Positions 1 to 64,000 of a DNA stretch of 64,000 nt are shown in pieces (positions within the stretch are counted from its first letter, which is position 1; each line of letters begins with the position of its first letter). The notes below the pieces were generated by a model. That model did not search any database. It saw nothing but the letters and a program-made list of their open reading frames with translations, and was not told the origin of the DNA. Source of the stretch: Flavobacteriales bacterium (GTDB taxonomy: Bacteria; Bacteroidota; Bacteroidia; UBA10329). The stretch spans positions 1-64,000 of the forward strand of contig WGMW01000002.1 of NCBI GenBank assembly GCA_016124845.1. Reading direction: 5' to 3'. The translations under genes were made by a program, and so were the position numbers.

Positions 1-139
1 ACACTATGACACCGTTGAGGAACTGAAGGATGAGCTCCTACAATATCTCTTTTACTACAACGAAATGAGGCATCATCAAGGAATAAATGACATACCTCTT
101 AACTTTAGAAAATCATTACCGAATTAGTTGACTTTTACA
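1..139 (+). mobile_element. Right end of an insertion sequence inserted in radC
   Basis: The window opens inside an insertion sequence. It carries the last codons of a transposase, and about 12 bases after the stop comes the probable terminal end, gttgacttttaca, ending in CA at 138-139 as DDE-type IS ends commonly do. Immediately beyond, codons of radC resume on the other strand (Asn-Arg-Ala of the conserved YLNRA motif). The edge is placed from the point where radC homology stops and from the CA end. The left end lies outside the window, so the family (IS3 or IS481 type) and any target duplication cannot be settled. Confidence 0.7.
2..127 (+). CDS. Transposase, C-terminal fragment (integrase core type)
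   Basis: This is the last 41 residues of a transposase, open from the window edge to a TAG stop. The translation includes LQYLFYYNEMRHHQGIND, which is the characteristic end of a DDE integrase core: the helix after the catalytic Glu, with a tyrosine-rich stretch and a basic 'N..R.H' motif. No catalytic residue is inside the window. The upstream part is cut by the window and is not necessarily truncated in the genome. The gene reads toward radC, which is encoded on the opposite strand. Whether the element is active cannot be judged. Confidence 0.75.
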   Translation, partial: HYDTVEELKDELLQYLFYYNEMRHHQGINDIPLNFRKSLPN

Positions 140-562
140 GGCGCGATTGAGATAAATGACCCAGAACTCCTCGTGATGCAGGTCGCTCAGGTGCGGATAG
201 ACCACCTCAAATGCCGAACGGCTGTCGGTGATTCTGATGCGTTTCTCAGGTTCAGAATCCTTTCGTCTTCTGCCCAATTCCAGCGCAGCAATAATGCTGA
301 TGGCCTTGGCTTCACCGATGCCCTTGAACTTGGTAAGGTCTTTCACAGAAAGTTTGGCAAGGTCGGAAAGTTGATTGTTCAGACTTTGCAGAATTCGTTT
401 CGACAGGTCAACGGCCGTCTCATCGGCACTTCCCGAACCGATAAGGATGGCGATCAGTTCTGCATCGCTCAACGCGGATTTTCCTTTCAGTAGAAGTTTC
501 TCCCGTGGACGGTCGTCTTCCGCCCACGATCGGATTCCTTTCAATGCTTGATACTGTTCCAT
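116..562 (-). pseudogene. radC: RadC, truncated by IS insertion
   Basis: RadC-family proteins have an N-terminal helix-hairpin-helix-like region and a C-terminal JAB/MPN+ metalloprotease-like domain, about 220-230 residues in total. Only about 140 residues remain. Visible are the start MEQYQALKGIRSWAEDDRPR, the LSDAELIAILIGSG motif and the helix-hairpin-helix KFKGIGEAKA. The protein stops being RadC after EEFWVIYLNRA; the last residues, CKSQLIR, are encoded by the IS end. The whole metal-binding part of the JAB domain (HxH...D) is lost, so the gene is very likely inactive. The intact C-terminus may lie on the far side of the element, outside the window. Confidence 0.85.
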
Positions 563-592
563 GCCGTACCGAAAGTACGGATTGTAACAAAC

Positions 593-625
593 AAAAAGCC
601 CTGCTCCGAAGGGAACAGGGCTTTT
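593..625 (-). terminator. Rho-independent terminator of rpsT
   Basis: The inverted repeat AAGCCCTG...CAGGGCTT, interrupted by a short loop, is followed on the minus strand by a T-rich tract. It sits about 20 bp after the rpsT stop codon and before radC. Confidence 0.85.
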
Positions 626-645
626 CTATTTCTTAAGTGAATGGC

Positions 646-897
646 TTACAGACCGTTCACATGCACGGTCAACTTAGACTTAAGGTTTGAAGCCTTGTTC
701 TTGTGAATGATGTTGTTCTTGGCCAATTTATCCACCAACGCAGCCACTTTAGGCAATTGGGCCTCCGCAGCTTTCTTGTCGGTAAGACCACGCAATTCCT
801 TGATGGCGTTACGTGTTGTCTTGTGGATGTATTTGTTTCTCAAACGCTTGGTTTCGCTTGAGCGGATTCTCTTAAGAGATGATTTGTGATTAGCCAT
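646..897 (-). CDS. rpsT: 30S ribosomal protein S20
   Basis: This is a protein of 83 residues, close to the usual length for S20. The start [20 protein letters not shown] and the internal TRNAIKEL are typical of the family, which binds 16S rRNA in the small subunit. The protein is very basic in its first half, as expected. The gene is monocistronic: it has its own promoter about 30 bp upstream and a strong terminator just downstream. Confidence 0.96.
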
Positions 898-925
898 TGC
901 TTCTCGTAGTCAAATTTTAGGGCTG

Positions 926-955
926 CAAATGTAAATAAATAGTTTCGAGTTGCAA
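926..955 (-). promoter_or_regulatory. Bacteroidota-type promoter of rpsT
   Basis: On the minus strand, TTG is followed by a 19-base spacer and TACATTTG. This matches the -33 TTG and -7 TAnnTTTG pattern used by the Bacteroidota primary sigma factor. The -7 box ends about 29 bases before the rpsT ATG. Confidence 0.75.
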
Positions 956-1005
956 GTCGCAATTCTCAATAAAATTCAGGTCGATTTCAGCTTTGCATTT
1001 TCTCA

Positions 1006-2271
1006 TCACATATTGGCGATGATCTCATCACCGAATTCGGATGTTGAAAGTAGCGTTGCGCCTTCCATCAATCGATGAAAATCGAACGTAACGCGCTTGC
1101 TGGCAATTGCTTTCTCCACGGCATTTTCAATGAGTTTGGAAACTTCTGTCCATCCCATGTATTCGAACATCATCGCCCCCGAAAGAATGATGGAACTTGG
1201 ATTGACCATGTTCTTACCTGCCAATTTTGGGGCAGTTCCGTGGGTCGCTTCAAATATGGCGTAACCCGTTGCGTAGTTGATATTTGCTCCAGGCGCAATT
1301 CCGATTCCTCCTACGCAAGCAGCCAACGCATCCGAAACGTAGTCTCCGTTCAGGTTGAGGGTGGCAACTACCGAATGCTGCTTTGGATACAGAAGAATCT
1401 CCTGAAGGAACGCATCGGCAATACAATCTTTAATGAGCACTTTTCCCGCACTCAATGCATCTTCCTGCGCCTGATTGGCCGCATCCACGCCATCCGTTGC
1501 CAGAATGCGATCGTACATTCCCCAAGTGAAAACCTTGTCTGCGTACTGTGTTTCGGCAAGGTCGTAACCCCATTGTTTGAAGCTACCTTCCGTAAACTTC
1601 ATAATGTTGCCTTTGTGAACAATGGTCACAGATGGTTTTTTATGTTCGATGGCGTAATCGATGGCCGCTTTCACCAAACGCTCCGTTCCTTCTCTGGAAA
1701 CGGGTTTGATGCCGATGGAGGTCGTTTCCGGGAAACGGATGTTTCGCGCTCCGAAATCATCCTGCAGAATGTTCACCAACTTCTTACAATCCTCAGTTTC
1801 TGCTTGGAATTCGATGCCTGCGTAGATGTCTTCGGTGTTCTCGCGGAAGATCACCATATCGGTGTATTCTGGATGCACCAAAGGTGATGGAACGCCCTTG
1901 AACCAACGCACCGGGCGCAGACAAACGTACAGGTCGAGTGTTTGTCGCAACTGCACGTTCAGAGAGCGAATACCACCTCCGATCGGAGTTGTCAATGGTC
2001 CTTTGATGGCCACCAGATACTTTTCAATCGCATCCAGCGAATCTTTCGGAAGCCACTCGCCCGTTTGGTGGTAGGCTTTTTCTCCCGCAAGAATCTCCAG
2101 CCATTCCACTTTCTTGGTGTCTCCGTAAACTTTCTTCACCGCTTCATCGAACACCTTCCGTGCAGGTGTCCAGATGTCAACACCAATGCCGTCACCTTCT
2201 ATAAAAGGTATGACAGGGTTGTCAGGTACGTTCAGAATTCCGTTCGGATTGATGGAGATTGATTGAGCCAT
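1006..2271 (-). CDS. icd: NADP-dependent isocitrate dehydrogenase
   Basis: This 421-residue enzyme of the citrate cycle oxidises isocitrate to 2-oxoglutarate and CO2 with NADP+. The length and motifs fit the bacterial homodimeric type. Visible are [14 protein letters not shown] near residue 22, the substrate loop [13 protein letters not shown] near residue 100 (it contains the phosphorylatable Ser position of the E. coli enzyme), [19 protein letters not shown] and [18 protein letters not shown] near residue 345. A possible -7 promoter element, TAACTTCG, lies about 20 bp upstream (2292-2299). The gene is separated from the NUDIX genes by only about 30 bp but is unlikely to be functionally related to them. 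Confidence 0.95.
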
Positions 2272-2303
2272 GGTTTACTTTTTCTGGCGGCCGAAGTTAT
2301 TTA

Positions 2304-3047
2304 TTACTGGAAATCGAAAGCTGTTGAAAACGACCTATTCAATGTCTTAACATTAAATTGAAACAATTGTGCGGGTTTGTGGGCCACACCTTTCTGCTTT
2401 TCATCCAATGCGGTGAGGAAATTCATGCCCAGCACCTTTCGTCTGAAATTGCGCTTGTCGATGGTTGCACCGAGTACGGCTTCGTACAATGACTGAAGCT
2501 GTCCGAGGGTGAATTTTTTCGGTAGCAGTTCAAAACCTACAGGTTCCAAACGCATTTTCAGCTTGAGTGCTTCCAAAGCACTGTTCAATATGGCATTGTG
2601 GTCAAATGCCAACTCGGGCACATCACGCAGGTTCACCCATTCGGCCTTTCGGGCAAACGAATTTGCAGAAGGTTTGAAATTCTCCGATTTGATCAAGGCA
2701 TAGTATCCAATGGTCACAACACGTGCGTCAGGATCCTTCCGAACCTTACGAAGCCATTCCAGATCGTTCTCTCGTTTCACACGCATGGGGTCGCCAAAGG
2801 CAGAGAACTGTTCGAGAAACACGCGGTCTAAACCTGTCAGTTCTTTCAATACACGGTCAGCAGCTTGGTCCAAATTCTCATCATTATGAATGAGGTCGCC
2901 AGGCAATTGGTAGTTCTTTCCTTCAGTATTGTCAGGGTTGTCGCGTTCGATCAAAAGCACTTTCAACCCCTGCATGTCAAACCCAAAGACCACGCAGTCG
3001 ACAGAAACATTAGGGTTTACATTAAAGGGAAGATGGTTTTGATCCAT
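2304..3047 (-). CDS. NrtR/AraR-type NUDIX transcriptional regulator
   Basis: This 247-residue protein has two parts. The N-terminal NUDIX fold (about 10-140) starts with NVSVDCVVFGF. The C-terminal winged helix (about 165-235) includes FTLGQLQSLYEAV and DKRNFRRKVLGM, the signature of NrtR-family regulators. The NUDIX box is degenerate: the region GDLIHNDENLDQAADRVLKE keeps Gly and Arg but lacks the REUxEE catalytic glutamates, so it probably senses a ligand rather than hydrolysing one. In Bacteroidota such proteins are known to control sugar-use genes (AraR type). It is the second gene of a pair, starting 3 bp after its paralogue, and faces the glucan operon. Confidence 0.85.
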   Translation of the reverse strand: MDQNHLPFNVNPNVSVDCVVFGFDMQGLKVLLIERDNPDNTEGKNYQLPGDLIHNDENLDQAADRVLKELTGLDRVFLEQFSAFGDPMRVKRENDLEWLRKVRKDPDARVVTIGYYALIKSENFKPSANSFARKAEWVNLRDVPELAFDHNAILNSALEALKLKMRLEPVGFELLPKKFTLGQLQSLYEAVLGATIDKRNFRRKVLGMNFLTALDEKQKGVAHKPAQLFQFNVKTLNRSFSTAFDFQ

Positions 3048-3050
3048 AAT

Positions 3051-3761
3051 CTAAAAGAGAACGACCGGTAGTTTTTCAAGTTCACGATCCAAACAGTTTT
3101 GGTATTTCAACTGATTGAAATAGAATAGTTTGGCAGGACGGAAATTCTGTCCTTTCAGTAGTTTTCCAGAATCGGTCAGATAGTCTTTTGCCAGCAGGAT
3201 TCTTCTGAAATTCCGCTTGTCCAATTGTTCGTCTAAAATTGTCTCATACAAATGCTGAACCTGAGTAATAGTGAACAGTTCCGGCATGCCGTCAAGCGGA
3301 AGCAGATGGTTCTCTGCTGATTTCCGAATGGCCCTAATTGCCGAATTGAATATTTCTCGGTGATCGTAAAGCATTCGGTCAGGAACGTCATTCAGATTCA
3401 CGAACCGTCCTTTTTCAGCCAACCCACCGAATTTCAGATTCAGATTTCGTGTGAAACCGAGATATCCTTTGCTGATGACCCGGTCTTCCGATTCCGGAGG
3501 CCGGTTCAGTCGTGCAGGGTCTTCAAAAGATCGGAAACGGTAAAGCGGAATTTCCAAACCCACTTGATCCTTAAGAACGCGTTTGGCCGCATCAAGGATC
3601 ATCTCGTTGGCCAATACCTCATCTCCTGGTAAAGAAACCTTCGGTTCACCATCAGAAACCTTCTTTCTGTCCACCAAAAGCACACGGAGATCGCCAGTCG
3701 TATCGTTAAATTCGAACACGACACAATCGACAGAAATGCTTGGTTTTGAGGAGTTTGGCAA
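3051..3761 (-). CDS. NrtR/AraR-type NUDIX transcriptional regulator, paralogue
   Basis: This 236-residue paralogue of the next gene downstream has the same layout: a NUDIX domain beginning SISVDCVVFEFN and a C-terminal winged helix with FTITQVQHLYETI and DKRNFRRILLAKDYL. The NUDIX box (GDEVLANEMILDAAKRVLKD) also lacks the catalytic glutamates. No ATG precedes the conserved VDCVVF strand; the most likely start is the TTG at 3761, which leaves a leader of normal length, so the start is uncertain. It is divergent from the sugar kinase, with a 17-bp palindrome between them. The two proteins could form homo- or heterodimers; the sequence does not say. Confidence 0.83.
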   Translation of the reverse strand: MPNSSKPSISVDCVVFEFNDTTGDLRVLLVDRKKVSDGEPKVSLPGDEVLANEMILDAAKRVLKDQVGLEIPLYRFRSFEDPARLNRPPESEDRVISKGYLGFTRNLNLKFGGLAEKGRFVNLNDVPDRMLYDHREIFNSAIRAIRKSAENHLLPLDGMPELFTITQVQHLYETILDEQLDKRNFRRILLAKDYLTDSGKLLKGQNFRPAKLFYFNQLKYQNCLDRELEKLPVVLF

Positions 3762-3807
3762 CTTGTTCCGGTGGTTTTTCAGGCTGCTTTAAGCCCTGAT
3801 TTTTCAG

Positions 3808-3824
3808 AGTGTCAATTTAACACT
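3808..3824. promoter_or_regulatory. Candidate NUDIX-regulator operator, site 1
   Basis: The sequence AGTGTCAATTTAACACT is an imperfect palindrome (6 of 7 arm positions pair). It lies in the 105-bp gap between the divergent NUDIX regulator and sugar kinase. It differs at only two of 17 positions from a palindrome in front of susC at 11015. That the NUDIX proteins bind it is an inference from position and repetition. Confidence 0.6.
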
Positions 3825-3866
3825 AACTTGCCTTTCTTTGCAAGCAAACAACCAAAAACTGTTCTG

Positions 3867-4721
3867 ATGATATTGATCGCAGATAGCGGTAGCACCAAAT
3901 GCGATTGGAAATTGATGGATGGGAATCGTGAGGTCGGGGCCGTCAGTACCATGGGATTCAATCCGTATTTCCATAGCGAAGCAATTATTACGACAACGGT
4001 TAGAGCGCAGGGCATGCTCTATAAGTATGCCGATCAAGTGACCGAACTGTACATCTACAGTGCTGGTTGCTCCAGTCCTGAGTTGAACAGAATTGTGGAA
4101 AACGCGCTGCGTTCAGTATTCCGAAAAGCTAATATTCATGTTGATCACGATGTGCTTGGAGCGGCATTGGCGGCCTGTCAAGGTGAGCCTGGCATTGCTT
4201 GCATTCTCGGAACGGGTTCCAACTCGTGCTACTACGATGGCAGCGGTATTTATGAGGAAATCCCATCGCTGGCTTACATTCTTGGCGATGAGGGAAGCGG
4301 CAGTTGGTACGGCAAGCAATTGCTGCGCGATTACCTTTATAAGGAACCGATTCCCGAAGGATTGCGTCAGGAATTGATCGATCAGGGACACGACAAGACC
4401 TCTATTCTGGAGAACATTTACATGCAACCGCACGCCAATGTTTACTTGGCTTCGTTCATGAAAACCATCTCCAAGTTCAAGGAAACGGAGTATGTACAAC
4501 AGATGATCCATGATGGCATGCACGCATTTTTGCTCCGTCACGTCTGCTGTTTCAAGAATCACAAGGAGGTGAAAACCAATTTCGTGGGTTCCATTGCTTA
4601 TTATTTTCAGGACATCCTGAAGGAAGAGGCTGACAAGTTGGGAATCACGGTCGGCAACGTCATCAAAAAACCGATCGATGGCTTGGTGGATTATCACTTA
4701 AAACACCCTGTGCAAGGATGA
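3867..4721 (+). CDS. BadF/BcrA-type sugar kinase (GlcNAc kinase-like)
   Basis: This is a 284-residue ATPase of the BadF/BadG/BcrA/BcrD fold (hsp70/actin superfamily). The start is placed at MILIADSGST because the phosphate-1 motif ADSGSTKCDWKLMDG must be near the N-terminus; the open frame extends 32 codons further upstream but crosses the candidate operator. The phosphate-2 motif LGTGSNSCYYDG is near residue 105 and ILGDEGSGSWYGKQLL near 135, both typical of N-acetylglucosamine kinase-like members. In this locus the substrate may be glucose released from alpha-glucan; the sequence does not distinguish. The stop overlaps the start of the GH31 gene (ATGA), which implies translational coupling. 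Confidence 0.82.
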   Translation: MILIADSGSTKCDWKLMDGNREVGAVSTMGFNPYFHSEAIITTTVRAQGMLYKYADQVTELYIYSAGCSSPELNRIVENALRSVFRKANIHVDHDVLGAALAACQGEPGIACILGTGSNSCYYDGSGIYEEIPSLAYILGDEGSGSWYGKQLLRDYLYKEPIPEGLRQELIDQGHDKTSILENIYMQPHANVYLASFMKTISKFKETEYVQQMIHDGMHAFLLRHVCCFKNHKEVKTNFVGSIAYYFQDILKEEADKLGITVGNVIKKPIDGLVDYHLKHPVQG

Positions 4722-7144
4722 GCCGACTCTACCGTTCGTTGGGAGAAGTTACTTCGGTCAGCCAAACCGACTCAGGTTTGGAATTGACAAACGCGGAGGC
4801 AATCGTCAAATTGACGGTTTACAGCGATTCGGTCATTCGTGTTTATGTCGAGAAGAAGGAGAACGAGCTCCGCGAATTGCCCTATGCGGTAATTGCCGAG
4901 CCTCTTGAAACAGCATTTGAAGTGAAGATTACGGAAGATGTGGTATTTCTCAAAACCGCCAAGATCCGTGTGCTTCTTTCTCGAAAACCGCTACGCATTT
5001 CGTTCTCTGACCTGAATGGCAAATTCCTGAATGAAGAGGATTGTGCTTTGGGAACGGGTTGGATCGGAGACACAGTTGCCACGTATCGAGCGTTGAAAGA
5101 AGGTGAACGATTCATTGGTCTCGGAGAAAAAACGGGCCCATTGGATCGCGCTGGAAACGCCTACACACACTGGAATACGGATTTTTTCGGTTACCCGACC
5201 AATGCGGATCCGATATATCTGAGCACTCCATTTTACATGGGGGTTCATGCCGATGGTCACTATGGTATTTTCCTGAACAATTCGCATCGGTCAGTGGTCA
5301 ACTTTGGAGCGAGTAATGACCGTTTTTCGTCCATTCAGGCCGAAGGTGGTCCGATGGATTACTTTTTCTTCCACAATGATTCGGTGACTAAAATGGTCTC
5401 TGATTATTCGTGGCTGACGGGAAGAATTTCCTTGCCACCGAAGTGGGCGTTGGGTTTTCAGCAATGCCGCTACAGTTATTATCCCGATAAGGAGGTTTTG
5501 AATTTTGCGCGCACGTTCCGAGAAAAGCAGATCCCTGCGGATGTCATCTACCTTGACATCCATTACATGCAGGATTACAAGGTTTTCACTTTCGATGAAG
5601 AGCGCTTTCCGAATCCGAAAGAGATGACTGCGGAATTGGAAGCGCAAGGCTTCAAAACGGTGGTGATTGTTGATCCGGGCGTGAAACGCGAGAAAGGCTA
5701 TGAGCTTTGTGATGATGGTGTGAAAAAGGACGTGTTTGTCAAATATCCTGATGGCGAATTGCATGCCGCACAGGTTTGGCCAGGCTGGAGTTATTTCCCC
5801 GATTTCACAATGGATTCAGCAAGAAATTGGTGGGCAGACCATATGAAATTCTACACCGACAATGGTATCCGTGGTTTTTGGAACGATATGAACGAGCCCG
5901 CGAGTTGGGGACAGATGACGCCTGATCTGATCGAGTTCGGTTGGGAAGGGGAGAAGACTACCCATCGCGAAGCACGGAACGTTTATGGTGGATTGATGTC
6001 GCGTGCCACCAAGGAAGGTGCCGACAAGTATTTGAATGGAAAACGCCCGTTGATGCTTACGCGTGCTGGTTTTTCTGGCGTGCAACGTTATGCCGCTGTT
6101 TGGACGGGCGATAATGTGGCTTCGGATGAACACATGATGGCGGGCGTCCGCCTGCTCAATAGCATGGGAATGACGGGAATCCCATTTGCGGGTTATGATG
6201 TGGGTGGATTCGTGGATGAAGCTTCACCAAAACTTTTTGCCCGCTGGATTTCCATAGGGGCTTTCAGTCCGTTTTTCCGTGCGCACAGTATGATCGGGAC
6301 GCGGAATGCAGAGCCGTGGACGTTCGGTGAAATAACTGAAGCCATCGCTCGTAATTATATCAATCTGCGCTACCGATTGATGCCGATGATCTATTCGGCC
6401 ATGTACCGCGCTTCACAGGATGGAATGCCGTTGGTGCGTTCGTTGGCCATGCTTCATCCGACTAATGAAAAAGTGTATGAATCGGCATACGAGAACCAGT
6501 ACATGTTCGGTGATTCGCTGCTCGTCTGTCCCGTGGAAAGCTCCAAGGAATTGGTTCGCGTTTACTTGCCCGAAGGCGATTGGTACGAACTGCTGACGGA
6601 CAAGCACTACACAGGAAATCAGGAAGTGGTGGTCGATTGTCCGATCGAGAAATTGCCCGTTTTCGTCAAACGTGGTGTGCCACTATTAGAGCAAAGTCTG
6701 GTTCAATCGACATCCGAAAAACACGATGGTGTTTTACGATTGCATGTTTGGTTCAAAGCGGAAGGAACGGCTTTGCTTTACGAAGACGATGGCGAATCGT
6801 ATGGCCATTTGGAGGGCAAATTCAGCACGCGGCAAATAACCTGTGATTGCCCAAACAACCTTATTCTTTTCGGAGAACAGGAAGGCGATTTTGCTTCAGA
6901 GTTTGATCGGATTCGAGTGATTTGGCACGGTTTCGAGGATCGGAAAATCGTTTCTGTCACCGTTCGCAATTCGCAGCTCGGACCTCGCGACTCTGTTCAC
7001 AAATGGGTGGAAACAATACCGAATTTCGATCCATTGGGCGAAAGCGTAACGGAATATTCGAGTAAGGTTTTTACCGTGGAGTTTGAGAATTCCTCTGAAG
7101 CATTTGAACTTACTTGGGAAAGTGAATTGATAGAACGCGGATGA
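4718..7144 (+). CDS. Glycoside hydrolase family 31 alpha-glucosidase
   Basis: This 808-residue GH31 enzyme most likely releases glucose from the non-reducing ends of maltooligosaccharides. Visible are an N-terminal beta-sandwich domain, FIGLGEKTGPLDRAG (near 135), the barrel strand PPKWALGFQQCRYSYY (near 240), the nucleophile motif GFWNDMNEPASW (near 390), the acid/base region RAGFSGVQRYAAVWTGDN (near 450) and PFAGYDVGGF, followed by C-terminal beta domains. No signal peptide is seen, so it probably acts in the cytoplasm or is exported by an unrecognised route. It overlaps its neighbours by ATGA at both ends. Confidence 0.93.
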   Translation: MSRLYRSLGEVTSVSQTDSGLELTNAEAIVKLTVYSDSVIRVYVEKKENELRELPYAVIAEPLETAFEVKITEDVVFLKTAKIRVLLSRKPLRISFSDLNGKFLNEEDCALGTGWIGDTVATYRALKEGERFIGLGEKTGPLDRAGNAYTHWNTDFFGYPTNADPIYLSTPFYMGVHADGHYGIFLNNSHRSVVNFGASNDRFSSIQAEGGPMDYFFFHNDSVTKMVSDYSWLTGRISLPPKWALGFQQCRYSYYPDKEVLNFARTFREKQIPADVIYLDIHYMQDYKVFTFDEERFPNPKEMTAELEAQGFKTVVIVDPGVKREKGYELCDDGVKKDVFVKYPDGELHAAQVWPGWSYFPDFTMDSARNWWADHMKFYTDNGIRGFWNDMNEPASWGQMTPDLIEFGWEGEKTTHREARNVYGGLMSRATKEGADKYLNGKRPLMLTRAGFSGVQRYAAVWTGDNVASDEHMMAGVRLLNSMGMTGIPFAGYDVGGFVDEASPKLFARWISIGAFSPFFRAHSMIGTRNAEPWTFGEITEAIARNYINLRYRLMPMIYSAMYRASQDGMPLVRSLAMLHPTNEKVYESAYENQYMFGDSLLVCPVESSKELVRVYLPEGDWYELLTDKHYTGNQEVVVDCPIEKLPVFVKRGVPLLEQSLVQSTSEKHDGVLRLHVWFKAEGTALLYEDDGESYGHLEGKFSTRQITCDCPNNLILFGEQEGDFASEFDRIRVIWHGFEDRKIVSVTVRNSQLGPRDSVHKWVETIPNFDPLGESVTEYSSKVFTVEFENSSEAFELTWESELIERG

Positions 7145-7225
7145 CACGGATCAAACTGATTTTTTGGGATTTTTTCTTGGTGATCTCGGTGCAATCTCTG
7201 CGTCCTCTGTGGTTAAAATCACTTT
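7134..7225. repeat. CACAGAG-type interspersed repeat overlapping a gene start
   Basis: Read on the minus strand, this stretch begins with an ACCACAGAGGACGCAGAG block and ends with a GATCCGTGTCATCCGCG block, with an A-rich middle. A copy with the same two-block layout lies at 19262-19352. Such two-part repeats occur in intergenic DNA of many bacteria. Here it covers the end of the GH31 gene and the first 25 or so codons of the GH13 gene, upstream of the lipoprotein signal core. Confidence 0.6.
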
Positions 7226-9624
7226 TTCTCCTTTTCTCCTTTTTCCTTTTCTCTTGCTCAGACAGTCACCGTGCAGAGGTCAAGTATTCCAATCTCATTC
7301 TTGGTCTCGGTTCTCCGATAACCTTACCTGTTGAAAGTCCAGCGATCATCGACTTGAACGACTACGTGCTGGAAATGGAGCGATTGGACAGCGTTTCGAT
7401 TGACGAGCATTTTTTGTTAGAAGCAGATTTGGTTTTAGGCTCTCTTCGCATTGATTGGGAAGGCATTCCCAAGGTTATCGGTGCGAATCCAAACTCAAGA
7501 GGTATTGACCCATCTCCGTTTGGTGATGGAATTCCTCCAATCACTGAGGTGAAGCTATGGTCGGATGGAATTGCTTCTTCCATCATTCTTCTGAAATCCA
7601 AAAAACAACAGGTTGATCTGACCTATTCAGGCGAGGCCGAATCGGTTCAACTTGCTGGTGAATTCACTGGCTGGAGCGCGAAGGGTCAGGATTTCGAGAA
7701 GGTGGGAGATACTTGGAGAAAGACGCTTTATCTCGATCCTGGTATGTATCAGTATCAGATCGTGGTTGACGGAAAGTGGATGCTCGACCCTGCGAATCCT
7801 GATAGCGTGGATAATAATGTCGGTGGCTTCAATTCGCTGCTGAATGTGGGCGGTTTGGAGCAGGAGGGAAGTCCGCTATTGCTGACGCGAAGTTTCGATG
7901 CTGGTAATATCCGTTTTGAACTGAGAAACGAGCCTACCGAAGTATTTGCGCTGTGGGAAAATCAGCGACTGCCACCGGAGATGGTCGGGGTTCAGGGAAA
8001 TGAATTGACGGTCGCGTTGCCTGAAATTGCCAAAATCGCGCCCCATTCAACGCTAAGGGTTTGGTCGTACAATGAAAAGGGTGTGTCGAACGACATTTAC
8101 ATTCCGCTTCAGAATGGCAAACCAATTACGGATGCAGCTAAGGTTTCCCGAAACGAGTGGCATTCCGCACAACTCTATTTTATGATAGTGGATCGTTTTG
8201 TGAACGGAAAACCAGAGAATGACCAACCTGTTAATGACCCAGAAATTGATTTCAAAGCCAATTATCAAGGAGGCGATCTGGTCGGAATTCAGAAGACCTT
8301 GGACAACGGTTATTTCGAAGCGTTGAACATGAACACGCTTTGGGTTTCGCCTATAACCCAGAATCCTGAGATCGGTTATGTGGAATTTCCAGCACCGCAT
8401 CGCAAGTTTTCTGGTTATCACGGTTATTGGCCCGTGCTGAACACGGTTGTCGATCATCGCTTGGGAACCTCCGAAGAATTGCGTGGACTGATCGATGATG
8501 TGCACGGAAAGAACATGAACATCATTCTCGATTTCGTTTCGAACCATGTTCATGAGGACAATCCGACCATTAAGAAGCATCCCGAATGGCGCACGCAACT
8601 CGATCTGCCGGATGGCACCAAGAACATCCGAATTTGGGATGACCAACGCTTGACCACTTGGTTCGATACGTTCCTGCCCAGTTTGGATCATTCCATCCCC
8701 GAAGTCACCGACATGCTTTCGGATACAGCGTTGTTTTGGGTGAAGGAATATGGTTTTGATGGCTTCCGCCATGATGCCACCAAGCACATTCCGCAGGAAT
8801 TCTGGCGAACGCTAACGCAGAAGATCAAACGCGAAGTTGTTCTGGAGAACGGGAAATCTGTATTTCAGATAGGTGAGACTTTTGGAAGTCGCGAGCTGAT
8901 TGGTTCCTATATCGGTTCGGGTTTGATGGATGGCAAGTTCGACTTCAATCTGTACTTCGATGCACGGAATGTATTTGCGTTGGACAATGAGGATTTCAAC
9001 CGTTTGGGAACTTCGCTCCAATCAAGTTTGAGCTATTACGGTTACCACAACCTGATGGGTAACATTACAGGAAATCACGACTTGCCACGATTCATCAGCT
9101 ACGCTGGAGATGGGCTGAAATTCGGTGAAGACGAAAAGGAAGCGGGTTGGAACCGTAACATCAAAGTCGAGAATCCTGTCGGATACAAGAAATTGGAACA
9201 GCTCATCGCTTTCATGTGGACGATCCCAGGAATTCCAGTTATGTACTACGGTGATGAGTTTGGAATGCCAGGTGCTGGCGACCCGGATAATCGCAGGTTG
9301 ATGCGCTTTGAATTATCTGAAAAAGAAAACGAAACTTTAGAAACTACAAAAAAGATCACTGCCCTGCGGAAGCATCATCTGGCACTTCAATTCGGTGATA
9401 TGTACGATATCTGCGCGGACGGGAAAATGATGCATTACCGAAGAAAATACTTTGATGACGAGGTGGTTGTCATTTTCAATAAAGACAGCTTGAGCCATAT
9501 CCTTCCAATTGCTGCTGAGGGTGAAAAATGGAAAGCTGAATTCGGAAACACATTGAAGTACAATCACGGCAATATGGAAGTGCAAGTCCCCGCTTACGGA
9601 TTCGAAATTTTGACGAAATACTAA
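7141..9624 (+). CDS. GH13 alpha-amylase-family lipoprotein with CBM48-like domain
   Basis: The protein has 827 residues from the ATG at 7141. The hydrophobic stretch and lipobox FFLFSC near residue 39 mark an exported lipoprotein. The residues before it come from an interspersed repeat, so the biological start may be a GTG or TTG further in; there is no other ATG before the lipobox. Residues about 158-240 resemble a CBM48/AMPK-type glycan-binding domain (VQLAGEFTGWS, YQYQIVVDGKW). The GH13 catalytic regions are complete: DFVSNHVHE, GFRHDATKH (nucleophile Asp), QIGETFG (acid/base Glu) and ITGNHDLPRF. The overall layout is like cyclomaltodextrinase/neopullulanase or SusA-type periplasmic enzymes. 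It is translationally coupled to the GH31 gene. Confidence 0.9.
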   Translation: MTRIKLIFWDFFLVISVQSLRPLWLKSLFLLFSFFLFSCSDSHRAEVKYSNLILGLGSPITLPVESPAIIDLNDYVLEMERLDSVSIDEHFLLEADLVLGSLRIDWEGIPKVIGANPNSRGIDPSPFGDGIPPITEVKLWSDGIASSIILLKSKKQQVDLTYSGEAESVQLAGEFTGWSAKGQDFEKVGDTWRKTLYLDPGMYQYQIVVDGKWMLDPANPDSVDNNVGGFNSLLNVGGLEQEGSPLLLTRSFDAGNIRFELRNEPTEVFALWENQRLPPEMVGVQGNELTVALPEIAKIAPHSTLRVWSYNEKGVSNDIYIPLQNGKPITDAAKVSRNEWHSAQLYFMIVDRFVNGKPENDQPVNDPEIDFKANYQGGDLVGIQKTLDNGYFEALNMNTLWVSPITQNPEIGYVEFPAPHRKFSGYHGYWPVLNTVVDHRLGTSEELRGLIDDVHGKNMNIILDFVSNHVHEDNPTIKKHPEWRTQLDLPDGTKNIRIWDDQRLTTWFDTFLPSLDHSIPEVTDMLSDTALFWVKEYGFDGFRHDATKHIPQEFWRTLTQKIKREVVLENGKSVFQIGETFGSRELIGSYIGSGLMDGKFDFNLYFDARNVFALDNEDFNRLGTSLQSSLSYYGYHNLMGNITGNHDLPRFISYAGDGLKFGEDEKEAGWNRNIKVENPVGYKKLEQLIAFMWTIPGIPVMYYGDEFGMPGAGDPDNRRLMRFELSEKENETLETTKKITALRKHHLALQFGDMYDICADGKMMHYRRKYFDDEVVVIFNKDSLSHILPIAAEGEKWKAEFGNTLKYNHGNMEVQVPAYGFEILTKY

Positions 9625-10995
9625 ATGACCATGAATAAGCTTTACCCGTTTTTCCTTTTCTCGTTTTTTCTTTTCTCCTGCTCTTCACCGAATCCGCCTG
9701 TTGAGGAGTCTGAACCTGAGGTGGAAGAAAACTGGGGAGAGAACAGCACCATTTACGAAGTGAACCTTCGCCAAATGACACAGGAAGGAACGTTCAAGGC
9801 GTTTCAGCAACAGCACTTGGACCGATTGGCTGATCTCGGTGTAGAGATTCTTTGGTTCATGCCGATCTACCCTATTGGAGAGAAGAACCGAAAAGGCACT
9901 CTGGGCAGTTATTATTCGGTAAAAGATTACACTGCGGTGAATCCAGAACACGGTTCGCTTGAGGATTTCAGAGCATTGGTCGATTCAGCGCACGCGAAAG
10001 GGATGAAAGTGATTCTGGACTGGGTTGCCAATCACACCGCTTGGGACAATACGTGGGTTACCGAACACCCCGATTGGTACAGCACCGACAGCTTGGGAAA
10101 TATGATTCCGCCTGTGGCAGATTGGGCCGATGTGGTAGACCTGAATTACGACAATCCAGAAATGAGAAAAGAAATGATATCGAGCATGAAGTTCTGGTTG
10201 AAGGAAGTGGGCGTGGACGGTTTCCGTTGTGATGTGGCAGAGTGGGTCCCGGTCGATTTTTGGGTGGAGGCACGTGCCGAACTGGATTCGGTCAAACCGA
10301 TCTTCTTCTTGGCCGAAGGCGAGAATCACGAGCTGTTCCAAGCGTTTGACATGACCTATTCGTGGAGTTTCCACCACCTGATGAATCAAGTGGCCAAGGG
10401 CGAAATGGGTGCTACAGACGTGGCTGAATATTGGGCTTCCCATGATTCGACCTACGCACCCAATGAATACCAGATGCAGTTCATTACCAATCACGATGAG
10501 AACTCTTGGAATGGAACCGCCATGGAGCGTATGGGCGACAACCGAAAGGCGTTTGCGGTGCTGAGTTTTACGGTTCCCGGAATGCCGCTGATCTATAGCG
10601 GACAGGAATCTGACATGGACAAGCGACTTGAGTTTTTCGAGAAGGATCCGATCGAATGGAAGGGTTACCCGTTAGAGGATTTTTACAAGAAGTTGGTCGC
10701 TTATAAATGGGCTACTCCGACTCTCAGAAACGGGGAAGATGCCGGGCCTATACGGTTTATTGAAACGGGCAATGAACGGGTTCTGGCATATACGCGAGGA
10801 ACCGAGGAAGATCACACGGTCGTTCTGCTTAATTTTTCGGATGAGCAGTTGAACGTTGAGTTGAATGACAGCATTCTGGGTGGTTACTATTCATGTCTTT
10901 TCTCGGACAGCATTTACGATGTGGATGATTCAAAACTAATGGAGACGCTTCCTGCGCACGGTTATCGGATCCTCACTCATGTTGCTGTTGATTGA
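9625..10995 (+). CDS. GH13 alpha-amylase lipoprotein
   Basis: This is a 456-residue lipoprotein with signal MTMNKLYPFFLFSFFLFSCS (Cys near residue 19). The catalytic GH13 barrel has LDWVANHT, GFRCDVAEWV (nucleophile Asp), FFLAEGE (acid/base Glu) and FITNHDENSW, followed by a short C-terminal beta domain. Its size and motifs fit a surface alpha-amylase (SusG-like role) that cuts long glucans into oligosaccharides for SusC/SusD import. The start codon directly follows the stop of the preceding GH13 gene. Its signal region is very like that of the neighbour at the DNA level (runs of ttttctcc), although the catalytic domains are divergent. Confidence 0.92.
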   Translation: MTMNKLYPFFLFSFFLFSCSSPNPPVEESEPEVEENWGENSTIYEVNLRQMTQEGTFKAFQQQHLDRLADLGVEILWFMPIYPIGEKNRKGTLGSYYSVKDYTAVNPEHGSLEDFRALVDSAHAKGMKVILDWVANHTAWDNTWVTEHPDWYSTDSLGNMIPPVADWADVVDLNYDNPEMRKEMISSMKFWLKEVGVDGFRCDVAEWVPVDFWVEARAELDSVKPIFFLAEGENHELFQAFDMTYSWSFHHLMNQVAKGEMGATDVAEYWASHDSTYAPNEYQMQFITNHDENSWNGTAMERMGDNRKAFAVLSFTVPGMPLIYSGQESDMDKRLEFFEKDPIEWKGYPLEDFYKKLVAYKWATPTLRNGEDAGPIRFIETGNERVLAYTRGTEEDHTVVLLNFSDEQLNVELNDSILGGYYSCLFSDSIYDVDDSKLMETLPAHGYRILTHVAVD

Positions 10996-11014
10996 TACCT
11001 CTATTGTTACACTT

Positions 11015-11031
11015 AGTGTCAGTTTGACACT
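11015..11031. promoter_or_regulatory. Candidate NUDIX-regulator operator, site 2
   Basis: AGTGTCAGTTTGACACT has perfect 7-bp arms around 3 bases and lies in the 86-bp gap before susC. It overlaps a second short palindrome, ACACT-T-AGTGT (11010-11020). It matches site 1 at 15 of 17 positions. A possible -7 element, TATATTCG, lies just downstream at 11038-11045, which would put a bound repressor within the promoter. Confidence 0.65.
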
Positions 11032-11081
11032 TTCTATTATATTCGTGTGGTGATATGGTTGGCCTGACCTAAACTGAAGCC

Positions 11082-14000
11082 ATGGCGAAACACTTACTTG
11101 TTGCCTTTTTTGTGCTTATTTCTGTGTCTGTTTTTGCGCAGACAGGAACTGTAAAAGGTGTTGTTACCGGAGATGACGGTCTTTCCATTATTGGTGGAAC
11201 CGTGGTGGTTGAAGGTACGACCATTGGAGCTTCCACTGATTTTGACGGCAAATACGAATTGAAGAATGTTCCTGTTGGCGAACAGACCATTGTTTACTCC
11301 TTCATCGGGTTGAAAACCCAGAGGTTGAAGGTAACGGTCAAAGAAAATGAAACCGTGGTCTCAGATGTGAAACTTTCCGAAGACGCCATGCTTCTCGATC
11401 AAGTGGTGGTGGTCGGATACGGAACCACACAGAAACGGGATGTGACCGGATCCATTTCCACGGTAAAGGCAGAAGCCATCGAACAGTCCACTTTGCCAAG
11501 TGTGGATCAGGCATTGCAAGGTCAGGCGGCCGGTGTCAACATTATTTCACAGAACGGTATTTCAGGTTCCGCAGTAAAGATCAATGTGCGTGGTACCAAT
11601 TCCATTGCTGCGGGCAGTCAGCCACTTATAGTTGTGGATGGGATTCCGATCACCACCGGGAATTTTGACCCGGGAAATCTTGGTTCGAGTTCGAATGCGC
11701 TTTCAGACATCAACCCGAATGATATTGAGAGCATTGAGGTTTTGAAAGATGCGGCTGCTACCGCCATTTATGGTTCGCGTGGAGCAAACGGTGTGGTGAT
11801 GATCACGACCAAACGCGGAAAGGCGGGGAAATCCCGTATCAACGTAGGATATAGTTATGGTATCGTCAACGAGACCAACCGTGTCAAATTTCTGAATGCT
11901 TCAGAACATTTGGCGCTGCGCGATCAGGCACGGGCCGATGCAGGACTTTCACCTGAGTCTCCCACCGCTTCGGTCGGTGGTGGGCTTACGCGGGCAGAGG
12001 CCGATTCCGTTGCAAAATCAGGTGGTGTTGATTGGGTGGATAAGATGCTGCGTACCGGTGGCGTGCACCAACTCGAACTTTCATCAAGCGGTGGAACGGA
12101 AAAGGTGCGGTACTACGTGGGCGGTGCCTATCGTAACGAAAGAGGTTTTCTGAGAGGTAACAATTACGATCGTGCAAATGGTCGTGTAAACCTGGATGCA
12201 GATGCGACCAAGATTCTTCGGGTAGGAGGGAGCGTGGCCATCACTTACACCAGTATAGACCGTGTTCGGACGGGCGATGCTGGTGGTTTGGGAACGGCCC
12301 AACAGATTCTGCCATACATACCGGTTTATGATGCGAACGGAGAGTACAACAACTACATCTCGAACCCGGTGCGGGATCTTGATCTGTTCAAATTCAACAC
12401 GGAGAACATCCGCAGCATCAATTCGGTGTATGCCGATCTGAAGTTGCAGAAGAACCTGACCTTCCATTCGGATTTCGGTATCGATTTCCTGAATCAGTTG
12501 GAGAATGAATTCAATTTCAGGAATGTGAATCTGGTGGGAAGCACTTCATCTGCGTGGAATCGAACAACGCGAGTGGTGAACTGGAACATGAACAACTTCC
12601 TGACCTACGAGAAAGAGTGGAAAGGCAAGCACTACTTCAAGATGATGGTCGGTCAGTCGGCACAGCATGTAAAAACCCAAGGATTCGGGCTTTATGGTTG
12701 GGGGTTCCCGAACGATTACCTCACAAGTCCGGCAGCTGCACCACCCGATCATCAGAGCGGTTACAGCTATCAAACGGCAAACGGTCTGCTGTCGTTCTTC
12801 TCCCGAATAAACTACAAATTGAACAACCGTTATCTGCTCGGAGTTAGCGTTCGCGGTGATGCCAGTTCAAGGTTCGGACCACACAATAAATGGGGTTTCT
12901 TTCCTGCATTCTCGGCAGGCTGGGTCATTTCGGACGAGAGCTTCCTCAAAGGTTCCAAGGTGCTGCCATACTTGAAATTGAGTGCCAGTTACGGTTACAC
13001 AGGAAACAATGCAATTCCTGATTTCGCTTATTGGTCGCTCTATTCTTCAGGATTCAACTATGCCGACAGTGCAGGCGTGGCACCAAGCCAATTGGACAAT
13101 CCGAATCTGAAATGGGAACGCTCACAGCAATTGGACGTCAACATCGATTTTGCACTCGTGCAGAGCAAGATCTTCGGAACCATCACGTACTACCGAAAAA
13201 CAAGTTCAGACCTGTTGCTTTACATGTCGCTGCCCACTTCATCCGGGTTCAACGGAGTCTGGCAGAACATCGGTAAGCTACAGAACTGGGGGATGGAATT
13301 CAGTCTCACCAGCCGCAATATCAACCGCAAATTCAAGTGGGAAACAAACGTGAATGTGGCCTTCAACCGCAATAAGGTCATCAGCGCGGCAGGACTTCCT
13401 CCAGATGCTTTTGAAAGTGGTCAGCCGGGTGAAGGCCGCGTCATAGAAGGTTATCCGGTCGGGCAGGCATACTTGGTTGAGTTTGCGGGAGTGCAGAAAC
13501 AGGACGGACAGATCGGTGCATGGAACTTGGATGGCACAGCCATGCTGGACGGAAACGGTAACCAAGTGATGTATGACGTTGCCGGAGGTACCGAACTCTT
13601 TTACGACAAGAACGGTCACATTATGACATACGCGCATCCTACAGGAGGTCTGTTCTATGAGAACAACCGCAAACCGATGGGAAGCCCGTTGCCCTTGTTC
13701 TATGGTGGTTTCACCAACACGTTCTCGTATGCAGGCATCGACCTAAGTGTGATGTTCAGCTTCTCGTACGGAAACACCATTTATGATGATGCGGCCAAAA
13801 CGCAGATCGGTAATTGGCAGAGCATTGCGCAGCGCAGAGAGATTCTGAATGCGTGGTCTCCGACAAACACGAATACGGATGTGCCGGGGCTGAACAATTA
13901 CACACCTGTCAACTCCTCACGTTTTCTCTATGATGGTTCGTATCTGCGGCTGCGGAGCCTGATACTCGGGTACAATTTCCCGAAGAAGATCTGTGAGAAG

Positions 14001-14195
14001 GCACATCTGCAAAAACTTCGACTTTACTTTAAGGGAGGAAATCTCTGGTTGCTCACCGCATTTCCCGGATGGGACCCTGAGGTGTTGCGTAATGTAGACC
14101 CGAACTCGCAGGCGGGTAACGTTTCGTTCGCGGGGCCCTATTTGGGAACGCCACAGGCACGCACCATTTCCTTCGGAATTCAAATCGGAATCTGA
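11082..14195 (+). CDS. SusC/RagA-family TonB-dependent outer-membrane transporter
   Basis: This 1037-residue protein imports oligosaccharides through the outer membrane with energy from TonB. The order is: signal peptide ending SVSVFAQ, a carboxypeptidase-D-like beta domain (VKGVVTGDDGLSIIGGTVVV, about 25-100), the TonB-box region DQVVVVGYGTTQKRDVTGS (about 107-125), the plug domain with GQAAGVNI, NVRGTNSI and DAAATAIYGSRGANGVV (near 240), and a 22-strand barrel ending in the aromatic-poor strand ARTISFGIQIGI. It sits two bases before its SusD partner and belongs to the alpha-glucan locus, so maltooligosaccharides are the likely cargo. Confidence 0.95.
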   Translation: MAKHLLVAFFVLISVSVFAQTGTVKGVVTGDDGLSIIGGTVVVEGTTIGASTDFDGKYELKNVPVGEQTIVYSFIGLKTQRLKVTVKENETVVSDVKLSEDAMLLDQVVVVGYGTTQKRDVTGSISTVKAEAIEQSTLPSVDQALQGQAAGVNIISQNGISGSAVKINVRGTNSIAAGSQPLIVVDGIPITTGNFDPGNLGSSSNALSDINPNDIESIEVLKDAAATAIYGSRGANGVVMITTKRGKAGKSRINVGYSYGIVNETNRVKFLNASEHLALRDQARADAGLSPESPTASVGGGLTRAEADSVAKSGGVDWVDKMLRTGGVHQLELSSSGGTEKVRYYVGGAYRNERGFLRGNNYDRANGRVNLDADATKILRVGGSVAITYTSIDRVRTGDAGGLGTAQQILPYIPVYDANGEYNNYISNPVRDLDLFKFNTENIRSINSVYADLKLQKNLTFHSDFGIDFLNQLENEFNFRNVNLVGSTSSAWNRTTRVVNWNMNNFLTYEKEWKGKHYFKMMVGQSAQHVKTQGFGLYGWGFPNDYLTSPAAAPPDHQSGYSYQTANGLLSFFSRINYKLNNRYLLGVSVRGDASSRFGPHNKWGFFPAFSAGWVISDESFLKGSKVLPYLKLSASYGYTGNNAIPDFAYWSLYSSGFNYADSAGVAPSQLDNPNLKWERSQQLDVNIDFALVQSKIFGTITYYRKTSSDLLLYMSLPTSSGFNGVWQNIGKLQNWGMEFSLTSRNINRKFKWETNVNVAFNRNKVISAAGLPPDAFESGQPGEGRVIEGYPVGQAYLVEFAGVQKQDGQIGAWNLDGTAMLDGNGNQVMYDVAGGTELFYDKNGHIMTYAHPTGGLFYENNRKPMGSPLPLFYGGFTNTFSYAGIDLSVMFSFSYGNTIYDDAAKTQIGNWQSIAQRREILNAWSPTNTNTDVPGLNNYTPVNSSRFLYDGSYLRLRSLILGYNFPKKICEKAHLQKLRLYFKGGNLWLLTAFPGWDPEVLRNVDPNSQAGNVSFAGPYLGTPQARTISFGIQIGI

Positions 14196-14197
14196 CC

Positions 14198-15613
14198 ATG
14201 AAAAGACTTTCGATACTACTGCTTGCGGTTCTCATGCTCAGCTCATGCGATAAGCTGTTGAACATTGAACCCGTGAATGACATTCCGGCCGATGAGGCCA
14301 TCAAATCGATGCAGGATCTGGAAAACCTGTCCAATTCCATGTACAGCGGTCTGCAAGGAAATTCGCTTTATGGTGGCAATTTCCAGTTGTATGCCGACCT
14401 CTTGGCCGAGGATACACAGGTGGACGAATCGCGCCTTACTCCCTTCGGAACGCAGGAGATCTACCAGCGCGCCACCACCATCCAGATAGGGACGCTACGC
14501 GATACGTGGCGGGAAGCATATAGAGCGATCAACCGCGCCAACAACATCATCCGTGTGGTAGATGATAACCTTCTTTCGGGTACCGAATTCGACAACAAGA
14601 AAGGACAGCTTAAAGCGGAGGCGCTGTTTGTCCGCGCCCTGTGTCATTTTGAGCTCTGTCGTTTCTGGGCGCAGCCGTATGATGTTGATAATCAGGGAGG
14701 GAACAGTAAGCCGGGAGTTCCATATAGAACCGAGCCGACCCTGTCTTATACGCAGGACCTTGCCCTTGCACGATCATCGGTGGAACAGGTTTACACCAAT
14801 GTGCTGAACGATCTTGCAGATGCAGAAACGCTTTTTGAAACTGCCGGATTACGACACTCATCGCATCGAGCTTCGCTGATGGCAGCAACCGCGCTTAAAG
14901 CGCGTGTGCTCTTCTCCAAGGGCGATTATGCGGCTGCTTCGGATGCTGCATCGGTGGTCATCAACAGTAATCTTTACAGTCTTTACCCGACCAACACAGA
15001 CGATGAAGCGTTGCTCATTCCCTTTCAGTCAGAAGGATATTCCATCTCCAACGAGACCATTTTTCAGTTGTCATACACAACGTTCGATAACGGACTGAAT
15101 GAGTCTTACTCACAGCTGAGCAACCTTCCGGTATTCCAGTACGCTGCTACCGACCTCATCACCAGTTATGCTCCGGGTGATGGACGCAAGAGCAAGTGGT
15201 TTCTTCAGAATCCTGTCAATCTAAAAGGACGAATTACCAAATACGACCGCCCGTTGGATGTTTTTTATAACGTTCCGGTCATCCGCTTGGCGGAAATGCA
15301 CCTTATCCGTGCCGAGGCCAACATGAGTCCGGGTGGCAACGGAAACACCGCGGACGCTTTGGAAAGCTATAACGCCATCCGCGAGCGTGCATTCGGCAGC
15401 AACTTCATCCCTGAAACAGGTACCAATCAGCTATTGGAGAAGATACAGTTGGAGAGACGCTGGGAGCTCTGTTTCGAGAACGACCGATACCATAATCTGA
15501 AACGGATGAAACAACCGTTGCGCGATGGTGTGGCGTATAATGATCCAAGTCCTATATTTAAAATACCGCAGGAAGAAATTGCGGGAAACCCTTCCATAGA
15601 ACAGAATCCTTAA
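14198..15613 (+). CDS. SusD/RagB-family surface glycan-binding lipoprotein
   Basis: This is a 471-residue lipoprotein with signal MKRLSILLLAVLMLSSCDKL (Cys near 17). It has the family's N-terminal region (LLNIEPVNDIPADEAI), TPR-like helices (YRAINRANNIIRVVDD, GQLKAEALFVRALCHFEL near 140) and the C-terminal motif EKIQLERRWELCFENDRYHN. It forms the lid of the SusC transporter. It follows susC by two bases. Confidence 0.95.
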   Translation: MKRLSILLLAVLMLSSCDKLLNIEPVNDIPADEAIKSMQDLENLSNSMYSGLQGNSLYGGNFQLYADLLAEDTQVDESRLTPFGTQEIYQRATTIQIGTLRDTWREAYRAINRANNIIRVVDDNLLSGTEFDNKKGQLKAEALFVRALCHFELCRFWAQPYDVDNQGGNSKPGVPYRTEPTLSYTQDLALARSSVEQVYTNVLNDLADAETLFETAGLRHSSHRASLMAATALKARVLFSKGDYAAASDAASVVINSNLYSLYPTNTDDEALLIPFQSEGYSISNETIFQLSYTTFDNGLNESYSQLSNLPVFQYAATDLITSYAPGDGRKSKWFLQNPVNLKGRITKYDRPLDVFYNVPVIRLAEMHLIRAEANMSPGGNGNTADALESYNAIRERAFGSNFIPETGTNQLLEKIQLERRWELCFENDRYHNLKRMKQPLRDGVAYNDPSPIFKIPQEEIAGNPSIEQNP

Positions 15614-15622
15614 CCAATTACC

Positions 15623-16645
15623 ATGAAAAAAATCTACACGATCTGTCTTTGCTTCTTGGCTGGAAGCACCTTGGCCCAAATGCCAACCAATTTCGGCAGT
15701 AATGCTGCTGACGGAATTTCTTACCAGACTTACAACCTTACCGATAACGGGGTGGTGAGTTCGGTGCGTTTTCAGGCGCAGAATGCCGTGGCTGCCGGTG
15801 TCGGCAACTGGGAATTCTACACGGGCGACTACATGAACAACTGGCGACCATATACGAGCGATGATACCCTGAGCGGTTTCAATGCCGTTATCGACCCAAC
15901 GGTAGAGACGGCATCGGCCCGCTACAACTCCAACTATGGCGGCCAGACCGGAAAACTTCCTGCCGTACAGGCTGGCTATTATTACACTTGCATTATTCAG
16001 AACGGAAGTTCAGACAACTTTATGTCCATTATTGAGACGGACTTCGACCCGGTTGTTATTGATACGGTGTACAATACGCCAACAAATCCAACGGAGAATG
16101 ACAATATCGTTGTGTCCGTAGAATTGCTGAATGCTCAGACATTGAGTGCAGGAGAGCATGTGTTTATTCGAGCCAGTACAGATGGATATGCAACGTCACA
16201 GTTTATGGAAGTGACAAACTTCTCAAGTGGAGTGGGGACGATTTTCATTCCATCAGGGATGATTCCCGCTGGAACCACGGTAAACTACTACGCATTGGTT
16301 ACGGCAGAGGCAGTACCTGTGCATGAGACGGTCGATTATTTCACCCTCAATTTTGGCAACAACGGAGGTAATAATTACGGATTCACGGTTTCCGCGGTAA
16401 CCGGCATCAATGAGGCTCAGACCGATTACAGAGTATTGCGTTCCAATGGCAACATAACTGTTCAGAACCTGAAAGATGTGCAGACGGTGAACCTTATTTC
16501 CATGGATGGAAGATTGGTTGCTACGCAAAGCACCAATGGCAGGACCACCATGGATATGAGTACTTCTGAATTGGCTCCCGGCATTTACGTGCTCGATCTT
16601 CGCGGTGCCGATTTCAGAAAAAGCATGAAGTTGTCCATCAATTGA
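15623..16645 (+). CDS. T9SS-exported protein in SusE/SusF position
   Basis: This 340-residue protein starts with the signal peptide MKKIYTICLCFLAGSTLAQ. It has beta-rich domains and a type A T9SS sorting domain of about 70 residues at the end (VQNLKDVQTVNLISMDGRLV, then LAPGIYVLDLRG and MKLSIN). It lies 9 bp after susD, where Sus-type loci usually encode SusE/SusF-like glycan-binding lipoproteins. A surface glycan-binding role is therefore likely but is inferred from position; no catalytic motif is seen. Unlike SusE/SusF, it has no lipobox and would reach the surface by T9SS. A terminator follows. Confidence 0.75.
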   Translation: MKKIYTICLCFLAGSTLAQMPTNFGSNAADGISYQTYNLTDNGVVSSVRFQAQNAVAAGVGNWEFYTGDYMNNWRPYTSDDTLSGFNAVIDPTVETASARYNSNYGGQTGKLPAVQAGYYYTCIIQNGSSDNFMSIIETDFDPVVIDTVYNTPTNPTENDNIVVSVELLNAQTLSAGEHVFIRASTDGYATSQFMEVTNFSSGVGTIFIPSGMIPAGTTVNYYALVTAEAVPVHETVDYFTLNFGNNGGNNYGFTVSAVTGINEAQTDYRVLRSNGNITVQNLKDVQTVNLISMDGRLVATQSTNGRTTMDMSTSELAPGIYVLDLRGADFRKSMKLSIN

Positions 16646-16665
16646 GTTCATTACTTGATAGTTCA

Positions 16666-16700
16666 GGCCGCTGCAGCTTTTTGCTGTGGCGGCTTTTTTT
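16666..16700 (+). terminator. Terminator of the glucan operon
   Basis: GCCGC-TG-CAGC, a TTTTT loop and GCTG-TG-GCGGC form a stem with one internal mismatch, followed by TTTTTTT. It lies 20 bp after the last gene of the susCD operon. Confidence 0.85.
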
Positions 16701-16806
16701 ATGGATTCATCATTCCTCCAACACTTTCAGAAAGTTGTTAATTCTTAGGACAATCGGCAGAACTACCGATCATCTTCGTAACTTTTCGCTTCAAAATCGG
16801 AATTCC

Positions 16807-17649
16807 ATGAAAACCTCTACACGCGCTATTGCTACCGTTGCATTCCTGTTCCTTGCGCTTGGTACGGCCGTTGCGCAGAATTACAGCGACAACCAGAAGC
16901 AACTTCAGAAGTACGTTTCGGACGAATTGTATCAACCCGAATGCAAATATGATGTAAGCGGGAAATGGGTGGGAACGGAGATCCAGTACGATGAGACGGG
17001 AACCTTTATCAAAGTGAAGTTCGATATCGTGTTCGAGTTTGAGCAGGATGGCAACAAGATCACAGGAACATCTTACATCAAGGACAAGTTGCATGAGGAC
17101 ATCGGTTACATGAACATCCGCGGATATGTGATCGGGGACAAGCTGCATTTTGAGGAATACGAGCTTACGGGGCAGCAATGGGAAACGCCCAATCGCGTGT
17201 GGTGTTTCAGAACAGGTGAATTGGATCTGACCGAGGCGAGCAGAAAAATGCAACTGGCAGGTGATTACGATGCGTATGCGGCCTACGATTACCATCCGTG
17301 CCGCGATTATTGCCACACCGTGGTGCAGAAAGACAAGGGCGATGGTGCCTACCCCGAGATCACCGGTCACGACTTGAGCAGCTTTGATGAGGACAACCTG
17401 ATCAGCGTGGCACCAAGTCCGTTCCGTGAACAGACACGCCTTTCATACACGCTTTCAGAGTCGGCCAAGGTGCAATTGGATGTGTTCGACCTATCGGGAA
17501 GAAAAGTTGCCGACCTGGTCAATGGAACTCAGGCAGCAGGGAAATACACTTCGGTGTTTCAGGCTGATGGCAATGCACCCGGAAGCTATATCGTGCGCCT
17601 GTTTGTGGACGATAAACTCTACACCAAGCAGGTGGTGCTGATGCAATAA
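16807..17649 (+). CDS. Secreted protein with T9SS sorting domain
   Basis: The protein has 280 residues from the ATG at 16807. The frame is open further upstream, but that part crosses the terminator and the signal peptide begins here (MKTSTRAIATVAFLFLALGT). The centre (about 50-140) is a small beta-rich region with GKWVGTEIQYDETGTFIKVK and EFEQDGNKITGTSYI, resembling lipocalin-like or stress-type sensing folds, but I cannot name it. The last 80 residues are a clear type A sorting domain (APSPFREQTRLSYTLSESAK, VFDLSGRKVADLV, PGSYIVRLFVDDKLYTKQVV). Function is unknown. Confidence 0.8.
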   Translation: MKTSTRAIATVAFLFLALGTAVAQNYSDNQKQLQKYVSDELYQPECKYDVSGKWVGTEIQYDETGTFIKVKFDIVFEFEQDGNKITGTSYIKDKLHEDIGYMNIRGYVIGDKLHFEEYELTGQQWETPNRVWCFRTGELDLTEASRKMQLAGDYDAYAAYDYHPCRDYCHTVVQKDKGDGAYPEITGHDLSSFDEDNLISVAPSPFREQTRLSYTLSESAKVQLDVFDLSGRKVADLVNGTQAAGKYTSVFQADGNAPGSYIVRLFVDDKLYTKQVVLMQ

Positions 17650-17726
17650 TTCAAGATTTCTTGATCCATTGAGAAAGACCGTCTATCCAAAGAGACGGAC
17701 GGTCGATCTATTGGTGTTGACGGCCA

Positions 17727-17806
17727 ATCAATAGAGATTGACGTCCAAGCAAGCATGCAAAACCTTCGATCAATAGAGATTCACGGTTGAACAAGCACGC
17801 AAAACC
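17727..17806. repeat. Two 38-bp imperfect direct repeats
   Basis: Units at 17727-17764 and 17769-17806 both begin ATCAATAGAGATT and end GCAAAACC, with several differences in the middle. Just before them (17672-17700) is a hairpin with arms GACCGTC and GACGGTC. The gap lies between two convergent genes. No CRISPR-like regularity is present. Confidence 0.6.
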
Positions 17807-17854
17807 GGATTCGTTCAGTGAACTGTACGATTGGGAAAGATTCGCCCCTTTTTC

Positions 17855-19216
17855 TCACCGCTGCCAGTGTTCGGTCGTCACCGAGCCATCAATATCCGTG
17901 AAGATGTAGGTGTAGAGATCCGAAGCATCCCAACTGTATTCCACCGAGCCGGGCTGCCCTCCGATGGTGTATTGCAGCAGGTAACCATTATTGCTGCCGT
18001 TGGGCTGGCAACTGGTAATGAGCAGATTGTCTCCATTGATGGGGTGCAAGGTGGTGCGTAACGGGGTGGTGGCCGCCTGAGGTTCCACCTGCGTTTCGGG
18101 GGCTGTGCCCGATACCGTTACCTTTCCGCGCATGGAAGCCACCATGTACGGGTAGGTGCTGGTTCCGTGGTAATGGTAGTTGCCGTTCCACGCATGACCA
18201 TGGTGCGTGTCCAGGTCTTCCATGGCAGAACCATCGGGTTCCAATTCGCCATACACGGCAAAACCGTCAAAGGCATAAGCAATGGGGTTGGCAGCACCTA
18301 CGGTGGATGACAGATGCAACGGAGCCGTATGATAGTGGTAATCGTCCGCGCGGCCAGAATGTCCACCGAATTCATCCAGTTCGCCAATTTCCTGCGAGAC
18401 AAGACCCGATGCATTGATCGGATTGAAGATCGGAATACCATTAACAGCTATACCGATGGCGCCTCTTCGAAAATCGGAGGTGATGCTCATTTCGTCATCA
18501 GTCAATACAGGCTGTAGCGGAATGGACCACGCATTATTTCCGGTATAGGGTTGCGGAATTGGCACCTGCGCGATCCAAGCGGTGATGCCCGTCATCATGG
18601 TATGGTCGGGAATGCCATCGGACGCCACGCGGAAATAGGTGTTGTCTGATGAGGTCGACACATTGGAAAAGTGACTGAAGTAGCCTTGCAAGGCGCTTAC
18701 TTCATTGGCAGGGACATCGGTGAGTGTATCGGTGGTGTTCGTGTCCTTATTGCACGCGGCAAGCGTGATGAACAGGAGGGAGGCCACGGCCAATGAAACG
18801 GAGACCTTCTTCTGTTCCCGCCTGAACAACAGGAGCAAAACAGCCCCGGTTAAGAAAAGGATGCCGAACACCCAAAGTGCTTTGGTGACCAGCGGGTTTT
18901 GTATGAACGGATGGGAAGCCATCTCGGCCTCCATGGGCGTCTGTTGGGAGTTGATCTTCTGAATGGCCTCATAACGCCTGTTGATGATGGTCTGGTTCTC
19001 TTCCGAAAAATCAGACAGGGCATAGGAGGCCACTTCTCCGTTTTCGGTTTCCAGATACACTCTTCCTTCCTTCAGCATTAAAAAGGAACCTTTTTCGGTG
19101 GTGTTCTGGGTTTCGATGGTCCATGCCTGCAGATTTTGGTGGTGATGACCACCTTCATGGGCCATGGTCAGTTGTGTGGCGGCAAACAGGAATAGGGCGG
19201 TGAGGAGATGCTTCAT
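17855..19216 (-). CDS. YHYH-domain protein fused to an N-terminal membrane segment
   Basis: This 453-residue protein is built in two parts. Part one has a signal peptide (MKHLLTALFLFAATQLTMA), a His-rich start (HEGGHHHQ), an SHD1-like strip (GRVYLETENGEVASYALSDF, 51-70) and a membrane helix at about 112-131. Part two begins with what looks like an internal lipoprotein signal (VSVSLAVASLLFITLAAC, Cys155), then a YHYH domain: YHYH at 293-296 and again at 347-350, with GGHSGRADD and HHGHAWNGN around them. YHYH proteins are of unknown function; the histidine clusters suggest metal binding. The layout suggests fusion of two formerly separate genes. It follows the lipoprotein gene at 19385-20377 on the same strand. 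Confidence 0.75.
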   Translation of the reverse strand: MKHLLTALFLFAATQLTMAHEGGHHHQNLQAWTIETQNTTEKGSFLMLKEGRVYLETENGEVASYALSDFSEENQTIINRRYEAIQKINSQQTPMEAEMASHPFIQNPLVTKALWVFGILFLTGAVLLLLFRREQKKVSVSLAVASLLFITLAACNKDTNTTDTLTDVPANEVSALQGYFSHFSNVSTSSDNTYFRVASDGIPDHTMMTGITAWIAQVPIPQPYTGNNAWSIPLQPVLTDDEMSITSDFRRGAIGIAVNGIPIFNPINASGLVSQEIGELDEFGGHSGRADDYHYHTAPLHLSSTVGAANPIAYAFDGFAVYGELEPDGSAMEDLDTHHGHAWNGNYHYHGTSTYPYMVASMRGKVTVSGTAPETQVEPQAATTPLRTTLHPINGDNLLITSCQPNGSNNGYLLQYTIGGQPGSVEYSWDASDLYTYIFTDIDGSVTTEHWQR

Positions 19217-19261
19217 GGTATTTTGTTTAGATGCTTACTTGCCTGTATGTGATAGCAACAT

Positions 19262-19352
19262 GAAATAGTCACAGAGACACAGAAGGCACGGAGGCTTCCG
19301 CAGAAAAAATCTCTGTGGAATCTGTGAAAATCTGTGTTTCTGTGGCCAAAAA
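19262..19352. repeat. CACAGAG-type interspersed repeat
   Basis: This stretch contains a CACAGAGACACAGAAGGCAC block, an A-rich middle, and then the blocks CTCTGTGGAATCTGTGAAAA and TCTGTGTTTCTGTGG. The two-block layout matches 7134-7225. It fills most of the gap between the YHYH gene and the upstream lipoprotein gene. Confidence 0.6.
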
Positions 19353-19384
19353 ATGTCTGTTAAGTTGATAGATGAACGCTTGAA

Positions 19385-20377
19385 TCAATTTACGGTATAG
19401 CGGACGATCACTTCATTGTCCAGTATCACGTTCGTGGACCAGATGAACTCCGCGTCATTTGCGTTGTCGTCAAACACATCTTCGAAGTTGGTGTAGGCAG
19501 GCTTGTTGTCCACCCCGATCTCATTATTGGTGTAGGTGGTGGCGGAAGGCCAACTCGAATCATCAAAGCTTTCGCTGCTCCAATTGGATGGCTTGGCCCA
19601 ATGCAAACCGTAATAGCTGCTTCCGTCATTCGAATTGTCGGTATTGCAATTGGAGGTATATCGCGTGGTACCGCTTTCGGTGGGGCAGGTCAGGTCTTTG
19701 ATTGGCGCGGAATAGAAGGTCTGGGCCTTCCATTCATTTCCGGTAGTGGCCACAATGGTGCCGTTCGCATCCTTGAACACAGCCACCATGCCGCCATCGC
19801 CCGGATGGTATTCCGAACCTTGGTTGTTCTCGCAGCCAATGCCCAGATGTTCTTCCCAGTCCACGAGCAACATGGCAATGGTGTATGGCGCGCTCACTCG
19901 GAACTTGACGATATGGGAATTGAACTCCGTGAACGGGATGGCGTCCTTCCCAATGGGAGTTCCGTTCACGTAGAGTTCAAAATAGTTATCGGCAAAGATG
20001 TAGCCGGTGATCACCTCGCCACCGGCATCCACCTCAATGATATTGTTGTTGTCAAATGCACTCAAAGCCGCACTGGCCGAAGAATATTGAGTTCCGTAGG
20101 GATTGTAAAGGTCTGGTGCGAAAGGAAACGAATTGTCGGAATAGTTCACCTCCGCAGGCACCGTCCAACTGGTGTTGTCGGATGCTGTGACGGTGCCCAA
20201 TGCCGCAACCCGAGACCCGGTAGGATAGAGGTTGGTGGTGGTCGTACTGGCCATGCCTTGCGTTACCGAGGCCGTTCCTGTATAGTCGCTGGTATCTGTG
20301 GTATCGTCTTTCTTGCAGGAGGTTACGGCAATAGCGATTCCTAATAGCGCTGCAATGATTTGTGTGCTTGTTCTCAT
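19385..20377 (-). CDS. Lipoprotein with galactose-binding-like beta domain
   Basis: This 330-residue lipoprotein has signal MRTSTQIIAALLGIAIAVTS with Cys21. It has a Thr/Ser-rich linker and then beta-rich sequence. The second half (GNEWKAQTFYSAP, KPSNWSSESFDDSSWPSATT) resembles the accessory jelly-roll domains found in rhamnosidase-type and other carbohydrate-active enzymes, where an 'FDDSSW' turn is common. No catalytic motif is visible. Four cysteines in the mature protein may form disulfides. It is probably co-transcribed with the YHYH protein downstream. Function unknown; a binding role is inferred. Confidence 0.65.
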   Translation of the reverse strand: MRTSTQIIAALLGIAIAVTSCKKDDTTDTSDYTGTASVTQGMASTTTTNLYPTGSRVAALGTVTASDNTSWTVPAEVNYSDNSFPFAPDLYNPYGTQYSSASAALSAFDNNNIIEVDAGGEVITGYIFADNYFELYVNGTPIGKDAIPFTEFNSHIVKFRVSAPYTIAMLLVDWEEHLGIGCENNQGSEYHPGDGGMVAVFKDANGTIVATTGNEWKAQTFYSAPIKDLTCPTESGTTRYTSNCNTDNSNDGSSYYGLHWAKPSNWSSESFDDSSWPSATTYTNNEIGVDNKPAYTNFEDVFDDNANDAEFIWSTNVILDNEVIVRYTVN

Positions 20378-21039
20378 ATCAGTAAAGTTCTTTAAGTAGG
20401 TTCACTCAAAGGAAGGTGGAATTTCCCACCCGCGCTTTACGGAATTCCGAGTAGGTGGTGTAATATTCCTGTATTGATTGTGGTCGAAGTAGTCTTATTT
20501 GCTTTCCACACGGGTACGAGCATCACCACGGGCAGCCTTCTACGCTTGTGGTTTTATCCTTGCCTATTCTCATGCTCGATCATCCTTCGTTGTGGGTAGT
20601 TGGTACTTCCTGTGTAGAAAGAACCATCTGCACATTCAAGTATGTACATCCAACCGTGCATGGAAGCGATATAGGGAACTAAACTACCACTGACTCAGGT
20701 CGGTGGGTTTGGGAATCTGTCGTCAAATGGCGACTTGACAATCCGATGCAATAATAAGATGAAACACTTTTATCAAGCACAGATTGAAAATCCATCGACA
20801 GAATAATCAATCTAAAGACTTCGCCTAAAGGCGAGGGATTTTCTCCCATTCCCCGCATGAGACATTAAATAGTCAGGAATATTTGGAAGAGCTCATCCTG
20901 TAGGCTTAGGCTCCGTGTTCGCTGATTTCTATGACACGATCAAATTATCCTGATACGGTTTTTGATTTTTTATCACACCAAAAGCCCCAATGGGGCTGAT
21001 GATGCAATGATCGGACTGGCGGTTTACGTCAATCCTTCA
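20378..21039. other. 662-bp gap without a convincing gene
   Basis: The only open frame (20499-20693, plus strand) has no homology I can recognise and no ribosome-binding site. Around 20817-20845 there is a small perfect hairpin, TCGCC-TAAA-GGCGA, followed by GGGATTTT and a second G/C-rich stretch. This recalls the end structures of IS200/IS605-type elements, but no transposase remnant can be read beside it. Confidence 0.5.
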
Positions 21040-21717
21040 TTAACCTTCTTTACTTAATCTGAATGCATAGCCCAACGAGAGTTGCATTGAGCGGTTCGAC
21101 TGCTTCTTGTAGCCATCCGGCTCGGTCTTGTATCGGTTCATGTCCGATAGTCCGAAGCCGTAACGGGCATCGAGAATGAGCATGCTTCTGCCAAAGGCAT
21201 ACTGCATACCAACGCCCCCGTCAAGGCCAAAGTCGATGCGGTTCTGTCGGTAGCCATCGTCCGAAATGTCATTATCGAATTTGATGCTTTCGTTGGATTC
21301 CGTTCCAAGCGTGCTGCTTTTGGTCTTTCCGCCTATCCAATAGCCCGCATAGGGACCAAGCACCACAAAACCCTTGAATTTCTCTCCTCCGAACTGAGCC
21401 TTTGCAAGGATCGGTACCTCCAGGTAGTTGGCCGCCACCTGCGTGTAATCGCTGGTGTTCTTAGAAACCGTTTTTCCACCTTTTCGGATGAAATCCACTT
21501 CGGGCTGCAACGAGAACGTTCGATTGAACCCGATGTTGACCAATGCCCCGAAGCCATAGCCGAAGGCCATCTTCTTGTCTGTACCTGTGGCGGCCTTTCC
21601 TGAAAATGAGTTGAGGGTGGCTCCACCTTTTACGCCTACGTACAGCTGTGCCATACTTGTGCTTGCAGTTGCCCCGACCATTGCCAGTGACAATACTGCG
21701 ACTTTCCATTTTTTCAT
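21040..21717 (-). CDS. Outer-membrane beta-barrel protein (PorT/OMP_b-brl_2 type)
   Basis: This 225-residue protein has a signal peptide (MKKWKVAVLSLAMVGATAST...MAQ) and then LYVGVKGGATLNSFSG. Alternating strands follow (NRTFSLQPEVDFIRKGGKTV, YLEVPILAKAQFG) and the chain ends with strands MQLSLGYAFRLSKEG. This is the small eight-stranded barrel family very common in Bacteroidota. Individual function cannot be inferred. The gene stands alone, with about 470 bp of gene-free DNA upstream. Confidence 0.85.
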   Translation of the reverse strand: MKKWKVAVLSLAMVGATASTSMAQLYVGVKGGATLNSFSGKAATGTDKKMAFGYGFGALVNIGFNRTFSLQPEVDFIRKGGKTVSKNTSDYTQVAANYLEVPILAKAQFGGEKFKGFVVLGPYAGYWIGGKTKSSTLGTESNESIKFDNDISDDGYRQNRIDFGLDGGVGMQYAFGRSMLILDARYGFGLSDMNRYKTEPDGYKKQSNRSMQLSLGYAFRLSKEG

Positions 21718-22186
21718 TGTCTTTCGTTTTAGTTATTAATCGGCCAGTCCGCTGACCATTGATTCACTAATTGACCCCACAAAGGTTGGGGGCACGAAAA
21801 AATCAGATGTTGATGTGGGTCAAAATGAAAAGCGTATGGTTTTGATCTTAACGCGCGAAACTTCACCGTGATGATTTTATTGTGCAGCCTTCGAATAAAT
21901 TCTCAGTACATCAGCGATCAGAATTCAATGCAAGGGTTTATGGGAACTGAACAGCATGACATCAAATTTACCAATGCATACTTGGATGCGCTAAATAGAA
22001 AAGTGAAAACATAGTTGGAAAGCAGGAAGCACCTCCAAGATTTTGCAGGCCATCATCTTATTGATGCTATTGTCAACGAGGGTTCTTGGACTGGACGTAT
22101 TCAATAATTATTGAATTGCCCACGATAATTGGGTGAATATTCGTGTAAATGGTTGCGCCAGTACGGTAGGAGTTGGCTTCTGTACT
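21718..22186. other. 469-bp gap without a gene
   Basis: Short frames are interrupted by stops on both strands. No hairpin terminator, tRNA or repeat related to other parts of the window was found. The stretch runs up to the left inverted repeat of the IS3-type element. Confidence 0.5.
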
Positions 22187-22244
22187 TGCAGCAAAAAGTG
22201 GACAGTAGGATAGGTTAGGCAGCATTTTTTCTGGTTTGTAACAA

Positions 22245-23063
22245 TTATGAGTATTGCAATGGAGTCATGTAATTCAAAGTCGAATGCCTTCTACTGGTGT
22301 TATACCAGATCTCGATGTATTGGAAGATAGCCATTTCAGCTTCTTTCCTTGAGTTGAACTTCTGACGGTCGGTACATTCTGATTTCAAGGTCTTGAAGAA
22401 GCTCTCTGCCACGGCATTGTCCCAGCAGTTGCCTTTTCTGTTCATGCTCTGTTTCATTTTTGGATATGCTGCGAGCAGTTCATTGAATTCCTTGCAGGCG
22501 TACTGCACGCCTCTGTCTGAGTGGAATATCAGCTCGTTGGCGAGCGGTCTTTTGTTTACCGCCATCTTCAATGCTGCCGCACTGGTGTCCTTTGCCTTCA
22601 TGGTACTGCTCAGTACACAGCCGATGACCAGGCGGTCGGCAAGGTCGATGATGGTGGTCAGGTACGACCAGCCCTGTGCTGTTCTCACGTAAGTGATGTC
22701 CGACACCCACTCCTAACGCTATCTGTAGTGAAGTTGCCCTCCAGCAGGTTGGGTGCGATATGGAATCCGTGACCGCTGTCGGTTGTGCAGACCCTGTACC
22801 TTTTGCCGATGCAACTAAGGATGCCCGCGGCCTTCATCAGCCGTGCCACACGGGGTCTGGACACGCTGATGCCCTGTGTGTTGAGTTCTGCCATAGGTCT
22901 TTCCGCTGCGTTCATGTATGCTGCGGATCCTACATGTAAGTTCCCTGTTCTGCAACGATCTGTGGCAGGGTTCACCGTTCAACCATCCATAGAAACCACT
23001 TCTGCTCACCTTCAGCACTTTCGACATCTTCCCGATGGGGAATCTGTTCATGTTGTCCTTCAT
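22245..23063 (-). pseudogene. IS3-family transposase orfB with two frameshifts
   Basis: The integrase-core protein is spread over three frames. Segment 1 (from 23063) covers MKDNMNRFPIGKMSKVLKVS through IHERSGKTYG. Segment 2 (to about 22700) covers ELNTQGISVSRPRVARLMKA and FHIAPNLLEGNF. Segment 3 (22706-22245) covers the catalytic part, with VSDITYVRT (first Asp), FHSDRGVQYA (second Asp), NCWDNAVAESFFKTLKSE (Glu) and the end RRHSTLNYMTPLQYS. The DDE triad is preserved, so the shifts near 22900 and 22710 are probably recent losses or sequencing errors. Confidence 0.88.
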
Positions 23064-23371
23064 GAATTGGAATATCTGCCATCGTTCTTGGAGAAGATGC
23101 CTACCGCCTTTTTTAAGATGTCGCGTTCCATGCGAACATCGGCCAGCTCTCTGCGAAGCCTTTCAAGTTCACTTTCCTCCTCGGTCATCTTCTTTCTGCC
23201 ATTGCCCGGAAAACTGCCGCCCTCCAAGGTGGCGAACTCGCTGCGCCAGCGGTAGAGCGTCTCTGCACGTATGTTCAACTCATCTGCAAGTTGCTTGATG
23301 TTCTCCCGTTGGTAACTGAGTTCAACAGCATGAAGCTTGAACTCCCTGTCAAATTTTCTTCTTGTCGTCAT
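23060..23371 (-). CDS. IS3-family transposase orfA
   Basis: This 103-residue DNA-binding protein has a helix-turn-helix (EFKLHAVELSYQ, IKQLADELNIRAETLYRWRS) and a C-terminal leucine-zipper coiled coil (ESELERLRRELADVRMERDI). In the IS3 family, a programmed -1 shift near its end fuses it to OrfB. It overlaps the orfB start by 4 bases. It appears intact. Confidence 0.9.
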   Translation of the reverse strand: MTTRRKFDREFKLHAVELSYQRENIKQLADELNIRAETLYRWRSEFATLEGGSFPGNGRKKMTEEESELERLRRELADVRMERDILKKAVGIFSKNDGRYSNS

Positions 23372-23555
23372 CTATGTAAAGTTGTGAAATCTCACAGCCT
23401 ATGACCTAACTCACTGTCCGGTCAAATGTAGCAGGTCCAAGGCTTTGATGCTCGGAAGAAGTCCCTCTCCATACGAAAGAACCCGATAACGCCACCACCG
23501 ACACCACCCCCAACGGAGCCATAGGTAGGGGAGAAGGTCAGGTTCAAGGAAAAAG

Positions 23556-23580
23556 AAAAAGGGGCTTTAAGCCCCTTTTC
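23556..23580 (-). terminator. Terminator downstream of the barrel cluster
   Basis: GGGGC-TTTAA-GCCCC is flanked by A and T runs on both sides, so it can end transcription in either direction. It lies about 22 bp beyond the stop of the barrel gene at 23602. Confidence 0.85.
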
Positions 23581-23601
23581 TCCATTTCAAACAGATGGTT
23601 T

Positions 23602-25527
23602 TTATTTGTTCTTTTCGCCTTGCATCTCAGCCTCTTTCTGCTGGGCATCTTCAATACTGATGTTCTCATTATTGAACTTGGCGGTGATCTCGGAGTTCTT
23701 AACCCCAAGCCCAGACACCTCTCTTTGAAGGGCTTGGGCTTCAGCATACGTATCAAACGAACCGATGGTGTAGATCTTCAGACCACCTTCTGTTGTTTTC
23801 ATCTCAACGCCATATTGGGCAATGAGTTTGGAAAGTTTGTCCAACTCAATTCGCAGACGGTACTCGCGAAGCTCAACGCCATACTGCAGCACATCTTTGT
23901 TCTCAATGTCCAATGAGGCTGTAGGCTGATTCTGCTGTTTTTTTACAATATCGAATCCGACAACGCCAAGGTCAACACCAACATCAGGAATCGCACCCTC
24001 GTTTACACCGAATGCTTCGTCAATCCCGCTTTCAATAAGCTCGTTCTGCTTCTGTTCGGCCGCTTCAAAGTTGTCGAAATCGCCAAGGGTGAACACAGAG
24101 ATGGAATCGTTCACCTTATGCTCCACCAGTCCTTCCATCTTGGCCAAACGCATTTTTATTTGCGTTGGAATGTCGTAATTGGTGTAGGTACCTACGTGAA
24201 CCGTGTATTTCGGGTCAATTGTTTTCTGAGAAAACAACCATTTCTCATCCACATTCTTCCTTAAGAGGGAAGCAGTATCAGAACCATAGTTCTTGTAAAT
24301 ATCCTGGTAACTGATGGCCACACCGTTCTCATCCACAATTCTTCCCGGAGTGGTTTTCAGTTCCTTGTCTCGATAGTCTGGAATACCGTCTCCGTCCTCA
24401 TCGGCAGGACAACCATGCTCGTCAACCACCAGCCCTTTAGGGGTTCCTTCGCAACGGTCGTTAAGGTCGGTCACGCCATCACCATCGCTGTCCTCATCTA
24501 CCAAAGAAGCAATGTCTCCGTACTCATCACCTACCACATCGATCTTAGGAGCTTTCTTCTTAAAAGGATCGAAGCGGTAAATGACCGACATGGAAGTGTA
24601 AAGGAACCCATCGTTAGAGAAGAATCCTTTGTTTCCGCCCACTACATTATCGATCTTATCGGTTGTGGTGAAGTAGTAGAAGGCGCCCAATCGCACAGCG
24701 AACTTGCGCGTGGCGTTGAAGTCAAATCCTGCTCCAACAGGAATGGTAACGGCCGTTATCGGATATTGCGATTGACGGGTCTCATAATCATAATCGCGCT
24801 GAAGTACGCGCACATCATCCGTGGCAGGGCTGCTTTGGCTTACATTGCGGATGAGGTTATCATCCCAGTAGTAATACACGTTTCCGTTCGCATCCTGAAG
24901 GTCTGAATAAACATTGTAATCAGAATAGCTTACACCTACAGATACAAAGGGCGTGATACCGGTCGGGTCAAGGATCACATTCTTGAAGTTGTAAACCAAG
25001 TTGGCACCAACGGTGAACACTTTCGCATCAAAGTTCAGCGGAGTGGCGTGCAATTTCACGTTCTGGTTCCATGTCATTCGCGCCAGCATGGCGTTGATGT
25101 TCACCTCCAGATAGTTCGTCACGTTGGCTCCTATACCAAAGTTGTAACCAGGGTGGCTACCAATGCGGTGAACGGTTGTACCAGGCTTATCGCGGATGTC
25201 ACCGAAGTAGTTCATAAGGCCTATTCCGCCATGCACATTGGCCATAAAGCGGTAAGGAGGCTTTGGCTTTTTCACCTTGCTTTTGGACTCGATCTTCGTT
25301 TCCTGTTTCTCCTCTTTCTTGGGTTGGTCTGCTACAGGCTTTGCCGCATCCTTGGGCTTTTCCTTCTTGGCTTTCTCTTTTGTTTCCTTTTCCTTGGTTG
25401 CCGTTTTTTCTTTGGCGGCCTTCTCCTTTTTTGGTTTTTCCTTGGTGGCAGGTGCCGTAGAGTTGTCCTGGGCAAAAACAGAAAAGGACAGTACACTTAT
25501 CAGTACAAACAGTAAAGTGCGCTTCAT
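23602..25527 (-). CDS. Outer-membrane barrel protein with TSP3-like and SPOR-like repeats
   Basis: The protein has 641 residues from the ATG at 25527, where the signal peptide MKRTLLFVLISVLSFSVFAQ begins. Next comes a highly charged Lys/Glu/Ala linker (about 21-92), then a barrel of about 215 residues (GGIGLMNYFGDIRDKPGTTV, DLQDANGNVYYYWDDN, RDYDYETRQSQYP). TSP3-type calcium repeats follow (DEDSDGDGVTDLNDRCEGTP, EDGDGIPDYRDKE, about 330-375). The C-terminal 240 residues hold two SPOR-like units (YTVHVGTY...FTLGDFDNFEAAEQ; YRLRIELDK...IYTIGSFDTYAEAQ). SPOR domains bind peptidoglycan, so the protein may tie outer membrane to cell wall. It has its own promoter and is the last gene of the cluster. 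Confidence 0.8.
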   Translation of the reverse strand: MKRTLLFVLISVLSFSVFAQDNSTAPATKEKPKKEKAAKEKTATKEKETKEKAKKEKPKDAAKPVADQPKKEEKQETKIESKSKVKKPKPPYRFMANVHGGIGLMNYFGDIRDKPGTTVHRIGSHPGYNFGIGANVTNYLEVNINAMLARMTWNQNVKLHATPLNFDAKVFTVGANLVYNFKNVILDPTGITPFVSVGVSYSDYNVYSDLQDANGNVYYYWDDNLIRNVSQSSPATDDVRVLQRDYDYETRQSQYPITAVTIPVGAGFDFNATRKFAVRLGAFYYFTTTDKIDNVVGGNKGFFSNDGFLYTSMSVIYRFDPFKKKAPKIDVVGDEYGDIASLVDEDSDGDGVTDLNDRCEGTPKGLVVDEHGCPADEDGDGIPDYRDKELKTTPGRIVDENGVAISYQDIYKNYGSDTASLLRKNVDEKWLFSQKTIDPKYTVHVGTYTNYDIPTQIKMRLAKMEGLVEHKVNDSISVFTLGDFDNFEAAEQKQNELIESGIDEAFGVNEGAIPDVGVDLGVVGFDIVKKQQNQPTASLDIENKDVLQYGVELREYRLRIELDKLSKLIAQYGVEMKTTEGGLKIYTIGSFDTYAEAQALQREVSGLGVKNSEITAKFNNENISIEDAQQKEAEMQGEKNK

Positions 25528-25548
25528 AGTTTTCGGGTTTGGTGGGTG

Positions 25549-25580
25549 CAAAGGTAACATCCTAATGGTTATTCTTCGAA
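25549..25580 (-). promoter_or_regulatory. Promoter of the 23602-25527 gene
   Basis: On the minus strand, TTCG is followed by a 20-base spacer and TACCTTTG, a perfect TAnnTTTG -7 box. It lies about 21 bp before the ATG at 25527 and reaches into the end of the upstream gene. Confidence 0.65.
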
Positions 25581-27410
25581 GAAGAGATCGATGAGTTCGT
25601 AGATCTGCTCTTCTGTGTAGGGAGACTTGCCTTGTTTGAACTGGGCGATCATGCGGTTCACCTCATCTGCGGTCAGTTTTCCGTCACCGTTATAGTCCGC
25701 AGCCTTGAATTTATTCACGAGGTAACGCTCGGTATCGGTCAGCCCATCGCTCTTATAGTTCTTCAAGATGTTGAGGGCACCATCAATATACACGGCCATG
25801 GTACCGCCAAAGTTGATGGCGCGTGCATCTTCCATGTATTCATGGTAAAAATCGATAAGGTTATAGAGCTGAGATACGCTTAATGGAGAAGTGCCTTCAA
25901 GCACCTCTTCTACCACACGCATCACCTCCTCGGCCGTTATAAGACCATCTGCATTATAATCGGCATCCGAAAATTCGGGAGGAATGGTCGTATTCAGGCT
26001 TTCCTCTTTGGTAATGACCAACGGCTGCGTAGGCGCGATCACTTTCTGCTCAACCATCTCCTTGTAAATGCGGTCAACGCTGGAGTAGACATCTTCAACC
26101 GAACCTGCCTGCTCAGGTCCCTGACTGAAAATATCTTTGCTGATCTCATCAAACAGTTTGTCAAATTCACCTTCGCTTTCCACCTCATTCTGTATGTCAA
26201 GCATCATGATGGCAAGCTTTGTCGAGTCCTCAGCCGTTAGCGCAGCTTTTTTGGCAAGGATGCCGCTCGGATAAATCTGGTGCATACGTGCGCGTTCCGT
26301 TGCCACAGAATCCGCATAGGCCTCCAGCATCATCTCATCCGTAAGCGAAACACCTTTGGTGTTTACAATATTTCCCTGTGGCGTGTTCTCCTCCTCATCA
26401 CGGTAATCGGCAATAACATCCACATCCGAGTCAAGCGGACAGCCGAATTCATCCACCTTCACACCTTCGGGAGTTTGGGCGCATTGGTCATCAAAGTCGT
26501 TCACGCCATCACCGTCCGAGTCATCCAACATCATGGCATAGAAGTCAACTTCCTCATAGTACTTGTCCTTGGCACTCTTCGTGTAATCGCGTTTTACACC
26601 AAAACTGTAGCTGACAGATAGCGAGGAGAAAAGGAACATGTCCTTTTGTGAGTTACCGTGGCGAACGCCCTCACCTTTGCTGGAAATATCATCGATCTGA
26701 TCGGAGAACGTATAGTAGAAGCTCGTGCTGAGTTTGGCACTCATCCGTCTGCCCATTTTAAAGTCGAGGCCAGCCGTAACGGGTAGCGAAAGCGTGAACT
26801 GCGGATAACGTCCCAACCCGTCCTGATTCGCTTTGCGCAGGTCGGTTTCGTAGGTGTAATCACGTTCCAAAGGCACGGCCTGTTCGCTGTTCGGGTCGCT
26901 TTGCGCCATGCTCATAATGGAGCCATCATCCCAATAATAGTAGCGATTGCCCTTGGCATCAAAAAGATCCGATTTACTGTCGAAGTTTACGAATGAGACA
27001 CCGAAACCGATGAACGGCTGCACAATTCCAGGCTTCTTATATAAATGATTGAAGTTGTAACTGACACCGACCGTACCAATGAACATTTCCGATTTGAAGT
27101 TCAGGTTGCGCGAGGTGCCGCGCTCATTGATGGTAATGTTGCCGTAAATGGCCGAAAGGTCAATGTCGAAATACCGTGAAAGATTGGCGCTTCCCAAAAC
27201 CTGTACTCCGTACGAACTGGTAAGAACGCTCTGGATATGGTTGTCTCTTACATCACCCAAGTAGGTGAAAACCCCAGCTCCGATTCCGATACGGGGTGCA
27301 AGCAATGCATCGCGGCCACGATTGTCAAGATAATAGCGGTCGTTGCTTTGTGCAACGCAGCCTAACGCAGAGAAGGTTACCAAGATGAAAACCCGTAAAG
27401 CTTTGGTCAT
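25569..27410 (-). CDS. Outer-membrane barrel protein with TSP3 repeats and two EF-hand modules
   Basis: The protein has 613 residues. The order is: signal peptide (MTKALRVFILVTFSALGCVA), barrel (IGAGVFTYLGDVRDNHIQ, LFDAKGNRYYYWDDGSIM, RDYTYETDLRKANQDGLG, FYYTFSDQIDDISSKGEG), TSP3-like calcium repeats near 295-345 (DDSDGDGVNDFDDQCAQTPE), an acidic helical stretch, and then two related C-terminal modules. Each module has an EF-hand loop (DADYNADGLITAEE near 483; KAADYNGDGKLTADE near 569) and an amphipathic tail; the second ends the protein with ELIDLFFEE. Calcium binding at both sites is likely from the Asp spacing. Role unknown. Confidence 0.78.
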   Translation of the reverse strand: MTKALRVFILVTFSALGCVAQSNDRYYLDNRGRDALLAPRIGIGAGVFTYLGDVRDNHIQSVLTSSYGVQVLGSANLSRYFDIDLSAIYGNITINERGTSRNLNFKSEMFIGTVGVSYNFNHLYKKPGIVQPFIGFGVSFVNFDSKSDLFDAKGNRYYYWDDGSIMSMAQSDPNSEQAVPLERDYTYETDLRKANQDGLGRYPQFTLSLPVTAGLDFKMGRRMSAKLSTSFYYTFSDQIDDISSKGEGVRHGNSQKDMFLFSSLSVSYSFGVKRDYTKSAKDKYYEEVDFYAMMLDDSDGDGVNDFDDQCAQTPEGVKVDEFGCPLDSDVDVIADYRDEEENTPQGNIVNTKGVSLTDEMMLEAYADSVATERARMHQIYPSGILAKKAALTAEDSTKLAIMMLDIQNEVESEGEFDKLFDEISKDIFSQGPEQAGSVEDVYSSVDRIYKEMVEQKVIAPTQPLVITKEESLNTTIPPEFSDADYNADGLITAEEVMRVVEEVLEGTSPLSVSQLYNLIDFYHEYMEDARAINFGGTMAVYIDGALNILKNYKSDGLTDTERYLVNKFKAADYNGDGKLTADEVNRMIAQFKQGKSPYTEEQIYELIDLFFEE

Positions 27411-27435
27411 GGATTGGCGCTGGTACGAACTGAGC

Positions 27436-27467
27436 TAAAAGTAACCAAAGATCATTCTTGGTCAAAA
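27436..27467 (-). promoter_or_regulatory. Promoter of the 25569-27410 gene
   Basis: On the minus strand, TTTTG is followed by a 19-base spacer and TACTTTTA, close to TAnnTTTG. It lies about 26 bp before the ATG at 27410 and overlaps the last codons of the preceding gene. Confidence 0.5.
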
Positions 27468-28855
27468 TAATAGTCAATGAGGTTCTGAATGTCCTCAACA
27501 CTCCGCTCTCCTTCTCCTTCAAACAACAGGTCGATGAAGTAAAGCACCTCATCTGGCGATATGAGTCCGCTTCCATCCCTGTCAGCCCAATGGAACGTGG
27601 AGGTTTCCTTTGGTTGCGCGCCACTCAGGTCGATGGAGGAGAGGTCAACATGTGCCTTTTCCTGAGAAGCATCGTTCGCGTTAGCTGCTTCAACGGGAAT
27701 TTCTTCTGCAATTGGAGGCTCGGCAGATTCTGCCCCAGGTTCTGTAGCAATAGGCTGACTTTCAGTCTTTATTGTTGATGATGGGTCGCCTTCTGATGGA
27801 ACATCCGTTTGCGCACTTTCCATCGATGCATTCTTCGCGGTTTCGCCAGTGGCATTCGCATCAGACACGTTGGAGGAAGAGGAAGGTTCGTTCTCTTTTT
27901 GCTTCGGACCGCTCACATCCGAAGTATTCTCCGCCAACGGTTCCTTCGTCTCTTTTTTCTTTTTGTCCTTCGATTCGGAAGCCAACACCGCCTTCGGAAC
28001 CTTTTTCGGTTTCACCGTAGGTCGCACATTCCCTAAGAAAAACGAAAGCCCGATGGAACCGTAAAGATGATTGTCATTGCCTTTGGAACCCTTTCTGTCA
28101 CCGATGCCTGCTGTAGAAACGTTGTCAAGCATGTCCGAGAAATTCATGCAATAGGAGAAGGCTGCGTTCAACCCCACGTTCTTCGAAACCTGAAATCGGA
28201 CCCCTGCATTAAAAGGCATTGTAAAAGCGAGTTGTGGGTATTTTCCCAAACCATCAAGGTTTGCATCGCGTAGATCGGTCTCGTAAACGAAGTCACGTTC
28301 CAAACGGGTTGCTTCAGATGGGGCGATGGTGCCTTCAACTTCCGCGTTTATCGTTCCATCAGACCAGTACTGATAAGCAACGCCATGGGCATCTTTCAGG
28401 TCGCCCTTTGAACGGAAGGAAACCATGCCTACACCGAAGCCGACATAAGGTCTGATGAGCTGGCGTCCGCCTGCATCTGGTTTTAATAAAGGGTAGAAAT
28501 TGTATTCGAACGAAAGCCGTTGGCTGAACAGGGAGGTTCGGAAGTTCAGGTTCGTCTGGTTCACCATCTGTTCCCCATAGACAGAACCGGTGTAAAGATC
28601 CAACGAGACGTTCAGGAACTTGAACACGCGTTGCGTAACGGTAAGCTGATATCCGAACTGCATGAAAGGGGAGGGACCAGGCTTCGACAGCGTTACATCC
28701 GACATCATGTGGTTGATGCCGAAGTTCAGGCTCACGGTTGGAAGAGGTACAAGTCGGTTGTCTTTCGGTAATAGCGTGTCCGAGCTGTTCTGAGCCTGAA
28801 GGTTAAAGGTCATCAGACCGCATAGAAACACAACTGCTATTGATCTAAACCTCAT
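27452..28855 (-). CDS. Outer-membrane barrel protein with low-complexity linker and C-terminal EF-hand
   Basis: The protein has 467 residues. It starts with a signal peptide (MRFRSIAVVFLCGLMTFNLQA). The barrel is homologous to its neighbours (GDLKDAHGVAYQYWSDG, RDFVYETDLRDANLDGLGKY, NFSDMLDNVSTAGIGDRKGS). It lacks the TSP3 repeats; their place is taken by a 140-residue linker rich in Ser, Glu, Pro and Thr. The end is a single EF-hand (ADRDGSGLISPDEV) and the cluster's typical tail, IQNLIDYYFDQE. A likely calcium-binding surface or periplasmic tail, with function unknown. Confidence 0.75.
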   Translation of the reverse strand: MRFRSIAVVFLCGLMTFNLQAQNSSDTLLPKDNRLVPLPTVSLNFGINHMMSDVTLSKPGPSPFMQFGYQLTVTQRVFKFLNVSLDLYTGSVYGEQMVNQTNLNFRTSLFSQRLSFEYNFYPLLKPDAGGRQLIRPYVGFGVGMVSFRSKGDLKDAHGVAYQYWSDGTINAEVEGTIAPSEATRLERDFVYETDLRDANLDGLGKYPQLAFTMPFNAGVRFQVSKNVGLNAAFSYCMNFSDMLDNVSTAGIGDRKGSKGNDNHLYGSIGLSFFLGNVRPTVKPKKVPKAVLASESKDKKKKETKEPLAENTSDVSGPKQKENEPSSSSNVSDANATGETAKNASMESAQTDVPSEGDPSSTIKTESQPIATEPGAESAEPPIAEEIPVEAANANDASQEKAHVDLSSIDLSGAQPKETSTFHWADRDGSGLISPDEVLYFIDLLFEGEGERSVEDIQNLIDYYFDQE

Positions 28856-28880
28856 GCTTCAGTTCAGCAGGTTGAATATA

Positions 28881-28910
28881 AAAAATAACCCGAGCGCAAA
28901 CCCGGGTTAT
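28881..28910 (-). terminator. Terminator of the SPOR-like gene
   Basis: ATAACCCG and CGGGTTAT arms surround a loop and are followed on the minus strand by TTTTTTATATT. It separates the SPOR-like gene from the barrel gene downstream. Confidence 0.85.
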
Positions 28911-28934
28911 CTGTTTCATCAACATGGGCAGCAA

Positions 28935-30023
28935 TTACTGTCCGGCAATATCCAACGCTTCTTTCACGTGGATACGGGTTCCATCGTTGTAAGCAGTAAC
29001 GAATGGGCCTTCAACACCGTTGTTGTCACGCAGTTCATTGCTGAATGTTTTGGCCGGACGGTAAGAACCGAACTCACCTACAACATATTTGAACAGACCT
29101 TCATGTTCTTCAATGACGATCGGCTCATTGATGCCATACTTGCTCTGGAAGAACGAGGGATCGACTTTGTTCGGTCCGGCAGCTACTTGAACTCGGAAAA
29201 CAAGACCAGGCTTCGATGCCATCATGGCGTCATTGTAGTCAGGAGCTGCTTCCTTTACTGGAGCAGGCTCGGCAGCAGCGGCTTCAGCTTCTTTGGCGCG
29301 TTTGGCCTCATCTGCTTGGCGCTTTTCCTCTGCTTTTCTGGCTTTTTCAGCCTCATCGGCTTGACGCTTTTCTTCCGCTTTGCGTGCTTTCTCGGCCTCT
29401 GCCTCAGCAGCACTATTGTCAGCAACTTCCTCGGCCACTTCTTCAGCAACCTCCTCGGTGGTCTCAGCCACTTCGGTCACATCCGGCACAGCCTCAGCTT
29501 CTTGAGCGGCCTCTTCACGGGCGGCCTCCGCAGCTGCTTCTTTGGCTTGCTGATCTGCTAAGATCTGCTGCATGGCAGCATCTTGGGCTGCAGCAGCGTT
29601 ATTTGCAGAGACCGTAATGATGTCCTTTGGAATGATGAACTTCTCAGTTTCATTGTCTTTGATGTAGGCAAACGTTCCGTCAATGATCTGATTGCCCGAA
29701 AGCGATGCGTCCACATTCACCTTGTAAGACAGTTTGAAATCACCGTTCGGGAGTGCCATCCACAGAAATTTCACTTTTTGATCTTTGAACGAGAATGTGG
29801 CATTGGCAGATTCTCCTTCTTCCGCAGTAAATCCGGGAGGAAGCTGTTGTTGCAACTTGGCAAAACCAGAGACGTCTCCTTTGGCCACGTCCAGTTCCAT
29901 CGTAAAACTACCTCCTGGCGGAACGGTTGCAGGAAGCGTTGTGGAAACAGTAACCTGCGCCATCAGACTTCCGGAAAACATAACTGCCACAACTGCTGTC
30001 AATAGGGTTGATCTCATGATCAT
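28935..30023 (-). CDS. Secreted Ala/Glu-rich protein with C-terminal SPOR-like domain
   Basis: The protein has 362 residues; the start may be Met1 or Met3. After a signal peptide (RSTLLTAVVAVMFSGSLMAQ), residues 24-140 form a beta-rich domain (TVPPGGSFTMELDVAKGDVS, VKFLWMALPNGDFKLSYKV) that resembles cohesin-like or Ig-like folds. Then comes a long Ala/Glu helix region (150-265) with a duplicated EKARKAEEKRQADEA block that should form a rod. The end (about 275-355) is SPOR-like: VFRVQVAAGPNKVDPSFFQS, KYVVGEFGSYRPA, GPFVTAYNDGTRI. It probably spans the periplasm and binds peptidoglycan or a partner barrel. A terminator follows directly. Confidence 0.75.
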   Translation of the reverse strand: MIMRSTLLTAVVAVMFSGSLMAQVTVSTTLPATVPPGGSFTMELDVAKGDVSGFAKLQQQLPPGFTAEEGESANATFSFKDQKVKFLWMALPNGDFKLSYKVNVDASLSGNQIIDGTFAYIKDNETEKFIIPKDIITVSANNAAAAQDAAMQQILADQQAKEAAAEAAREEAAQEAEAVPDVTEVAETTEEVAEEVAEEVADNSAAEAEAEKARKAEEKRQADEAEKARKAEEKRQADEAKRAKEAEAAAAEPAPVKEAAPDYNDAMMASKPGLVFRVQVAAGPNKVDPSFFQSKYGINEPIVIEEHEGLFKYVVGEFGSYRPAKTFSNELRDNNGVEGPFVTAYNDGTRIHVKEALDIAGQ

Positions 30024-30071
30024 GCTGTTCGTTTTTAATCTATGTTAGGGTGACTAAGGTATTATTTTTTG

Positions 30072-31478
30072 CTATTGCTCGAAAAAGTAGTCTATCAGGT
30101 CGGCAATGTACTGGGCAGACACATCCAGATCTCCTTCAAAGAAACTATCGATCGCTTCGTAAACTTCTCCAACCGAAATATTACCGTCCTCGTTCGTATC
30201 GATAATTCCATAAGGAGTTTCAGCAACAAGTCTTGCTCTTCGCATCTCCACATCGGTTTTCGATTGGCCTTTACCGCCATAGATCTCTCTCATCTCTGGA
30301 TAAACCTCGTAGATGATGCCACGGTCAAGAGCATTCGTGTCCGGTAGAACGATGAATTCAGGGTCGATGGTTACACCATTTTCATCCACAATTGCATCCG
30401 CAGATGTAGAAGATTCAGCATCTCGGTAGTCTGGAATGCCATCCCCGTCCGAATCCAACGGACATCCTGCTTCATCAACGGCTCCGGCACCTTCAGGCGT
30501 GTTCGGACAACGGTCCTTCAAGTTTGAAACACCATCTTTATCATCATCACCCTCCATACTTTCAAACTCCATGTCGTCATAAGGAGTTTTCTTGATCTTC
30601 TTCGGAGAGAAGAAATCGAAATGATAGGATATGGAGGAGAATAGGAACATGTCGTTTGCGGCATTTCCCTTGCGCGAACCGGTTCCGGCAGAAGAAACGT
30701 TGTCGATCAGATCGGTGAATGCGTAAGAGAACGTTGAAGACACTCGGATGGCAGAACGTGGCGAAACTCGGAAGTGAAATCCGAATGTCGCTGGGATTGT
30801 AACTGCAAACTGCTTGTAATTCCCAAGGCTATCCAGGTTTGCTTTTCGCAGATCCGTCTCATAAACATAGTCTGGCCTTAAAACCTGCGCATTGGGTTCG
30901 CTCGAACCGTCAGCAGGTTGAGGCAAACTTCTCACCGTACCGTCATTCCAGTAGTTGTAAGCAACTCCGTTACCGTCCTTCAGGTCTCCTTTTGTATTAA
31001 AATTGATGGCACCGACACCCACCGAGATGAACGGGTTCAAGAATCTTCCAGCACGCAGAATACCAGCGAAATTGTAGGTGGCCTTCAAGTTAAAATTAAC
31101 GATGTCGGTAGCAAAATTCAGGTTGCGTTCTACAGAACCTTCACGTGCACTCATACGTCCGTAAGCAACATCAAATTCGAGCCCGAAGGAAGGACTGAAG
31201 TTTTTGAACACGCTTGCCTGAAAACCGTAGTTGTTGATCACAGGATTGATGCGGGAATTATTGTTCACTTCACCAAAATAGTTGAAGAACCCAGCACCGA
31301 CACCGATAACGGGCTTGAAGATGGTATGCTCCATGTTCCACGCCTTTCTGTCAGCGCGAATGGCATCACGTTCTGCCTTGGCTTCTTCCTTGGAGGCTAC
31401 CGAGGTTGAATCCTGTGCAGAACTTCCGAATACGATGAATACGGAAAGAAAAACGAATGCAAGAAGTTGCTTACACAT
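30072..31478 (-). CDS. Outer-membrane barrel protein with TSP3 repeats and C-terminal EF-hand
   Basis: The protein has 468 residues. A signal peptide (MCKQLLAFVFLSVFIVFGSS) leads to a barrel (GVGAGFFNYFGEVNNNSR, GDLKDGNGVAYNYWNDG, RPDYVYETDLRKANLDSLGN, AFTDLIDNVSSAGTGSRKG). TSP3-like repeats follow (DDKDGVSNLKDRCPNTPEGA, DSDGDGIPDYRDAES) and then DENGVTIDPEFIVLPDTNAL, a block shared with the next gene upstream. The C-terminus is one EF-hand (IDTNEDGNISVGEV) and the tail IADLIDYFFEQ. It starts 8 bases after the stop of its nearest paralogue and is likely co-transcribed with it. Confidence 0.8.
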   Translation of the reverse strand: MCKQLLAFVFLSVFIVFGSSAQDSTSVASKEEAKAERDAIRADRKAWNMEHTIFKPVIGVGAGFFNYFGEVNNNSRINPVINNYGFQASVFKNFSPSFGLEFDVAYGRMSAREGSVERNLNFATDIVNFNLKATYNFAGILRAGRFLNPFISVGVGAINFNTKGDLKDGNGVAYNYWNDGTVRSLPQPADGSSEPNAQVLRPDYVYETDLRKANLDSLGNYKQFAVTIPATFGFHFRVSPRSAIRVSSTFSYAFTDLIDNVSSAGTGSRKGNAANDMFLFSSISYHFDFFSPKKIKKTPYDDMEFESMEGDDDKDGVSNLKDRCPNTPEGAGAVDEAGCPLDSDGDGIPDYRDAESSTSADAIVDENGVTIDPEFIVLPDTNALDRGIIYEVYPEMREIYGGKGQSKTDVEMRRARLVAETPYGIIDTNEDGNISVGEVYEAIDSFFEGDLDVSAQYIADLIDYFFEQ

Positions 31479-31486
31479 GGTCCTTT

Positions 31487-32908
31487 CTATTGATCGAAGA
31501 AGAAGTCGATTAGGTCATGAAGCTTGGCAGCAGAGAAATCAAGTTCACCTTCAAAGAATGCATCAATGGCCCACGTGATCTCATCAGCAGAGATGAACCC
31601 GTCACCATTTCTGTCAACGACAGCGAAAGCACCCAGATCTTTTGTCCCTTCTTCTTCTTTTGGTTGCTCAAACGTGTAATAGTTGCCAACCTTTGGAAGA
31701 TCGAGATTTGGATAAGCTTCGTAGATGATGTCGTGGGCAACCGCATTGGTATCAGGCAGCACAATGAAGTCAGGGTCAATGGTTACACCGTTTGCGTCAA
31801 CCAAGGCCGAATCGGCAGAAGTTTCTGCATCGCGGTAATCTGGAACACCGTCATTGTCAGAATCAAGCGGGCAGCCTGAAGCGTCAACAGCAGCTCCGGC
31901 TGGCGTGTTGGAACAGAGGTCTTCGATGTTTCTCACACCATCACCATCATCATCCGCATTGTCCATTGAGAGGAAATCGAATGTATCCCATTGAGATGAA
32001 TCTGGTTGTTGCTTTTTGGCACCGATGTGATACGCAAAACCAACAGATGTGTATAGAAAATGGTCGGTTTGCTTGCCGCTCTTGTATCCGTCCAAGTGGT
32101 CGCTTAACGTCCAATAGTAAGTAGCGCTGAAGTCAGCATGGAACATCCGCCCGAACTTGTATCGGAAACCGAGACCGAACGGGAATGCGACCGCACTTTT
32201 CTGAAGCTTGCTTCCATCGAACGATTGCTTCATCGTGGTCTCATACTTATGGTCAACTGTTAGCGCCTGCGCGTTTCCTTCCTGTCCTTGAACAAATGGC
32301 CGGTCCATAACTCTGCCACCTTGTGACCAATAATAATAGGTCTGGCCATTCGCATCTTTCAGGTCGGTCTTCTGCGTCATCTTGAAGATGTAACCAACGC
32401 CACCGAACAAATAGGGAGACCAACGGGAAGCGCGATTGATGATCAAGTTATTGTCCAAATAAACGTTCACTTTAAAGTCAACATTCATCAGCTCGGTCTG
32501 AACGTTTCTGTTTCCCAAGTTCATGTTGTCGGCAGTTGAAGCAATGGTGCTCCGCTCCGTCTCACCGACCCAACCATACAGAAAATTCAAGGCAAAACCG
32601 ACCGCACTGAACGTTCGGTGCTCAACACCTGCGTTGAATCCCCATTTCCAGTTGGTGGTATTGTATAGGTTAATGCCGCTTGCAATATCATCTCCGAAGA
32701 GCGACATGTTACCTCCACCTACATAGATGTAAGGCAATTTGCTATCGTAAAAAGGAGGGCGTGGCTTCTTCTCCTTTTTTTCCTTTTCCTCTTTGGGTTC
32801 CTTTTCTTTCTTCTCTTTTTGAACCTTCTGATCTGCAGGTTCATCTTGGGCGTAAGTGCCGAACGAAATGGATAGAATAAGAAGTGAAAGTATAAGTTTA
32901 AGCTTCAT
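31487..32908 (-). CDS. Outer-membrane barrel protein with TSP3 repeats and C-terminal EF-hand
   Basis: The protein has 473 residues from the ATG at 32908, chosen because the signal peptide MKLKLILSLLILSISFGTYA begins there. A Lys/Glu linker (about 26-50) precedes a barrel (YIYVGGGNMSLFGDDI, TDLKDANGQTYYYWSQGGRV, YYWTLSDHLDGYKSGKQTD). TSP3 repeats (DDDGDGVRNIEDLCSNTPAG, DSDNDGVPDYRDAE) and DANGVTIDPDFIVLPDTNAV follow. The end is an EF-hand (VDRNGDGFISADEI) and the tail LHDLIDFFFDQ. It is the first gene of the cluster in transcription order. Confidence 0.8.
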   Translation of the reverse strand: MKLKLILSLLILSISFGTYAQDEPADQKVQKEKKEKEPKEEKEKKEKKPRPPFYDSKLPYIYVGGGNMSLFGDDIASGINLYNTTNWKWGFNAGVEHRTFSAVGFALNFLYGWVGETERSTIASTADNMNLGNRNVQTELMNVDFKVNVYLDNNLIINRASRWSPYLFGGVGYIFKMTQKTDLKDANGQTYYYWSQGGRVMDRPFVQGQEGNAQALTVDHKYETTMKQSFDGSKLQKSAVAFPFGLGFRYKFGRMFHADFSATYYWTLSDHLDGYKSGKQTDHFLYTSVGFAYHIGAKKQQPDSSQWDTFDFLSMDNADDDGDGVRNIEDLCSNTPAGAAVDASGCPLDSDNDGVPDYRDAETSADSALVDANGVTIDPDFIVLPDTNAVAHDIIYEAYPNLDLPKVGNYYTFEQPKEEEGTKDLGAFAVVDRNGDGFISADEITWAIDAFFEGELDFSAAKLHDLIDFFFDQ

Positions 32909-33024
32909 CCAATTGGTTTTGCGCTTGTTGGGGCTGGTTAGCTGCGCGTAAAAATAGAATAATTCTACTAATTCACGATAGCGTAACATGCACTCGATCT
33001 GAACTTGAAAATGTTTGAAATGCC

Positions 33025-33744
33025 TCAGAAATTGGGCTTGATGCTGTACTTGCTGTAGAACTCCTTGATGGCGTTTGCGGCATCCTCCGCAGTTTCCACC
33101 AGTTTAACGAGGTCGAGGTCGTTTTCGCTGATGTTGCCAGCGCGATCTCGCATCACATTCTTTATCCAGTCGATCAATCCTCCCCAGAATTCGGAACCGA
33201 CAAGCACGATGGGGAACTTGGCGACCTTGCCCGTTTGAATGAGCGTGAGTGCTTCAAAGAGCTCATCCATTGTTCCGAAACCACCAGGTAGCACAATAAA
33301 GCCCTGAGCGTACTTCGTGAACATCAGTTTGCGAACAAAGAAGTAATCGAAATTGATGAGTTTGTCCTGATCGATGTAAGGGTTGGAGTGTTGCTCGAAA
33401 GGGAGGTCGATGTTCAAACCAACAGAACGGCCATTGGCCAATCGCGCGCCTTTATTCGCAGCTTCCATGATGCCTGGGCCGCCACCCGTAATGATTCCGA
33501 ATCCGTGCAGCGATAATTTGTAAGCGATGTCTTCGGCCAATTTGTAATTCGGGTCGTGCGGTTCTGTTCGTGCCGAACCGAATATGGAAACACATGGGCC
33601 GATGCGCGCCAGCGTTTCAAATCCTTCCACAAACTCGGCCATGATCTTGAAGATCTGCCAAGAATCCTTGCTCTTGATCTCCGTCCAGTCGAGTTGCTCC
33701 AGCGCACGTTCGATCCGTTTATCGTCCTCTGTCATCACATACAA
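33025..33744 (-). CDS. LOG-family protein (nucleoside-monophosphate phosphoribohydrolase type)
   Basis: The protein has 239 residues; a second Met at 33735 (MTEDDKR) is an equally possible start. It has the Rossmann-fold signature of the TIGR00730/LOG family: ITGGGPGIMEAANKGA near residue 90 and the PGGxGTxxE motif in PGGFGTMDELFEALTLIQ near 150. Family members release the base from 5'-monophosphates (cytokinin-activating type) and are often misnamed lysine decarboxylases. It lies 54 bp downstream of uvrA, read in the same direction. Confidence 0.88.
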   Translation of the reverse strand: MYVMTEDDKRIERALEQLDWTEIKSKDSWQIFKIMAEFVEGFETLARIGPCVSIFGSARTEPHDPNYKLAEDIAYKLSLHGFGIITGGGPGIMEAANKGARLANGRSVGLNIDLPFEQHSNPYIDQDKLINFDYFFVRKLMFTKYAQGFIVLPGGFGTMDELFEALTLIQTGKVAKFPIVLVGSEFWGGLIDWIKNVMRDRAGNISENDLDLVKLVETAEDAANAIKEFYSKYSIKPNF

Positions 33745-33797
33745 TTAACGGTTGCAATGTACGATAAGTGTGCAGCGAAGGTTCAAAGCGCGTTCAC

Positions 33798-36647
33798 CTA
33801 CATCGCCCCAAGGCTTTCCAGTTCTTTCCGAAGGAACTTGCCAGTAAAGGTCTTTTCAGATTTCGCCAGTTCGATCGGTGTTCCGGTTTCCATGATCAAA
33901 CCACCACGTTTTCCGCCTTCCGGACCAAGGTCTATCAAGTGATCAGCACTACGAACGATGTCCAAATTGTGCTCGATCACCAGAACTGTATTGCCTTTAT
34001 CAGCAAGATGATTCAATACTTCCAGCAGAATGCGGATGTCTTCGAAATGCAATCCTGTGGTCGGTTCATCAAGAATGTAGAACGTCTTTCCAGTATCTCG
34101 TTTGCTGAGTTCGGCTGCCAGTTTGATGCGCTGCGCCTCTCCACCAGAAAGCGTTGTGGAACTCTGGCCGAGTTTGATGTAACCCAAACCCACATCATGC
34201 AGCGTTTTTATCTTTTTAAGAATGGAAGGTATGTTTTCGAAGAACTGTACCGCCTCGTCAATGTTCATGTTGAGCACATCCGAAATGGATTTGCCTTTAT
34301 AGCGTATCTCCAGCGTTTCGCGGTTGTAGCGGTTTCCGTTGCAGGTCGGGCATTGAATATGCACATCGGGCAAGAAGTTCATTTCGATGGTCTTCAATCC
34401 AGCACCTTGACATTCTTCGCAACGCCCACCTTTTACATTAAAGGAGAAGCGACCAGGTTTGTAGCCACGGATCTGCGCTTCAGGAACCATCGTGAACAGA
34501 TTGCGAATATCTGAGAAAACGCCCGTGTAAGTCGCAGGATTGGAGCGCGGTGTGCGGCCGATCGGACTCTGATCGATGGCAATTACCTTATCGATGTGTT
34601 CAATTCCGCTCACCTTGTCGTAAGGCATTGGCACCTGTTGCGCGCGGAAGATCTCTCGGTTCAGAATAGGGTAGAGGGTCTCGTTGATCAGCGTGGATTT
34701 GCCACTTCCCGAAACTCCCGTTACGCAGATGAATTTGCCAAGCGGAAATTCCGCATTCACATTTTGAAGGTTGTTTCCACTCGCACCTTTTATCACCAAC
34801 TTCTTTCCGTTTCCTTTTCGGAAAGTCTTTTTTATCGGGATGAGATGACCACCGTTCAAAAAGGAAGCCGTGAGCGAGTCTTTCGCAAGCAGTTCTTTGG
34901 CCGAACCCTGGGCCACAATTTCGCCACCATAAACTCCAGCCTTTGGCCCGATGTCTATCACTTGGTCGGCCGCTTCCATCATATCTTTATCGTGTTCCAC
35001 CACGATCACTGAGTTGCCCGAATCGCGAAGCTTCTTCAATGAATCGATCAAACGCTGATTGTCACGTTGATGAAGTCCAATGCTCGGCTCGTCCAAAATG
35101 TACAGCACGCCAACAAGTTGCGAACCGATCTGTGTGGCAAGTCGAATCCGTTGCGCCTCACCACCTGAAAGAGAACGCGCAGGTCGGTCCAACGACAAAT
35201 AGTCCAACCCGACATCCAACAGGAATTGAACACGGGTTTGAATTTCTTTGATGATCTCTGTGGCAATAAGCTCCTGTTTGTCATCAAACGTGGCAGGAAG
35301 TGCCTCAAACCAGTTCTGTAGTTCCTGAAGGTCCAAAGCAGAGATTTCAGCAATGTTCTTTCCGTTCAGTTTGAAGTGGAGCGCTTCTTTTTTCAGTCGA
35401 GCACCTTCGCAGGTTGGGCAGGTTTTCAAGTGTGTGAAACTCGAAGCCCATTTCTGTAAGGCTTTGCTATCGCCTTCCTCGCTTTGGCGGCTGATGAAAT
35501 TGATGATGCCTTCGAAAGAAAGGGAATAACTGCTGCCGCTCGACCGTTCATCCTTCACTTTGAAAACTTCGCTGCTGCCATAAAGGATCACGTTCATCGC
35601 ATCTTCCGAGATGTCAGCGATCGGGTCTTTCAACGTGAACTCGTATTTCTCACCGATTGCCTCCAGTTGGCGGAAGATCCAGTTGTTCTTGAATTCTCCG
35701 ATAGGGGCAATGCCGCCCCTGGCAATGGAAAGTTTTGGGTTGGGAATGATCTTATCGGCTGAGATCTCGGCCACGGTTCCAAGTCCGTTACATTTCTTGC
35801 ATGCGCCATAAGGCGAATTGAACGAGAAAAGGTTTGGGGCTGGTTCATCGTACGCGATTCCCGAAGTCGGGCACATCAACGAGCGACTGAAAAAGCGCAC
35901 ATTCTCAGAATCATGTTCCAAGGTCATCATGGAGCCTTTGCCGTGCTTCATGGCCATTTGCACCGAGTCGGAAAGTCGCTTGGTGCTTTTGGAATCGATC
36001 TGCATGCGGTCCACCACAATTTCAATATCGTGGACTTTATATCGGTCAAGTTTGATGTCCGAATCGAGGTCAAGAACTTCACCATCCACTCGCACCTTCT
36101 GAAACCCTTGCCGTTTTATCTGCACAAAAAGTTCGCGGTAATGGCCTTTTCTTCCTTTGATGACAGGCGCGAGCAATTGCACTTTCTTCCCATCAAGTTC
36201 GGTTTTGATGATGCGGATGATCTCCTCATCCGAATACTTCACCATCCGTTCGCCCGTATTGTAGCTATAGGCGATGCCAGCGCGTGCGAAAAGCAAACGC
36301 ACCAGGTCATAGATCTCGGTTACCGTTCCCACGGTAGAGCGTGGACTTCGATTAGTGGATTTCTGTTCGATGGAGATGACAGGACTCAGCCCTGTGATAT
36401 TGTCAACATCGGGTCTTTCCAGCGTACCGAGAAACTGACGTGCGTACGAAGCGAACGTTTCAATGTAGCGTCTCTGACCTTCTGCGTAGATCGTGTCAAA
36501 CGCCAAGGATGATTTGCCACTGCCGCTCAGACCAGTGATCACCACGAGTCGGTCGCGCGGAATGCGCACGTCAATGTTCTTTAGGTTATGAACCCGTGCA
36601 CCGTTTACTTCCAGAAAATTGTCTTGGGATTCCAAGTTCTCACTCAT
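33798..36647 (-). CDS. uvrA: UvrABC excinuclease subunit A
   Basis: This 949-residue damage-recognition ATPase of nucleotide excision repair is placed to start at [20 protein letters not shown], because the family begins just before the first nucleotide-binding domain. Both Walker A motifs are present ([27 protein letters not shown]), as are both ABC signatures ([25 protein letters not shown]) and zinc-binding CxxC pairs ([29 protein letters not shown]). Length is normal. The start overlaps the end of the lytic transglycosylase gene by 8 bases, placing it at the end of the polysaccharide operon. Confidence 0.97.
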
Positions 36648-37668
36648 CGCCCTCAGATGATTGAAGCGTGTCTGTATCTGCTTGGATGCTATCGATGAAA
36701 GAATCAGGTTCCATCGAACTGATGTCATAGTAGCCTTCTTTCGGCAGCAGAATTTCATACCGCTTGCGCGATTTGTTGGTGAGATAACTTTGGCGCAGCC
36801 ACGGGTTGAAGATCTTAAGGATCTTGTAATTGACCTTGTGCTTGGCGGCAAATTCGGTGAAGTCTTTTACGGCTGTATCTAAACTCACCGTGTATGTTTC
36901 CTGCGGTAGATACAGGTCTTTCAATCGATAGTGAAAGCCATATTTGGTCGGATGTTCGATAATTTCCTTTGCCGCAAGTATGCGGAACACGTATCTGCTG
37001 GTTTCATCATTCAGCAGCAGGTCATAATAGTTCTTGGCATTCTGTCGCTTCAACTGCTTCTCAACTCCGTTCATACCCATGTTGTAGCTGGCAGCGGCCA
37101 AGGTCCAACTTCCATATTTCTCATGTGCTTCTTTGAGGTACTTGCAAGCGGCTTCCGTTGATTTTCGAACATCATATCGTTCATCAACTTCCGAGTTCAC
37201 TTCCAAGCCGTACTCCTGTCCTGTGTTTTTGAGCAATTGCCAATATCCTGCTGCTCCCGCAGGAGAGACCACGTTGGTCAATCCGCTTTCAACCAACGCC
37301 AAATATTTGAAATCTTCAGGAACTCCGTTCTCTTTCAAAATGGGTTCAATAACGGAAAACCACTTGCTTGCCCGCTTGTGGTACAGCATGCTGTTCGACT
37401 GCCAGTAAGTGTTCACCAAGAGTTCTCGGTCCAGACGTTCTCTTACATCTTGATCGAACACGGGAACTTTTTCTGCGCAAAAGGCAAGGTCTTCTGGAAT
37501 GTTCAGGCTGTAGATGCGATAATCCTCATTGAACTTTTCCTGGAAGGTCTTGTCCTCGGTTTTCACATCATCACTTGAAAAAATGAACAATTGAGGGCCA
37601 AGAATCACCGCCAGCACCAAAGCAGCCGTTGTCAGAATACGCTGGGTTGTTTCTTTACTTGACTTCAT
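36640..37668 (-). CDS. Membrane-anchored lytic transglycosylase (SLT/MltD type)
   Basis: The protein has 342 residues. An N-terminal hydrophobic segment (RILTTAALVLAVILGPQLF) is followed by an SLT goose-lysozyme-like domain at about 120-260. The catalytic Glu lies in ALVESGLTNVVSPAGAAGYW; AAASYNMGMNG and RYVFRILAAKEI are also conserved. It cleaves peptidoglycan glycan strands. The C-terminal region (NYKILKIFNPWLRQSYL, KRYEILLPKEGYY) resembles the LysM-adjacent part of MltD, but no clear LysM repeat is seen. It overlaps its neighbours by 4 bases upstream and 8 downstream; it may open the wall for the polysaccharide export machine. Confidence 0.87.
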   Translation of the reverse strand: MKSSKETTQRILTTAALVLAVILGPQLFIFSSDDVKTEDKTFQEKFNEDYRIYSLNIPEDLAFCAEKVPVFDQDVRERLDRELLVNTYWQSNSMLYHKRASKWFSVIEPILKENGVPEDFKYLALVESGLTNVVSPAGAAGYWQLLKNTGQEYGLEVNSEVDERYDVRKSTEAACKYLKEAHEKYGSWTLAAASYNMGMNGVEKQLKRQNAKNYYDLLLNDETSRYVFRILAAKEIIEHPTKYGFHYRLKDLYLPQETYTVSLDTAVKDFTEFAAKHKVNYKILKIFNPWLRQSYLTNKSRKRYEILLPKEGYYDISSMEPDSFIDSIQADTDTLQSSEGDE

Positions 37669-38753
37669 TTCTCCTTGTGTTTATTCACACGGGTTATACC
37701 ATAAAGGAACCCAAAAAGGATGAGAAAATATGCAAGGAACAGACCAAAATGCAAGTATTCCCAGTGTTTGATGACGCGGTCGATAATGACCAGAAAGATG
37801 ACCGATAGGAAGGAAAGGCCGAAGAAGGTCAAAGCCACCTGACGGTCACTCAATCCCAAATAGGATAGGTGATGCGTGGTGTGATCTTTTCCACCCACAA
37901 ATGGCGATTGTCCTTTCAAGAGTCTGTTGATCGTCACGGTTGTCGTATCGATTATCGGTACTATAAAAACCAATAACGCTACAATGAACTGTTTTGTTTG
38001 AATTCGAAAATCGGGCGCTGCGTGTCCGTTCCACAGATAAAGAATCCCGATGGCAGCAAGGAAAACTCCAAGGAACTGACTTCCCGTATCGCCCATGTAC
38101 ATTTTGGACGGGTTCCAGTTGTAGTACAGAAAGCCGAGAAGTCCTGCAAGAACACCCAATAGCGTTATAAAATAAATGCTCATCGCTTCTCCTTTGGAGA
38201 CCAACATGTACAGCACGGCCAAGATCACGGAGATGGATACGGTGGTGGTAATTCCATCCATATTGTCAAGCATATTGATGGAATTCATCAGTCCCACAAC
38301 CCAAAGAATGGTCAGAGAATAATCAATTGCAGTAATTCCCGAGATGTTGATGCTTGTGCCTGTGGCGATGAGAATAATGGCGCTACTGAACTGCGCGAAG
38401 AATTTGAGGAAGGGTTTGGTGTTGTAGGCGTCATCTGCCAACCCGACCACGAAGCCGAGCGAACAAGCGGCCATGATGCCCAAAAATCGAACAATATCGT
38501 TGATGTAGGTTACTGCTTCAAACAGAATGGAATAACAGGCAATGGAGAACAGAAATAGGATGTAAAACGAAATGCCACCGAATGCCGGCTTGGAGGTGGA
38601 ACTCCAACGAACCATGGTCTCATCCTGATTTTTGACCCCGAGCGTTCGGGAGAATTTCAGAAAAAGCCCATTGATCAGGAATGAGAACAGAACAGCACAA
38701 ACCGTGAACGCAGCATATACCACAATGATCTGCTGCTCATCCAACTTCAACAT
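37665..38753 (-). CDS. WecA/MraY-family polyprenyl-phosphate sugar-1-phosphate transferase
   Basis: This 362-residue membrane enzyme has about ten transmembrane helices and transfers a sugar-1-phosphate (commonly GlcNAc-1-P) to undecaprenyl phosphate, the first step of polysaccharide synthesis. Motifs: VGLADDAYNTKPFLKF (catalytic Asp pair), NMLDNMDGITTTVS, YNWNPSKMYMGDTGSQFLG and the HxH-type loop GKDHTTHHLSYLGLS. Because it sits in an export operon rather than among mur genes, it is more likely a WecA-like initiator than MraY. It overlaps the next gene by 4 bases. Confidence 0.88.
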   Translation of the reverse strand: MLKLDEQQIIVVYAAFTVCAVLFSFLINGLFLKFSRTLGVKNQDETMVRWSSTSKPAFGGISFYILFLFSIACYSILFEAVTYINDIVRFLGIMAACSLGFVVGLADDAYNTKPFLKFFAQFSSAIILIATGTSINISGITAIDYSLTILWVVGLMNSINMLDNMDGITTTVSISVILAVLYMLVSKGEAMSIYFITLLGVLAGLLGFLYYNWNPSKMYMGDTGSQFLGVFLAAIGILYLWNGHAAPDFRIQTKQFIVALLVFIVPIIDTTTVTINRLLKGQSPFVGGKDHTTHHLSYLGLSDRQVALTFFGLSFLSVIFLVIIDRVIKHWEYLHFGLFLAYFLILFGFLYGITRVNKHKEK

Positions 38754-38786
38754 ACTATCTGGCTGACTTTAGTTCGAAGATATGAT

Positions 38787-39329
38787 TTAAAACTGACTGG
38801 TGAAATCCTTGAAGAGGGGGGCAGCTTCGTCCTTTTCCGACAGTATCGGGTCTTCAATACCCCAATCGATGTTCAGTTCAGGGTCATTCCAACGGATGCT
38901 TCCTTCCGAGTCCTTGTTGTAAACTTCCGTACAGTCGTAATAGAAAAGGGTTTCGTCTGCCAAGGTTTTGAATCCATGCGCAAAACCAGGAGGGACCCAA
39001 AGGGCTTTCGCGTTTTCTTCAGAAAGTTCGATGGAATAATGCTTCCCGTAGGTCTTTGAGTTCTTCCGAATGTCAACCACCACATCCAAAACAGCACCTT
39101 TAAGTACGCGTATCAACTTTCCTTGGGCAAATGGTGGGTTCTGAAAATGTAGCCCTCGAACAACCCCGGCCTGCGACTTGGATATATTGGTCTGAGCTAT
39201 GTCAATTGTCAGTCCCAACGCTTCCAAGACGTTTCGGTTATATCCTTCATAAAAATATCCTCGGTGGTCACCGAAAACTTTTGATTCTATGACAAACAGA
39301 TCTTCAAACGCAGTTTTGATCAGCTTCAT
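38787..39329 (-). CDS. rfbC: dTDP-4-dehydrorhamnose 3,5-epimerase
   Basis: This 180-residue cupin enzyme of dTDP-L-rhamnose synthesis has the usual length. Visible are DHRGYFYEGYNRN, SQAGVVRGLHFQNPPFAQGK with the catalytic-region His, LKGAVLDVVVDIRKNSKTYG and LWVPPGFAHGFKTLADET. The partners rfbA, rfbB and rfbD are not in the window, so they must be elsewhere, or the enzyme serves another nucleotide sugar. It lies 6 bp after the wzc-like gene. Confidence 0.92.
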   Translation of the reverse strand: MKLIKTAFEDLFVIESKVFGDHRGYFYEGYNRNVLEALGLTIDIAQTNISKSQAGVVRGLHFQNPPFAQGKLIRVLKGAVLDVVVDIRKNSKTYGKHYSIELSEENAKALWVPPGFAHGFKTLADETLFYYDCTEVYNKDSEGSIRWNDPELNIDWGIEDPILSEKDEAAPLFKDFTSQF

Positions 39330-39335
39330 TCTTTC

Positions 39336-41801
39336 TTAATCGTATTTTCCTTTGAAAAGGCGGCTTATAAGATTGCCTTTTCCTTCATTCTCATCCTCTT
39401 CGTAGTAGCCATAGCCATAGCCATAGCCATAGCCGTAACCGTATCCATAACCGTATCCGTAGCCATATCCATAACCGTAGCCATATCCATAACCGTAGCC
39501 CGACTTCTGAGTTTCCTGGCCATTGAGGATAATTGACAGATTACTGATCTTATTCTCTGATTTCAGCCGATAGATGTTGTCGATGAATGGTTTTTTCGAA
39601 TAATTGGCCCGGGCGATGTATATCGGATAATCCGCCTTCTGCATATTCAGAATACCGTCCGTAACAATACCGCAAGGAGGGTTGTCGATGATGATGATAT
39701 CATATGTTTTCTTCAACTCCGCGATCACCAGGTCCATCCTGTCATTGATGATCAACTCGGAAGGGTTTGGAGGAATAGGGCCTGCCGTGATGAAGTCGAG
39801 GTTCTCCAACGTGCTCGATTTGATGCAGTCCTTCACTTCATCCTGACCAATGAGAAGCGTACTCATGCCTTTGTCATTCTCCACATTGAAACCCAGATGG
39901 ATCTTGGGTTTTCTCATGTCAAGGTCAAGAATCACCACCTTCTTTCCCGCATAGGCGATGATTCCGCCCAAATTGATGGCCACGAACGTCTTTCCTTCTC
40001 CAGAGATGGTTGACGTGATGGAGATGAGTTTGGATTGGTTGTCCTCGGATGAAATGTACTTAAGGTTTGTTCGAATGGCCCTGAATGCTTCTGAGATCAT
40101 CGACTTCGGGTTTTTGTCGACCAAAAGCTGTGAGTTCGGAATATCTTTCTTGTATCTGGGAACTACACCGAGTACGGCAACATCAATATGTTTAAGTATA
40201 TCCCGTACTGATGTTATCTGATTGAAGATGAGGTATTTGAATATTATGATACCGAGGCTTAGGAGCAAGGCTCCAACAAAACTCAGAGTAATGACCGACT
40301 TACGGTCTGGGAAAACTGGACTGGTTTCCATTTTTCCCTCCTCCAGAATTCTGTTTGTAGAAACATATCCAGCCTTCGCAATGGAATACTCAGCTTTTCT
40401 GTCAACCAACGTGTTGTAAAAACTCTCATTGACGCGGTAAATGCGCATCAGTCTTGAATATTCTATTTCATCATAGTCACTTTCCTTCTTTGAAATCTGT
40501 TTTCTGTAAATATCAATCTGATTGTTGATTTCGGAGATTTTATTGTCAATGCTCTGTCTGACAGAGCCAACGCTTTCAACAATCAGTTTTTTCTGAATAT
40601 CAATCTGATAGTTGAGTGCTTTTACCTGATCGCTGGTCGGTTTGACCACATAAAGCATTTGTTCACGCTGCAATAGCAGCGACTGAAGATTCTTCAGTGA
40701 ATTGGCAATAACACCTTCAAGTTCGGAACCGGCCAGAAGAGAGACCAACTTGTAAACATCAAGACCCTCATTATGAGACATTTCCGATTCGACTTCCTCT
40801 AGAATGGTTTGTTCGACCGACAGATCCACAAGTTCGTCTTCTAAACTCTCCATTCGATTCTGCGCATTTGGAAGCCCAATTGTTTCCGATTCTTTCTTGA
40901 TACCTATATCATGTTCTTTTCGGAATCTCTGAATGCTATTTTCCGAATCATAAAGACGGTCGTATATCTTGGCAAGCTGTTCATCAATGAATTCCAATAT
41001 TCCGTCTGCAGATTTTTGCTTGTTCTTTTTGTCGTTGTCGATGAAATCGTTAGCAATTTGATTGACTATATCCTTGGCCTTGATGTTATTGTGATCCTTG
41101 ATTTTGATATTGATTGTTTTGGCAGCTTCATTGAGGATTTCAACCTCCAGTTTTGCTAAATAGCGGTTAAGGTTGTTTTCTTCGTTATTTATAATGAAAT
41201 AAAAGAGGTTCTTATCCTCATTCTGATTTTGTAGAATCCGTTCGTAATTATTGATTTCAATTTTGATCGCAATATCTTCCGTCTTCAGAGTGTCAAGCAA
41301 AGAACCTTCGAAGGCTACCAGCTCATCTCCCACGTTATATTCCAGATACACGCGAAAATTGTCAGTAAAACTCAGATTAATGGGTTGATTGTAAATACCG
41401 GGATCCTTTACCTGATACCAGATCGAATAGGGAGAGGTCTTATAGAGTTCAGAACTAAGCACTTCCCCTTTGATCATGTAACTTACATCCAGCGGTAATT
41501 TAGAAAGGGATTCTTTAATAGAAATAGGAGAGCGGAGAAATTCAATTTCCTGATGAATCGTTTGACTGTATATATTGGTTGTTTGGAGTAATGCATTGGT
41601 TCGCGTGTCATAGCCGAGCTGGACCGTTGCAATTGATTGATAAACTGGGGGGGTGAACCGCAGGTAGAGAAATGCTACGAAAGCAGAAAATGTGAAGAGT
41701 ATTATAATGGTCAGCACATTTTGACGAGTGATTCCAAGCAACAGACCAATGTCTATTTCGTCATTAATAAAGCTGATATTTTTCTGCAATGGTTTCTCCA
41801 T
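39336..41801 (-). CDS. Wzc-like polysaccharide co-polymerase / tyrosine autokinase
   Basis: This 821-residue inner-membrane protein controls chain length and export. An N-terminal Wzz domain with the first membrane helix (about 28-50) is followed by a long periplasmic coiled-coil (about 260-480) and a second helix near 515. The cytoplasmic BY-kinase domain has Walker A SGEGKTFVAINLG, Walker A' VVILDLDMRKPK and Walker B IIIIDNPP. The tail is exceptional: Ser, then sixteen Gly-Tyr pairs and one more Tyr, then EEDENE and about 15 residues. BY kinases end in a tyrosine cluster that is autophosphorylated, so this is an extreme form of it. It is preceded by the Wza-like gene by 2 bp. Confidence 0.93.
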   Translation of the reverse strand: MEKPLQKNISFINDEIDIGLLLGITRQNVLTIIILFTFSAFVAFLYLRFTPPVYQSIATVQLGYDTRTNALLQTTNIYSQTIHQEIEFLRSPISIKESLSKLPLDVSYMIKGEVLSSELYKTSPYSIWYQVKDPGIYNQPINLSFTDNFRVYLEYNVGDELVAFEGSLLDTLKTEDIAIKIEINNYERILQNQNEDKNLFYFIINNEENNLNRYLAKLEVEILNEAAKTINIKIKDHNNIKAKDIVNQIANDFIDNDKKNKQKSADGILEFIDEQLAKIYDRLYDSENSIQRFRKEHDIGIKKESETIGLPNAQNRMESLEDELVDLSVEQTILEEVESEMSHNEGLDVYKLVSLLAGSELEGVIANSLKNLQSLLLQREQMLYVVKPTSDQVKALNYQIDIQKKLIVESVGSVRQSIDNKISEINNQIDIYRKQISKKESDYDEIEYSRLMRIYRVNESFYNTLVDRKAEYSIAKAGYVSTNRILEEGKMETSPVFPDRKSVITLSFVGALLLSLGIIIFKYLIFNQITSVRDILKHIDVAVLGVVPRYKKDIPNSQLLVDKNPKSMISEAFRAIRTNLKYISSEDNQSKLISITSTISGEGKTFVAINLGGIIAYAGKKVVILDLDMRKPKIHLGFNVENDKGMSTLLIGQDEVKDCIKSSTLENLDFITAGPIPPNPSELIINDRMDLVIAELKKTYDIIIIDNPPCGIVTDGILNMQKADYPIYIARANYSKKPFIDNIYRLKSENKISNLSIILNGQETQKSGYGYGYGYGYGYGYGYGYGYGYGYGYGYGYGYYEEDENEGKGNLISRLFKGKYD
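39402..39500 (-). repeat. Gly-Tyr coding repeat in the Wzc-like kinase
   Basis: The repeat is 33 codons of alternating Gly and Tyr. Glycine uses GGC, GGT and GGA and tyrosine uses TAT and TAC in mixed order, while one stretch of TAT-GGC pairs at the C-terminal side is nearly exact. Slippage is likely to change its length in steps of 6 bp. Confidence 0.95.
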
Positions 41802-41803
41802 TC

Positions 41804-42565
41804 CTATTTACCAAGAGCACCAAGGCGGATTACAATAGCAATTGTACTGCTTAAGGTGGTTAGAATTGCAATGTAAGGTGCCAACTCTGCAAGGGTTCTG
41901 TTAACCACACGACTTCTAACTTCAACATAGATGATATCATTTCCCTGCATGACCAAATTTGCATTTGTCATACCTTCAATAGTGGACAGGTCGACCAAAT
42001 AGACAGAAGGTGCCCTGAGGTCGCCTCGAATTATTTTTATGTTCTTTGACTTAGCAGTAATAGGAAGTCCACCGGCCGAAGCTAAAACCTCGAATAACGT
42101 AGTATTGTCATTTTTCAAGGTAACTACTCTCGTGTTGTCTCCAGCAAAAATGAAAACACGTTTGTTGGTAACCTCGATTAGAACAAAAGGACCTTCATAG
42201 AATTGGGCAAATCGATCCTCCAGAAGCATTTCAGCCTGACGAACAGTCAGACCTTGCAGATAAACTCTACCAAAAAGCGGGAGTTTACTAAATCCATCGG
42301 ATTCAATTCTGATAATCAGGTCAGCACTTGCACCAACGGTTGCTGTACTTCCTGAAGCAATATTCAGCATCCCAGAACCTTCGTTCGTGAAAAGTCGAAT
42401 GTTCAAAATGTCATCAGGTGCCAGACGATATTCTTTTTCTACGATGTCGCCAAAGCTTGCATATTCATGACCAGAACCGATTCGGAACATACGGTTGGGG
42501 TAGAGATACTTCTCGCAGGAACTAAGGGAAAGAAGAAGTACGAGACCGAGTATCTTTAATCGCAT
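41804..42565 (-). CDS. Wza-like polysaccharide export lipoprotein
   Basis: The protein has 253 residues from the ATG at 42565, which gives the lipoprotein signal MRLKILGLVLLLSLSSCEKY (Cys17). The frame is open a further 21 codons upstream but would bury the signal. It has the polysaccharide-export domain (YRLAPDDILNIRLF, near 45) and a SLBB-like unit (VFIFAGDNTRVVTLKNDNTT, VLASAGGLP). A C-terminal membrane segment (APYIAILTTLSSTIAIVIRL) would be the alpha-helical outer-membrane pore. It pairs with the Wzc-like kinase 2 bp downstream. Confidence 0.9.
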   Translation of the reverse strand: MRLKILGLVLLLSLSSCEKYLYPNRMFRIGSGHEYASFGDIVEKEYRLAPDDILNIRLFTNEGSGMLNIASGSTATVGASADLIIRIESDGFSKLPLFGRVYLQGLTVRQAEMLLEDRFAQFYEGPFVLIEVTNKRVFIFAGDNTRVVTLKNDNTTLFEVLASAGGLPITAKSKNIKIIRGDLRAPSVYLVDLSTIEGMTNANLVMQGNDIIYVEVRSRVVNRTLAELAPYIAILTTLSSTIAIVIRLGALGK

Positions 42566-42593
42566 GCGCAACTCAATTTCTGCAAAGTTAAGA

Positions 42594-43808
42594 TTATATC
42601 GTGCTGCGGAATCCTTGGTTTTGATCAAGCAAGTGTTGATAAAGACGGTCCATGTCCGAGGTTAAACGGGAATAGTGGAATCGCTCACCTACATGACTCC
42701 ATCCGTTAACTGCCATATCATTTCTGAGTTCATCAGATTCAATCAATTTCATCAGATTCTCGGCCATTTTCAGTTCATCAGTCGGCTCTGCCAACAGCCC
42801 GGTAATTCCGTGTTCAACTACATTTTCTACACCGCCAACGTTGGTTGATACTACTGGTGTTCCGCTTGCCTGCGCTTCGATCAGACTCACTGGAGTACCT
42901 TCATTCTTGCTTGTGAGCACCACAATATCCAATCCGGCATTGATGCGGTCAATATCCGTTCGCCAAGAACAGAAGGTCAATGGAGCTTCTTTTGGTTCGT
43001 ACTTAGGAAAAGCATTGAATGGAATTTCCAACTCTCGGCAGAAGTCTTCCAGTTCAGTTCTCATCTCACCATCTCCAACGATGAAGAATCGCACCTTCTT
43101 GGTCGTTTCATCCAAAACGTGCCGCACTAAACGAAGGAAATACCGATGATCTTTCACATCTACCAAACGGCCGATGATGCCGATGGCAACTTCATCATCT
43201 TTCACGTTGAATTCCGTTCGGAATTCTTTGCGTTTCTCATTCGTATTGGTTCTGAACCGGTCAAGATCGAAACCCAACGGGATCACCTCAAACTTATCTG
43301 GTGGCGCGATCTTGTGTTCAACGGAAAGTTCATGCTTTTGAATATCGCTGATGGCAATGATCTTGGATGTTCGCTTGGCCAGCGACCGCTCGATCTGTTT
43401 GAACATATTGGTCTTCAACCGCCCGAAGTAGGAGTGGAAATAATGCCCGTGGAATGTGTGCACGATCACAGGAACTTTTCTGTTGTGTGCGGCCAACCGC
43501 CCGATAGCTCCGGGTTTGGAGGCGTGTGTATGAACAATATCTGGTTTGAAGTCGTCAATGATCTTCTCTATGGCGCGGTAGGCGGCCATATCCACACCAA
43601 GACTGATCTCCCGTTTCAGTTCCGGAATAATGACCGGTCTGATGCCCAGGTCTTGAAGGATGTGACTTGAACTGGCCTCGTTCTCTTCCTTATCGCCACC
43701 GATCAGCAACGTTTCGTAATTATCAGGCAAATACTTGGTCAAGTAAGCCACATTGAAAGTAGGCCCGCCCAAGTTGAAGCGGTTGGCTATACGAAGTATC
43801 CTTGGCAT
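42594..43808 (-). CDS. GT4-family glycosyltransferase
   Basis: This 404-residue GT-B glycosyltransferase starts MPRILRIANRFNLGGPTFNV. The N-domain has DIVHTHASKPGAIGRLAAH. The C-domain has GIIGRLVDVKDHRYFLRLVR, VRFFIVGDGEMRTELE and the nucleotide-sugar motif TSKNEGTPVSLIEAQASGTP with the conserved E-x7-E spacing. It adds one sugar to the lipid-linked repeat unit; donor and acceptor cannot be told. It lies 3 bp after asnB. Confidence 0.92.
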   Translation of the reverse strand: MPRILRIANRFNLGGPTFNVAYLTKYLPDNYETLLIGGDKEENEASSSHILQDLGIRPVIIPELKREISLGVDMAAYRAIEKIIDDFKPDIVHTHASKPGAIGRLAAHNRKVPVIVHTFHGHYFHSYFGRLKTNMFKQIERSLAKRTSKIIAISDIQKHELSVEHKIAPPDKFEVIPLGFDLDRFRTNTNEKRKEFRTEFNVKDDEVAIGIIGRLVDVKDHRYFLRLVRHVLDETTKKVRFFIVGDGEMRTELEDFCRELEIPFNAFPKYEPKEAPLTFCSWRTDIDRINAGLDIVVLTSKNEGTPVSLIEAQASGTPVVSTNVGGVENVVEHGITGLLAEPTDELKMAENLMKLIESDELRNDMAVNGWSHVGERFHYSRLTSDMDRLYQHLLDQNQGFRSTI

Positions 43809-43811
43809 TGG

Positions 43812-45761
43812 TCAATGGCGAATATACCTTTTCCACCACGTTTGGAACACGATGAGGTTCCAAATATGGGTGGCCGAATCGCCCGGATCGTTGGAGTGCA
43901 ATTTGTTGATCAGTGACTGAACGGCATTCCAGCTGAAAATTTCCTGTTCCTCGATCAGTTTCCTGCTCAATAGGTCATCCTTGATAAGCGAATCCAATTC
44001 ACCTTTGAACCAGTTCAGCAATGGAACCTCAAAACCGTGTTTTGGTCTTCTGAAAAGCATTTCCGGCAGATCCGCCCGGAAAGTTTCCTGCAAGATCCGC
44101 TTTCGGATGTTGGCCGTGATCTTGTATTCCTCTGGAAGTGAACAGGCAAATTCCACCAATTCATGGTCCAAGAACGGAACACGAACCTCCAAGCTGTTGG
44201 CCATGCTCATCAGATCCACTTTGGTCAGCATGTCGTTACGTAGAACCTGATGAAGGTCGGTATAAAGCACTTCATCCAGATCATTGGTCGTGCCAAGTTC
44301 AGCCGTCAGTCGCTTTTTTCGTTCAGCTAAATCCCCCGGCTCATTCCTCGCCACCCCCTTTGAAAGGGGGAACTTGTCAACTCCATCTCTTATCAACTTG
44401 TCAACTTCATTTTCTGGCCAAAAGCTGGCCCAATTCCAAAACCTGTCCTTCGGGCCGAGCGAAACACCTTCGCTGAATTTCTGCAGCTGTCGAACCGTAT
44501 TCCCAAAACTTGAGTTTCGCGAAGCGGGCAACAAAAACCAAAGTGGTTTCAATGCAGCTGCGATTTGCTCTTTCAAACCAAGATTTCGGGCACGGAATTC
44601 AGCTGCATGCTTGTTGTAGCCGCTGAAAAGTTCATCGGCACCATCGCCCGAAAGTGCAACCGTTACATGTTTCCGCGTATGCTTGCACAGAATGTGAACG
44701 GGTAGGGCAGAGCTGTCAGCAAATGGCCTGTCGATGTAGTTCAGCACATGATGCAGGTCGGCATATAGATCATCATTGGTCAGCTTGAAAACTGTATGAT
44801 TCGAGCCGATCTTCTTGGCTACCGCTTCCGCATAATGCGTTTCATCAAATAGCGGCTCATCAGCATAACCGATGGAGAATGTGTTCAGTTTATCAGTTTG
44901 CCTTGCCGCCAATGTGGCAATGATGGAACTGTCAATTCCACCGCTCAAGAACGAACCCAATGGCACATCCGCGATCATCCTGCGCTGCACGGATTTCTCC
45001 ATCAAATCACGGAGTTTCTGCTGCGCCTGTTCGTAAGTCAGTCTCGTTTTCGGTGCTGTCGGTTTCGGAATACTCCAGAAGACCCCGTTTGCCACCCTGA
45101 GCGAAGCCGAAGGGTCTCTTTCCAACCCACTGATTCGCATCCAACTCCCCGATTCCAACTCCACCACATTCTTGAAAATCGTTTCAGGATAGGGCGTGTA
45201 ATTGAACTGATGATACAGTGCTTGAGAAACTACATCGATCTCTCTCGGAATACCGAATGCCATCAACGATTTCATCTCACTTCCGAATACAATCGCATTC
45301 TCATCTTGGTAAACCAGTAGTGGTTTGATTCCCATTCTGTCACGTGCCAAAAACAACTCGTCTGTTTCTTTGTCATGAATCGCGAAAGCGAAAAATCCGT
45401 TCAACCGCTTAAGCACTTTCTCTCCCCATTCAATGTAGCCTTGAAGCAGAATTTCCGTATCCGAAGTTGTTCTTGGATTGAAATCCGTTAATTCTCCTTG
45501 GATTTCACGGTAGTTATAGATCTCTCCGTTGAATACAATGGTGTATCGACCAGAATTATCCGTGAACGGCTGGTTGGCTGAAGCGGATGTGTCAATGATT
45601 GCCAAACGGGCGTGACCCAGCGCTGCACTCGCCTCAATATACTTTCCAGAACCATCTGGGCCGCGCAGCGCCATGGTTTCAATAGCGGCATCCAGTTTCT
45701 CAGCGTAAGGGCTTGCCGTGGCAGGTCCGTTCATGGAATAAAATCCTGTAATGCCGCACAT
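43812..45761 (-). CDS. asnB: Glutamine-hydrolysing asparagine synthase-like amidotransferase
   Basis: The protein has 649 residues. MCGITGFYS places the catalytic Cys2 of the glutaminase domain at the mature N-terminus; LALARLAIID-type and NGEIYNYRE motifs follow. The synthase domain has the PP-loop SFLSGGIDSSIIATLAAR (near 275) and SGDGADELFSGYNKH. In polysaccharide clusters such enzymes often amidate uronic-acid sugars rather than make asparagine. Two stretches look foreign: RDPSASLRV (near 220) and FPLSKGVARNEPGDL (near 470), each encoded by a repeat typical of intergenic DNA, added in frame. The catalytic motifs are untouched. Confidence 0.9.
   Translation of the reverse strand: MCGITGFYSMNGPATASPYAEKLDAAIETMALRGPDGSGKYIEASAALGHARLAIIDTSASANQPFTDNSGRYTIVFNGEIYNYREIQGELTDFNPRTTSDTEILLQGYIEWGEKVLKRLNGFFAFAIHDKETDELFLARDRMGIKPLLVYQDENAIVFGSEMKSLMAFGIPREIDVVSQALYHQFNYTPYPETIFKNVVELESGSWMRISGLERDPSASLRVANGVFWSIPKPTAPKTRLTYEQAQQKLRDLMEKSVQRRMIADVPLGSFLSGGIDSSIIATLAARQTDKLNTFSIGYADEPLFDETHYAEAVAKKIGSNHTVFKLTNDDLYADLHHVLNYIDRPFADSSALPVHILCKHTRKHVTVALSGDGADELFSGYNKHAAEFRARNLGLKEQIAAALKPLWFLLPASRNSSFGNTVRQLQKFSEGVSLGPKDRFWNWASFWPENEVDKLIRDGVDKFPLSKGVARNEPGDLAERKKRLTAELGTTNDLDEVLYTDLHQVLRNDMLTKVDLMSMANSLEVRVPFLDHELVEFACSLPEEYKITANIRKRILQETFRADLPEMLFRRPKHGFEVPLLNWFKGELDSLIKDDLLSRKLIEEQEIFSWNAVQSLINKLHSNDPGDSATHIWNLIVFQTWWKRYIRH
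44331..44370. repeat. Interspersed hairpin repeat inside asnB, copy type A
   Basis: The plus strand reads ATCCCCCGGCTCATTCCTCG and then CCACCCCCTTTGAAAGGGGG. CCCCCTTTGAAAGGGGG is a near-perfect hairpin. On the coding strand it gives FPLSKGVARNEPGD. Repeats of this form are familiar from intergenic DNA of many bacteria. Beside it, GTTGACAAGTT is present twice. Confidence 0.65.
45092..45118. repeat. Interspersed repeat inside asnB, copy type B
   Basis: The plus strand reads CCACCCTGAGCGAAGCCGAA and then GGGTCTC. On the coding strand this gives ERDPSASLRVA. The sequence CCCTTCGGCTTCGCTCAGGG is a common bacterial intergenic hairpin repeat with arms CCCT...AGGG. Confidence 0.65.
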
Positions 45762-45766
45762 GTTTC

Positions 45767-46072
45767 TTAATCTCTTAGAATGTGTGAAGTAAAGAGGCTT
45801 TCCAATTTTTTCAGATCAACACACTCAAAACTTTGAATAACGATATGAGTATCTTCTCCTTTGGAGATGTCTTCCAGGTTAACGAAGTATTCGTATTTAT
45901 TTCTTTTCCAAGTCGATACATAAATCAGGAATTGATTCTTCAGGTCTGAGAAGCCAATGGCGCAGAGATCTCCCTCCCAGTAATCAGTGATGTTGAAAGA
46001 GTCCTTGCCAAACTTGGACTCCAAATGTTCAACCAGCGATAAGATGGATTTGTCCTTAACAAGTGGTTTCAT
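45767..46072 (-). CDS. Small conserved-looking hypothetical protein
   Basis: The protein has 101 residues, with no signal peptide or membrane segment. It starts MKPLVKDKSILSLVEHLESK and contains aromatic residues at regular spacing (ITDYWEGDLCAIGF, LIYVSTWKRNKYEYFVNLED). I do not recognise the family. It ends 5 bp before asnB and is probably the first gene of the polysaccharide operon, after the lpdA terminator. Confidence 0.6.
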   Translation of the reverse strand: MKPLVKDKSILSLVEHLESKFGKDSFNITDYWEGDLCAIGFSDLKNQFLIYVSTWKRNKYEYFVNLEDISKGEDTHIVIQSFECVDLKKLESLFTSHILRD

Positions 46073-46087
46073 CGTCCCTAATTAACA

Positions 46088-46113
46088 GAAAAGCCGTCAT
46101 TGAGACGGCCTTT
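46088..46113 (-). terminator. Terminator of lpdA
   Basis: On the minus strand, GGCCGTC-TCAAT-GACGGC is followed by TTTTCT. It lies about 40 bp after the lpdA stop. Confidence 0.8.
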
Positions 46114-46151
46114 CAGATCTAATTAACTAATCCACTAATTCTCTGATCAAC

Positions 46152-47540
46152 TCAAAGATGTATCACTTCATCATAGGCCGCAGCCGCAGCTTCCATCACC
46201 GCCTCACTCATGGTCGGGTGGGGGTGAACCGTTTTGATGATCTCGTGACCAGTAGTCTCCAGTTTGCGGATAGCCACGATCTCTGCGATCATCTCTGTCA
46301 CGTTAGCACCGATCATGTGTCCGCCAAGCAACTCACCGTACTTCGCATCGAAGATCAGTTTCACGAAACCATCTTTCGCGCCAGCAGCACTTGCTTTACC
46401 TGAAGCAGAGAACGGGAACTTACCCACTTTGATGTCATAACCAGCTTCCTTGGCAGCCGCTTCGGTGTAACCGACAGACGCCACTTCGGGTGAACAGTAC
46501 GTACAACCTGGAATGTTCTTGTAATCCAATGGCTCTGGGTTTTCCCCAGCAATTTTCTCTACGCAAATAATTCCCTCGGCACTTGCCACGTGCGCCAACG
46601 CTGGGCCAGGAATACAATCTCCAATGGCAAATACGTTCGGGATGTTGGTGGCGTAGTACTCATCTACTTTAATGCGACCGCCATCTATTATAACGCCCAC
46701 ATCTTCCAATCCGCAGTCTTCCAGATTGGCCTGAATACCAACGGCCGAAAGCACCACATCGCACTCAATCACCTCTTCACCTTTCTTGGTTTTGACGGTC
46801 ACTTTGCAGCCGCTGCCAGAAGTATCAACCTTCTCCACAGAACTGTCGGTCATGATCTTCATTCCCGCTTTCTTGAAGGAGCGACCAAGTTGCTTGCTCA
46901 CTTCCTCATCCTCCACCGGAACGATGTTTGGCATATACTCCACAACCGTCACTTCCGTACCAATGGCGTTGTAGAAATACGCGAACTCCACACCAATGGC
47001 ACCAGAACCGACCACAACCATCTTCTTCGGTTGCTTGTCCAACGTCATGGCTTCACGATAGCCGATGATCTTCTTACCATCCTGCTTCAGGTTCGGCAAT
47101 TCGCGACTACGCGCACCCAACGCCAGAATTATGTTCTTGGCCGAAACGTCCGATTTCTTTCCATCCGCATCCGTCACCTCAACCGTGGTATTGTTCTTAA
47201 TCTTACCGAAACCCTGAATATGCTCGATCTTGTTCTTCTTGAAGAGGAACTGAATGCCCTTGCTCATGCCATTGGCCACGCCACGGCTGCGCTTCACCAT
47301 TTCCTTGATATCCGCCTTGCTGTTGCCAACAGAAACACCGTAATCGGCCGCGTGTTGGATGTATTCGAAAACATTCGCACTCTTCAGCAATGCCTTTGTG
47401 GGGATGCAACCCCAGTTCAGGCAGATACCGCCCAACTCCGCGCGTTCCACCACGCCTACTTTCATACCCAATTGCGAAGCGCGGATGGCTGCCACATAAC
47501 CACCAGGGCCGCTGCCCACTACTATCAGATCGTAACTCAT
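46152..47540 (-). CDS. lpdA: Dihydrolipoyl dehydrogenase
   Basis: This 462-residue flavoprotein is the E3 subunit of 2-oxoacid dehydrogenase complexes. It reoxidises dihydrolipoamide with NAD+. Visible are the FAD motif VVGSGPGGYVAAIRASQLG, the redox-active disulfide GGICLNWGCIPTKALLKSA, the NAD motif VVGSGAIGVEFAYF, ANIPNVFAIGDC-type ATNIPNVFAIGDCI, and the C-terminal catalytic HPHPTMSEAVMEAA with the His-Glu pair. A possible -7 element, TACCTTCG, lies at 47563-47570. Confidence 0.95.
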   Translation of the reverse strand: MSYDLIVVGSGPGGYVAAIRASQLGMKVGVVERAELGGICLNWGCIPTKALLKSANVFEYIQHAADYGVSVGNSKADIKEMVKRSRGVANGMSKGIQFLFKKNKIEHIQGFGKIKNNTTVEVTDADGKKSDVSAKNIILALGARSRELPNLKQDGKKIIGYREAMTLDKQPKKMVVVGSGAIGVEFAYFYNAIGTEVTVVEYMPNIVPVEDEEVSKQLGRSFKKAGMKIMTDSSVEKVDTSGSGCKVTVKTKKGEEVIECDVVLSAVGIQANLEDCGLEDVGVIIDGGRIKVDEYYATNIPNVFAIGDCIPGPALAHVASAEGIICVEKIAGENPEPLDYKNIPGCTYCSPEVASVGYTEAAAKEAGYDIKVGKFPFSASGKASAAGAKDGFVKLIFDAKYGELLGGHMIGANVTEMIAEIVAIRKLETTGHEIIKTVHPHPTMSEAVMEAAAAAYDEVIHL

Positions 47541-47734
47541 CTTGTTCGTTTTTATCTGGTTGCGAAGGTATCAACGATAACCAAAACCAAAACCCAGAAA
47601 CCATACATCTTCATGTAATCACACCTGTGTCAATTCAAGTGATGCTCACCAAGGAGAAAAAATGGTATCGAGAAGTGTTGCTTTTGGTGCGTGTTTATCA
47701 CGTGTGTCCTTTTCGCTTTCTTGAGTAAACGGTT

Positions 47735-50700
47735 CTACCGAACAGTTACCAGTTTCCCAAGTAAGTATCTACGCTTGGCCGTATTGATGTATGCTAAGAA
47801 ATATCCTGCTCCCAATTCACTTACACTAACATCAAACTGCATCGAGCTTATCCGTTTTCTAAGGATAAGTCGTCCTGAAACATCTGTGATCAGTAGTTCG
47901 CTACTTTCTGCTGGCAAGCGATCTAACCGGAAAAACACCTTATCCCTTGATGGGTTTGGATAGATGACGGCCTCTATTGTCGAGACCTCATCTATCGCAA
48001 GTCCTTGCAAGAGGTAAGGTTCGGAATTGATTTTACAGTTTACCGGGTAAATCGCTTCAACATGGTAGACACCATTTAATATTGGTTCAAGGTATATACC
48101 CGTTTCTCCAGTAAGTAAAGTATCATTCCGGAACCACTGTTGGTTAATAGGGTTCATGAACGGAGATATTAATATCGTTTGCTGACACGTGATAAATTGA
48201 CCTGTTGGTTGGTAGCATTCTTGAACTGTATTCAGAGTTGTGTTTGTCGAGATTGGAGGATTTGCATCAAAGAAAATGTTTGCAGTATTGTGAATTAAAG
48301 TTCCAGGAAAGAGATTGCTGTCAGCCTTAATCCTGTATTGGATGAATCCTTGGCTTTCTATAAACGAGGTACCACTATCGACCAGCATGATTCCAAGGAA
48401 TTTGAAGACCGCATCACCATCGGGTTCAACGCTTATTTCAACGTCATGCGACCATGCAACAGGTGTAAGGGTGCTCCAGTCCAAGTTCCTGTCCAGTTGG
48501 TTGCGAATGATAACATCAGTAGCGGGTGCATTTCCTGTATTCTGAAACCTCACAGTATATTCTAACCATTGTCCATCGGAAATATATCCTTCGGATTCAA
48601 TTCCGGTATGTTCAGTCTTATCGTTAGGGTCGAAAGCACAAGCTAAAGGTGTGGTGCCCAGCTGTTGAAGTTGAAGTCCTGATTGGTCGAAGTAGTTGAC
48701 CTCAGTTTCCATGATCTCACCTAACCAGAATGGGTCAGGCATCTGTATGCCTACAACCTGACTGAGTTGGTCATAAAAAGACAGGCTGTCCACATGGTAA
48801 TATAGTTTATTGCCAACAATAGAGTCAGGCATAGGGTCTGAGTACTCAAAAGTTAAAATGGTATCCAATACCACTTCAAACACCCCAGATAAGAATGTGT
48901 TTCCCGTGTTTTGAAGGGAAAACCATAATGTTCCCATGGATAAACATGGCCCAGTTGGGTCAATAGTTGTAAGATTAGCATTAGGTTGAATTCCGTTCGG
49001 AATGACTCCAAAATCAGCACCTGAATACATTGGACTAACTGAATCCAGAATTACCGTGTAGGAGTTTGGTGTGGTCAATAGCCAAAGTGATGTGTCAAGC
49101 TCTGGAGTAACTGAATATGCACCAATACCAGTGAGAGCATTGTACTCTCCATTTGCATTGGTGAAAAATGCCGATTGAGTAGGATCTATCTGAACATCGA
49201 TAAAAGGAAATGGGATGTCGTTGTTAGTCATATTACCGCTGGTATCAATATCATAAAACACATGGCCTTGAACGCGATAACTTCCCCAAAAAAGGTTTTC
49301 AAAGTAATAGATGCCTGCATTCATTGGTCCATTTCCTTGATCGGAGATAATAAGATCTTCGTCTCCATCAAAGTCTCTGTCTACTGGAATTAGGTCGTAA
49401 GGCCGTCCCAATTCAGCATCCCCGAATTGAATGTGGTAAGGGTCGGAAAACTGCCAGCCCCCAAGATTTTTATACCAGAAAAGACCACAAGAGCTACAGC
49501 TATTTCCTATTCCAGGTGTCATACAAAGAATGTCAGTAAGCCCATCATTATCAATGTCCATGGCTGTAGTGCCATCTGGCAGCCAAATGTTTGAATACCA
49601 CTGGTCGGAGTATACAATATGACGATTGAAATTCACTCCATCGAACTCATGGATAGATATGATAGGGTTATTGAAACTGTGGTTCAATAATAGGTCGTTG
49701 TCTCCATCATTATCGAAATCTGCCGCACAGATACGAGTGCTATACCAATCTGTTGTGTCGTTTATGAAGATCACATCGAATTGACCCTGTCCATCATTGA
49801 TGAAAACAGCAATTCCACCCACATCTTCATCCGCCACCAAGGCGGCATCCATATCGCCATCGTTTTCAAGATCAAATGTTTCCATTCGGCCAGGAGTTAG
49901 ACCAAATTCGCTTGAAACGATGGGTTCTAAGGTTAGAACACCATTCTGATTGCGGGCCATCATTATTTGATTTCCATTGTTCCCACTTGGTACCACAATG
50001 ACATCCTGATCACCGTCATTGTCAAAATCTTCGAATGCTGAGGCCTAAAATTGCTGCGTTGGGAATTCAAGATGTACCTCCGGGATACTAAAGTTACCTG
50101 AGCCATCATTCTCAGATGTTGTGATTTTTCCATCCCATCCGACATAGCCTACATCAGCAGTGCCATTGTTATCCAGATCACGGCTATATACATCCATAAC
50201 GGAACCAGAACTCAAATCAATTGCGTAAGAGGAATTCGCATACTGGTCGTTACCCGTGTATTTGAGGTACTCAACTTGGTACTGGAAACCTGTTGATGAA
50301 ACGGCTAATATATCTTTGTAACCATCTTTATTCACATCAGTGAGCACCATTTGACGGCACCCACCAGGTGTATTCATATGTGAGCCTTCCGTCCAATCTT
50401 GATATGTGCTGTCACCAAACAAGACGACCAGCCCATGGTCGAACAAAATATCAACTATCCCATCACCATTGAAATCTTCAAACTGTAAGTTTTTCAGCGG
50501 TGCAACAAGTTCGGTTAGCATGGTGTAATTCGTATTCGCACCATGATAAAGACGTAATCCACCCCTCGGAACGACCACTTCAGGGCCAGGTTGGCCATCC
50601 AGATCAATCACCTTGACTCCTTGACCATTGTTGGCTGAACTGGCAATAAGTGTGTGGCTCGTAAATTGATCGGCACCATCGTTTTCAAGCCAAAGAATTG

Positions 50701-51478
50701 GTTCACTCGTTCCCGCTTGAAATCCACGTGCAACTAGGTCAAGGTCACCATCATTGTCCATATCGCCAGAGCCATAAACGGTTTCGATATTATAGGGAAG
50801 GGATAAGGAATGAAAGACATAGCCAGCACTATCATTCACAAGACAGGTTTCTTCTTCCGTTGATTGTTTAACAAAAACATCTATCAGTGAATCTCCATTG
50901 AAGTCGAATAAGTTATCAATGTCTCCACCATTAGGAATGACGATCTCAACCGTTTCCGTAAACTGTCCCGATCCATTGTTTTTCATCCAACAGCCCATTC
51001 CGGCACCGGCAGAAAGTACGATATCCGCATATCCATCAAGATTCATGTCGAAAGAAAATATGCTATTGATAGACGTGTAACCCGCAGGCATATTAAGCAC
51101 TATGGGCGGGCCATTTCCTTGGCCGAGATTTAGCCAAAGACGGGTTTCCGGGTCTCCATTGGAATTTGCCGCAGTAACGATATCTGCATAACCGTTGTAG
51201 TCGAAATCATAGACTGTTATTAGCCTGTATGCCTCATCGGTATCCAAAATGGTATGATGGTCAATGAAAAATCCTGCACCATCATTTTCATACCAGACCA
51301 CTTTACCATCCTTAAATGACGAAACGACCACGTCCAGATCACCATCACCATCCATATCTCCGCTTTCAGTACTACTAAGTCCTTTTGATACAGGCGATAT
51401 CTGAACAGGCTCTGCAAACTGAGCCCAAGCGCTTACACCGGCCAATAACGAAAGTAAAAGTGTTGCAATGTTTTTCAA
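47735..51478 (-). pseudogene. FG-GAP/VCBS repeat T9SS surface protein, split by an in-frame stop
   Basis: A signal peptide (MKNIATLLLSLLAGVSAWAQ) begins at 51478 and FG-GAP/VCBS repeats follow (for example GDMDGDGDLDVVVSSFKDGK, DLDNNGTADVGYVG), rich in calcium-type Asp loops. A TAG at 50045-50047 stops translation after 477 residues. The same frame continues directly with ASAFEDFDNDGDQDVIVV, another FG-GAP loop, for about 770 residues more. That part includes a DUF11-like beta domain (WLEYTVRFQNTGNAPATDV) and a T9SS type A sorting domain (IYPNPSRDKVFFRLDRLPAE, LLITDVSGRLILRK). Without the stop it would be one protein of about 1247 residues. Nonsense mutation or a sequencing error is likely; the upstream product would lack the sorting signal. 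Confidence 0.85.
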
Positions 51479-52214
51479 CGGTATTATTTAAACAACGTTA
51501 AATGTACGTATTTGCCTTGGTAAACAATTTCAGGAGATAATCATTGCATGGTAATTAGAAAATATCCATCCATACTGCTTGCCCATAGCTGGCGCAAGAG
51601 TTCCGCAGGATCCCTTGTGCTGAATTAAATACGATCAGTTTGTAACTGATCTCATTTCCAGAAGCTGGTCCTTTCTCGGTAAAAAGGACGATAAGAATCA
51701 TTCCACAAATCTCTGCTGGCACCCTTTGATTACGCCTGCCTAAGCATCCTCGAATTTCTCTGTTTAGACCTTCGTGCTTCCAAATGGCAATTTCCACCAT
51801 CCTCCAAACCATTCCCGCCTTCCTAAGAATAATTCCCGCTTTGCTCAGAACCCTTTCCACCATACTGACAATTATTTCCACTATGCTTTAAGAGGCTGCC
51901 CGCTTCCTCGCAATCCTTGCCGCCAGACCGACAAAGCTTCCCATTTCCCTGTTACTGATCTCCGCCACGGTGATACTGATTCCCATCGCGTTAAGATTTA
52001 TGCCCACCACGTTAAGATTTATTCCCGCCTCGTTCTCATCAACTGCCACCTTCCTTCCATTGGTTGCCGCCTTGCTCATCGCCCCATTCTCCAGCCTCTG
52101 ATCAACTGATTTGCTGAACAACTGATCAACTTGCTTCCAAATAGCGGTTTTCTTTTTGATAACTACTCCTTTCCTAAACGTTATGGAAATCTTAACCTTA
52201 CTAATTTCGCCCCC
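51479..52214. other. Gap with repeat array, no convincing gene
   Basis: About 735 bp lie between the FG-GAP gene and the M61 remnant. Two minus-strand frames (51555-51881 and 51888-52322) are in the same phase and separated by one stop, and a plus-strand frame (51774-52109) is also open. All three are explained by the 21-bp periodic array at 51777-52091. A probable -7 element, TAATTTCG, for the M61 gene is at 52202-52209. Confidence 0.6.
51777..52091. repeat. Degenerate 21-bp tandem array, 15 units
   Basis: Fifteen 21-bp units can be laid out without gaps. On the plus strand most units follow the pattern Cxt-cct-xax-aat-xat-tYc-cRc; two adjacent units (51987-52028) share GTTAAGATTTAT. The phase is kept exactly from the first to the last unit. 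In the plus frame each unit is a heptapeptide ending in Arg, His or similar (LPKNNSR, FAQNPFH, HVKIYSR); in the minus frame units read like KAGIILR, KAGMVWR, EAGINLN, VVGINLN. Weaker units may extend it to about 51735 and 52133. Confidence 0.75.
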
Positions 52215-52690
52215 ATGGAAGGGAAGATAGAGTATCGTGTTGTTTACCGCGAGCCGCATCGGCATTTCGTGGATTTTGAATTGATGATTACAGGCATTTC
52301 GCAGTCCAAATTGCAGTTGCAATTGCCAGCTTGGCGTCCGGGCCGGTATGAGTTGGGCAACTTTGCCAAGAACGTGCAGCGCTTTGCCGCTTTCACCATC
52401 AATAATGAACCTCTAACCTTCCGTAAACTCACCAAAGACCTTTGGGAGGTCGATTGCGATGGTCACCAAAAGGTGAAGGTCGCCTACAACTACTTCGCCA
52501 ACGAACTCAATGCAGGTAACACCTTTGTAGACCACAGCCAACTGTAGGTCAATCCTGTAAACTGCTTCATGTTTGTACCCGACTGGGTTGACCGCGCAGC
52601 AACCGCCACGCTCGACATACCCAAGGGCTGGCAGGTGGCCTCAGGGATGAAAGCAACTACCCGCGCACTTCTCGATACACCCTTCCACTT
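52215..52690 (+). pseudogene. M61-family aminopeptidase, N-terminal remnant
   Basis: The frame starts MEGKIEYRVVYREPHRHFVD and follows the beta-rich N-terminal domain of M61 glycyl aminopeptidases (LQLPAWRPGRYELGNFAKNV, KVAYNYFANELNAGNTFVD). A TAG at 52545 stands where family members have an aromatic residue (DHSQL-stop-VNPVNCFMFVP). The frame continues with M61-like sequence (PKGWQVASGMKAT) until it runs into interspersed repeats near 52660-52690. The catalytic HExxH domain is absent; a full protein would need about 400 more residues. The gene is dead. Confidence 0.8.
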
Positions 52691-52691
52691 C

Positions 52692-52725
52692 GTGGCTGCT
52701 GAGCCTGTCGAAGTGCTCAGGCCAC
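52692..52725. repeat. GCCTGTCGAAG-type hairpin repeat
   Basis: GTGGC...GAGC and GCTC...GCCAC arms surround CTGTCGAAGT. This belongs to the common 'TTCGACAGGCTCAG' class of bacterial intergenic hairpins. It lies at the break point of the M61 remnant. Confidence 0.55.
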
Positions 52726-52733
52726 TTAGAGTA

Positions 52734-52797
52734 CCAAAACCTCGCACGTCTATTGCAGGGCGGCTGTTACCCAAGACGCTATCTTTAACGTCACATG
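52734..52797 (+). repeat. Cassette-head repeat, copy 1 (degenerate)
   Basis: The copy contains CCAAAACCTCGCACGTC, TATTGCAGGGCGGCTGTTAC and CTATCTTTAACGTCAC. It shares the first half with copies 2 and 3; the palindromic end CCTAACGT...ACGTTAGG is decayed. The start codon of the next gene lies at its right edge. Confidence 0.7.
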
Positions 52798-53139
52798 GAT
52801 CAAGAAACGGCTCATTATATAGTTGAACACTATCGTTCGCTCATGATCGAAAAAGAGAAGAGGGCTCAACGCCATCATTTCAGTACGGTCAAAATAGGCG
52901 ATGAAGCAAGTGAGGCAAGGCAACGGGTCTATCAAAAGATGTTCTGGTTGTCAAACGACCCCGAAATTCTGGCTTTGCTTGATGGTGGGTATGAACGGTT
53001 CGAGATCCATACGGCCTCCCGCATCCTGTCAGAACATGAAGATGAGGTATTCCTGAATCATTGTCCAAAATGTGGACGACTTGCAAGGACGCCAAAAGCA
53101 AAGCAATGCCGTTACTGTGGCAATGACTGGCATGGATAG
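52795..53139 (+). CDS. Small protein with C-terminal zinc ribbon
   Basis: The protein has 114 residues. The N-terminal two thirds are helical and charged (MDQETAHYIVEHYRSLMIEK, ARQRVYQKMFWLSNDPEILA). The last 25 residues hold CPKCGRLARTPKAKQCRYCG, a four-cysteine zinc ribbon. No signal peptide; cytoplasmic. The family is unknown to me. The first of three small genes each headed by the same repeat. Confidence 0.72.
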   Translation: MDQETAHYIVEHYRSLMIEKEKRAQRHHFSTVKIGDEASEARQRVYQKMFWLSNDPEILALLDGGYERFEIHTASRILSEHEDEVFLNHCPKCGRLARTPKAKQCRYCGNDWHG

Positions 53140-53205
53140 AATCTGTTTCACTGGTTTAAGATCTCCATCCGCTTCAGGATATTGCCCTATACAACTCAGG
53201 TAGCG

Positions 53206-53238
53206 AGACCTGCGAGGTTTCCAAAACCTCACAGGTCT
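53206..53238. repeat. AGACCTGCGAGGTTT hairpin repeat
   Basis: AGACCTGCGAGGTTT, CC, AAAACCTCACAGGTCT form a near-perfect 15-bp stem. Hairpins of this sequence are widespread in Bacteroidota genomes. Its right arm is the left part of cassette-head copy 2; copies 1, 3 and 4 keep only the right arm. Confidence 0.75.
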
Positions 53239-53291
53239 TTTGCAGGGCGGCTGTTTCCTAACGTCTTATCTTTAGCGGGAAACGTTGAGGG
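53222..53291 (+). repeat. Cassette-head repeat, copy 2
   Basis: The copy contains CAAAACCTCACAGGTCTTTT, GCAGGGCGGCTGTTTCCTAA and CGTCTTATCTTTAGCGGGAA, ending ACGTTGAGGG. It includes a -7-like box TATCTTTA and the arms CCTAACGT/ACGTTGAGG. The start codon of the next gene is 8 bases beyond. Confidence 0.78.
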
Positions 53292-53298
53292 TTATTAA

Positions 53299-53658
53299 AT
53301 GAAACGACATCTTACCATCTTCTTAACGGTGTTAGTTTCTCCAGTATTCGGACAGGAATTGCGGAGTGACATAGACACGATTTATCATTCTGTCGACTCC
53401 ACAGTTGTGAAGGTTTTAGATTATGTGGACGGAGAATTAGCTGGCGAGTATTTCGGTTGCTTTACGGAAGCAATTGAAGAAAGGGTAAGCAAAAACGGAC
53501 GTGGGAGAAAGGCCCAAAAACAGCTACGACATAGAATGACTGCAATTTGGGACTTGAAAAAATATGACAAATGGGAAATTGCTCATCCTCCTCCGACAAC
53601 TACTGACGGGGCGAAAACGGAATTTGGAGGAATATCAATCGTGGATAAAAGAAATTAA
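53299..53658 (+). CDS. Small secreted protein, unknown
   Basis: The protein has 119 residues with signal peptide MKRHLTIFLTVLVSPVFGQ. The mature part is charged (SDIDTIYHSVDSTVVKVLDY, ERVSKNGRGRKAQKQLRHRM) with no cysteines beyond one and no motif I know. Base composition is AT-richer than the glucan locus. Headed by cassette-head repeat copy 2. Confidence 0.6.
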   Translation: MKRHLTIFLTVLVSPVFGQELRSDIDTIYHSVDSTVVKVLDYVDGELAGEYFGCFTEAIEERVSKNGRGRKAQKQLRHRMTAIWDLKKYDKWEIAHPPPTTTDGAKTEFGGISIVDKRN

Positions 53659-53705
53659 AAACAACCCCCAACCCCCACTAAACCTAATGTGTGCGATAGT
53701 GCATG

Positions 53706-53727
53706 GAGACGCGATGCATCGCGTCTC
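53706..53727. repeat. GAGACGCGA palindrome
   Basis: GAGACGCGATG and CATCGCGTCTC form a perfect 22-bp palindrome. This is a common intergenic hairpin in Bacteroidota and cyanobacteria. It lies in the gene-free tail of the second cassette-like unit. Confidence 0.75.
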
Positions 53728-53820
53728 TACATGTTCTGTGCTGTCCGTGCGTGGGTCAGTCCGAGTGTCCGCCACAAGCGGACGTATCGAGGACCGTGGG
53801 CAGCTATACCCGCGCACTCC

Positions 53821-53903
53821 AAGTGACCCATGTCCCAAACCTCGCACGTCTATTGCAGGGCGGCTGTTACCTAACGTATTATCTTTAGCGGGAAACGTTA
53901 GGG
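53821..53903 (+). repeat. Cassette-head repeat, copy 3
   Basis: The copy contains CCCAAACCTCGCACGTC, TATTGCAGGGCGGCTGTTAC and CTAACGTATTATCTTTAGCG, ending GGAAACGTTAGGG. The arms CCTAACGT and ACGTTAGG pair perfectly around 17 bases that contain the -7-like box TATCTTTA. The start codon of the next gene is 8 bases further on. Confidence 0.8.
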
Positions 53904-53910
53904 TGTAATC

Positions 53911-54636
53911 ATGAAATACCTTTTAGCAAAGCTGCTTTTGTTAATTGCAATATCAGTTTTTGGACAGGAAAGAGAGTTGCATATACCCATCAAACAAAAT
54001 GGGGATACCATTCCTTGGTACGACATGCAGATGAAATTTGTATCGATACTAGGACTGGAACCTTTGCAAAGCACATCTTCACATTTGGCCTTTCGGATTT
54101 GGACGGACAAGCAGGTAATTGAAATCAATGAATATCCAGGACACCTAAGTGGACGAATAATTAGTTGGGCGATAGAATACTCCTTTGAGAAACAGAGTAC
54201 CATTGGACCAGTTAGATTTACCATTGACACACTTCCAGAGGTTCAAACAAGCTTGGCCAAGAACTTGATAAAATCCTCTGATATTAGGAAAGTTCCTGAT
54301 GAACGTTCAATTCCAAATTGGCTACAAGGTTATGACGGGGTGACGTATTATATTGAAGATGCTGATTCATCCTCCTATTCATTTAAATCGTATTGGGAAC
54401 CCGAAACACAAGGCTCTTTGGTTGAAGCGCTATTGGTAGACTCGCTTATAAAGAAACTATGTAGAGTTGTCGAGGCAAAGTCATACTGGACAAAATTTGA
54501 GGATGTGTTACCCTTTGTGTGTTATCAGTCAGCAGGACCGTTTGTTACTTGCTCACGAAAGATGTTGAACTATGGAACACGTAGACAATGGCGTAAAACA
54601 AAAAGGAAATCAAAACGAGAAAAAGCTGATAATTAA
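53911..54636 (+). CDS. Secreted protein with basic tail, unknown
   Basis: The protein has 241 residues with signal peptide MKYLLAKLLLLIAISVFGQ. The mature part is mixed alpha/beta (LHIPIKQNGDTIPWYDMQMK, LAFRIWTDKQVIEINEYPGH), has three cysteines, and ends in a strongly basic tail (RRQWRKTKRKSKREK). No family recognised. It is AT-rich compared with the flanking core genes, which suggests transfer. Headed by cassette-head repeat copy 3. Confidence 0.65.
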   Translation: MKYLLAKLLLLIAISVFGQERELHIPIKQNGDTIPWYDMQMKFVSILGLEPLQSTSSHLAFRIWTDKQVIEINEYPGHLSGRIISWAIEYSFEKQSTIGPVRFTIDTLPEVQTSLAKNLIKSSDIRKVPDERSIPNWLQGYDGVTYYIEDADSSSYSFKSYWEPETQGSLVEALLVDSLIKKLCRVVEAKSYWTKFEDVLPFVCYQSAGPFVTCSRKMLNYGTRRQWRKTKRKSKREKADN

Positions 54637-54720
54637 CTACCCTTAAGGTTCACTTCTCGATACACGCTTCGATTACTCGAACCGACCGCAGGGAGCTCAT
54701 GGCCGAAGGACATTACTTAG

Positions 54721-54757
54721 TGACCCATGTCCCAAACCTCGCAGGTCTTTTGCAGGC
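54721..54757 (+). repeat. Cassette-head repeat, copy 4 (truncated)
   Basis: TGACCCATGTCCCAAACCTC continues as GCAGGTCTTTTGCAGG and then breaks off into the end of the nuclease gene on the other strand. The palindromic promoter half is missing. Upstream of it, CTTCTCGATACAC repeats sequence seen before copy 1. Confidence 0.65.
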
Positions 54758-54768
54758 CAGATCACACC

Positions 54769-56160
54769 TCATCCATCAAACTCCGGCAGTATCACCTTCT
54801 TATCGGTAATGCGGAAACTGAGGCGGTAAAAATCGATGTTGTCCTCTATCCAAGGGTCCATGGCCTTCCATTCCCAAAAGAGGTCGTTGCTCACCATCAG
54901 GCAATTGTTGCGTTTTACGTGTGCGATCACAAACACATCGGCACTGGTGCCGCTGGGCACTTCAAAGTAATCCACGCTGTCGGCAAAGGCATCCAACGCC
55001 ACGGGGTCGTCTATCCGGTGGCGGAGTGAGGCATCCACGATCACCATGATGTCCTTGAACCCGCGCCTCTTGAGGTCGTCCATCATACGTTGCAGGTTCT
55101 CCACCTTGGGCACGCTTCTGTGGTTGCCATGCGAGTTGTGCGCCACATTGCTGCCATCCAGCACCACTTGGCGTTCCTGCACCGCGCGGGTGGCAAACAC
55201 CTCCCTGTCGTGGTGGTAAGTGCCGAACTTCTTAATGTCGGCATTGGTGCGCAGGAACTGTAGCAGCGCCTTTCGGTCGCGCAGTTGCAGGGTAAACCAG
55301 TTGCGCAGCATCTTGGAGGCAGGATCCTGATACAGTTCAATGTCCTTTTCCAGCCGCCTTTGTATCTGATCCACGGTCACCTCCTTCTTTTCGGGCAGGC
55401 GCGAGAGCAGTTGCAGCAGCACCCGCGCGTCATGCTTCAGGTCGGGGGCGTCCATCAGGTCCAGGTTCAGTTTACTGCGGAACTCCGAGCGCGAGAAGCA
55501 TTCCGCCTCCTTGGCCTCCTGCCATTCTTTGGCGTTGATGAACCCTCCCTGTCTTCCGGCCTCAAAGTCGGCAGCAGTGGTATAGCCCTGTTCGGTGGCC
55601 GTGCGGTAGTCGGCCGCCAGCGTAAAACCCTTCTCCAGCGCCACCTGCAGCTCAAACCAATTGGTAAAGCCCGCATCCTTTCCGTAGCGGTAGAGGTCGT
55701 ACGGATTGGCCATGGCGGGCAGTTCCACCTTCAGGCGGCCTTCCTCCACCATCTTCACATAATCGGGGTAGCCGTCCTCGTAATGCTCATCCACCAAGGC
55801 CTTGTAGGTCTCCGGGTCGCTGAGTTCAGAACCTACCGAAAGCTGGTAGGCCTCCCATGTTTCAAACCCCTTTTCGGTGGCATCATAGTACGTGGCCGCA
55901 TCGCCAAAACCCTTTTCTCTGGCGGTGCGGTAGTCGGTCAGTTGGTGGTAGCCCTGTGCATCCACCGTAAGCAGCCCACCTTTATGGCTTATGCCGAAGG
56001 CGGTAATGGTTCCATGCTGCTCAAAACAATAGATGCTGGTAACCACATGGTCCTCTGCAAAACGCAGAAATTCCTCCAGGTCCAGCAGTTCTATCTGCAG
56101 TTCGGCCTTGGTAAGCTTGGCGCGGTAGTGGCGCCACTTGTTGTCGGTGCGTTGGCTCAT
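54769..56160 (-). CDS. Regnase-like NYN/PIN-domain protein with Gly-Phe/Tyr repeats
   Basis: The protein has 463 residues. The last 140 match the Zc3h12a/Regnase type of PIN-like RNase: VVLDGSNVAHNSHGNHRSVP with the first Asp, MVIVDASLRHRI with the second, GTSADVFVIAHVKRNNC with the third and LMVSNDLFWEW with the fourth, so the metal-binding acidic set looks complete. The middle (about 85-230) is a run of short repeats of the form Y-x-x-A-x-x-x-GF/GY (TDYRTAREKGFGDAATYYDA, ADYRTATEQGYTTAADFEAG). An RNA-cleaving role is likely; the target is unknown. It is the third gene of a three-gene operon, 1 bp after the second. GC content is clearly higher than in the cassette-like genes beside it. Confidence 0.78.
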   Translation of the reverse strand: MSQRTDNKWRHYRAKLTKAELQIELLDLEEFLRFAEDHVVTSIYCFEQHGTITAFGISHKGGLLTVDAQGYHQLTDYRTAREKGFGDAATYYDATEKGFETWEAYQLSVGSELSDPETYKALVDEHYEDGYPDYVKMVEEGRLKVELPAMANPYDLYRYGKDAGFTNWFELQVALEKGFTLAADYRTATEQGYTTAADFEAGRQGGFINAKEWQEAKEAECFSRSEFRSKLNLDLMDAPDLKHDARVLLQLLSRLPEKKEVTVDQIQRRLEKDIELYQDPASKMLRNWFTLQLRDRKALLQFLRTNADIKKFGTYHHDREVFATRAVQERQVVLDGSNVAHNSHGNHRSVPKVENLQRMMDDLKRRGFKDIMVIVDASLRHRIDDPVALDAFADSVDYFEVPSGTSADVFVIAHVKRNNCLMVSNDLFWEWKAMDPWIEDNIDFYRLSFRITDKKVILPEFDG

Positions 56161-56161
56161 A

Positions 56162-57223
56162 TCAGTCCAGGTCTAAGGTCTTTCGTTTGTGAGAGAGAGA
56201 ATCCTCTTCGGTAAGGTTGTCTGTGGCTGCGGTGCTCCAGTCAGACCTTACAGTAATGAAAGGGATGGTAGGGCATAGGATGCCGCTCTGTTTCTTTTTT
56301 TGCAAAACAGCCCATGTGTCCTTAGGAATGATACCATGGTCGAAAAGCAGTTGCCATAGTTCGGTTATCTCCATGTTTCCAACAAGCAGTTCGGCCCGGA
56401 TGGACTGCTGCAGATCAGCGGCCCATTGTATCTCAGGCAGTTCATCCATGGTCTTTTGCAAGCGCGGGGCAAGTTCTTTGATGCTTTCAATGTTCCATTG
56501 CCCCGTAGTGTACCGTTTTTCGCCATCCTGCTGTTCCATCAGCGGAAGCGTGGTTTCGAGTTCTTTGCGGAGCGGCTCAAGCCGCTGGCGCAGATTGTTC
56601 AGCTTCTCATACTCATACAGGTTCATGTTGGGCAGTGTAACCAGAGGCGTACATTCGAACCTGTCGAGCACATCAAGCCCAAGCTGTTCGTAAAACAGAA
56701 CAATGGATGGGGGGTCTTCTTCTTCCTCATCCTGTTCAAACGAGAGGAGGCCGCTGAACTTTCCGCGTCCGGTCGGTTCGCCACGTTCCGTATCCACATT
56801 CCAGAGGTAGAGACATTTGTTGTCTTTCAGATAGAATGGCCATAGCTGAGGCAACGCTGAGGTTCTAAGATCGGTAACGATATGTTCCCTGTAATGCTCA
56901 AAGATGTCCTGCGTTATCTTCTCACCACGTTTAAGGGTCAGGATGTCATGCTTGTTGCGGTGTTTTTTTTTACGGATAGACTGCATGATGGCCATGGCGC
57001 CTTGCAGGGTCTTGATATCTTCTGGCTGTTGGAGTTGTTTCAACAATAGCCTCATCTTGTTGGCCGGGGTCAATTGTTCAGAAGCATGTTCGAACATGAT
57101 GATGTTGGTCGAGTATCCAACGCAACAGACATTGTCGAGAAGGCAAAGTCCTGCACGTAGAGCAAAGGCTTCCCAAGCTGGGCTAAATGCTGGAGGATTG
57201 GAATTGAAGGTGTAGCCGTTCAT
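56162..57223 (-). CDS. Unknown protein of the HTH-NYN operon
   Basis: The protein has 353 residues from MNGYTFNSNPPAFSPAWEAF; twelve further codons are open upstream. No membrane segment or known motif is seen. Features: a Lys/Arg-rich patch (MQSIRKKKHRNKHDILTLKR), a very acidic strip (FEQDEEEEDPP) and a coiled-coil-like segment (NNLRQRLEPLRKELETTLPL). Its stop lies 1 bp before the nuclease start, so both are translated from one message. By position it could regulate or partner the nuclease; nothing in the sequence proves it. Confidence 0.65.
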   Translation of the reverse strand: MNGYTFNSNPPAFSPAWEAFALRAGLCLLDNVCCVGYSTNIIMFEHASEQLTPANKMRLLLKQLQQPEDIKTLQGAMAIMQSIRKKKHRNKHDILTLKRGEKITQDIFEHYREHIVTDLRTSALPQLWPFYLKDNKCLYLWNVDTERGEPTGRGKFSGLLSFEQDEEEEDPPSIVLFYEQLGLDVLDRFECTPLVTLPNMNLYEYEKLNNLRQRLEPLRKELETTLPLMEQQDGEKRYTTGQWNIESIKELAPRLQKTMDELPEIQWAADLQQSIRAELLVGNMEITELWQLLFDHGIIPKDTWAVLQKKKQSGILCPTIPFITVRSDWSTAATDNLTEEDSLSHKRKTLDLD

Positions 57224-57287
57224 GATACTCTTGTTATACGTTGATAGTTGAACGCACATACATGTTGTAGATTGTGCATGGGTCGCC

Positions 57288-57515
57288 TTACTGCGGCCCT
57301 TTCCGTTTCTTCTCCTCCTTGCACAGTTTTTCCAGTTTTCTGATGGTGATGTCCAGCATGGCGCACCATAGTTCCAGTATATCGATACGCGGTTGTGCCT
57401 TTCCGCTCTCTATACGGGCAACATGGCGCTGACTGATACCGATTTCGTCTGCAATGTTTTGCTGGGTAAGGTCTTTCAGGCGTCTTAGCTGACGCAGTTT
57501 GGCTCCACGTTCCAT
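57288..57515 (-). CDS. XRE-family helix-turn-helix regulator
   Basis: The protein has 75 residues from MERGAKLRQLRRLKDLTQQN. It is a single Cro/C1-type HTH (LTQQNIADEIGISQRHVARI, followed by ESGKAQPRIDILELWCAML) and a short basic tail ending KKRKGPQ. It is of the size of antitoxin or phage-type repressors. It is the first gene of the operon, 64 bp before the unknown 353-residue gene. Confidence 0.85.
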   Translation of the reverse strand: MERGAKLRQLRRLKDLTQQNIADEIGISQRHVARIESGKAQPRIDILELWCAMLDITIRKLEKLCKEEKKRKGPQ

Positions 57516-57763
57516 GGTTTTGAGGTTGAACGTACAACATGGTCTAAATTGATACTCCACGGGCTGAAACACGACCCTGTTGTCTTATTTGTAATCCAAA
57601 AATAACAGAGTTTTGTTTCTGTCAACATGAAAAATCAACATTCATATAGAATTTCTCATTGGGGAGGGGCGTGGCAAGAGCTCTCAGAAGTGTCTGACAC
57701 AGTTTGTTGAGCAGACTCCTAAATGATGAAGTTTGAGTACACCTCACCGTGCAGATGTGTAAA

Positions 57764-58216
57764 TTATCGGGTATGGAAATCCAGCGAAGCTGAATTGATG
57801 CAGTAGCGCAGTCCCGTAGGTTCGGGGCCATCATCGAACACATGGCCAAGGTGGGCGTTGCAACGGGCGCAGTGTACCTCATCTCGGTTCATGCCGAAAC
57901 TGAGGTCTGTTGATTTTTCTACGTGATTGCCGATGTAGGTGTAAAAACTTGGCCAGCCCGTACCACTTTTGAACTTGGTCTTGCTATCAAAAAGGTCCAA
58001 CCCGCAACAGATGCAGGTGTAGATGCCATCGGCCTTATTGTCCCAATACTTGCCGGTAAACGCCTGTTCGGTATCGTGCTTTCGAGTAACCAAGTATTGT
58101 TGTTCGGTGAGCTTTTCCTTCCAGTAGCTATCGGGCTTCGATATTTTCTGGATGTCCTGAGAAAAGGAAGTGAATGGCAAAAGGAAGATGATGAAAGCAA
58201 AAAGAATGGCGCGCAT
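57764..58216 (-). CDS. msrB: Peptide-methionine (R)-S-oxide reductase, exported
   Basis: The protein has 150 residues from the ATG at 58216, which gives a signal peptide (MRAILFAFIIFLLPFTSFSQ). It repairs oxidised methionine in proteins, here in the periplasm. Visible are the zinc CxxC pairs (YTCICCGLDLF; CARCNAHLGHVF), the motif SGTGWPSFY and the catalytic Cys in GLRYCINSASLDF. The frame upstream of 58216 is open but would bury the signal peptide. Confidence 0.94.
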   Translation of the reverse strand: MRAILFAFIIFLLPFTSFSQDIQKISKPDSYWKEKLTEQQYLVTRKHDTEQAFTGKYWDNKADGIYTCICCGLDLFDSKTKFKSGTGWPSFYTYIGNHVEKSTDLSFGMNRDEVHCARCNAHLGHVFDDGPEPTGLRYCINSASLDFHTR

Positions 58217-58278
58217 AACGTTGCAGTTTTGTCGCAAGTTAAACAGGTGTGAGTTAAAGAATGTTCTGACCTCTACCG

Positions 58279-59178
58279 TTAAGGTGCGATCAGCGTTTGC
58301 TTCCGAATCTTTCGCTTGGTTCGCCACTCAAGCAATCCATTGGCCGCCACGGCCACAATTATGGTACTTGCGCCTGCATAAAAACCGAGGTTCAGTTCCT
58401 TGTGCTCCTCAAAGATAAAAGCCGCCAGAATGATGGAATAAACAGGTTCCAGATTCACCGAAAGGTTCATTACAAAAGGAGAGACATGCTGTAGCGCCTG
58501 ATACGAAAGCTGCATGGCGTAGACCGTGCAGACCGTACTCAGAATAAGCAGATAACCGCTATCGGATAGTGTTGGAACAAGATCGGAAACAGGGAAAAAG
58601 TGTATATAAACAGGTGCCAAAATGGTAAGTGTTCCCAAGCCACCGATAAGTTCGTAGAACAGGAGGTTCCTCGGGCCGTGATTCTTCAATAAAGACTTGG
58701 TTTCGATGGTGAAATAGGCACAGAGCATGGCGCTGATGAGCCCCAATGAAATTCCCATGGCATACAGTTTCTGAAAACGGAAAATGAGAAAGATGCCGAA
58801 GATGATGATCAATCCGAGAATCACCTCTGATAGCTGTGGTCTTCGCCTGTACATCAATGGTTCGAGAATGGATGTGAACAGCGCGGTGCTGGCCAGCGCA
58901 CTTAGTGCCACCGAAACATTCGAATACTTGATGGCCCCGAAAAATGATACCCAGTGCAAGGCAATGGTTCCGCCTACAAAGGCGATCTTCTTCATTTCTT
59001 TCCACGGAGGGGATTCCAGTTCACCACGCCATTTAAGGAACAAACCCAAGGCAATTACTGTGAGGAGAATACGCCACCACACCAGAGGAAATTCCGATAA
59101 GGAGATGAGTCGGCCTAATATACCCGTGAATCCCCACAGGAAGATGGCGAAATGCATCTGCAGATAGGCGCGTTTCAT
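58279..59178 (-). CDS. EamA/DMT-family transporter
   Basis: The protein has 299 residues from MKRAYLQMHFAIFLWGFTGI. It has ten transmembrane helices in two five-helix EamA repeats (first half LPLVWWRILLTVIALGLFL-type, second half LGLISAMLCAYFTIETKSLL and SVNLEPVYSIILAAFIF). The motif NLEPVYSIILAAFIFEEHKE is typical of drug/metabolite exporters. Substrate unknown. Confidence 0.9.
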   Translation of the reverse strand: MKRAYLQMHFAIFLWGFTGILGRLISLSEFPLVWWRILLTVIALGLFLKWRGELESPPWKEMKKIAFVGGTIALHWVSFFGAIKYSNVSVALSALASTALFTSILEPLMYRRRPQLSEVILGLIIIFGIFLIFRFQKLYAMGISLGLISAMLCAYFTIETKSLLKNHGPRNLLFYELIGGLGTLTILAPVYIHFFPVSDLVPTLSDSGYLLILSTVCTVYAMQLSYQALQHVSPFVMNLSVNLEPVYSIILAAFIFEEHKELNLGFYAGASTIIVAVAANGLLEWRTKRKIRKQTLIAP

Positions 59179-59255
59179 GGGACGCAAATGTCGGTAAAAG
59201 GCCGACTGAAAATAGCGTTGCGGTAAGTAAATGCAGATGTTACTTTTAAGGTCGG

Positions 59256-60137
59256 ATGCAAGAAGAATTGCTTAGCAAAATGGTGCCAGCGGTGGTTATG
59301 CTGGTGCTTGGTATTTTGGAAGCGCTCGGTGGCCTGTACATCAAAGACAGGCGCACCAGAAATGATTTCACCATTGAATTGGTGAGTTTGGTAACGTTGC
59401 CAACGCTTATTCAACCAGCAATTTTTCTGTGTGTTGTCTGGGGCATGCGGGCTGCGTTTCCTCAACTGGAAGATCATTTCGTACATGTTTCCTTCTGGTG
59501 GTGCATCCTCGCATTTCTGGTGTTCGATGACCTCACGCAATACCTCTGGCATCGCCTTTCGCATGTTAACAGAACCATGTGGAAGCTGCATCGTCCGCAC
59601 CATGTGGTGGAGGAGATGGGCGTGATGGTCACATATCGGAACGCAGTTCTTTACTACGCGCTCATGCCAGGCATTTGGTTTTCGGCATTGCTCGTCTATC
59701 TGGGCATGGGCTACGCTTATCTGTTCTACCTGCCGGTAAAGCTCACCATCATTCTGTTGGCGCACAGCGAGACCAAATGGGACCGATTCCTTTACCGCTA
59801 TAAGTTTCTGAATCCATTGGCGTGGATCGTTGAAAGGGTGATATCCACCCCAAGCACGCATTTCGCGCATCATGGCCTCACGGCCGATGATGGCGTAAGC
59901 AACCCGAACGGCAACTACGGCAACCTGCTCTTCATTTGGGATGTCCTGTTCGGAACGGCCAAGATCACGCGGAAATATCCCACACGTTTCGGTGCGTGGA
60001 ATCAGGTAAAGGAACCGTGGTATGTTCAGCTGCTGTTTCCGATCATTCGGTCGAAAGACGAACGAAGCGAACTGCATTCCATCCGAACAAAAAACGACTA
60101 CGACCCTTCGGTGGATTTCAAGGAGTTCAATCGCTGA
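59256..60137 (+). CDS. Sterol desaturase/fatty acid hydroxylase family protein
   Basis: This 293-residue integral membrane di-iron oxygenase has about four to five helices and the histidine boxes HRLSHVNRTMWKLHRPHHVV (HxxxH and HxxHH) and HFAHHGLTADDG. In Bacteroidota, relatives hydroxylate lipids or carotenoids; the substrate is not evident. It stands divergent from the EamA gene with 77 bp between them. Confidence 0.88.
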   Translation: MQEELLSKMVPAVVMLVLGILEALGGLYIKDRRTRNDFTIELVSLVTLPTLIQPAIFLCVVWGMRAAFPQLEDHFVHVSFWWCILAFLVFDDLTQYLWHRLSHVNRTMWKLHRPHHVVEEMGVMVTYRNAVLYYALMPGIWFSALLVYLGMGYAYLFYLPVKLTIILLAHSETKWDRFLYRYKFLNPLAWIVERVISTPSTHFAHHGLTADDGVSNPNGNYGNLLFIWDVLFGTAKITRKYPTRFGAWNQVKEPWYVQLLFPIIRSKDERSELHSIRTKNDYDPSVDFKEFNR

Positions 60138-60241
60138 ACCAGCAAACATCGGTTGTTCGAATGCGTGCAATCGGTCTTCACAAATTTTATCCGTACTTCA
60201 TATTAGAATTTGTTTCCAAGTTTTTCGTTTCATTGCGACTC

Positions 60242-60703
60242 ATGAGAAGATCACTGATCATTGGAGGTTTGATGCTGTTATCGGTTCTGGGTGTTTCAGC
60301 ACAGGACAAGGACGACATTCTCGGTTACTGGCTTGATGAGAAGCAGGAGACCGTTGTGCGGATATATGAGGATAACGGATTGTATTTCGGTCGCGTGGAA
60401 TGGCTTAAAGATTCGTTGGACGTGTTTGGAAATCCAAGGCGAGATGTGTTGAACGATGACCCCGACCTGCGCTCCCGCACGGTTCTCGGTGCCGACATGC
60501 TTATCGGGTTCGAATGGGATGGAGAAGGTGCTTGGCGAAAAGGCCAGATCTACTACTACCAGACGGGCAACGATTACAACGGCAAGATCTATCTCGAAGA
60601 AGGGAAACTGAAACTGAAAGGCTACTACAGCATTCTCTTCTTTTTGGGAAGGACCAAAACCTGGGAACGCTTGCACAACCCCGAAGCCTACGGACTGGAA
60701 TGA
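60242..60703 (+). CDS. DUF2147-type secreted protein
   Basis: The protein has 153 residues from the ATG at 60242, where the signal peptide (MRRSLIIGGLMLLSVLGVSA) starts. The domain is recognised by DDILGYWLDEKQETVVRIYE, GRVEWLKDS and KGQIYYYQTGNDYNGKIYLE, ending YYSILFFLGRTKTWERL. The fold is a small beta-barrel of unknown function. The TGA overlaps the ATG of the regulator gene. Confidence 0.85.
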   Translation: MRRSLIIGGLMLLSVLGVSAQDKDDILGYWLDEKQETVVRIYEDNGLYFGRVEWLKDSLDVFGNPRRDVLNDDPDLRSRTVLGADMLIGFEWDGEGAWRKGQIYYYQTGNDYNGKIYLEEGKLKLKGYYSILFFLGRTKTWERLHNPEAYGLE

Positions 60704-61854
60704 ACATGTCTGAGGCCATATTGTACATTGGGTTGGCGCAGTCCATTTTTGCTGCGTTTGCCTTGGCCACGCGCAGGTACGTTTCGCTGCCAGATAAACT
60801 GCTGATCGGTGGGCTGATGCTGTTCGCGTTCAAGTTCATCATTCTTATCTTGCACACAGAGCATAGCGAATTCTTCGATGCGCAGTTCTCGCTCGGACTC
60901 ATCCCGCTCACATTCGGCCCCATTCTGTACCTCTACACTTCGTACCTCGTGTCCGACCGCAAGCGTTTCCGTCCGTGGGATCTGCTGCATTTCGTGCCGT
61001 TCGTCTTCATCACCGTGGCGTATTTCATGTTCTTTCAAGATGTGGTCGATTTCTCGGATGAGGCCTACCTCAATCAGGACGAATACCTGTGGGTGCGGGT
61101 CACATTCGCCATTGTTTTCTTCACATCCGTGATCGCTTACACGGTTCTCACGTTCGTCAAACTCATCAATTTCCGTAAGACCATCGAAGCGCAGTTCAGC
61201 TATCGCGATGCACAGGTGCGATTGTTCTGGCTCAACTTCATTGCGCTGCTGTTCAGCCTCAGCGGACTGGTGGTGATCATTGCGGGAACCTACAACGCCA
61301 TCATGTTCAAGAAAGTGGTCGATACTTCGCTGCTTTCGCACATCGGCCTCACAAGCGTGGCGTATTGCATCAGCTATTTCGGGTTGCGGCAGCCCACACT
61401 TTACCGCTCAGAATATACGGTGGAGGAGAAGGACGAACCCGAACTCATCAAACCCGAACTGAATGAGAAAGAGGTGAAACCGCGTTTTTCTGAGGAGGAA
61501 GCGCAGGTGCTCACCGAACGCCTCATCCTTCACATGAATGAGGAACGTCCGTACCTGAATCCAGAACTGACATTGGGCGAACTCTCGGCACAGATCAACC
61601 TGCCGAAGCATGAGCTTACCGAACTGCTGAATGTGCATATCGGCAAGAACTTTTTCTCGTTTGTGAATGAATTCCGTTTGAAGGCCGTGGTGCGCAGGCT
61701 CGCCAATCCCGATTACGACCACCTCACCATCATCGGCATTGCCAACGACTGCGGTTTCAATTCCAAATCAACGTTTAACAGCCTTTTCAAGCAGTTTACA
61801 GGCAAAACGCCCTCGGAGTATAAAAAGGAGTTGCGGGAAAACTCGCCAGCCTAA
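60700..61854 (+). CDS. Membrane-anchored AraC-family regulator
   Basis: The protein has 384 residues from the ATG at 60700 (ATGA overlap with the preceding stop). The first 240 residues contain about seven transmembrane helices (LYIGLAQSIFAAFALATRRY, LIPLTFGPILYLYTSYLV, WLNFIALLFSLSGLVVIIAG). After a Glu-rich linker comes a C-terminal AraC-type double HTH (LTLGELSAQINLPKHELTEL; IIGIANDCGFNSKSTFNSLF, KQFTGKTPSEYKKEL). Such proteins sense a membrane or envelope signal and control transcription directly. Confidence 0.88.
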   Translation: MNMSEAILYIGLAQSIFAAFALATRRYVSLPDKLLIGGLMLFAFKFIILILHTEHSEFFDAQFSLGLIPLTFGPILYLYTSYLVSDRKRFRPWDLLHFVPFVFITVAYFMFFQDVVDFSDEAYLNQDEYLWVRVTFAIVFFTSVIAYTVLTFVKLINFRKTIEAQFSYRDAQVRLFWLNFIALLFSLSGLVVIIAGTYNAIMFKKVVDTSLLSHIGLTSVAYCISYFGLRQPTLYRSEYTVEEKDEPELIKPELNEKEVKPRFSEEEAQVLTERLILHMNEERPYLNPELTLGELSAQINLPKHELTELLNVHIGKNFFSFVNEFRLKAVVRRLANPDYDHLTIIGIANDCGFNSKSTFNSLFKQFTGKTPSEYKKELRENSPA

Positions 61855-61859
61855 GAGAA

Positions 61860-62339
61860 TTAATAGACTGCGTTATAATCAATGATCAGGTGAAGTGGCG
61901 TAGTGGCATTTGTGTCAACGTTTACGGGACTCAAATTCCCTTGTCCATCCATGTAATTGAAATAGTACATGGTATCTTCCTTAACCAGCACCGTATAAAG
62001 ACCAGTTGGAAGGTTCATTTCATAGAAACCTCTGTGGTCGGACCGAGTTACAAAGATCAGATGCTCATCTATAATTTCTTTGGATAGATTTTGCGGCAGT
62101 TCTTCCATCAGTATATTGATCGGACGGCAGAAAAGCACATCCCGCTCTACAGGATACCAAATGGCATTTTTTCCAACAGGCGGCATCCAATTTCCTTCAC
62201 GATAAATGACCGAACCCCAAATACCTTGGTCAATGGTCACATACTGGTCATAGACCATGTTCTGCGTAATCTCCTCATCTCGCGAACAGGACGTGACCAG
62301 CAAAATCAGAATTGGAATAGCCGATTTTAAAGAACTCAT
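61860..62339 (-). CDS. Lipoprotein, unknown
   Basis: The protein has 159 residues from MSSLKSAIPILILLVTSCSR (Cys18); Met codons 7 and 18 residues upstream are possible alternatives. The mature part is beta-rich (VTIDQGIWGSVIYREGNWMP, FYEMNLPTGLYTVLVKEDTM), resembling small carboxypeptidase-D-like or transthyretin-like domains. No family can be named. Convergent with the AraC-type gene. Confidence 0.65.
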   Translation of the reverse strand: MSSLKSAIPILILLVTSCSRDEEITQNMVYDQYVTIDQGIWGSVIYREGNWMPPVGKNAIWYPVERDVLFCRPINILMEELPQNLSKEIIDEHLIFVTRSDHRGFYEMNLPTGLYTVLVKEDTMYYFNYMDGQGNLSPVNVDTNATTPLHLIIDYNAVY

Positions 62340-62397
62340 CGCTGCTGCAAACGACTTCATCTCATCTCTATTATAGCGATTAAACACATTCAAATTC

Positions 62398-62425
62398 CCT
62401 CCCCTTTGGGGAGGTCAGGAGGGGT
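62398..62425. repeat. CCTCCCCTTTGGGGAGG hairpin repeat
   Basis: CCTCCCC-TTT-GGGGAGG is followed by TCAGGAGGGG. This is a common short intergenic hairpin. It lies between two minus-strand genes and could also weaken transcription between them. Confidence 0.6.
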
Positions 62426-62427
62426 TG

Positions 62428-63105
62428 CTAATCACAACACTTCTTCTGCTTTTTCAGTTCGCTCAAACCAACCTGATACGTAATGCCAATGCGGAACATG
62501 AGCCCCGTTTCGTAATGAGAGAACGGATGCTCCTTCACCTTCGTGTCTGAATAACCTGCCGTCAGCGAGCGGTCTGTGGTCGATTGCCCGAAACTTCCAG
62601 GGCCCGCACCGATGTTCAGATGCACGAACAGACCCTTGTAAAAGTTGCAGCGCGTTCCGATGCCGAAATGATGCATGATGGAATTGCTCACCACTTTTCG
62701 GCTCACCGTGTACGTGTCCGTGCCGTCTGGTGTCGGAATCCTTTCTTCACGGGTCGATTTGATGAAGCCATAGTTCAGATCGTAGAACAGATAGGGCGAG
62801 AAGAGGCGATTGCTGCGAATGGGAAAATACTGGTACACGAACGAGAATCCCGAACGCGCCCAATCGTTCTGTCCTGGAAACAATCCTTGGTAGATGATAT
62901 GCGGCCCCAGCGCCACCGCGTGGTGCTTCATGGTATAGGTGATATGAAATTCGCCCACCGCGCTTTCCAGGTACGAAAGCCCCGAATACGAAATATCGAT
63001 ACCCAATTTATTGTCAAACGCGGTACTGTCCTTCTGCGCCCAACCAAGTTGCACCGTGGCTATCAACACGCCAACTGTGAGAACTATTCTGCAAGCATTC
63101 TTCAT
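62428..63105 (-). CDS. Outer-membrane barrel-like protein, unknown
   Basis: The protein has 225 residues with a signal peptide (MKNACRIVLTVGVLIATVQL...AQ). Amphipathic strands with aromatic girdles follow (LGIDISYSGLSYLESAVGEF, FSFVYQYFPIRSNRLFSPYL, MFRIGITYQVGLSELKK). The end is the unusual cysteine-bearing KKQKKCCD. Probably a small outer-membrane barrel; function unknown. It is divergent from the RraA-like gene by 49 bp. Confidence 0.72.
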   Translation of the reverse strand: MKNACRIVLTVGVLIATVQLGWAQKDSTAFDNKLGIDISYSGLSYLESAVGEFHITYTMKHHAVALGPHIIYQGLFPGQNDWARSGFSFVYQYFPIRSNRLFSPYLFYDLNYGFIKSTREERIPTPDGTDTYTVSRKVVSNSIMHHFGIGTRCNFYKGLFVHLNIGAGPGSFGQSTTDRSLTAGYSDTKVKEHPFSHYETGLMFRIGITYQVGLSELKKQKKCCD

Positions 63106-63154
63106 CGGAGGTCAAATTAGCTATTTTCAACCGTTCACCAATTCAAATGTAAAC

Positions 63155-63634
63155 ATGCAGCACGCAACCGCAGATCTTTGCGACAAACACATCGATAAGC
63201 TCCAAGTGGCCGAACCCATTTTCCTCGACATGGGTGGCGAAACCATGTTTGAAGGTGAGATTTATACGCTGAAGGTATTTGAGGACAACACGCTGGTGCG
63301 TAGCGTTTTAGAGAAGGATGGAACGGGAAAAGTACTCGTGGTCGATGGTGGCGGGTCATTGCGTTGTGCGCTTGTCGGTGACAACCTCGCAGCGTTGGCC
63401 ATCGAGAATAACTGGCGCGGCATGGTGGTGTACGGCTGCATCCGCGATTCCAGACAGATAGCCGAAATGGAGGTAGGCGTAAAGGCGCTCAATACCAACC
63501 CGACCAAAAGCATCAAACGCAACGAAGGGCAGGAGAATATTCCCGTGCGTTTCGCAGGGGTCGATTTCAAACCTGGCAGTTACCTCTATGCTGATGAGGA
63601 CGGAATTGTGGTGAGTGAATTTCCATTGCTGTAA
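63155..63634 (+). CDS. rraA: RraA-family protein
   Basis: The protein has 159 residues from MQHATADLCDKHIDKLQVAE. The family fold is seen in VLVVDGGGSLRCALVGDNLA, NNWRGMVVYGCIRDSRQI and RFAGVDFKPGSYLYADEDGI. RraA of E. coli inhibits RNase E; other members are aldolases (HMG/oxaloacetate type), which carry the GDNLA...R..D metal site, and this set is present here. Which activity applies cannot be told. The frame extends upstream but would run across the divergent promoter region. Confidence 0.85.
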   Translation: MQHATADLCDKHIDKLQVAEPIFLDMGGETMFEGEIYTLKVFEDNTLVRSVLEKDGTGKVLVVDGGGSLRCALVGDNLAALAIENNWRGMVVYGCIRDSRQIAEMEVGVKALNTNPTKSIKRNEGQENIPVRFAGVDFKPGSYLYADEDGIVVSEFPLL

Positions 63635-64000
63635 TTGGCCACAACCAAACATATCGTCATTATCGGGAACGGCATTGCGGGCATCACCGCAGCGCGCCAC
63701 ATCCGTAAGCGCAGCGACCATCGCATCACCGTTATTTCAGCGGAAAGCGACCATTTCTTCTCGCGCACCGTGCTCATGTACATCTATATGGGCCACATGA
63801 AATACGAGCACACCAAACCGTACGAGGATTGGTTCTGGGAGAAGAATCGCATCGAACTCAAGCGGGCGTACGTTCAAAAAGTGAATCCGGATTCCCATTC
63901 GATCGAACTTGATGATGGAAGTTCGATGAACTATGATGAGCTGATCATTGCCACGGGCTCCAAGCCCAACAAGTTCGGTTGGAAGGGCCAGGAACTGAAA
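63635..64000 (+). CDS. FAD/NAD(P)-dependent oxidoreductase, N-terminal part
   Basis: This is an open frame from the TTG directly after the RraA stop to the window edge (122 codons, incomplete). The FAD-binding motif IVIIGNGIAGITAARHIRKR and the later LIIATGSKPNKFGW place it with pyridine nucleotide-disulfide-type reductases (nitrite reductase or rubredoxin reductase-like). TTG is the only start that keeps the first beta strand. Probably co-transcribed with the RraA-like gene. Confidence 0.85.
   Translation, partial: MATTKHIVIIGNGIAGITAARHIRKRSDHRITVISAESDHFFSRTVLMYIYMGHMKYEHTKPYEDWFWEKNRIELKRAYVQKVNPDSHSIELDDGSSMNYDELIIATGSKPNKFGWKGQELK

Follow-up and report, generated by a model that had tools for sequence, protein, structure and literature searches.

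A short, partly decayed array of probable integron-type cassettes in a freshwater Bacteroidota genus

The window, the whole stretch of 64,000 nucleotides analysed, very probably contains three integron-type cassettes in a short array that is partly decayed and is one of many at scattered chromosomal positions; the host draft genome comprises 4.36 Mb in 65 contigs. One complete and three damaged attC sites are present, and the region is filed as a CALIN, having at least two clustered attC sites without IntI; a complete integron, with IntI and attI, was not found. With three of its four sites damaged, the array looks largely immobile at present. The initial annotation had likened the region to integron cassettes, and this likeness is borne out by site structure, array layout, cassette-end complementarity and differing contents at shared positions, but its accompanying claim of a palindrome too short for attC is wrong, and that of a promoter in every unit is not shown.

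The array starts where a peptidase pseudogene breaks off. The 5' part of an M61-type peptidase gene (52215..52690, plus strand), recognised from Pfam M61_N (E 4e-26) and from the sequence, carries an in-frame TAG at 52545-52547 and lacks its 3' part, and the peptidase homology fades near 52660-52690, where the repeats and the cassette array begin. All parts of the array lie on the plus strand. The first site, attC1 (52734..52794), is decayed to a 3' half with TATCTTTA and a degenerate R' box, plus an inserted AAACCTCGCA repeat. It is followed by the ORF of cassette gene 1 (52795..53139, 114 aa), whose product has a zinc-ribbon-like C-terminus, CxxC...CxxC, with an NCBIfam zinc-finger match at only E 0.045. 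attC2 (53183..53291) has a good 3' half, with the R' box GTTGAGGG at 53284, and a 5' half replaced or decayed by an inserted repeat. Cassette gene 2 (ORF 53299..53658, 119 aa) and cassette gene 3 (ORF 53911..54636, 241 aa), both with a signal-peptide-like start, flank the complete site attC3 (53663..53904), whose boxes read CCCAAC (R''), CCACTAAACCTAATG (L''), TTATCTTTAGCGG (L') and GTTAGGG (R'). This site reaches 242 bp because its hairpin loop is enlarged by repeats that include a 22-bp palindrome (53706-53727). The terminal attC (54637..54756) is decayed and cut, an R''-like CTACCCTTAAG being followed by repeat pieces seen also within other attC loops, and its 3' half is absent. The cassette region ends at a chromosomal gene with an NYN/Zc3h12a ribonuclease domain (54769..56160, minus strand; Pfam E 5e-14), which has a homologue (48%) in one congener, with no attC adjoining there. 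A covariance search of the region, proposed in the initial annotation, finds attC3 over the full model 1-132 (44.1 bits, E 1.5e-11) and attC2 weakly (10.8 bits, E 0.53), with no match for attC1 or the terminal attC. None of the three window proteins belongs to a Pfam family, and an Rfam search of the cassette region returned nothing of note.

The repeat first noticed in this region exists, with copies at about 52734-52790, 53220-53290 and 53833-53905 and a cut copy at 54719-54756; its AAACCTCRCANGTCTWTTGCAGG part occurs in four copies in the window against 0.00 expected (100 shuffles), and the three small genes do begin just 3' of copies 1-3, at 52795, 53299 and 53911. It is a composite: the site proper is GGCTGTTACCTAACG...TTAGCGGGAAACGTTAGGG, and AAACCTCGCA...GCAGG is another repeat, which has inserted into the loop; by DNA search, the second part (GGCNGTTNCTAACGYMTTATCTTTAGCGG..) is found elsewhere in the same genome without the AAACCTCGCA part, and copy 4 consists of the inserted repeat and decayed remains only. 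In terms of an attC-type site, the repeat makes up the 3' half; the 5' half comes after the stop codon of the gene that precedes the site. The inverted arms CCTAACGT/ACGTTAGG reported for copies 2 and 3 are exact in copy 3, but copy 2 ends in ACGTTGAGG. The palindrome of about 35 bp described as the unit arises from chance pairing of part of the internal stem with an outer arm (inner-stem CCTAACG with outer-arm CGTTAGG), the true partners lying 100-240 bp upstream. Its judged shortness came from seeing the 3' half alone, as the sites normally span 125-135 bp, and 242 bp in the window. The supposed promoter box, TATCTTTA, is the hairpin L' arm in one of three site families and is conserved because it pairs with L''; a promoter is neither shown nor needed.

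An attC is an imperfect inverted repeat with R''/L'' and L'/R' boxes, an unpaired central spacer and a variable terminal structure, and sites of the genus show the inverted repeat, both pairs of boxes, the spacer and the variable terminal structure in alignment, folds and covariance model. Elsewhere in the genome the layout reads ..CCAAC-AA-CCACTAAACCTAATGCGTGCG ... CTAACGCATTATCTTTAGCGG-AAACC-GTTGG.... Eight sites, from which the covariance model was built, align over 125-135 bp as one family with 88% mean identity; in this alignment 98% of the cells of the L''/L' helix are paired, and the R''/R' arms also pair. There is so little variation in the L stem that base-pair covariation within one family was not above that of shuffles. 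DNA folds were better than those of shuffles (mean z -3.3, 48 sites), and the bottom strand was the more stable in 31 of the 48 sites (Wilcoxon p 0.0014). Three stem families are distinguished by the cores CTAAACCTAATGCG, GCCTAAAAGTATTGCG and CTATNAAAATAGGGCG. Textbook R boxes read RYYYAAC/GTTRRRY; here the AAC/GTT ends are constant, and many R' boxes read GTTGT.. or GTTGGC.., not GTTRRRY. In textbook attC sites the bottom-strand L'' arm also carries extra-helical bases; these are not evident here because the L stems are mostly symmetric, with a central mismatch and, in some type 1 sites, one extra base. In two hybrid sites (L086 7000-7132 and L105 86-219) the 5' and 3' halves come from different stem families; homologous recombination could account for this, as could misassembly in the case of L105, which lies close to a contig end. 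A compact attC-like site of about 57 bp, CCCCAACAAAAACTAATGCCAAC...TTTAGCCAAACCGTTGCGG (L087 about 5550-5640; G000:C49 near 98.5 kb), ends an array at a boundary gene.

Each unit comprises one gene and then one attC. A single strand of the site folds into a long hairpin and, in the proposed mechanism, recombines there, with the crossover held by the outer R''/R' arms after the G of GTT, recognition provided by the L''/L' stem and the loop left free to vary. The unit would leave as a circle with its own two ends paired, and the circle would re-insert beside another attC. We infer that this is single-strand recombination of the bottom strand, with the crossover at that point and an integron integrase as agent. 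If a unit is excised as a circle by a cut after the G of GTT, its own two arms should match, and not the neighbouring arm in the linear site. For 28 units whose two bounding sites lie within 2.6 kb of each other, compared at six positions beyond the constant GTTG, arms matched at 5.32 of 6 positions within the unit against 2.61 within the site. Shuffled units gave 2.31 ± 0.27 with a maximum of 3.54, and the observed level was reached in 0 of 20,000; the unit match exceeded the site match in 25 of 28 cassettes, with the reverse in one, and matches at unit ends commonly reach 10 bases. On these sequence comparisons, the matching cassette ends are interpreted as the footprint of circle excision and re-insertion. 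For gene 2 of the window, the arm before (GTTGAGGGTTATT, 53284) and the arm after (53660-53672) agree at 11 of 13 positions; 17 arms from other cassettes match this stretch at 10 positions at most, but 174 of 20,000 shuffled arms attain 11, so the end match taken from the window by itself is no more than suggestive.

Gain or loss of single units, named earlier as a check, is indicated at two shared positions where congeners differ in their cassettes. At one array end, G000:C15 and G004:C16 have the same bounding genes (orthologues of 368, 376 and 394 aa; 48-76% identity), and G000:C15 has an additional 141-aa cassette gene between attC and boundary. At the other, G000:C49 and G002:C13 have a 479-aa boundary gene in common (90% identity) and different cassettes. 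The window locus matched G002 only in single genes, and this comparison was unusable for gain or loss.

Across the genus sample of nine genomes, all drafts, the covariance search gave 27 distinct sites in host-genome loci and 46 in the loci of relatives, including 32 in one congener; these counts, taken from searches and fetched stretches with opposite-strand matches of one site removed, are lower bounds. In G001, G006 and G008 the search found no sites at E 0.01. L098 and L101 hold arrays of 7 and 8 sites, all in a single direction, and 50 cassette ORFs follow sites in the orientation of the site, beginning a median of 17.5 bp past it; the refuting finding named earlier, a repeat mostly away from gene starts, is thus not borne out. 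Many contigs stop a few hundred bases or less from an attC (C8, C13, C19, C20, C41, C42, C43 and C49 of G000); the assembly breaks at the sites, so that the real arrays are probably longer than assembled and under-counted. The majority of 51 cassette proteins belong to no Pfam family; the matches obtained comprise sorting-signal proteins, C5 DNA methylase, NYN, RNase_T, GNAT, DUF433 and AraC-type regulators.

Outside the genus, one genome of the class (G060) holds a single site. The IMG/VR phage contig IMGVR_UViG_3300005613_000097 (L149 2299-2960) carries one solitary cassette, with a 149-aa ORF, matching ends and an attC of the genus type. The neighbouring phage gene is encoded at 55 loci, this contig included; among the 33 scanned with the model, attC was present only in this contig and in none of the other 32, and related phage sequences were too divergent to align for an empty insertion site. 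No attC was found in INPHARED phages or PLSDB plasmids, and IMG/VR yielded neither the two other attC families, nor the longer type 1 core, nor cassette protein 3. Matches to a 20-base core in 14 Nostocales genomes were set aside as chance because all lie in one conserved coding stretch.

Inserted palindromic and other short repeats occur in attC loops in the window (53663-53904) and elsewhere (L029 12565-12850; L093 761-964; L094 3338-3542; L091; L101 4641-4806). Attachment site attC3 of the window and the C42 site have 186 bp of enlarged body in common (91%), the C8 and C41 sites 158 bp (94%), and two C43 sites and one in another species (L101) 102-142 bp (about 90%). The genes preceding these shared bodies differ wherever the gene is readable, and one marked attC body therefore occurs with different genes; the attC may have been copied to a new gene, or homologous recombination may have taken place, two hybrid sites being present. 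Removal of the loop (VTS) from VCR sites barely alters recombination (PMC2727003), and such tolerance fits the repeat insertions in that part of the genus sites.

The enzyme was sought among the proteins of the genus. No protein of the nine genomes reaches the TIGR02249 cut-off for integron integrase, no attI was identified, and the IntI-specific insertion seen in true IntI is absent from all recombinases recovered. Within the class, one IntI occurs in 395 genomes and complete integrons are rare; the 3.9-kb stretch of the class member with IntI (G146) holds no site of the model. A tyrosine recombinase elsewhere had been named as something to look for; those common to the genus are XerC-like and XerD-like. 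XerA-like tyrosine recombinases of 425 aa with an N-terminal extension (L117 and L118, in G002 and G004) score 218.8 and 209.2 bits, just short of the 220 bits required for the XerA family, and were rejected as the enzyme, not being seen in the attC-bearing G000 and G003. As none was found in the genus, the moving enzyme is most likely an IntI that either worked in trans, arriving for instance on incoming DNA, or has disappeared since.

A possible but doubtful version of the main reading holds that only a remnant integron is left, with old, fixed cassettes on which no enzyme acts any more. Lack of IntI and the decay of three of the four window sites fit this, and CALINs have been proposed as degraded integrons (PMC9024848), but near-perfect 10-bp end matches, differing congener contents at shared positions and the phage cassette point to movement within the lifetime of the genus. 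That Bacteroidota have an integron-like system driven by a recombinase other than IntI, with a recognition code of gene-specific arms of about 10 bp and few extra-helical bases or none, is unlikely. That such a recombinase, for example XerC/XerD of the host or a different tyrosine recombinase, moved the present cassettes on attC-like hairpins is rather more doubtful still: only XerC- and XerD-like proteins are conserved genus-wide, while attC looks well kept in some species, and the arms of about 10 bp with few or no extra-helical bases would suit it, but these proteins also occur in the attC-free G001, G006 and G008, the XerA-like protein has the distribution given above, and the layout is that of an integron. 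Chance landing of a spreading palindromic element of REP or MITE type upstream of small genes, as a mobile promoter, is highly improbable, for although repeat parts (AAACCTCGCA..., CTCGATACACGC...) recur in varied contexts like such elements and TATCTTTA resembles a promoter box, those parts are loop insertions, the attC core is found without them, in one orientation, in tandem and with gene-specific matching ends, and the end test speaks against this reading, which gives no reason to expect matching ends across a whole gene.

The integron-type reading places the system among known kinds. CALINs, defined in PMC9024848 and discussed in PMC8618304, have three described origins, namely off-target insertion by an IntI encoded elsewhere, loss of intI and separation by rearrangement (PMC8618304), and exogenous IntI can still move their cassettes (PMC9668308). 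Like CALINs, the genus arrays are tandem and uniformly oriented, with one gene per attC and no IntI nearby; unlike them, they belong to a genus in which no IntI was found at all, with sites over many contigs, three lineage-specific stem families and enlarged loops. Sedentary chromosomal integrons of the VCR type likewise have sites of about 130 bp with a large variable terminal structure and many near-identical copies per genome, but in the genus neither integrase nor attI was found, the arrays lie at several positions and the gene-specific arms are long. The phage contig recalls phage CALINs (PMC9892861) in carrying a cassette with a genus-type attC, and differs in that its cassette is solitary and its attC belongs to the genus's own family. 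The system is thus known in kind and is a variant by its lineage, a freshwater Bacteroidota genus, by the genus-wide absence of an integrase, by its long gene-specific arms and by its tagged loops.

How a new gene gains its attC is an open question of integron biology, and enlarged loops common to unlinked sites, which carry the same inserted repeats behind different genes, are natural tags that would let one ask it. As IntI is rare in the class, yet this genus holds dozens of cassettes, a moving cassette pool may be possible without an encoded integrase.
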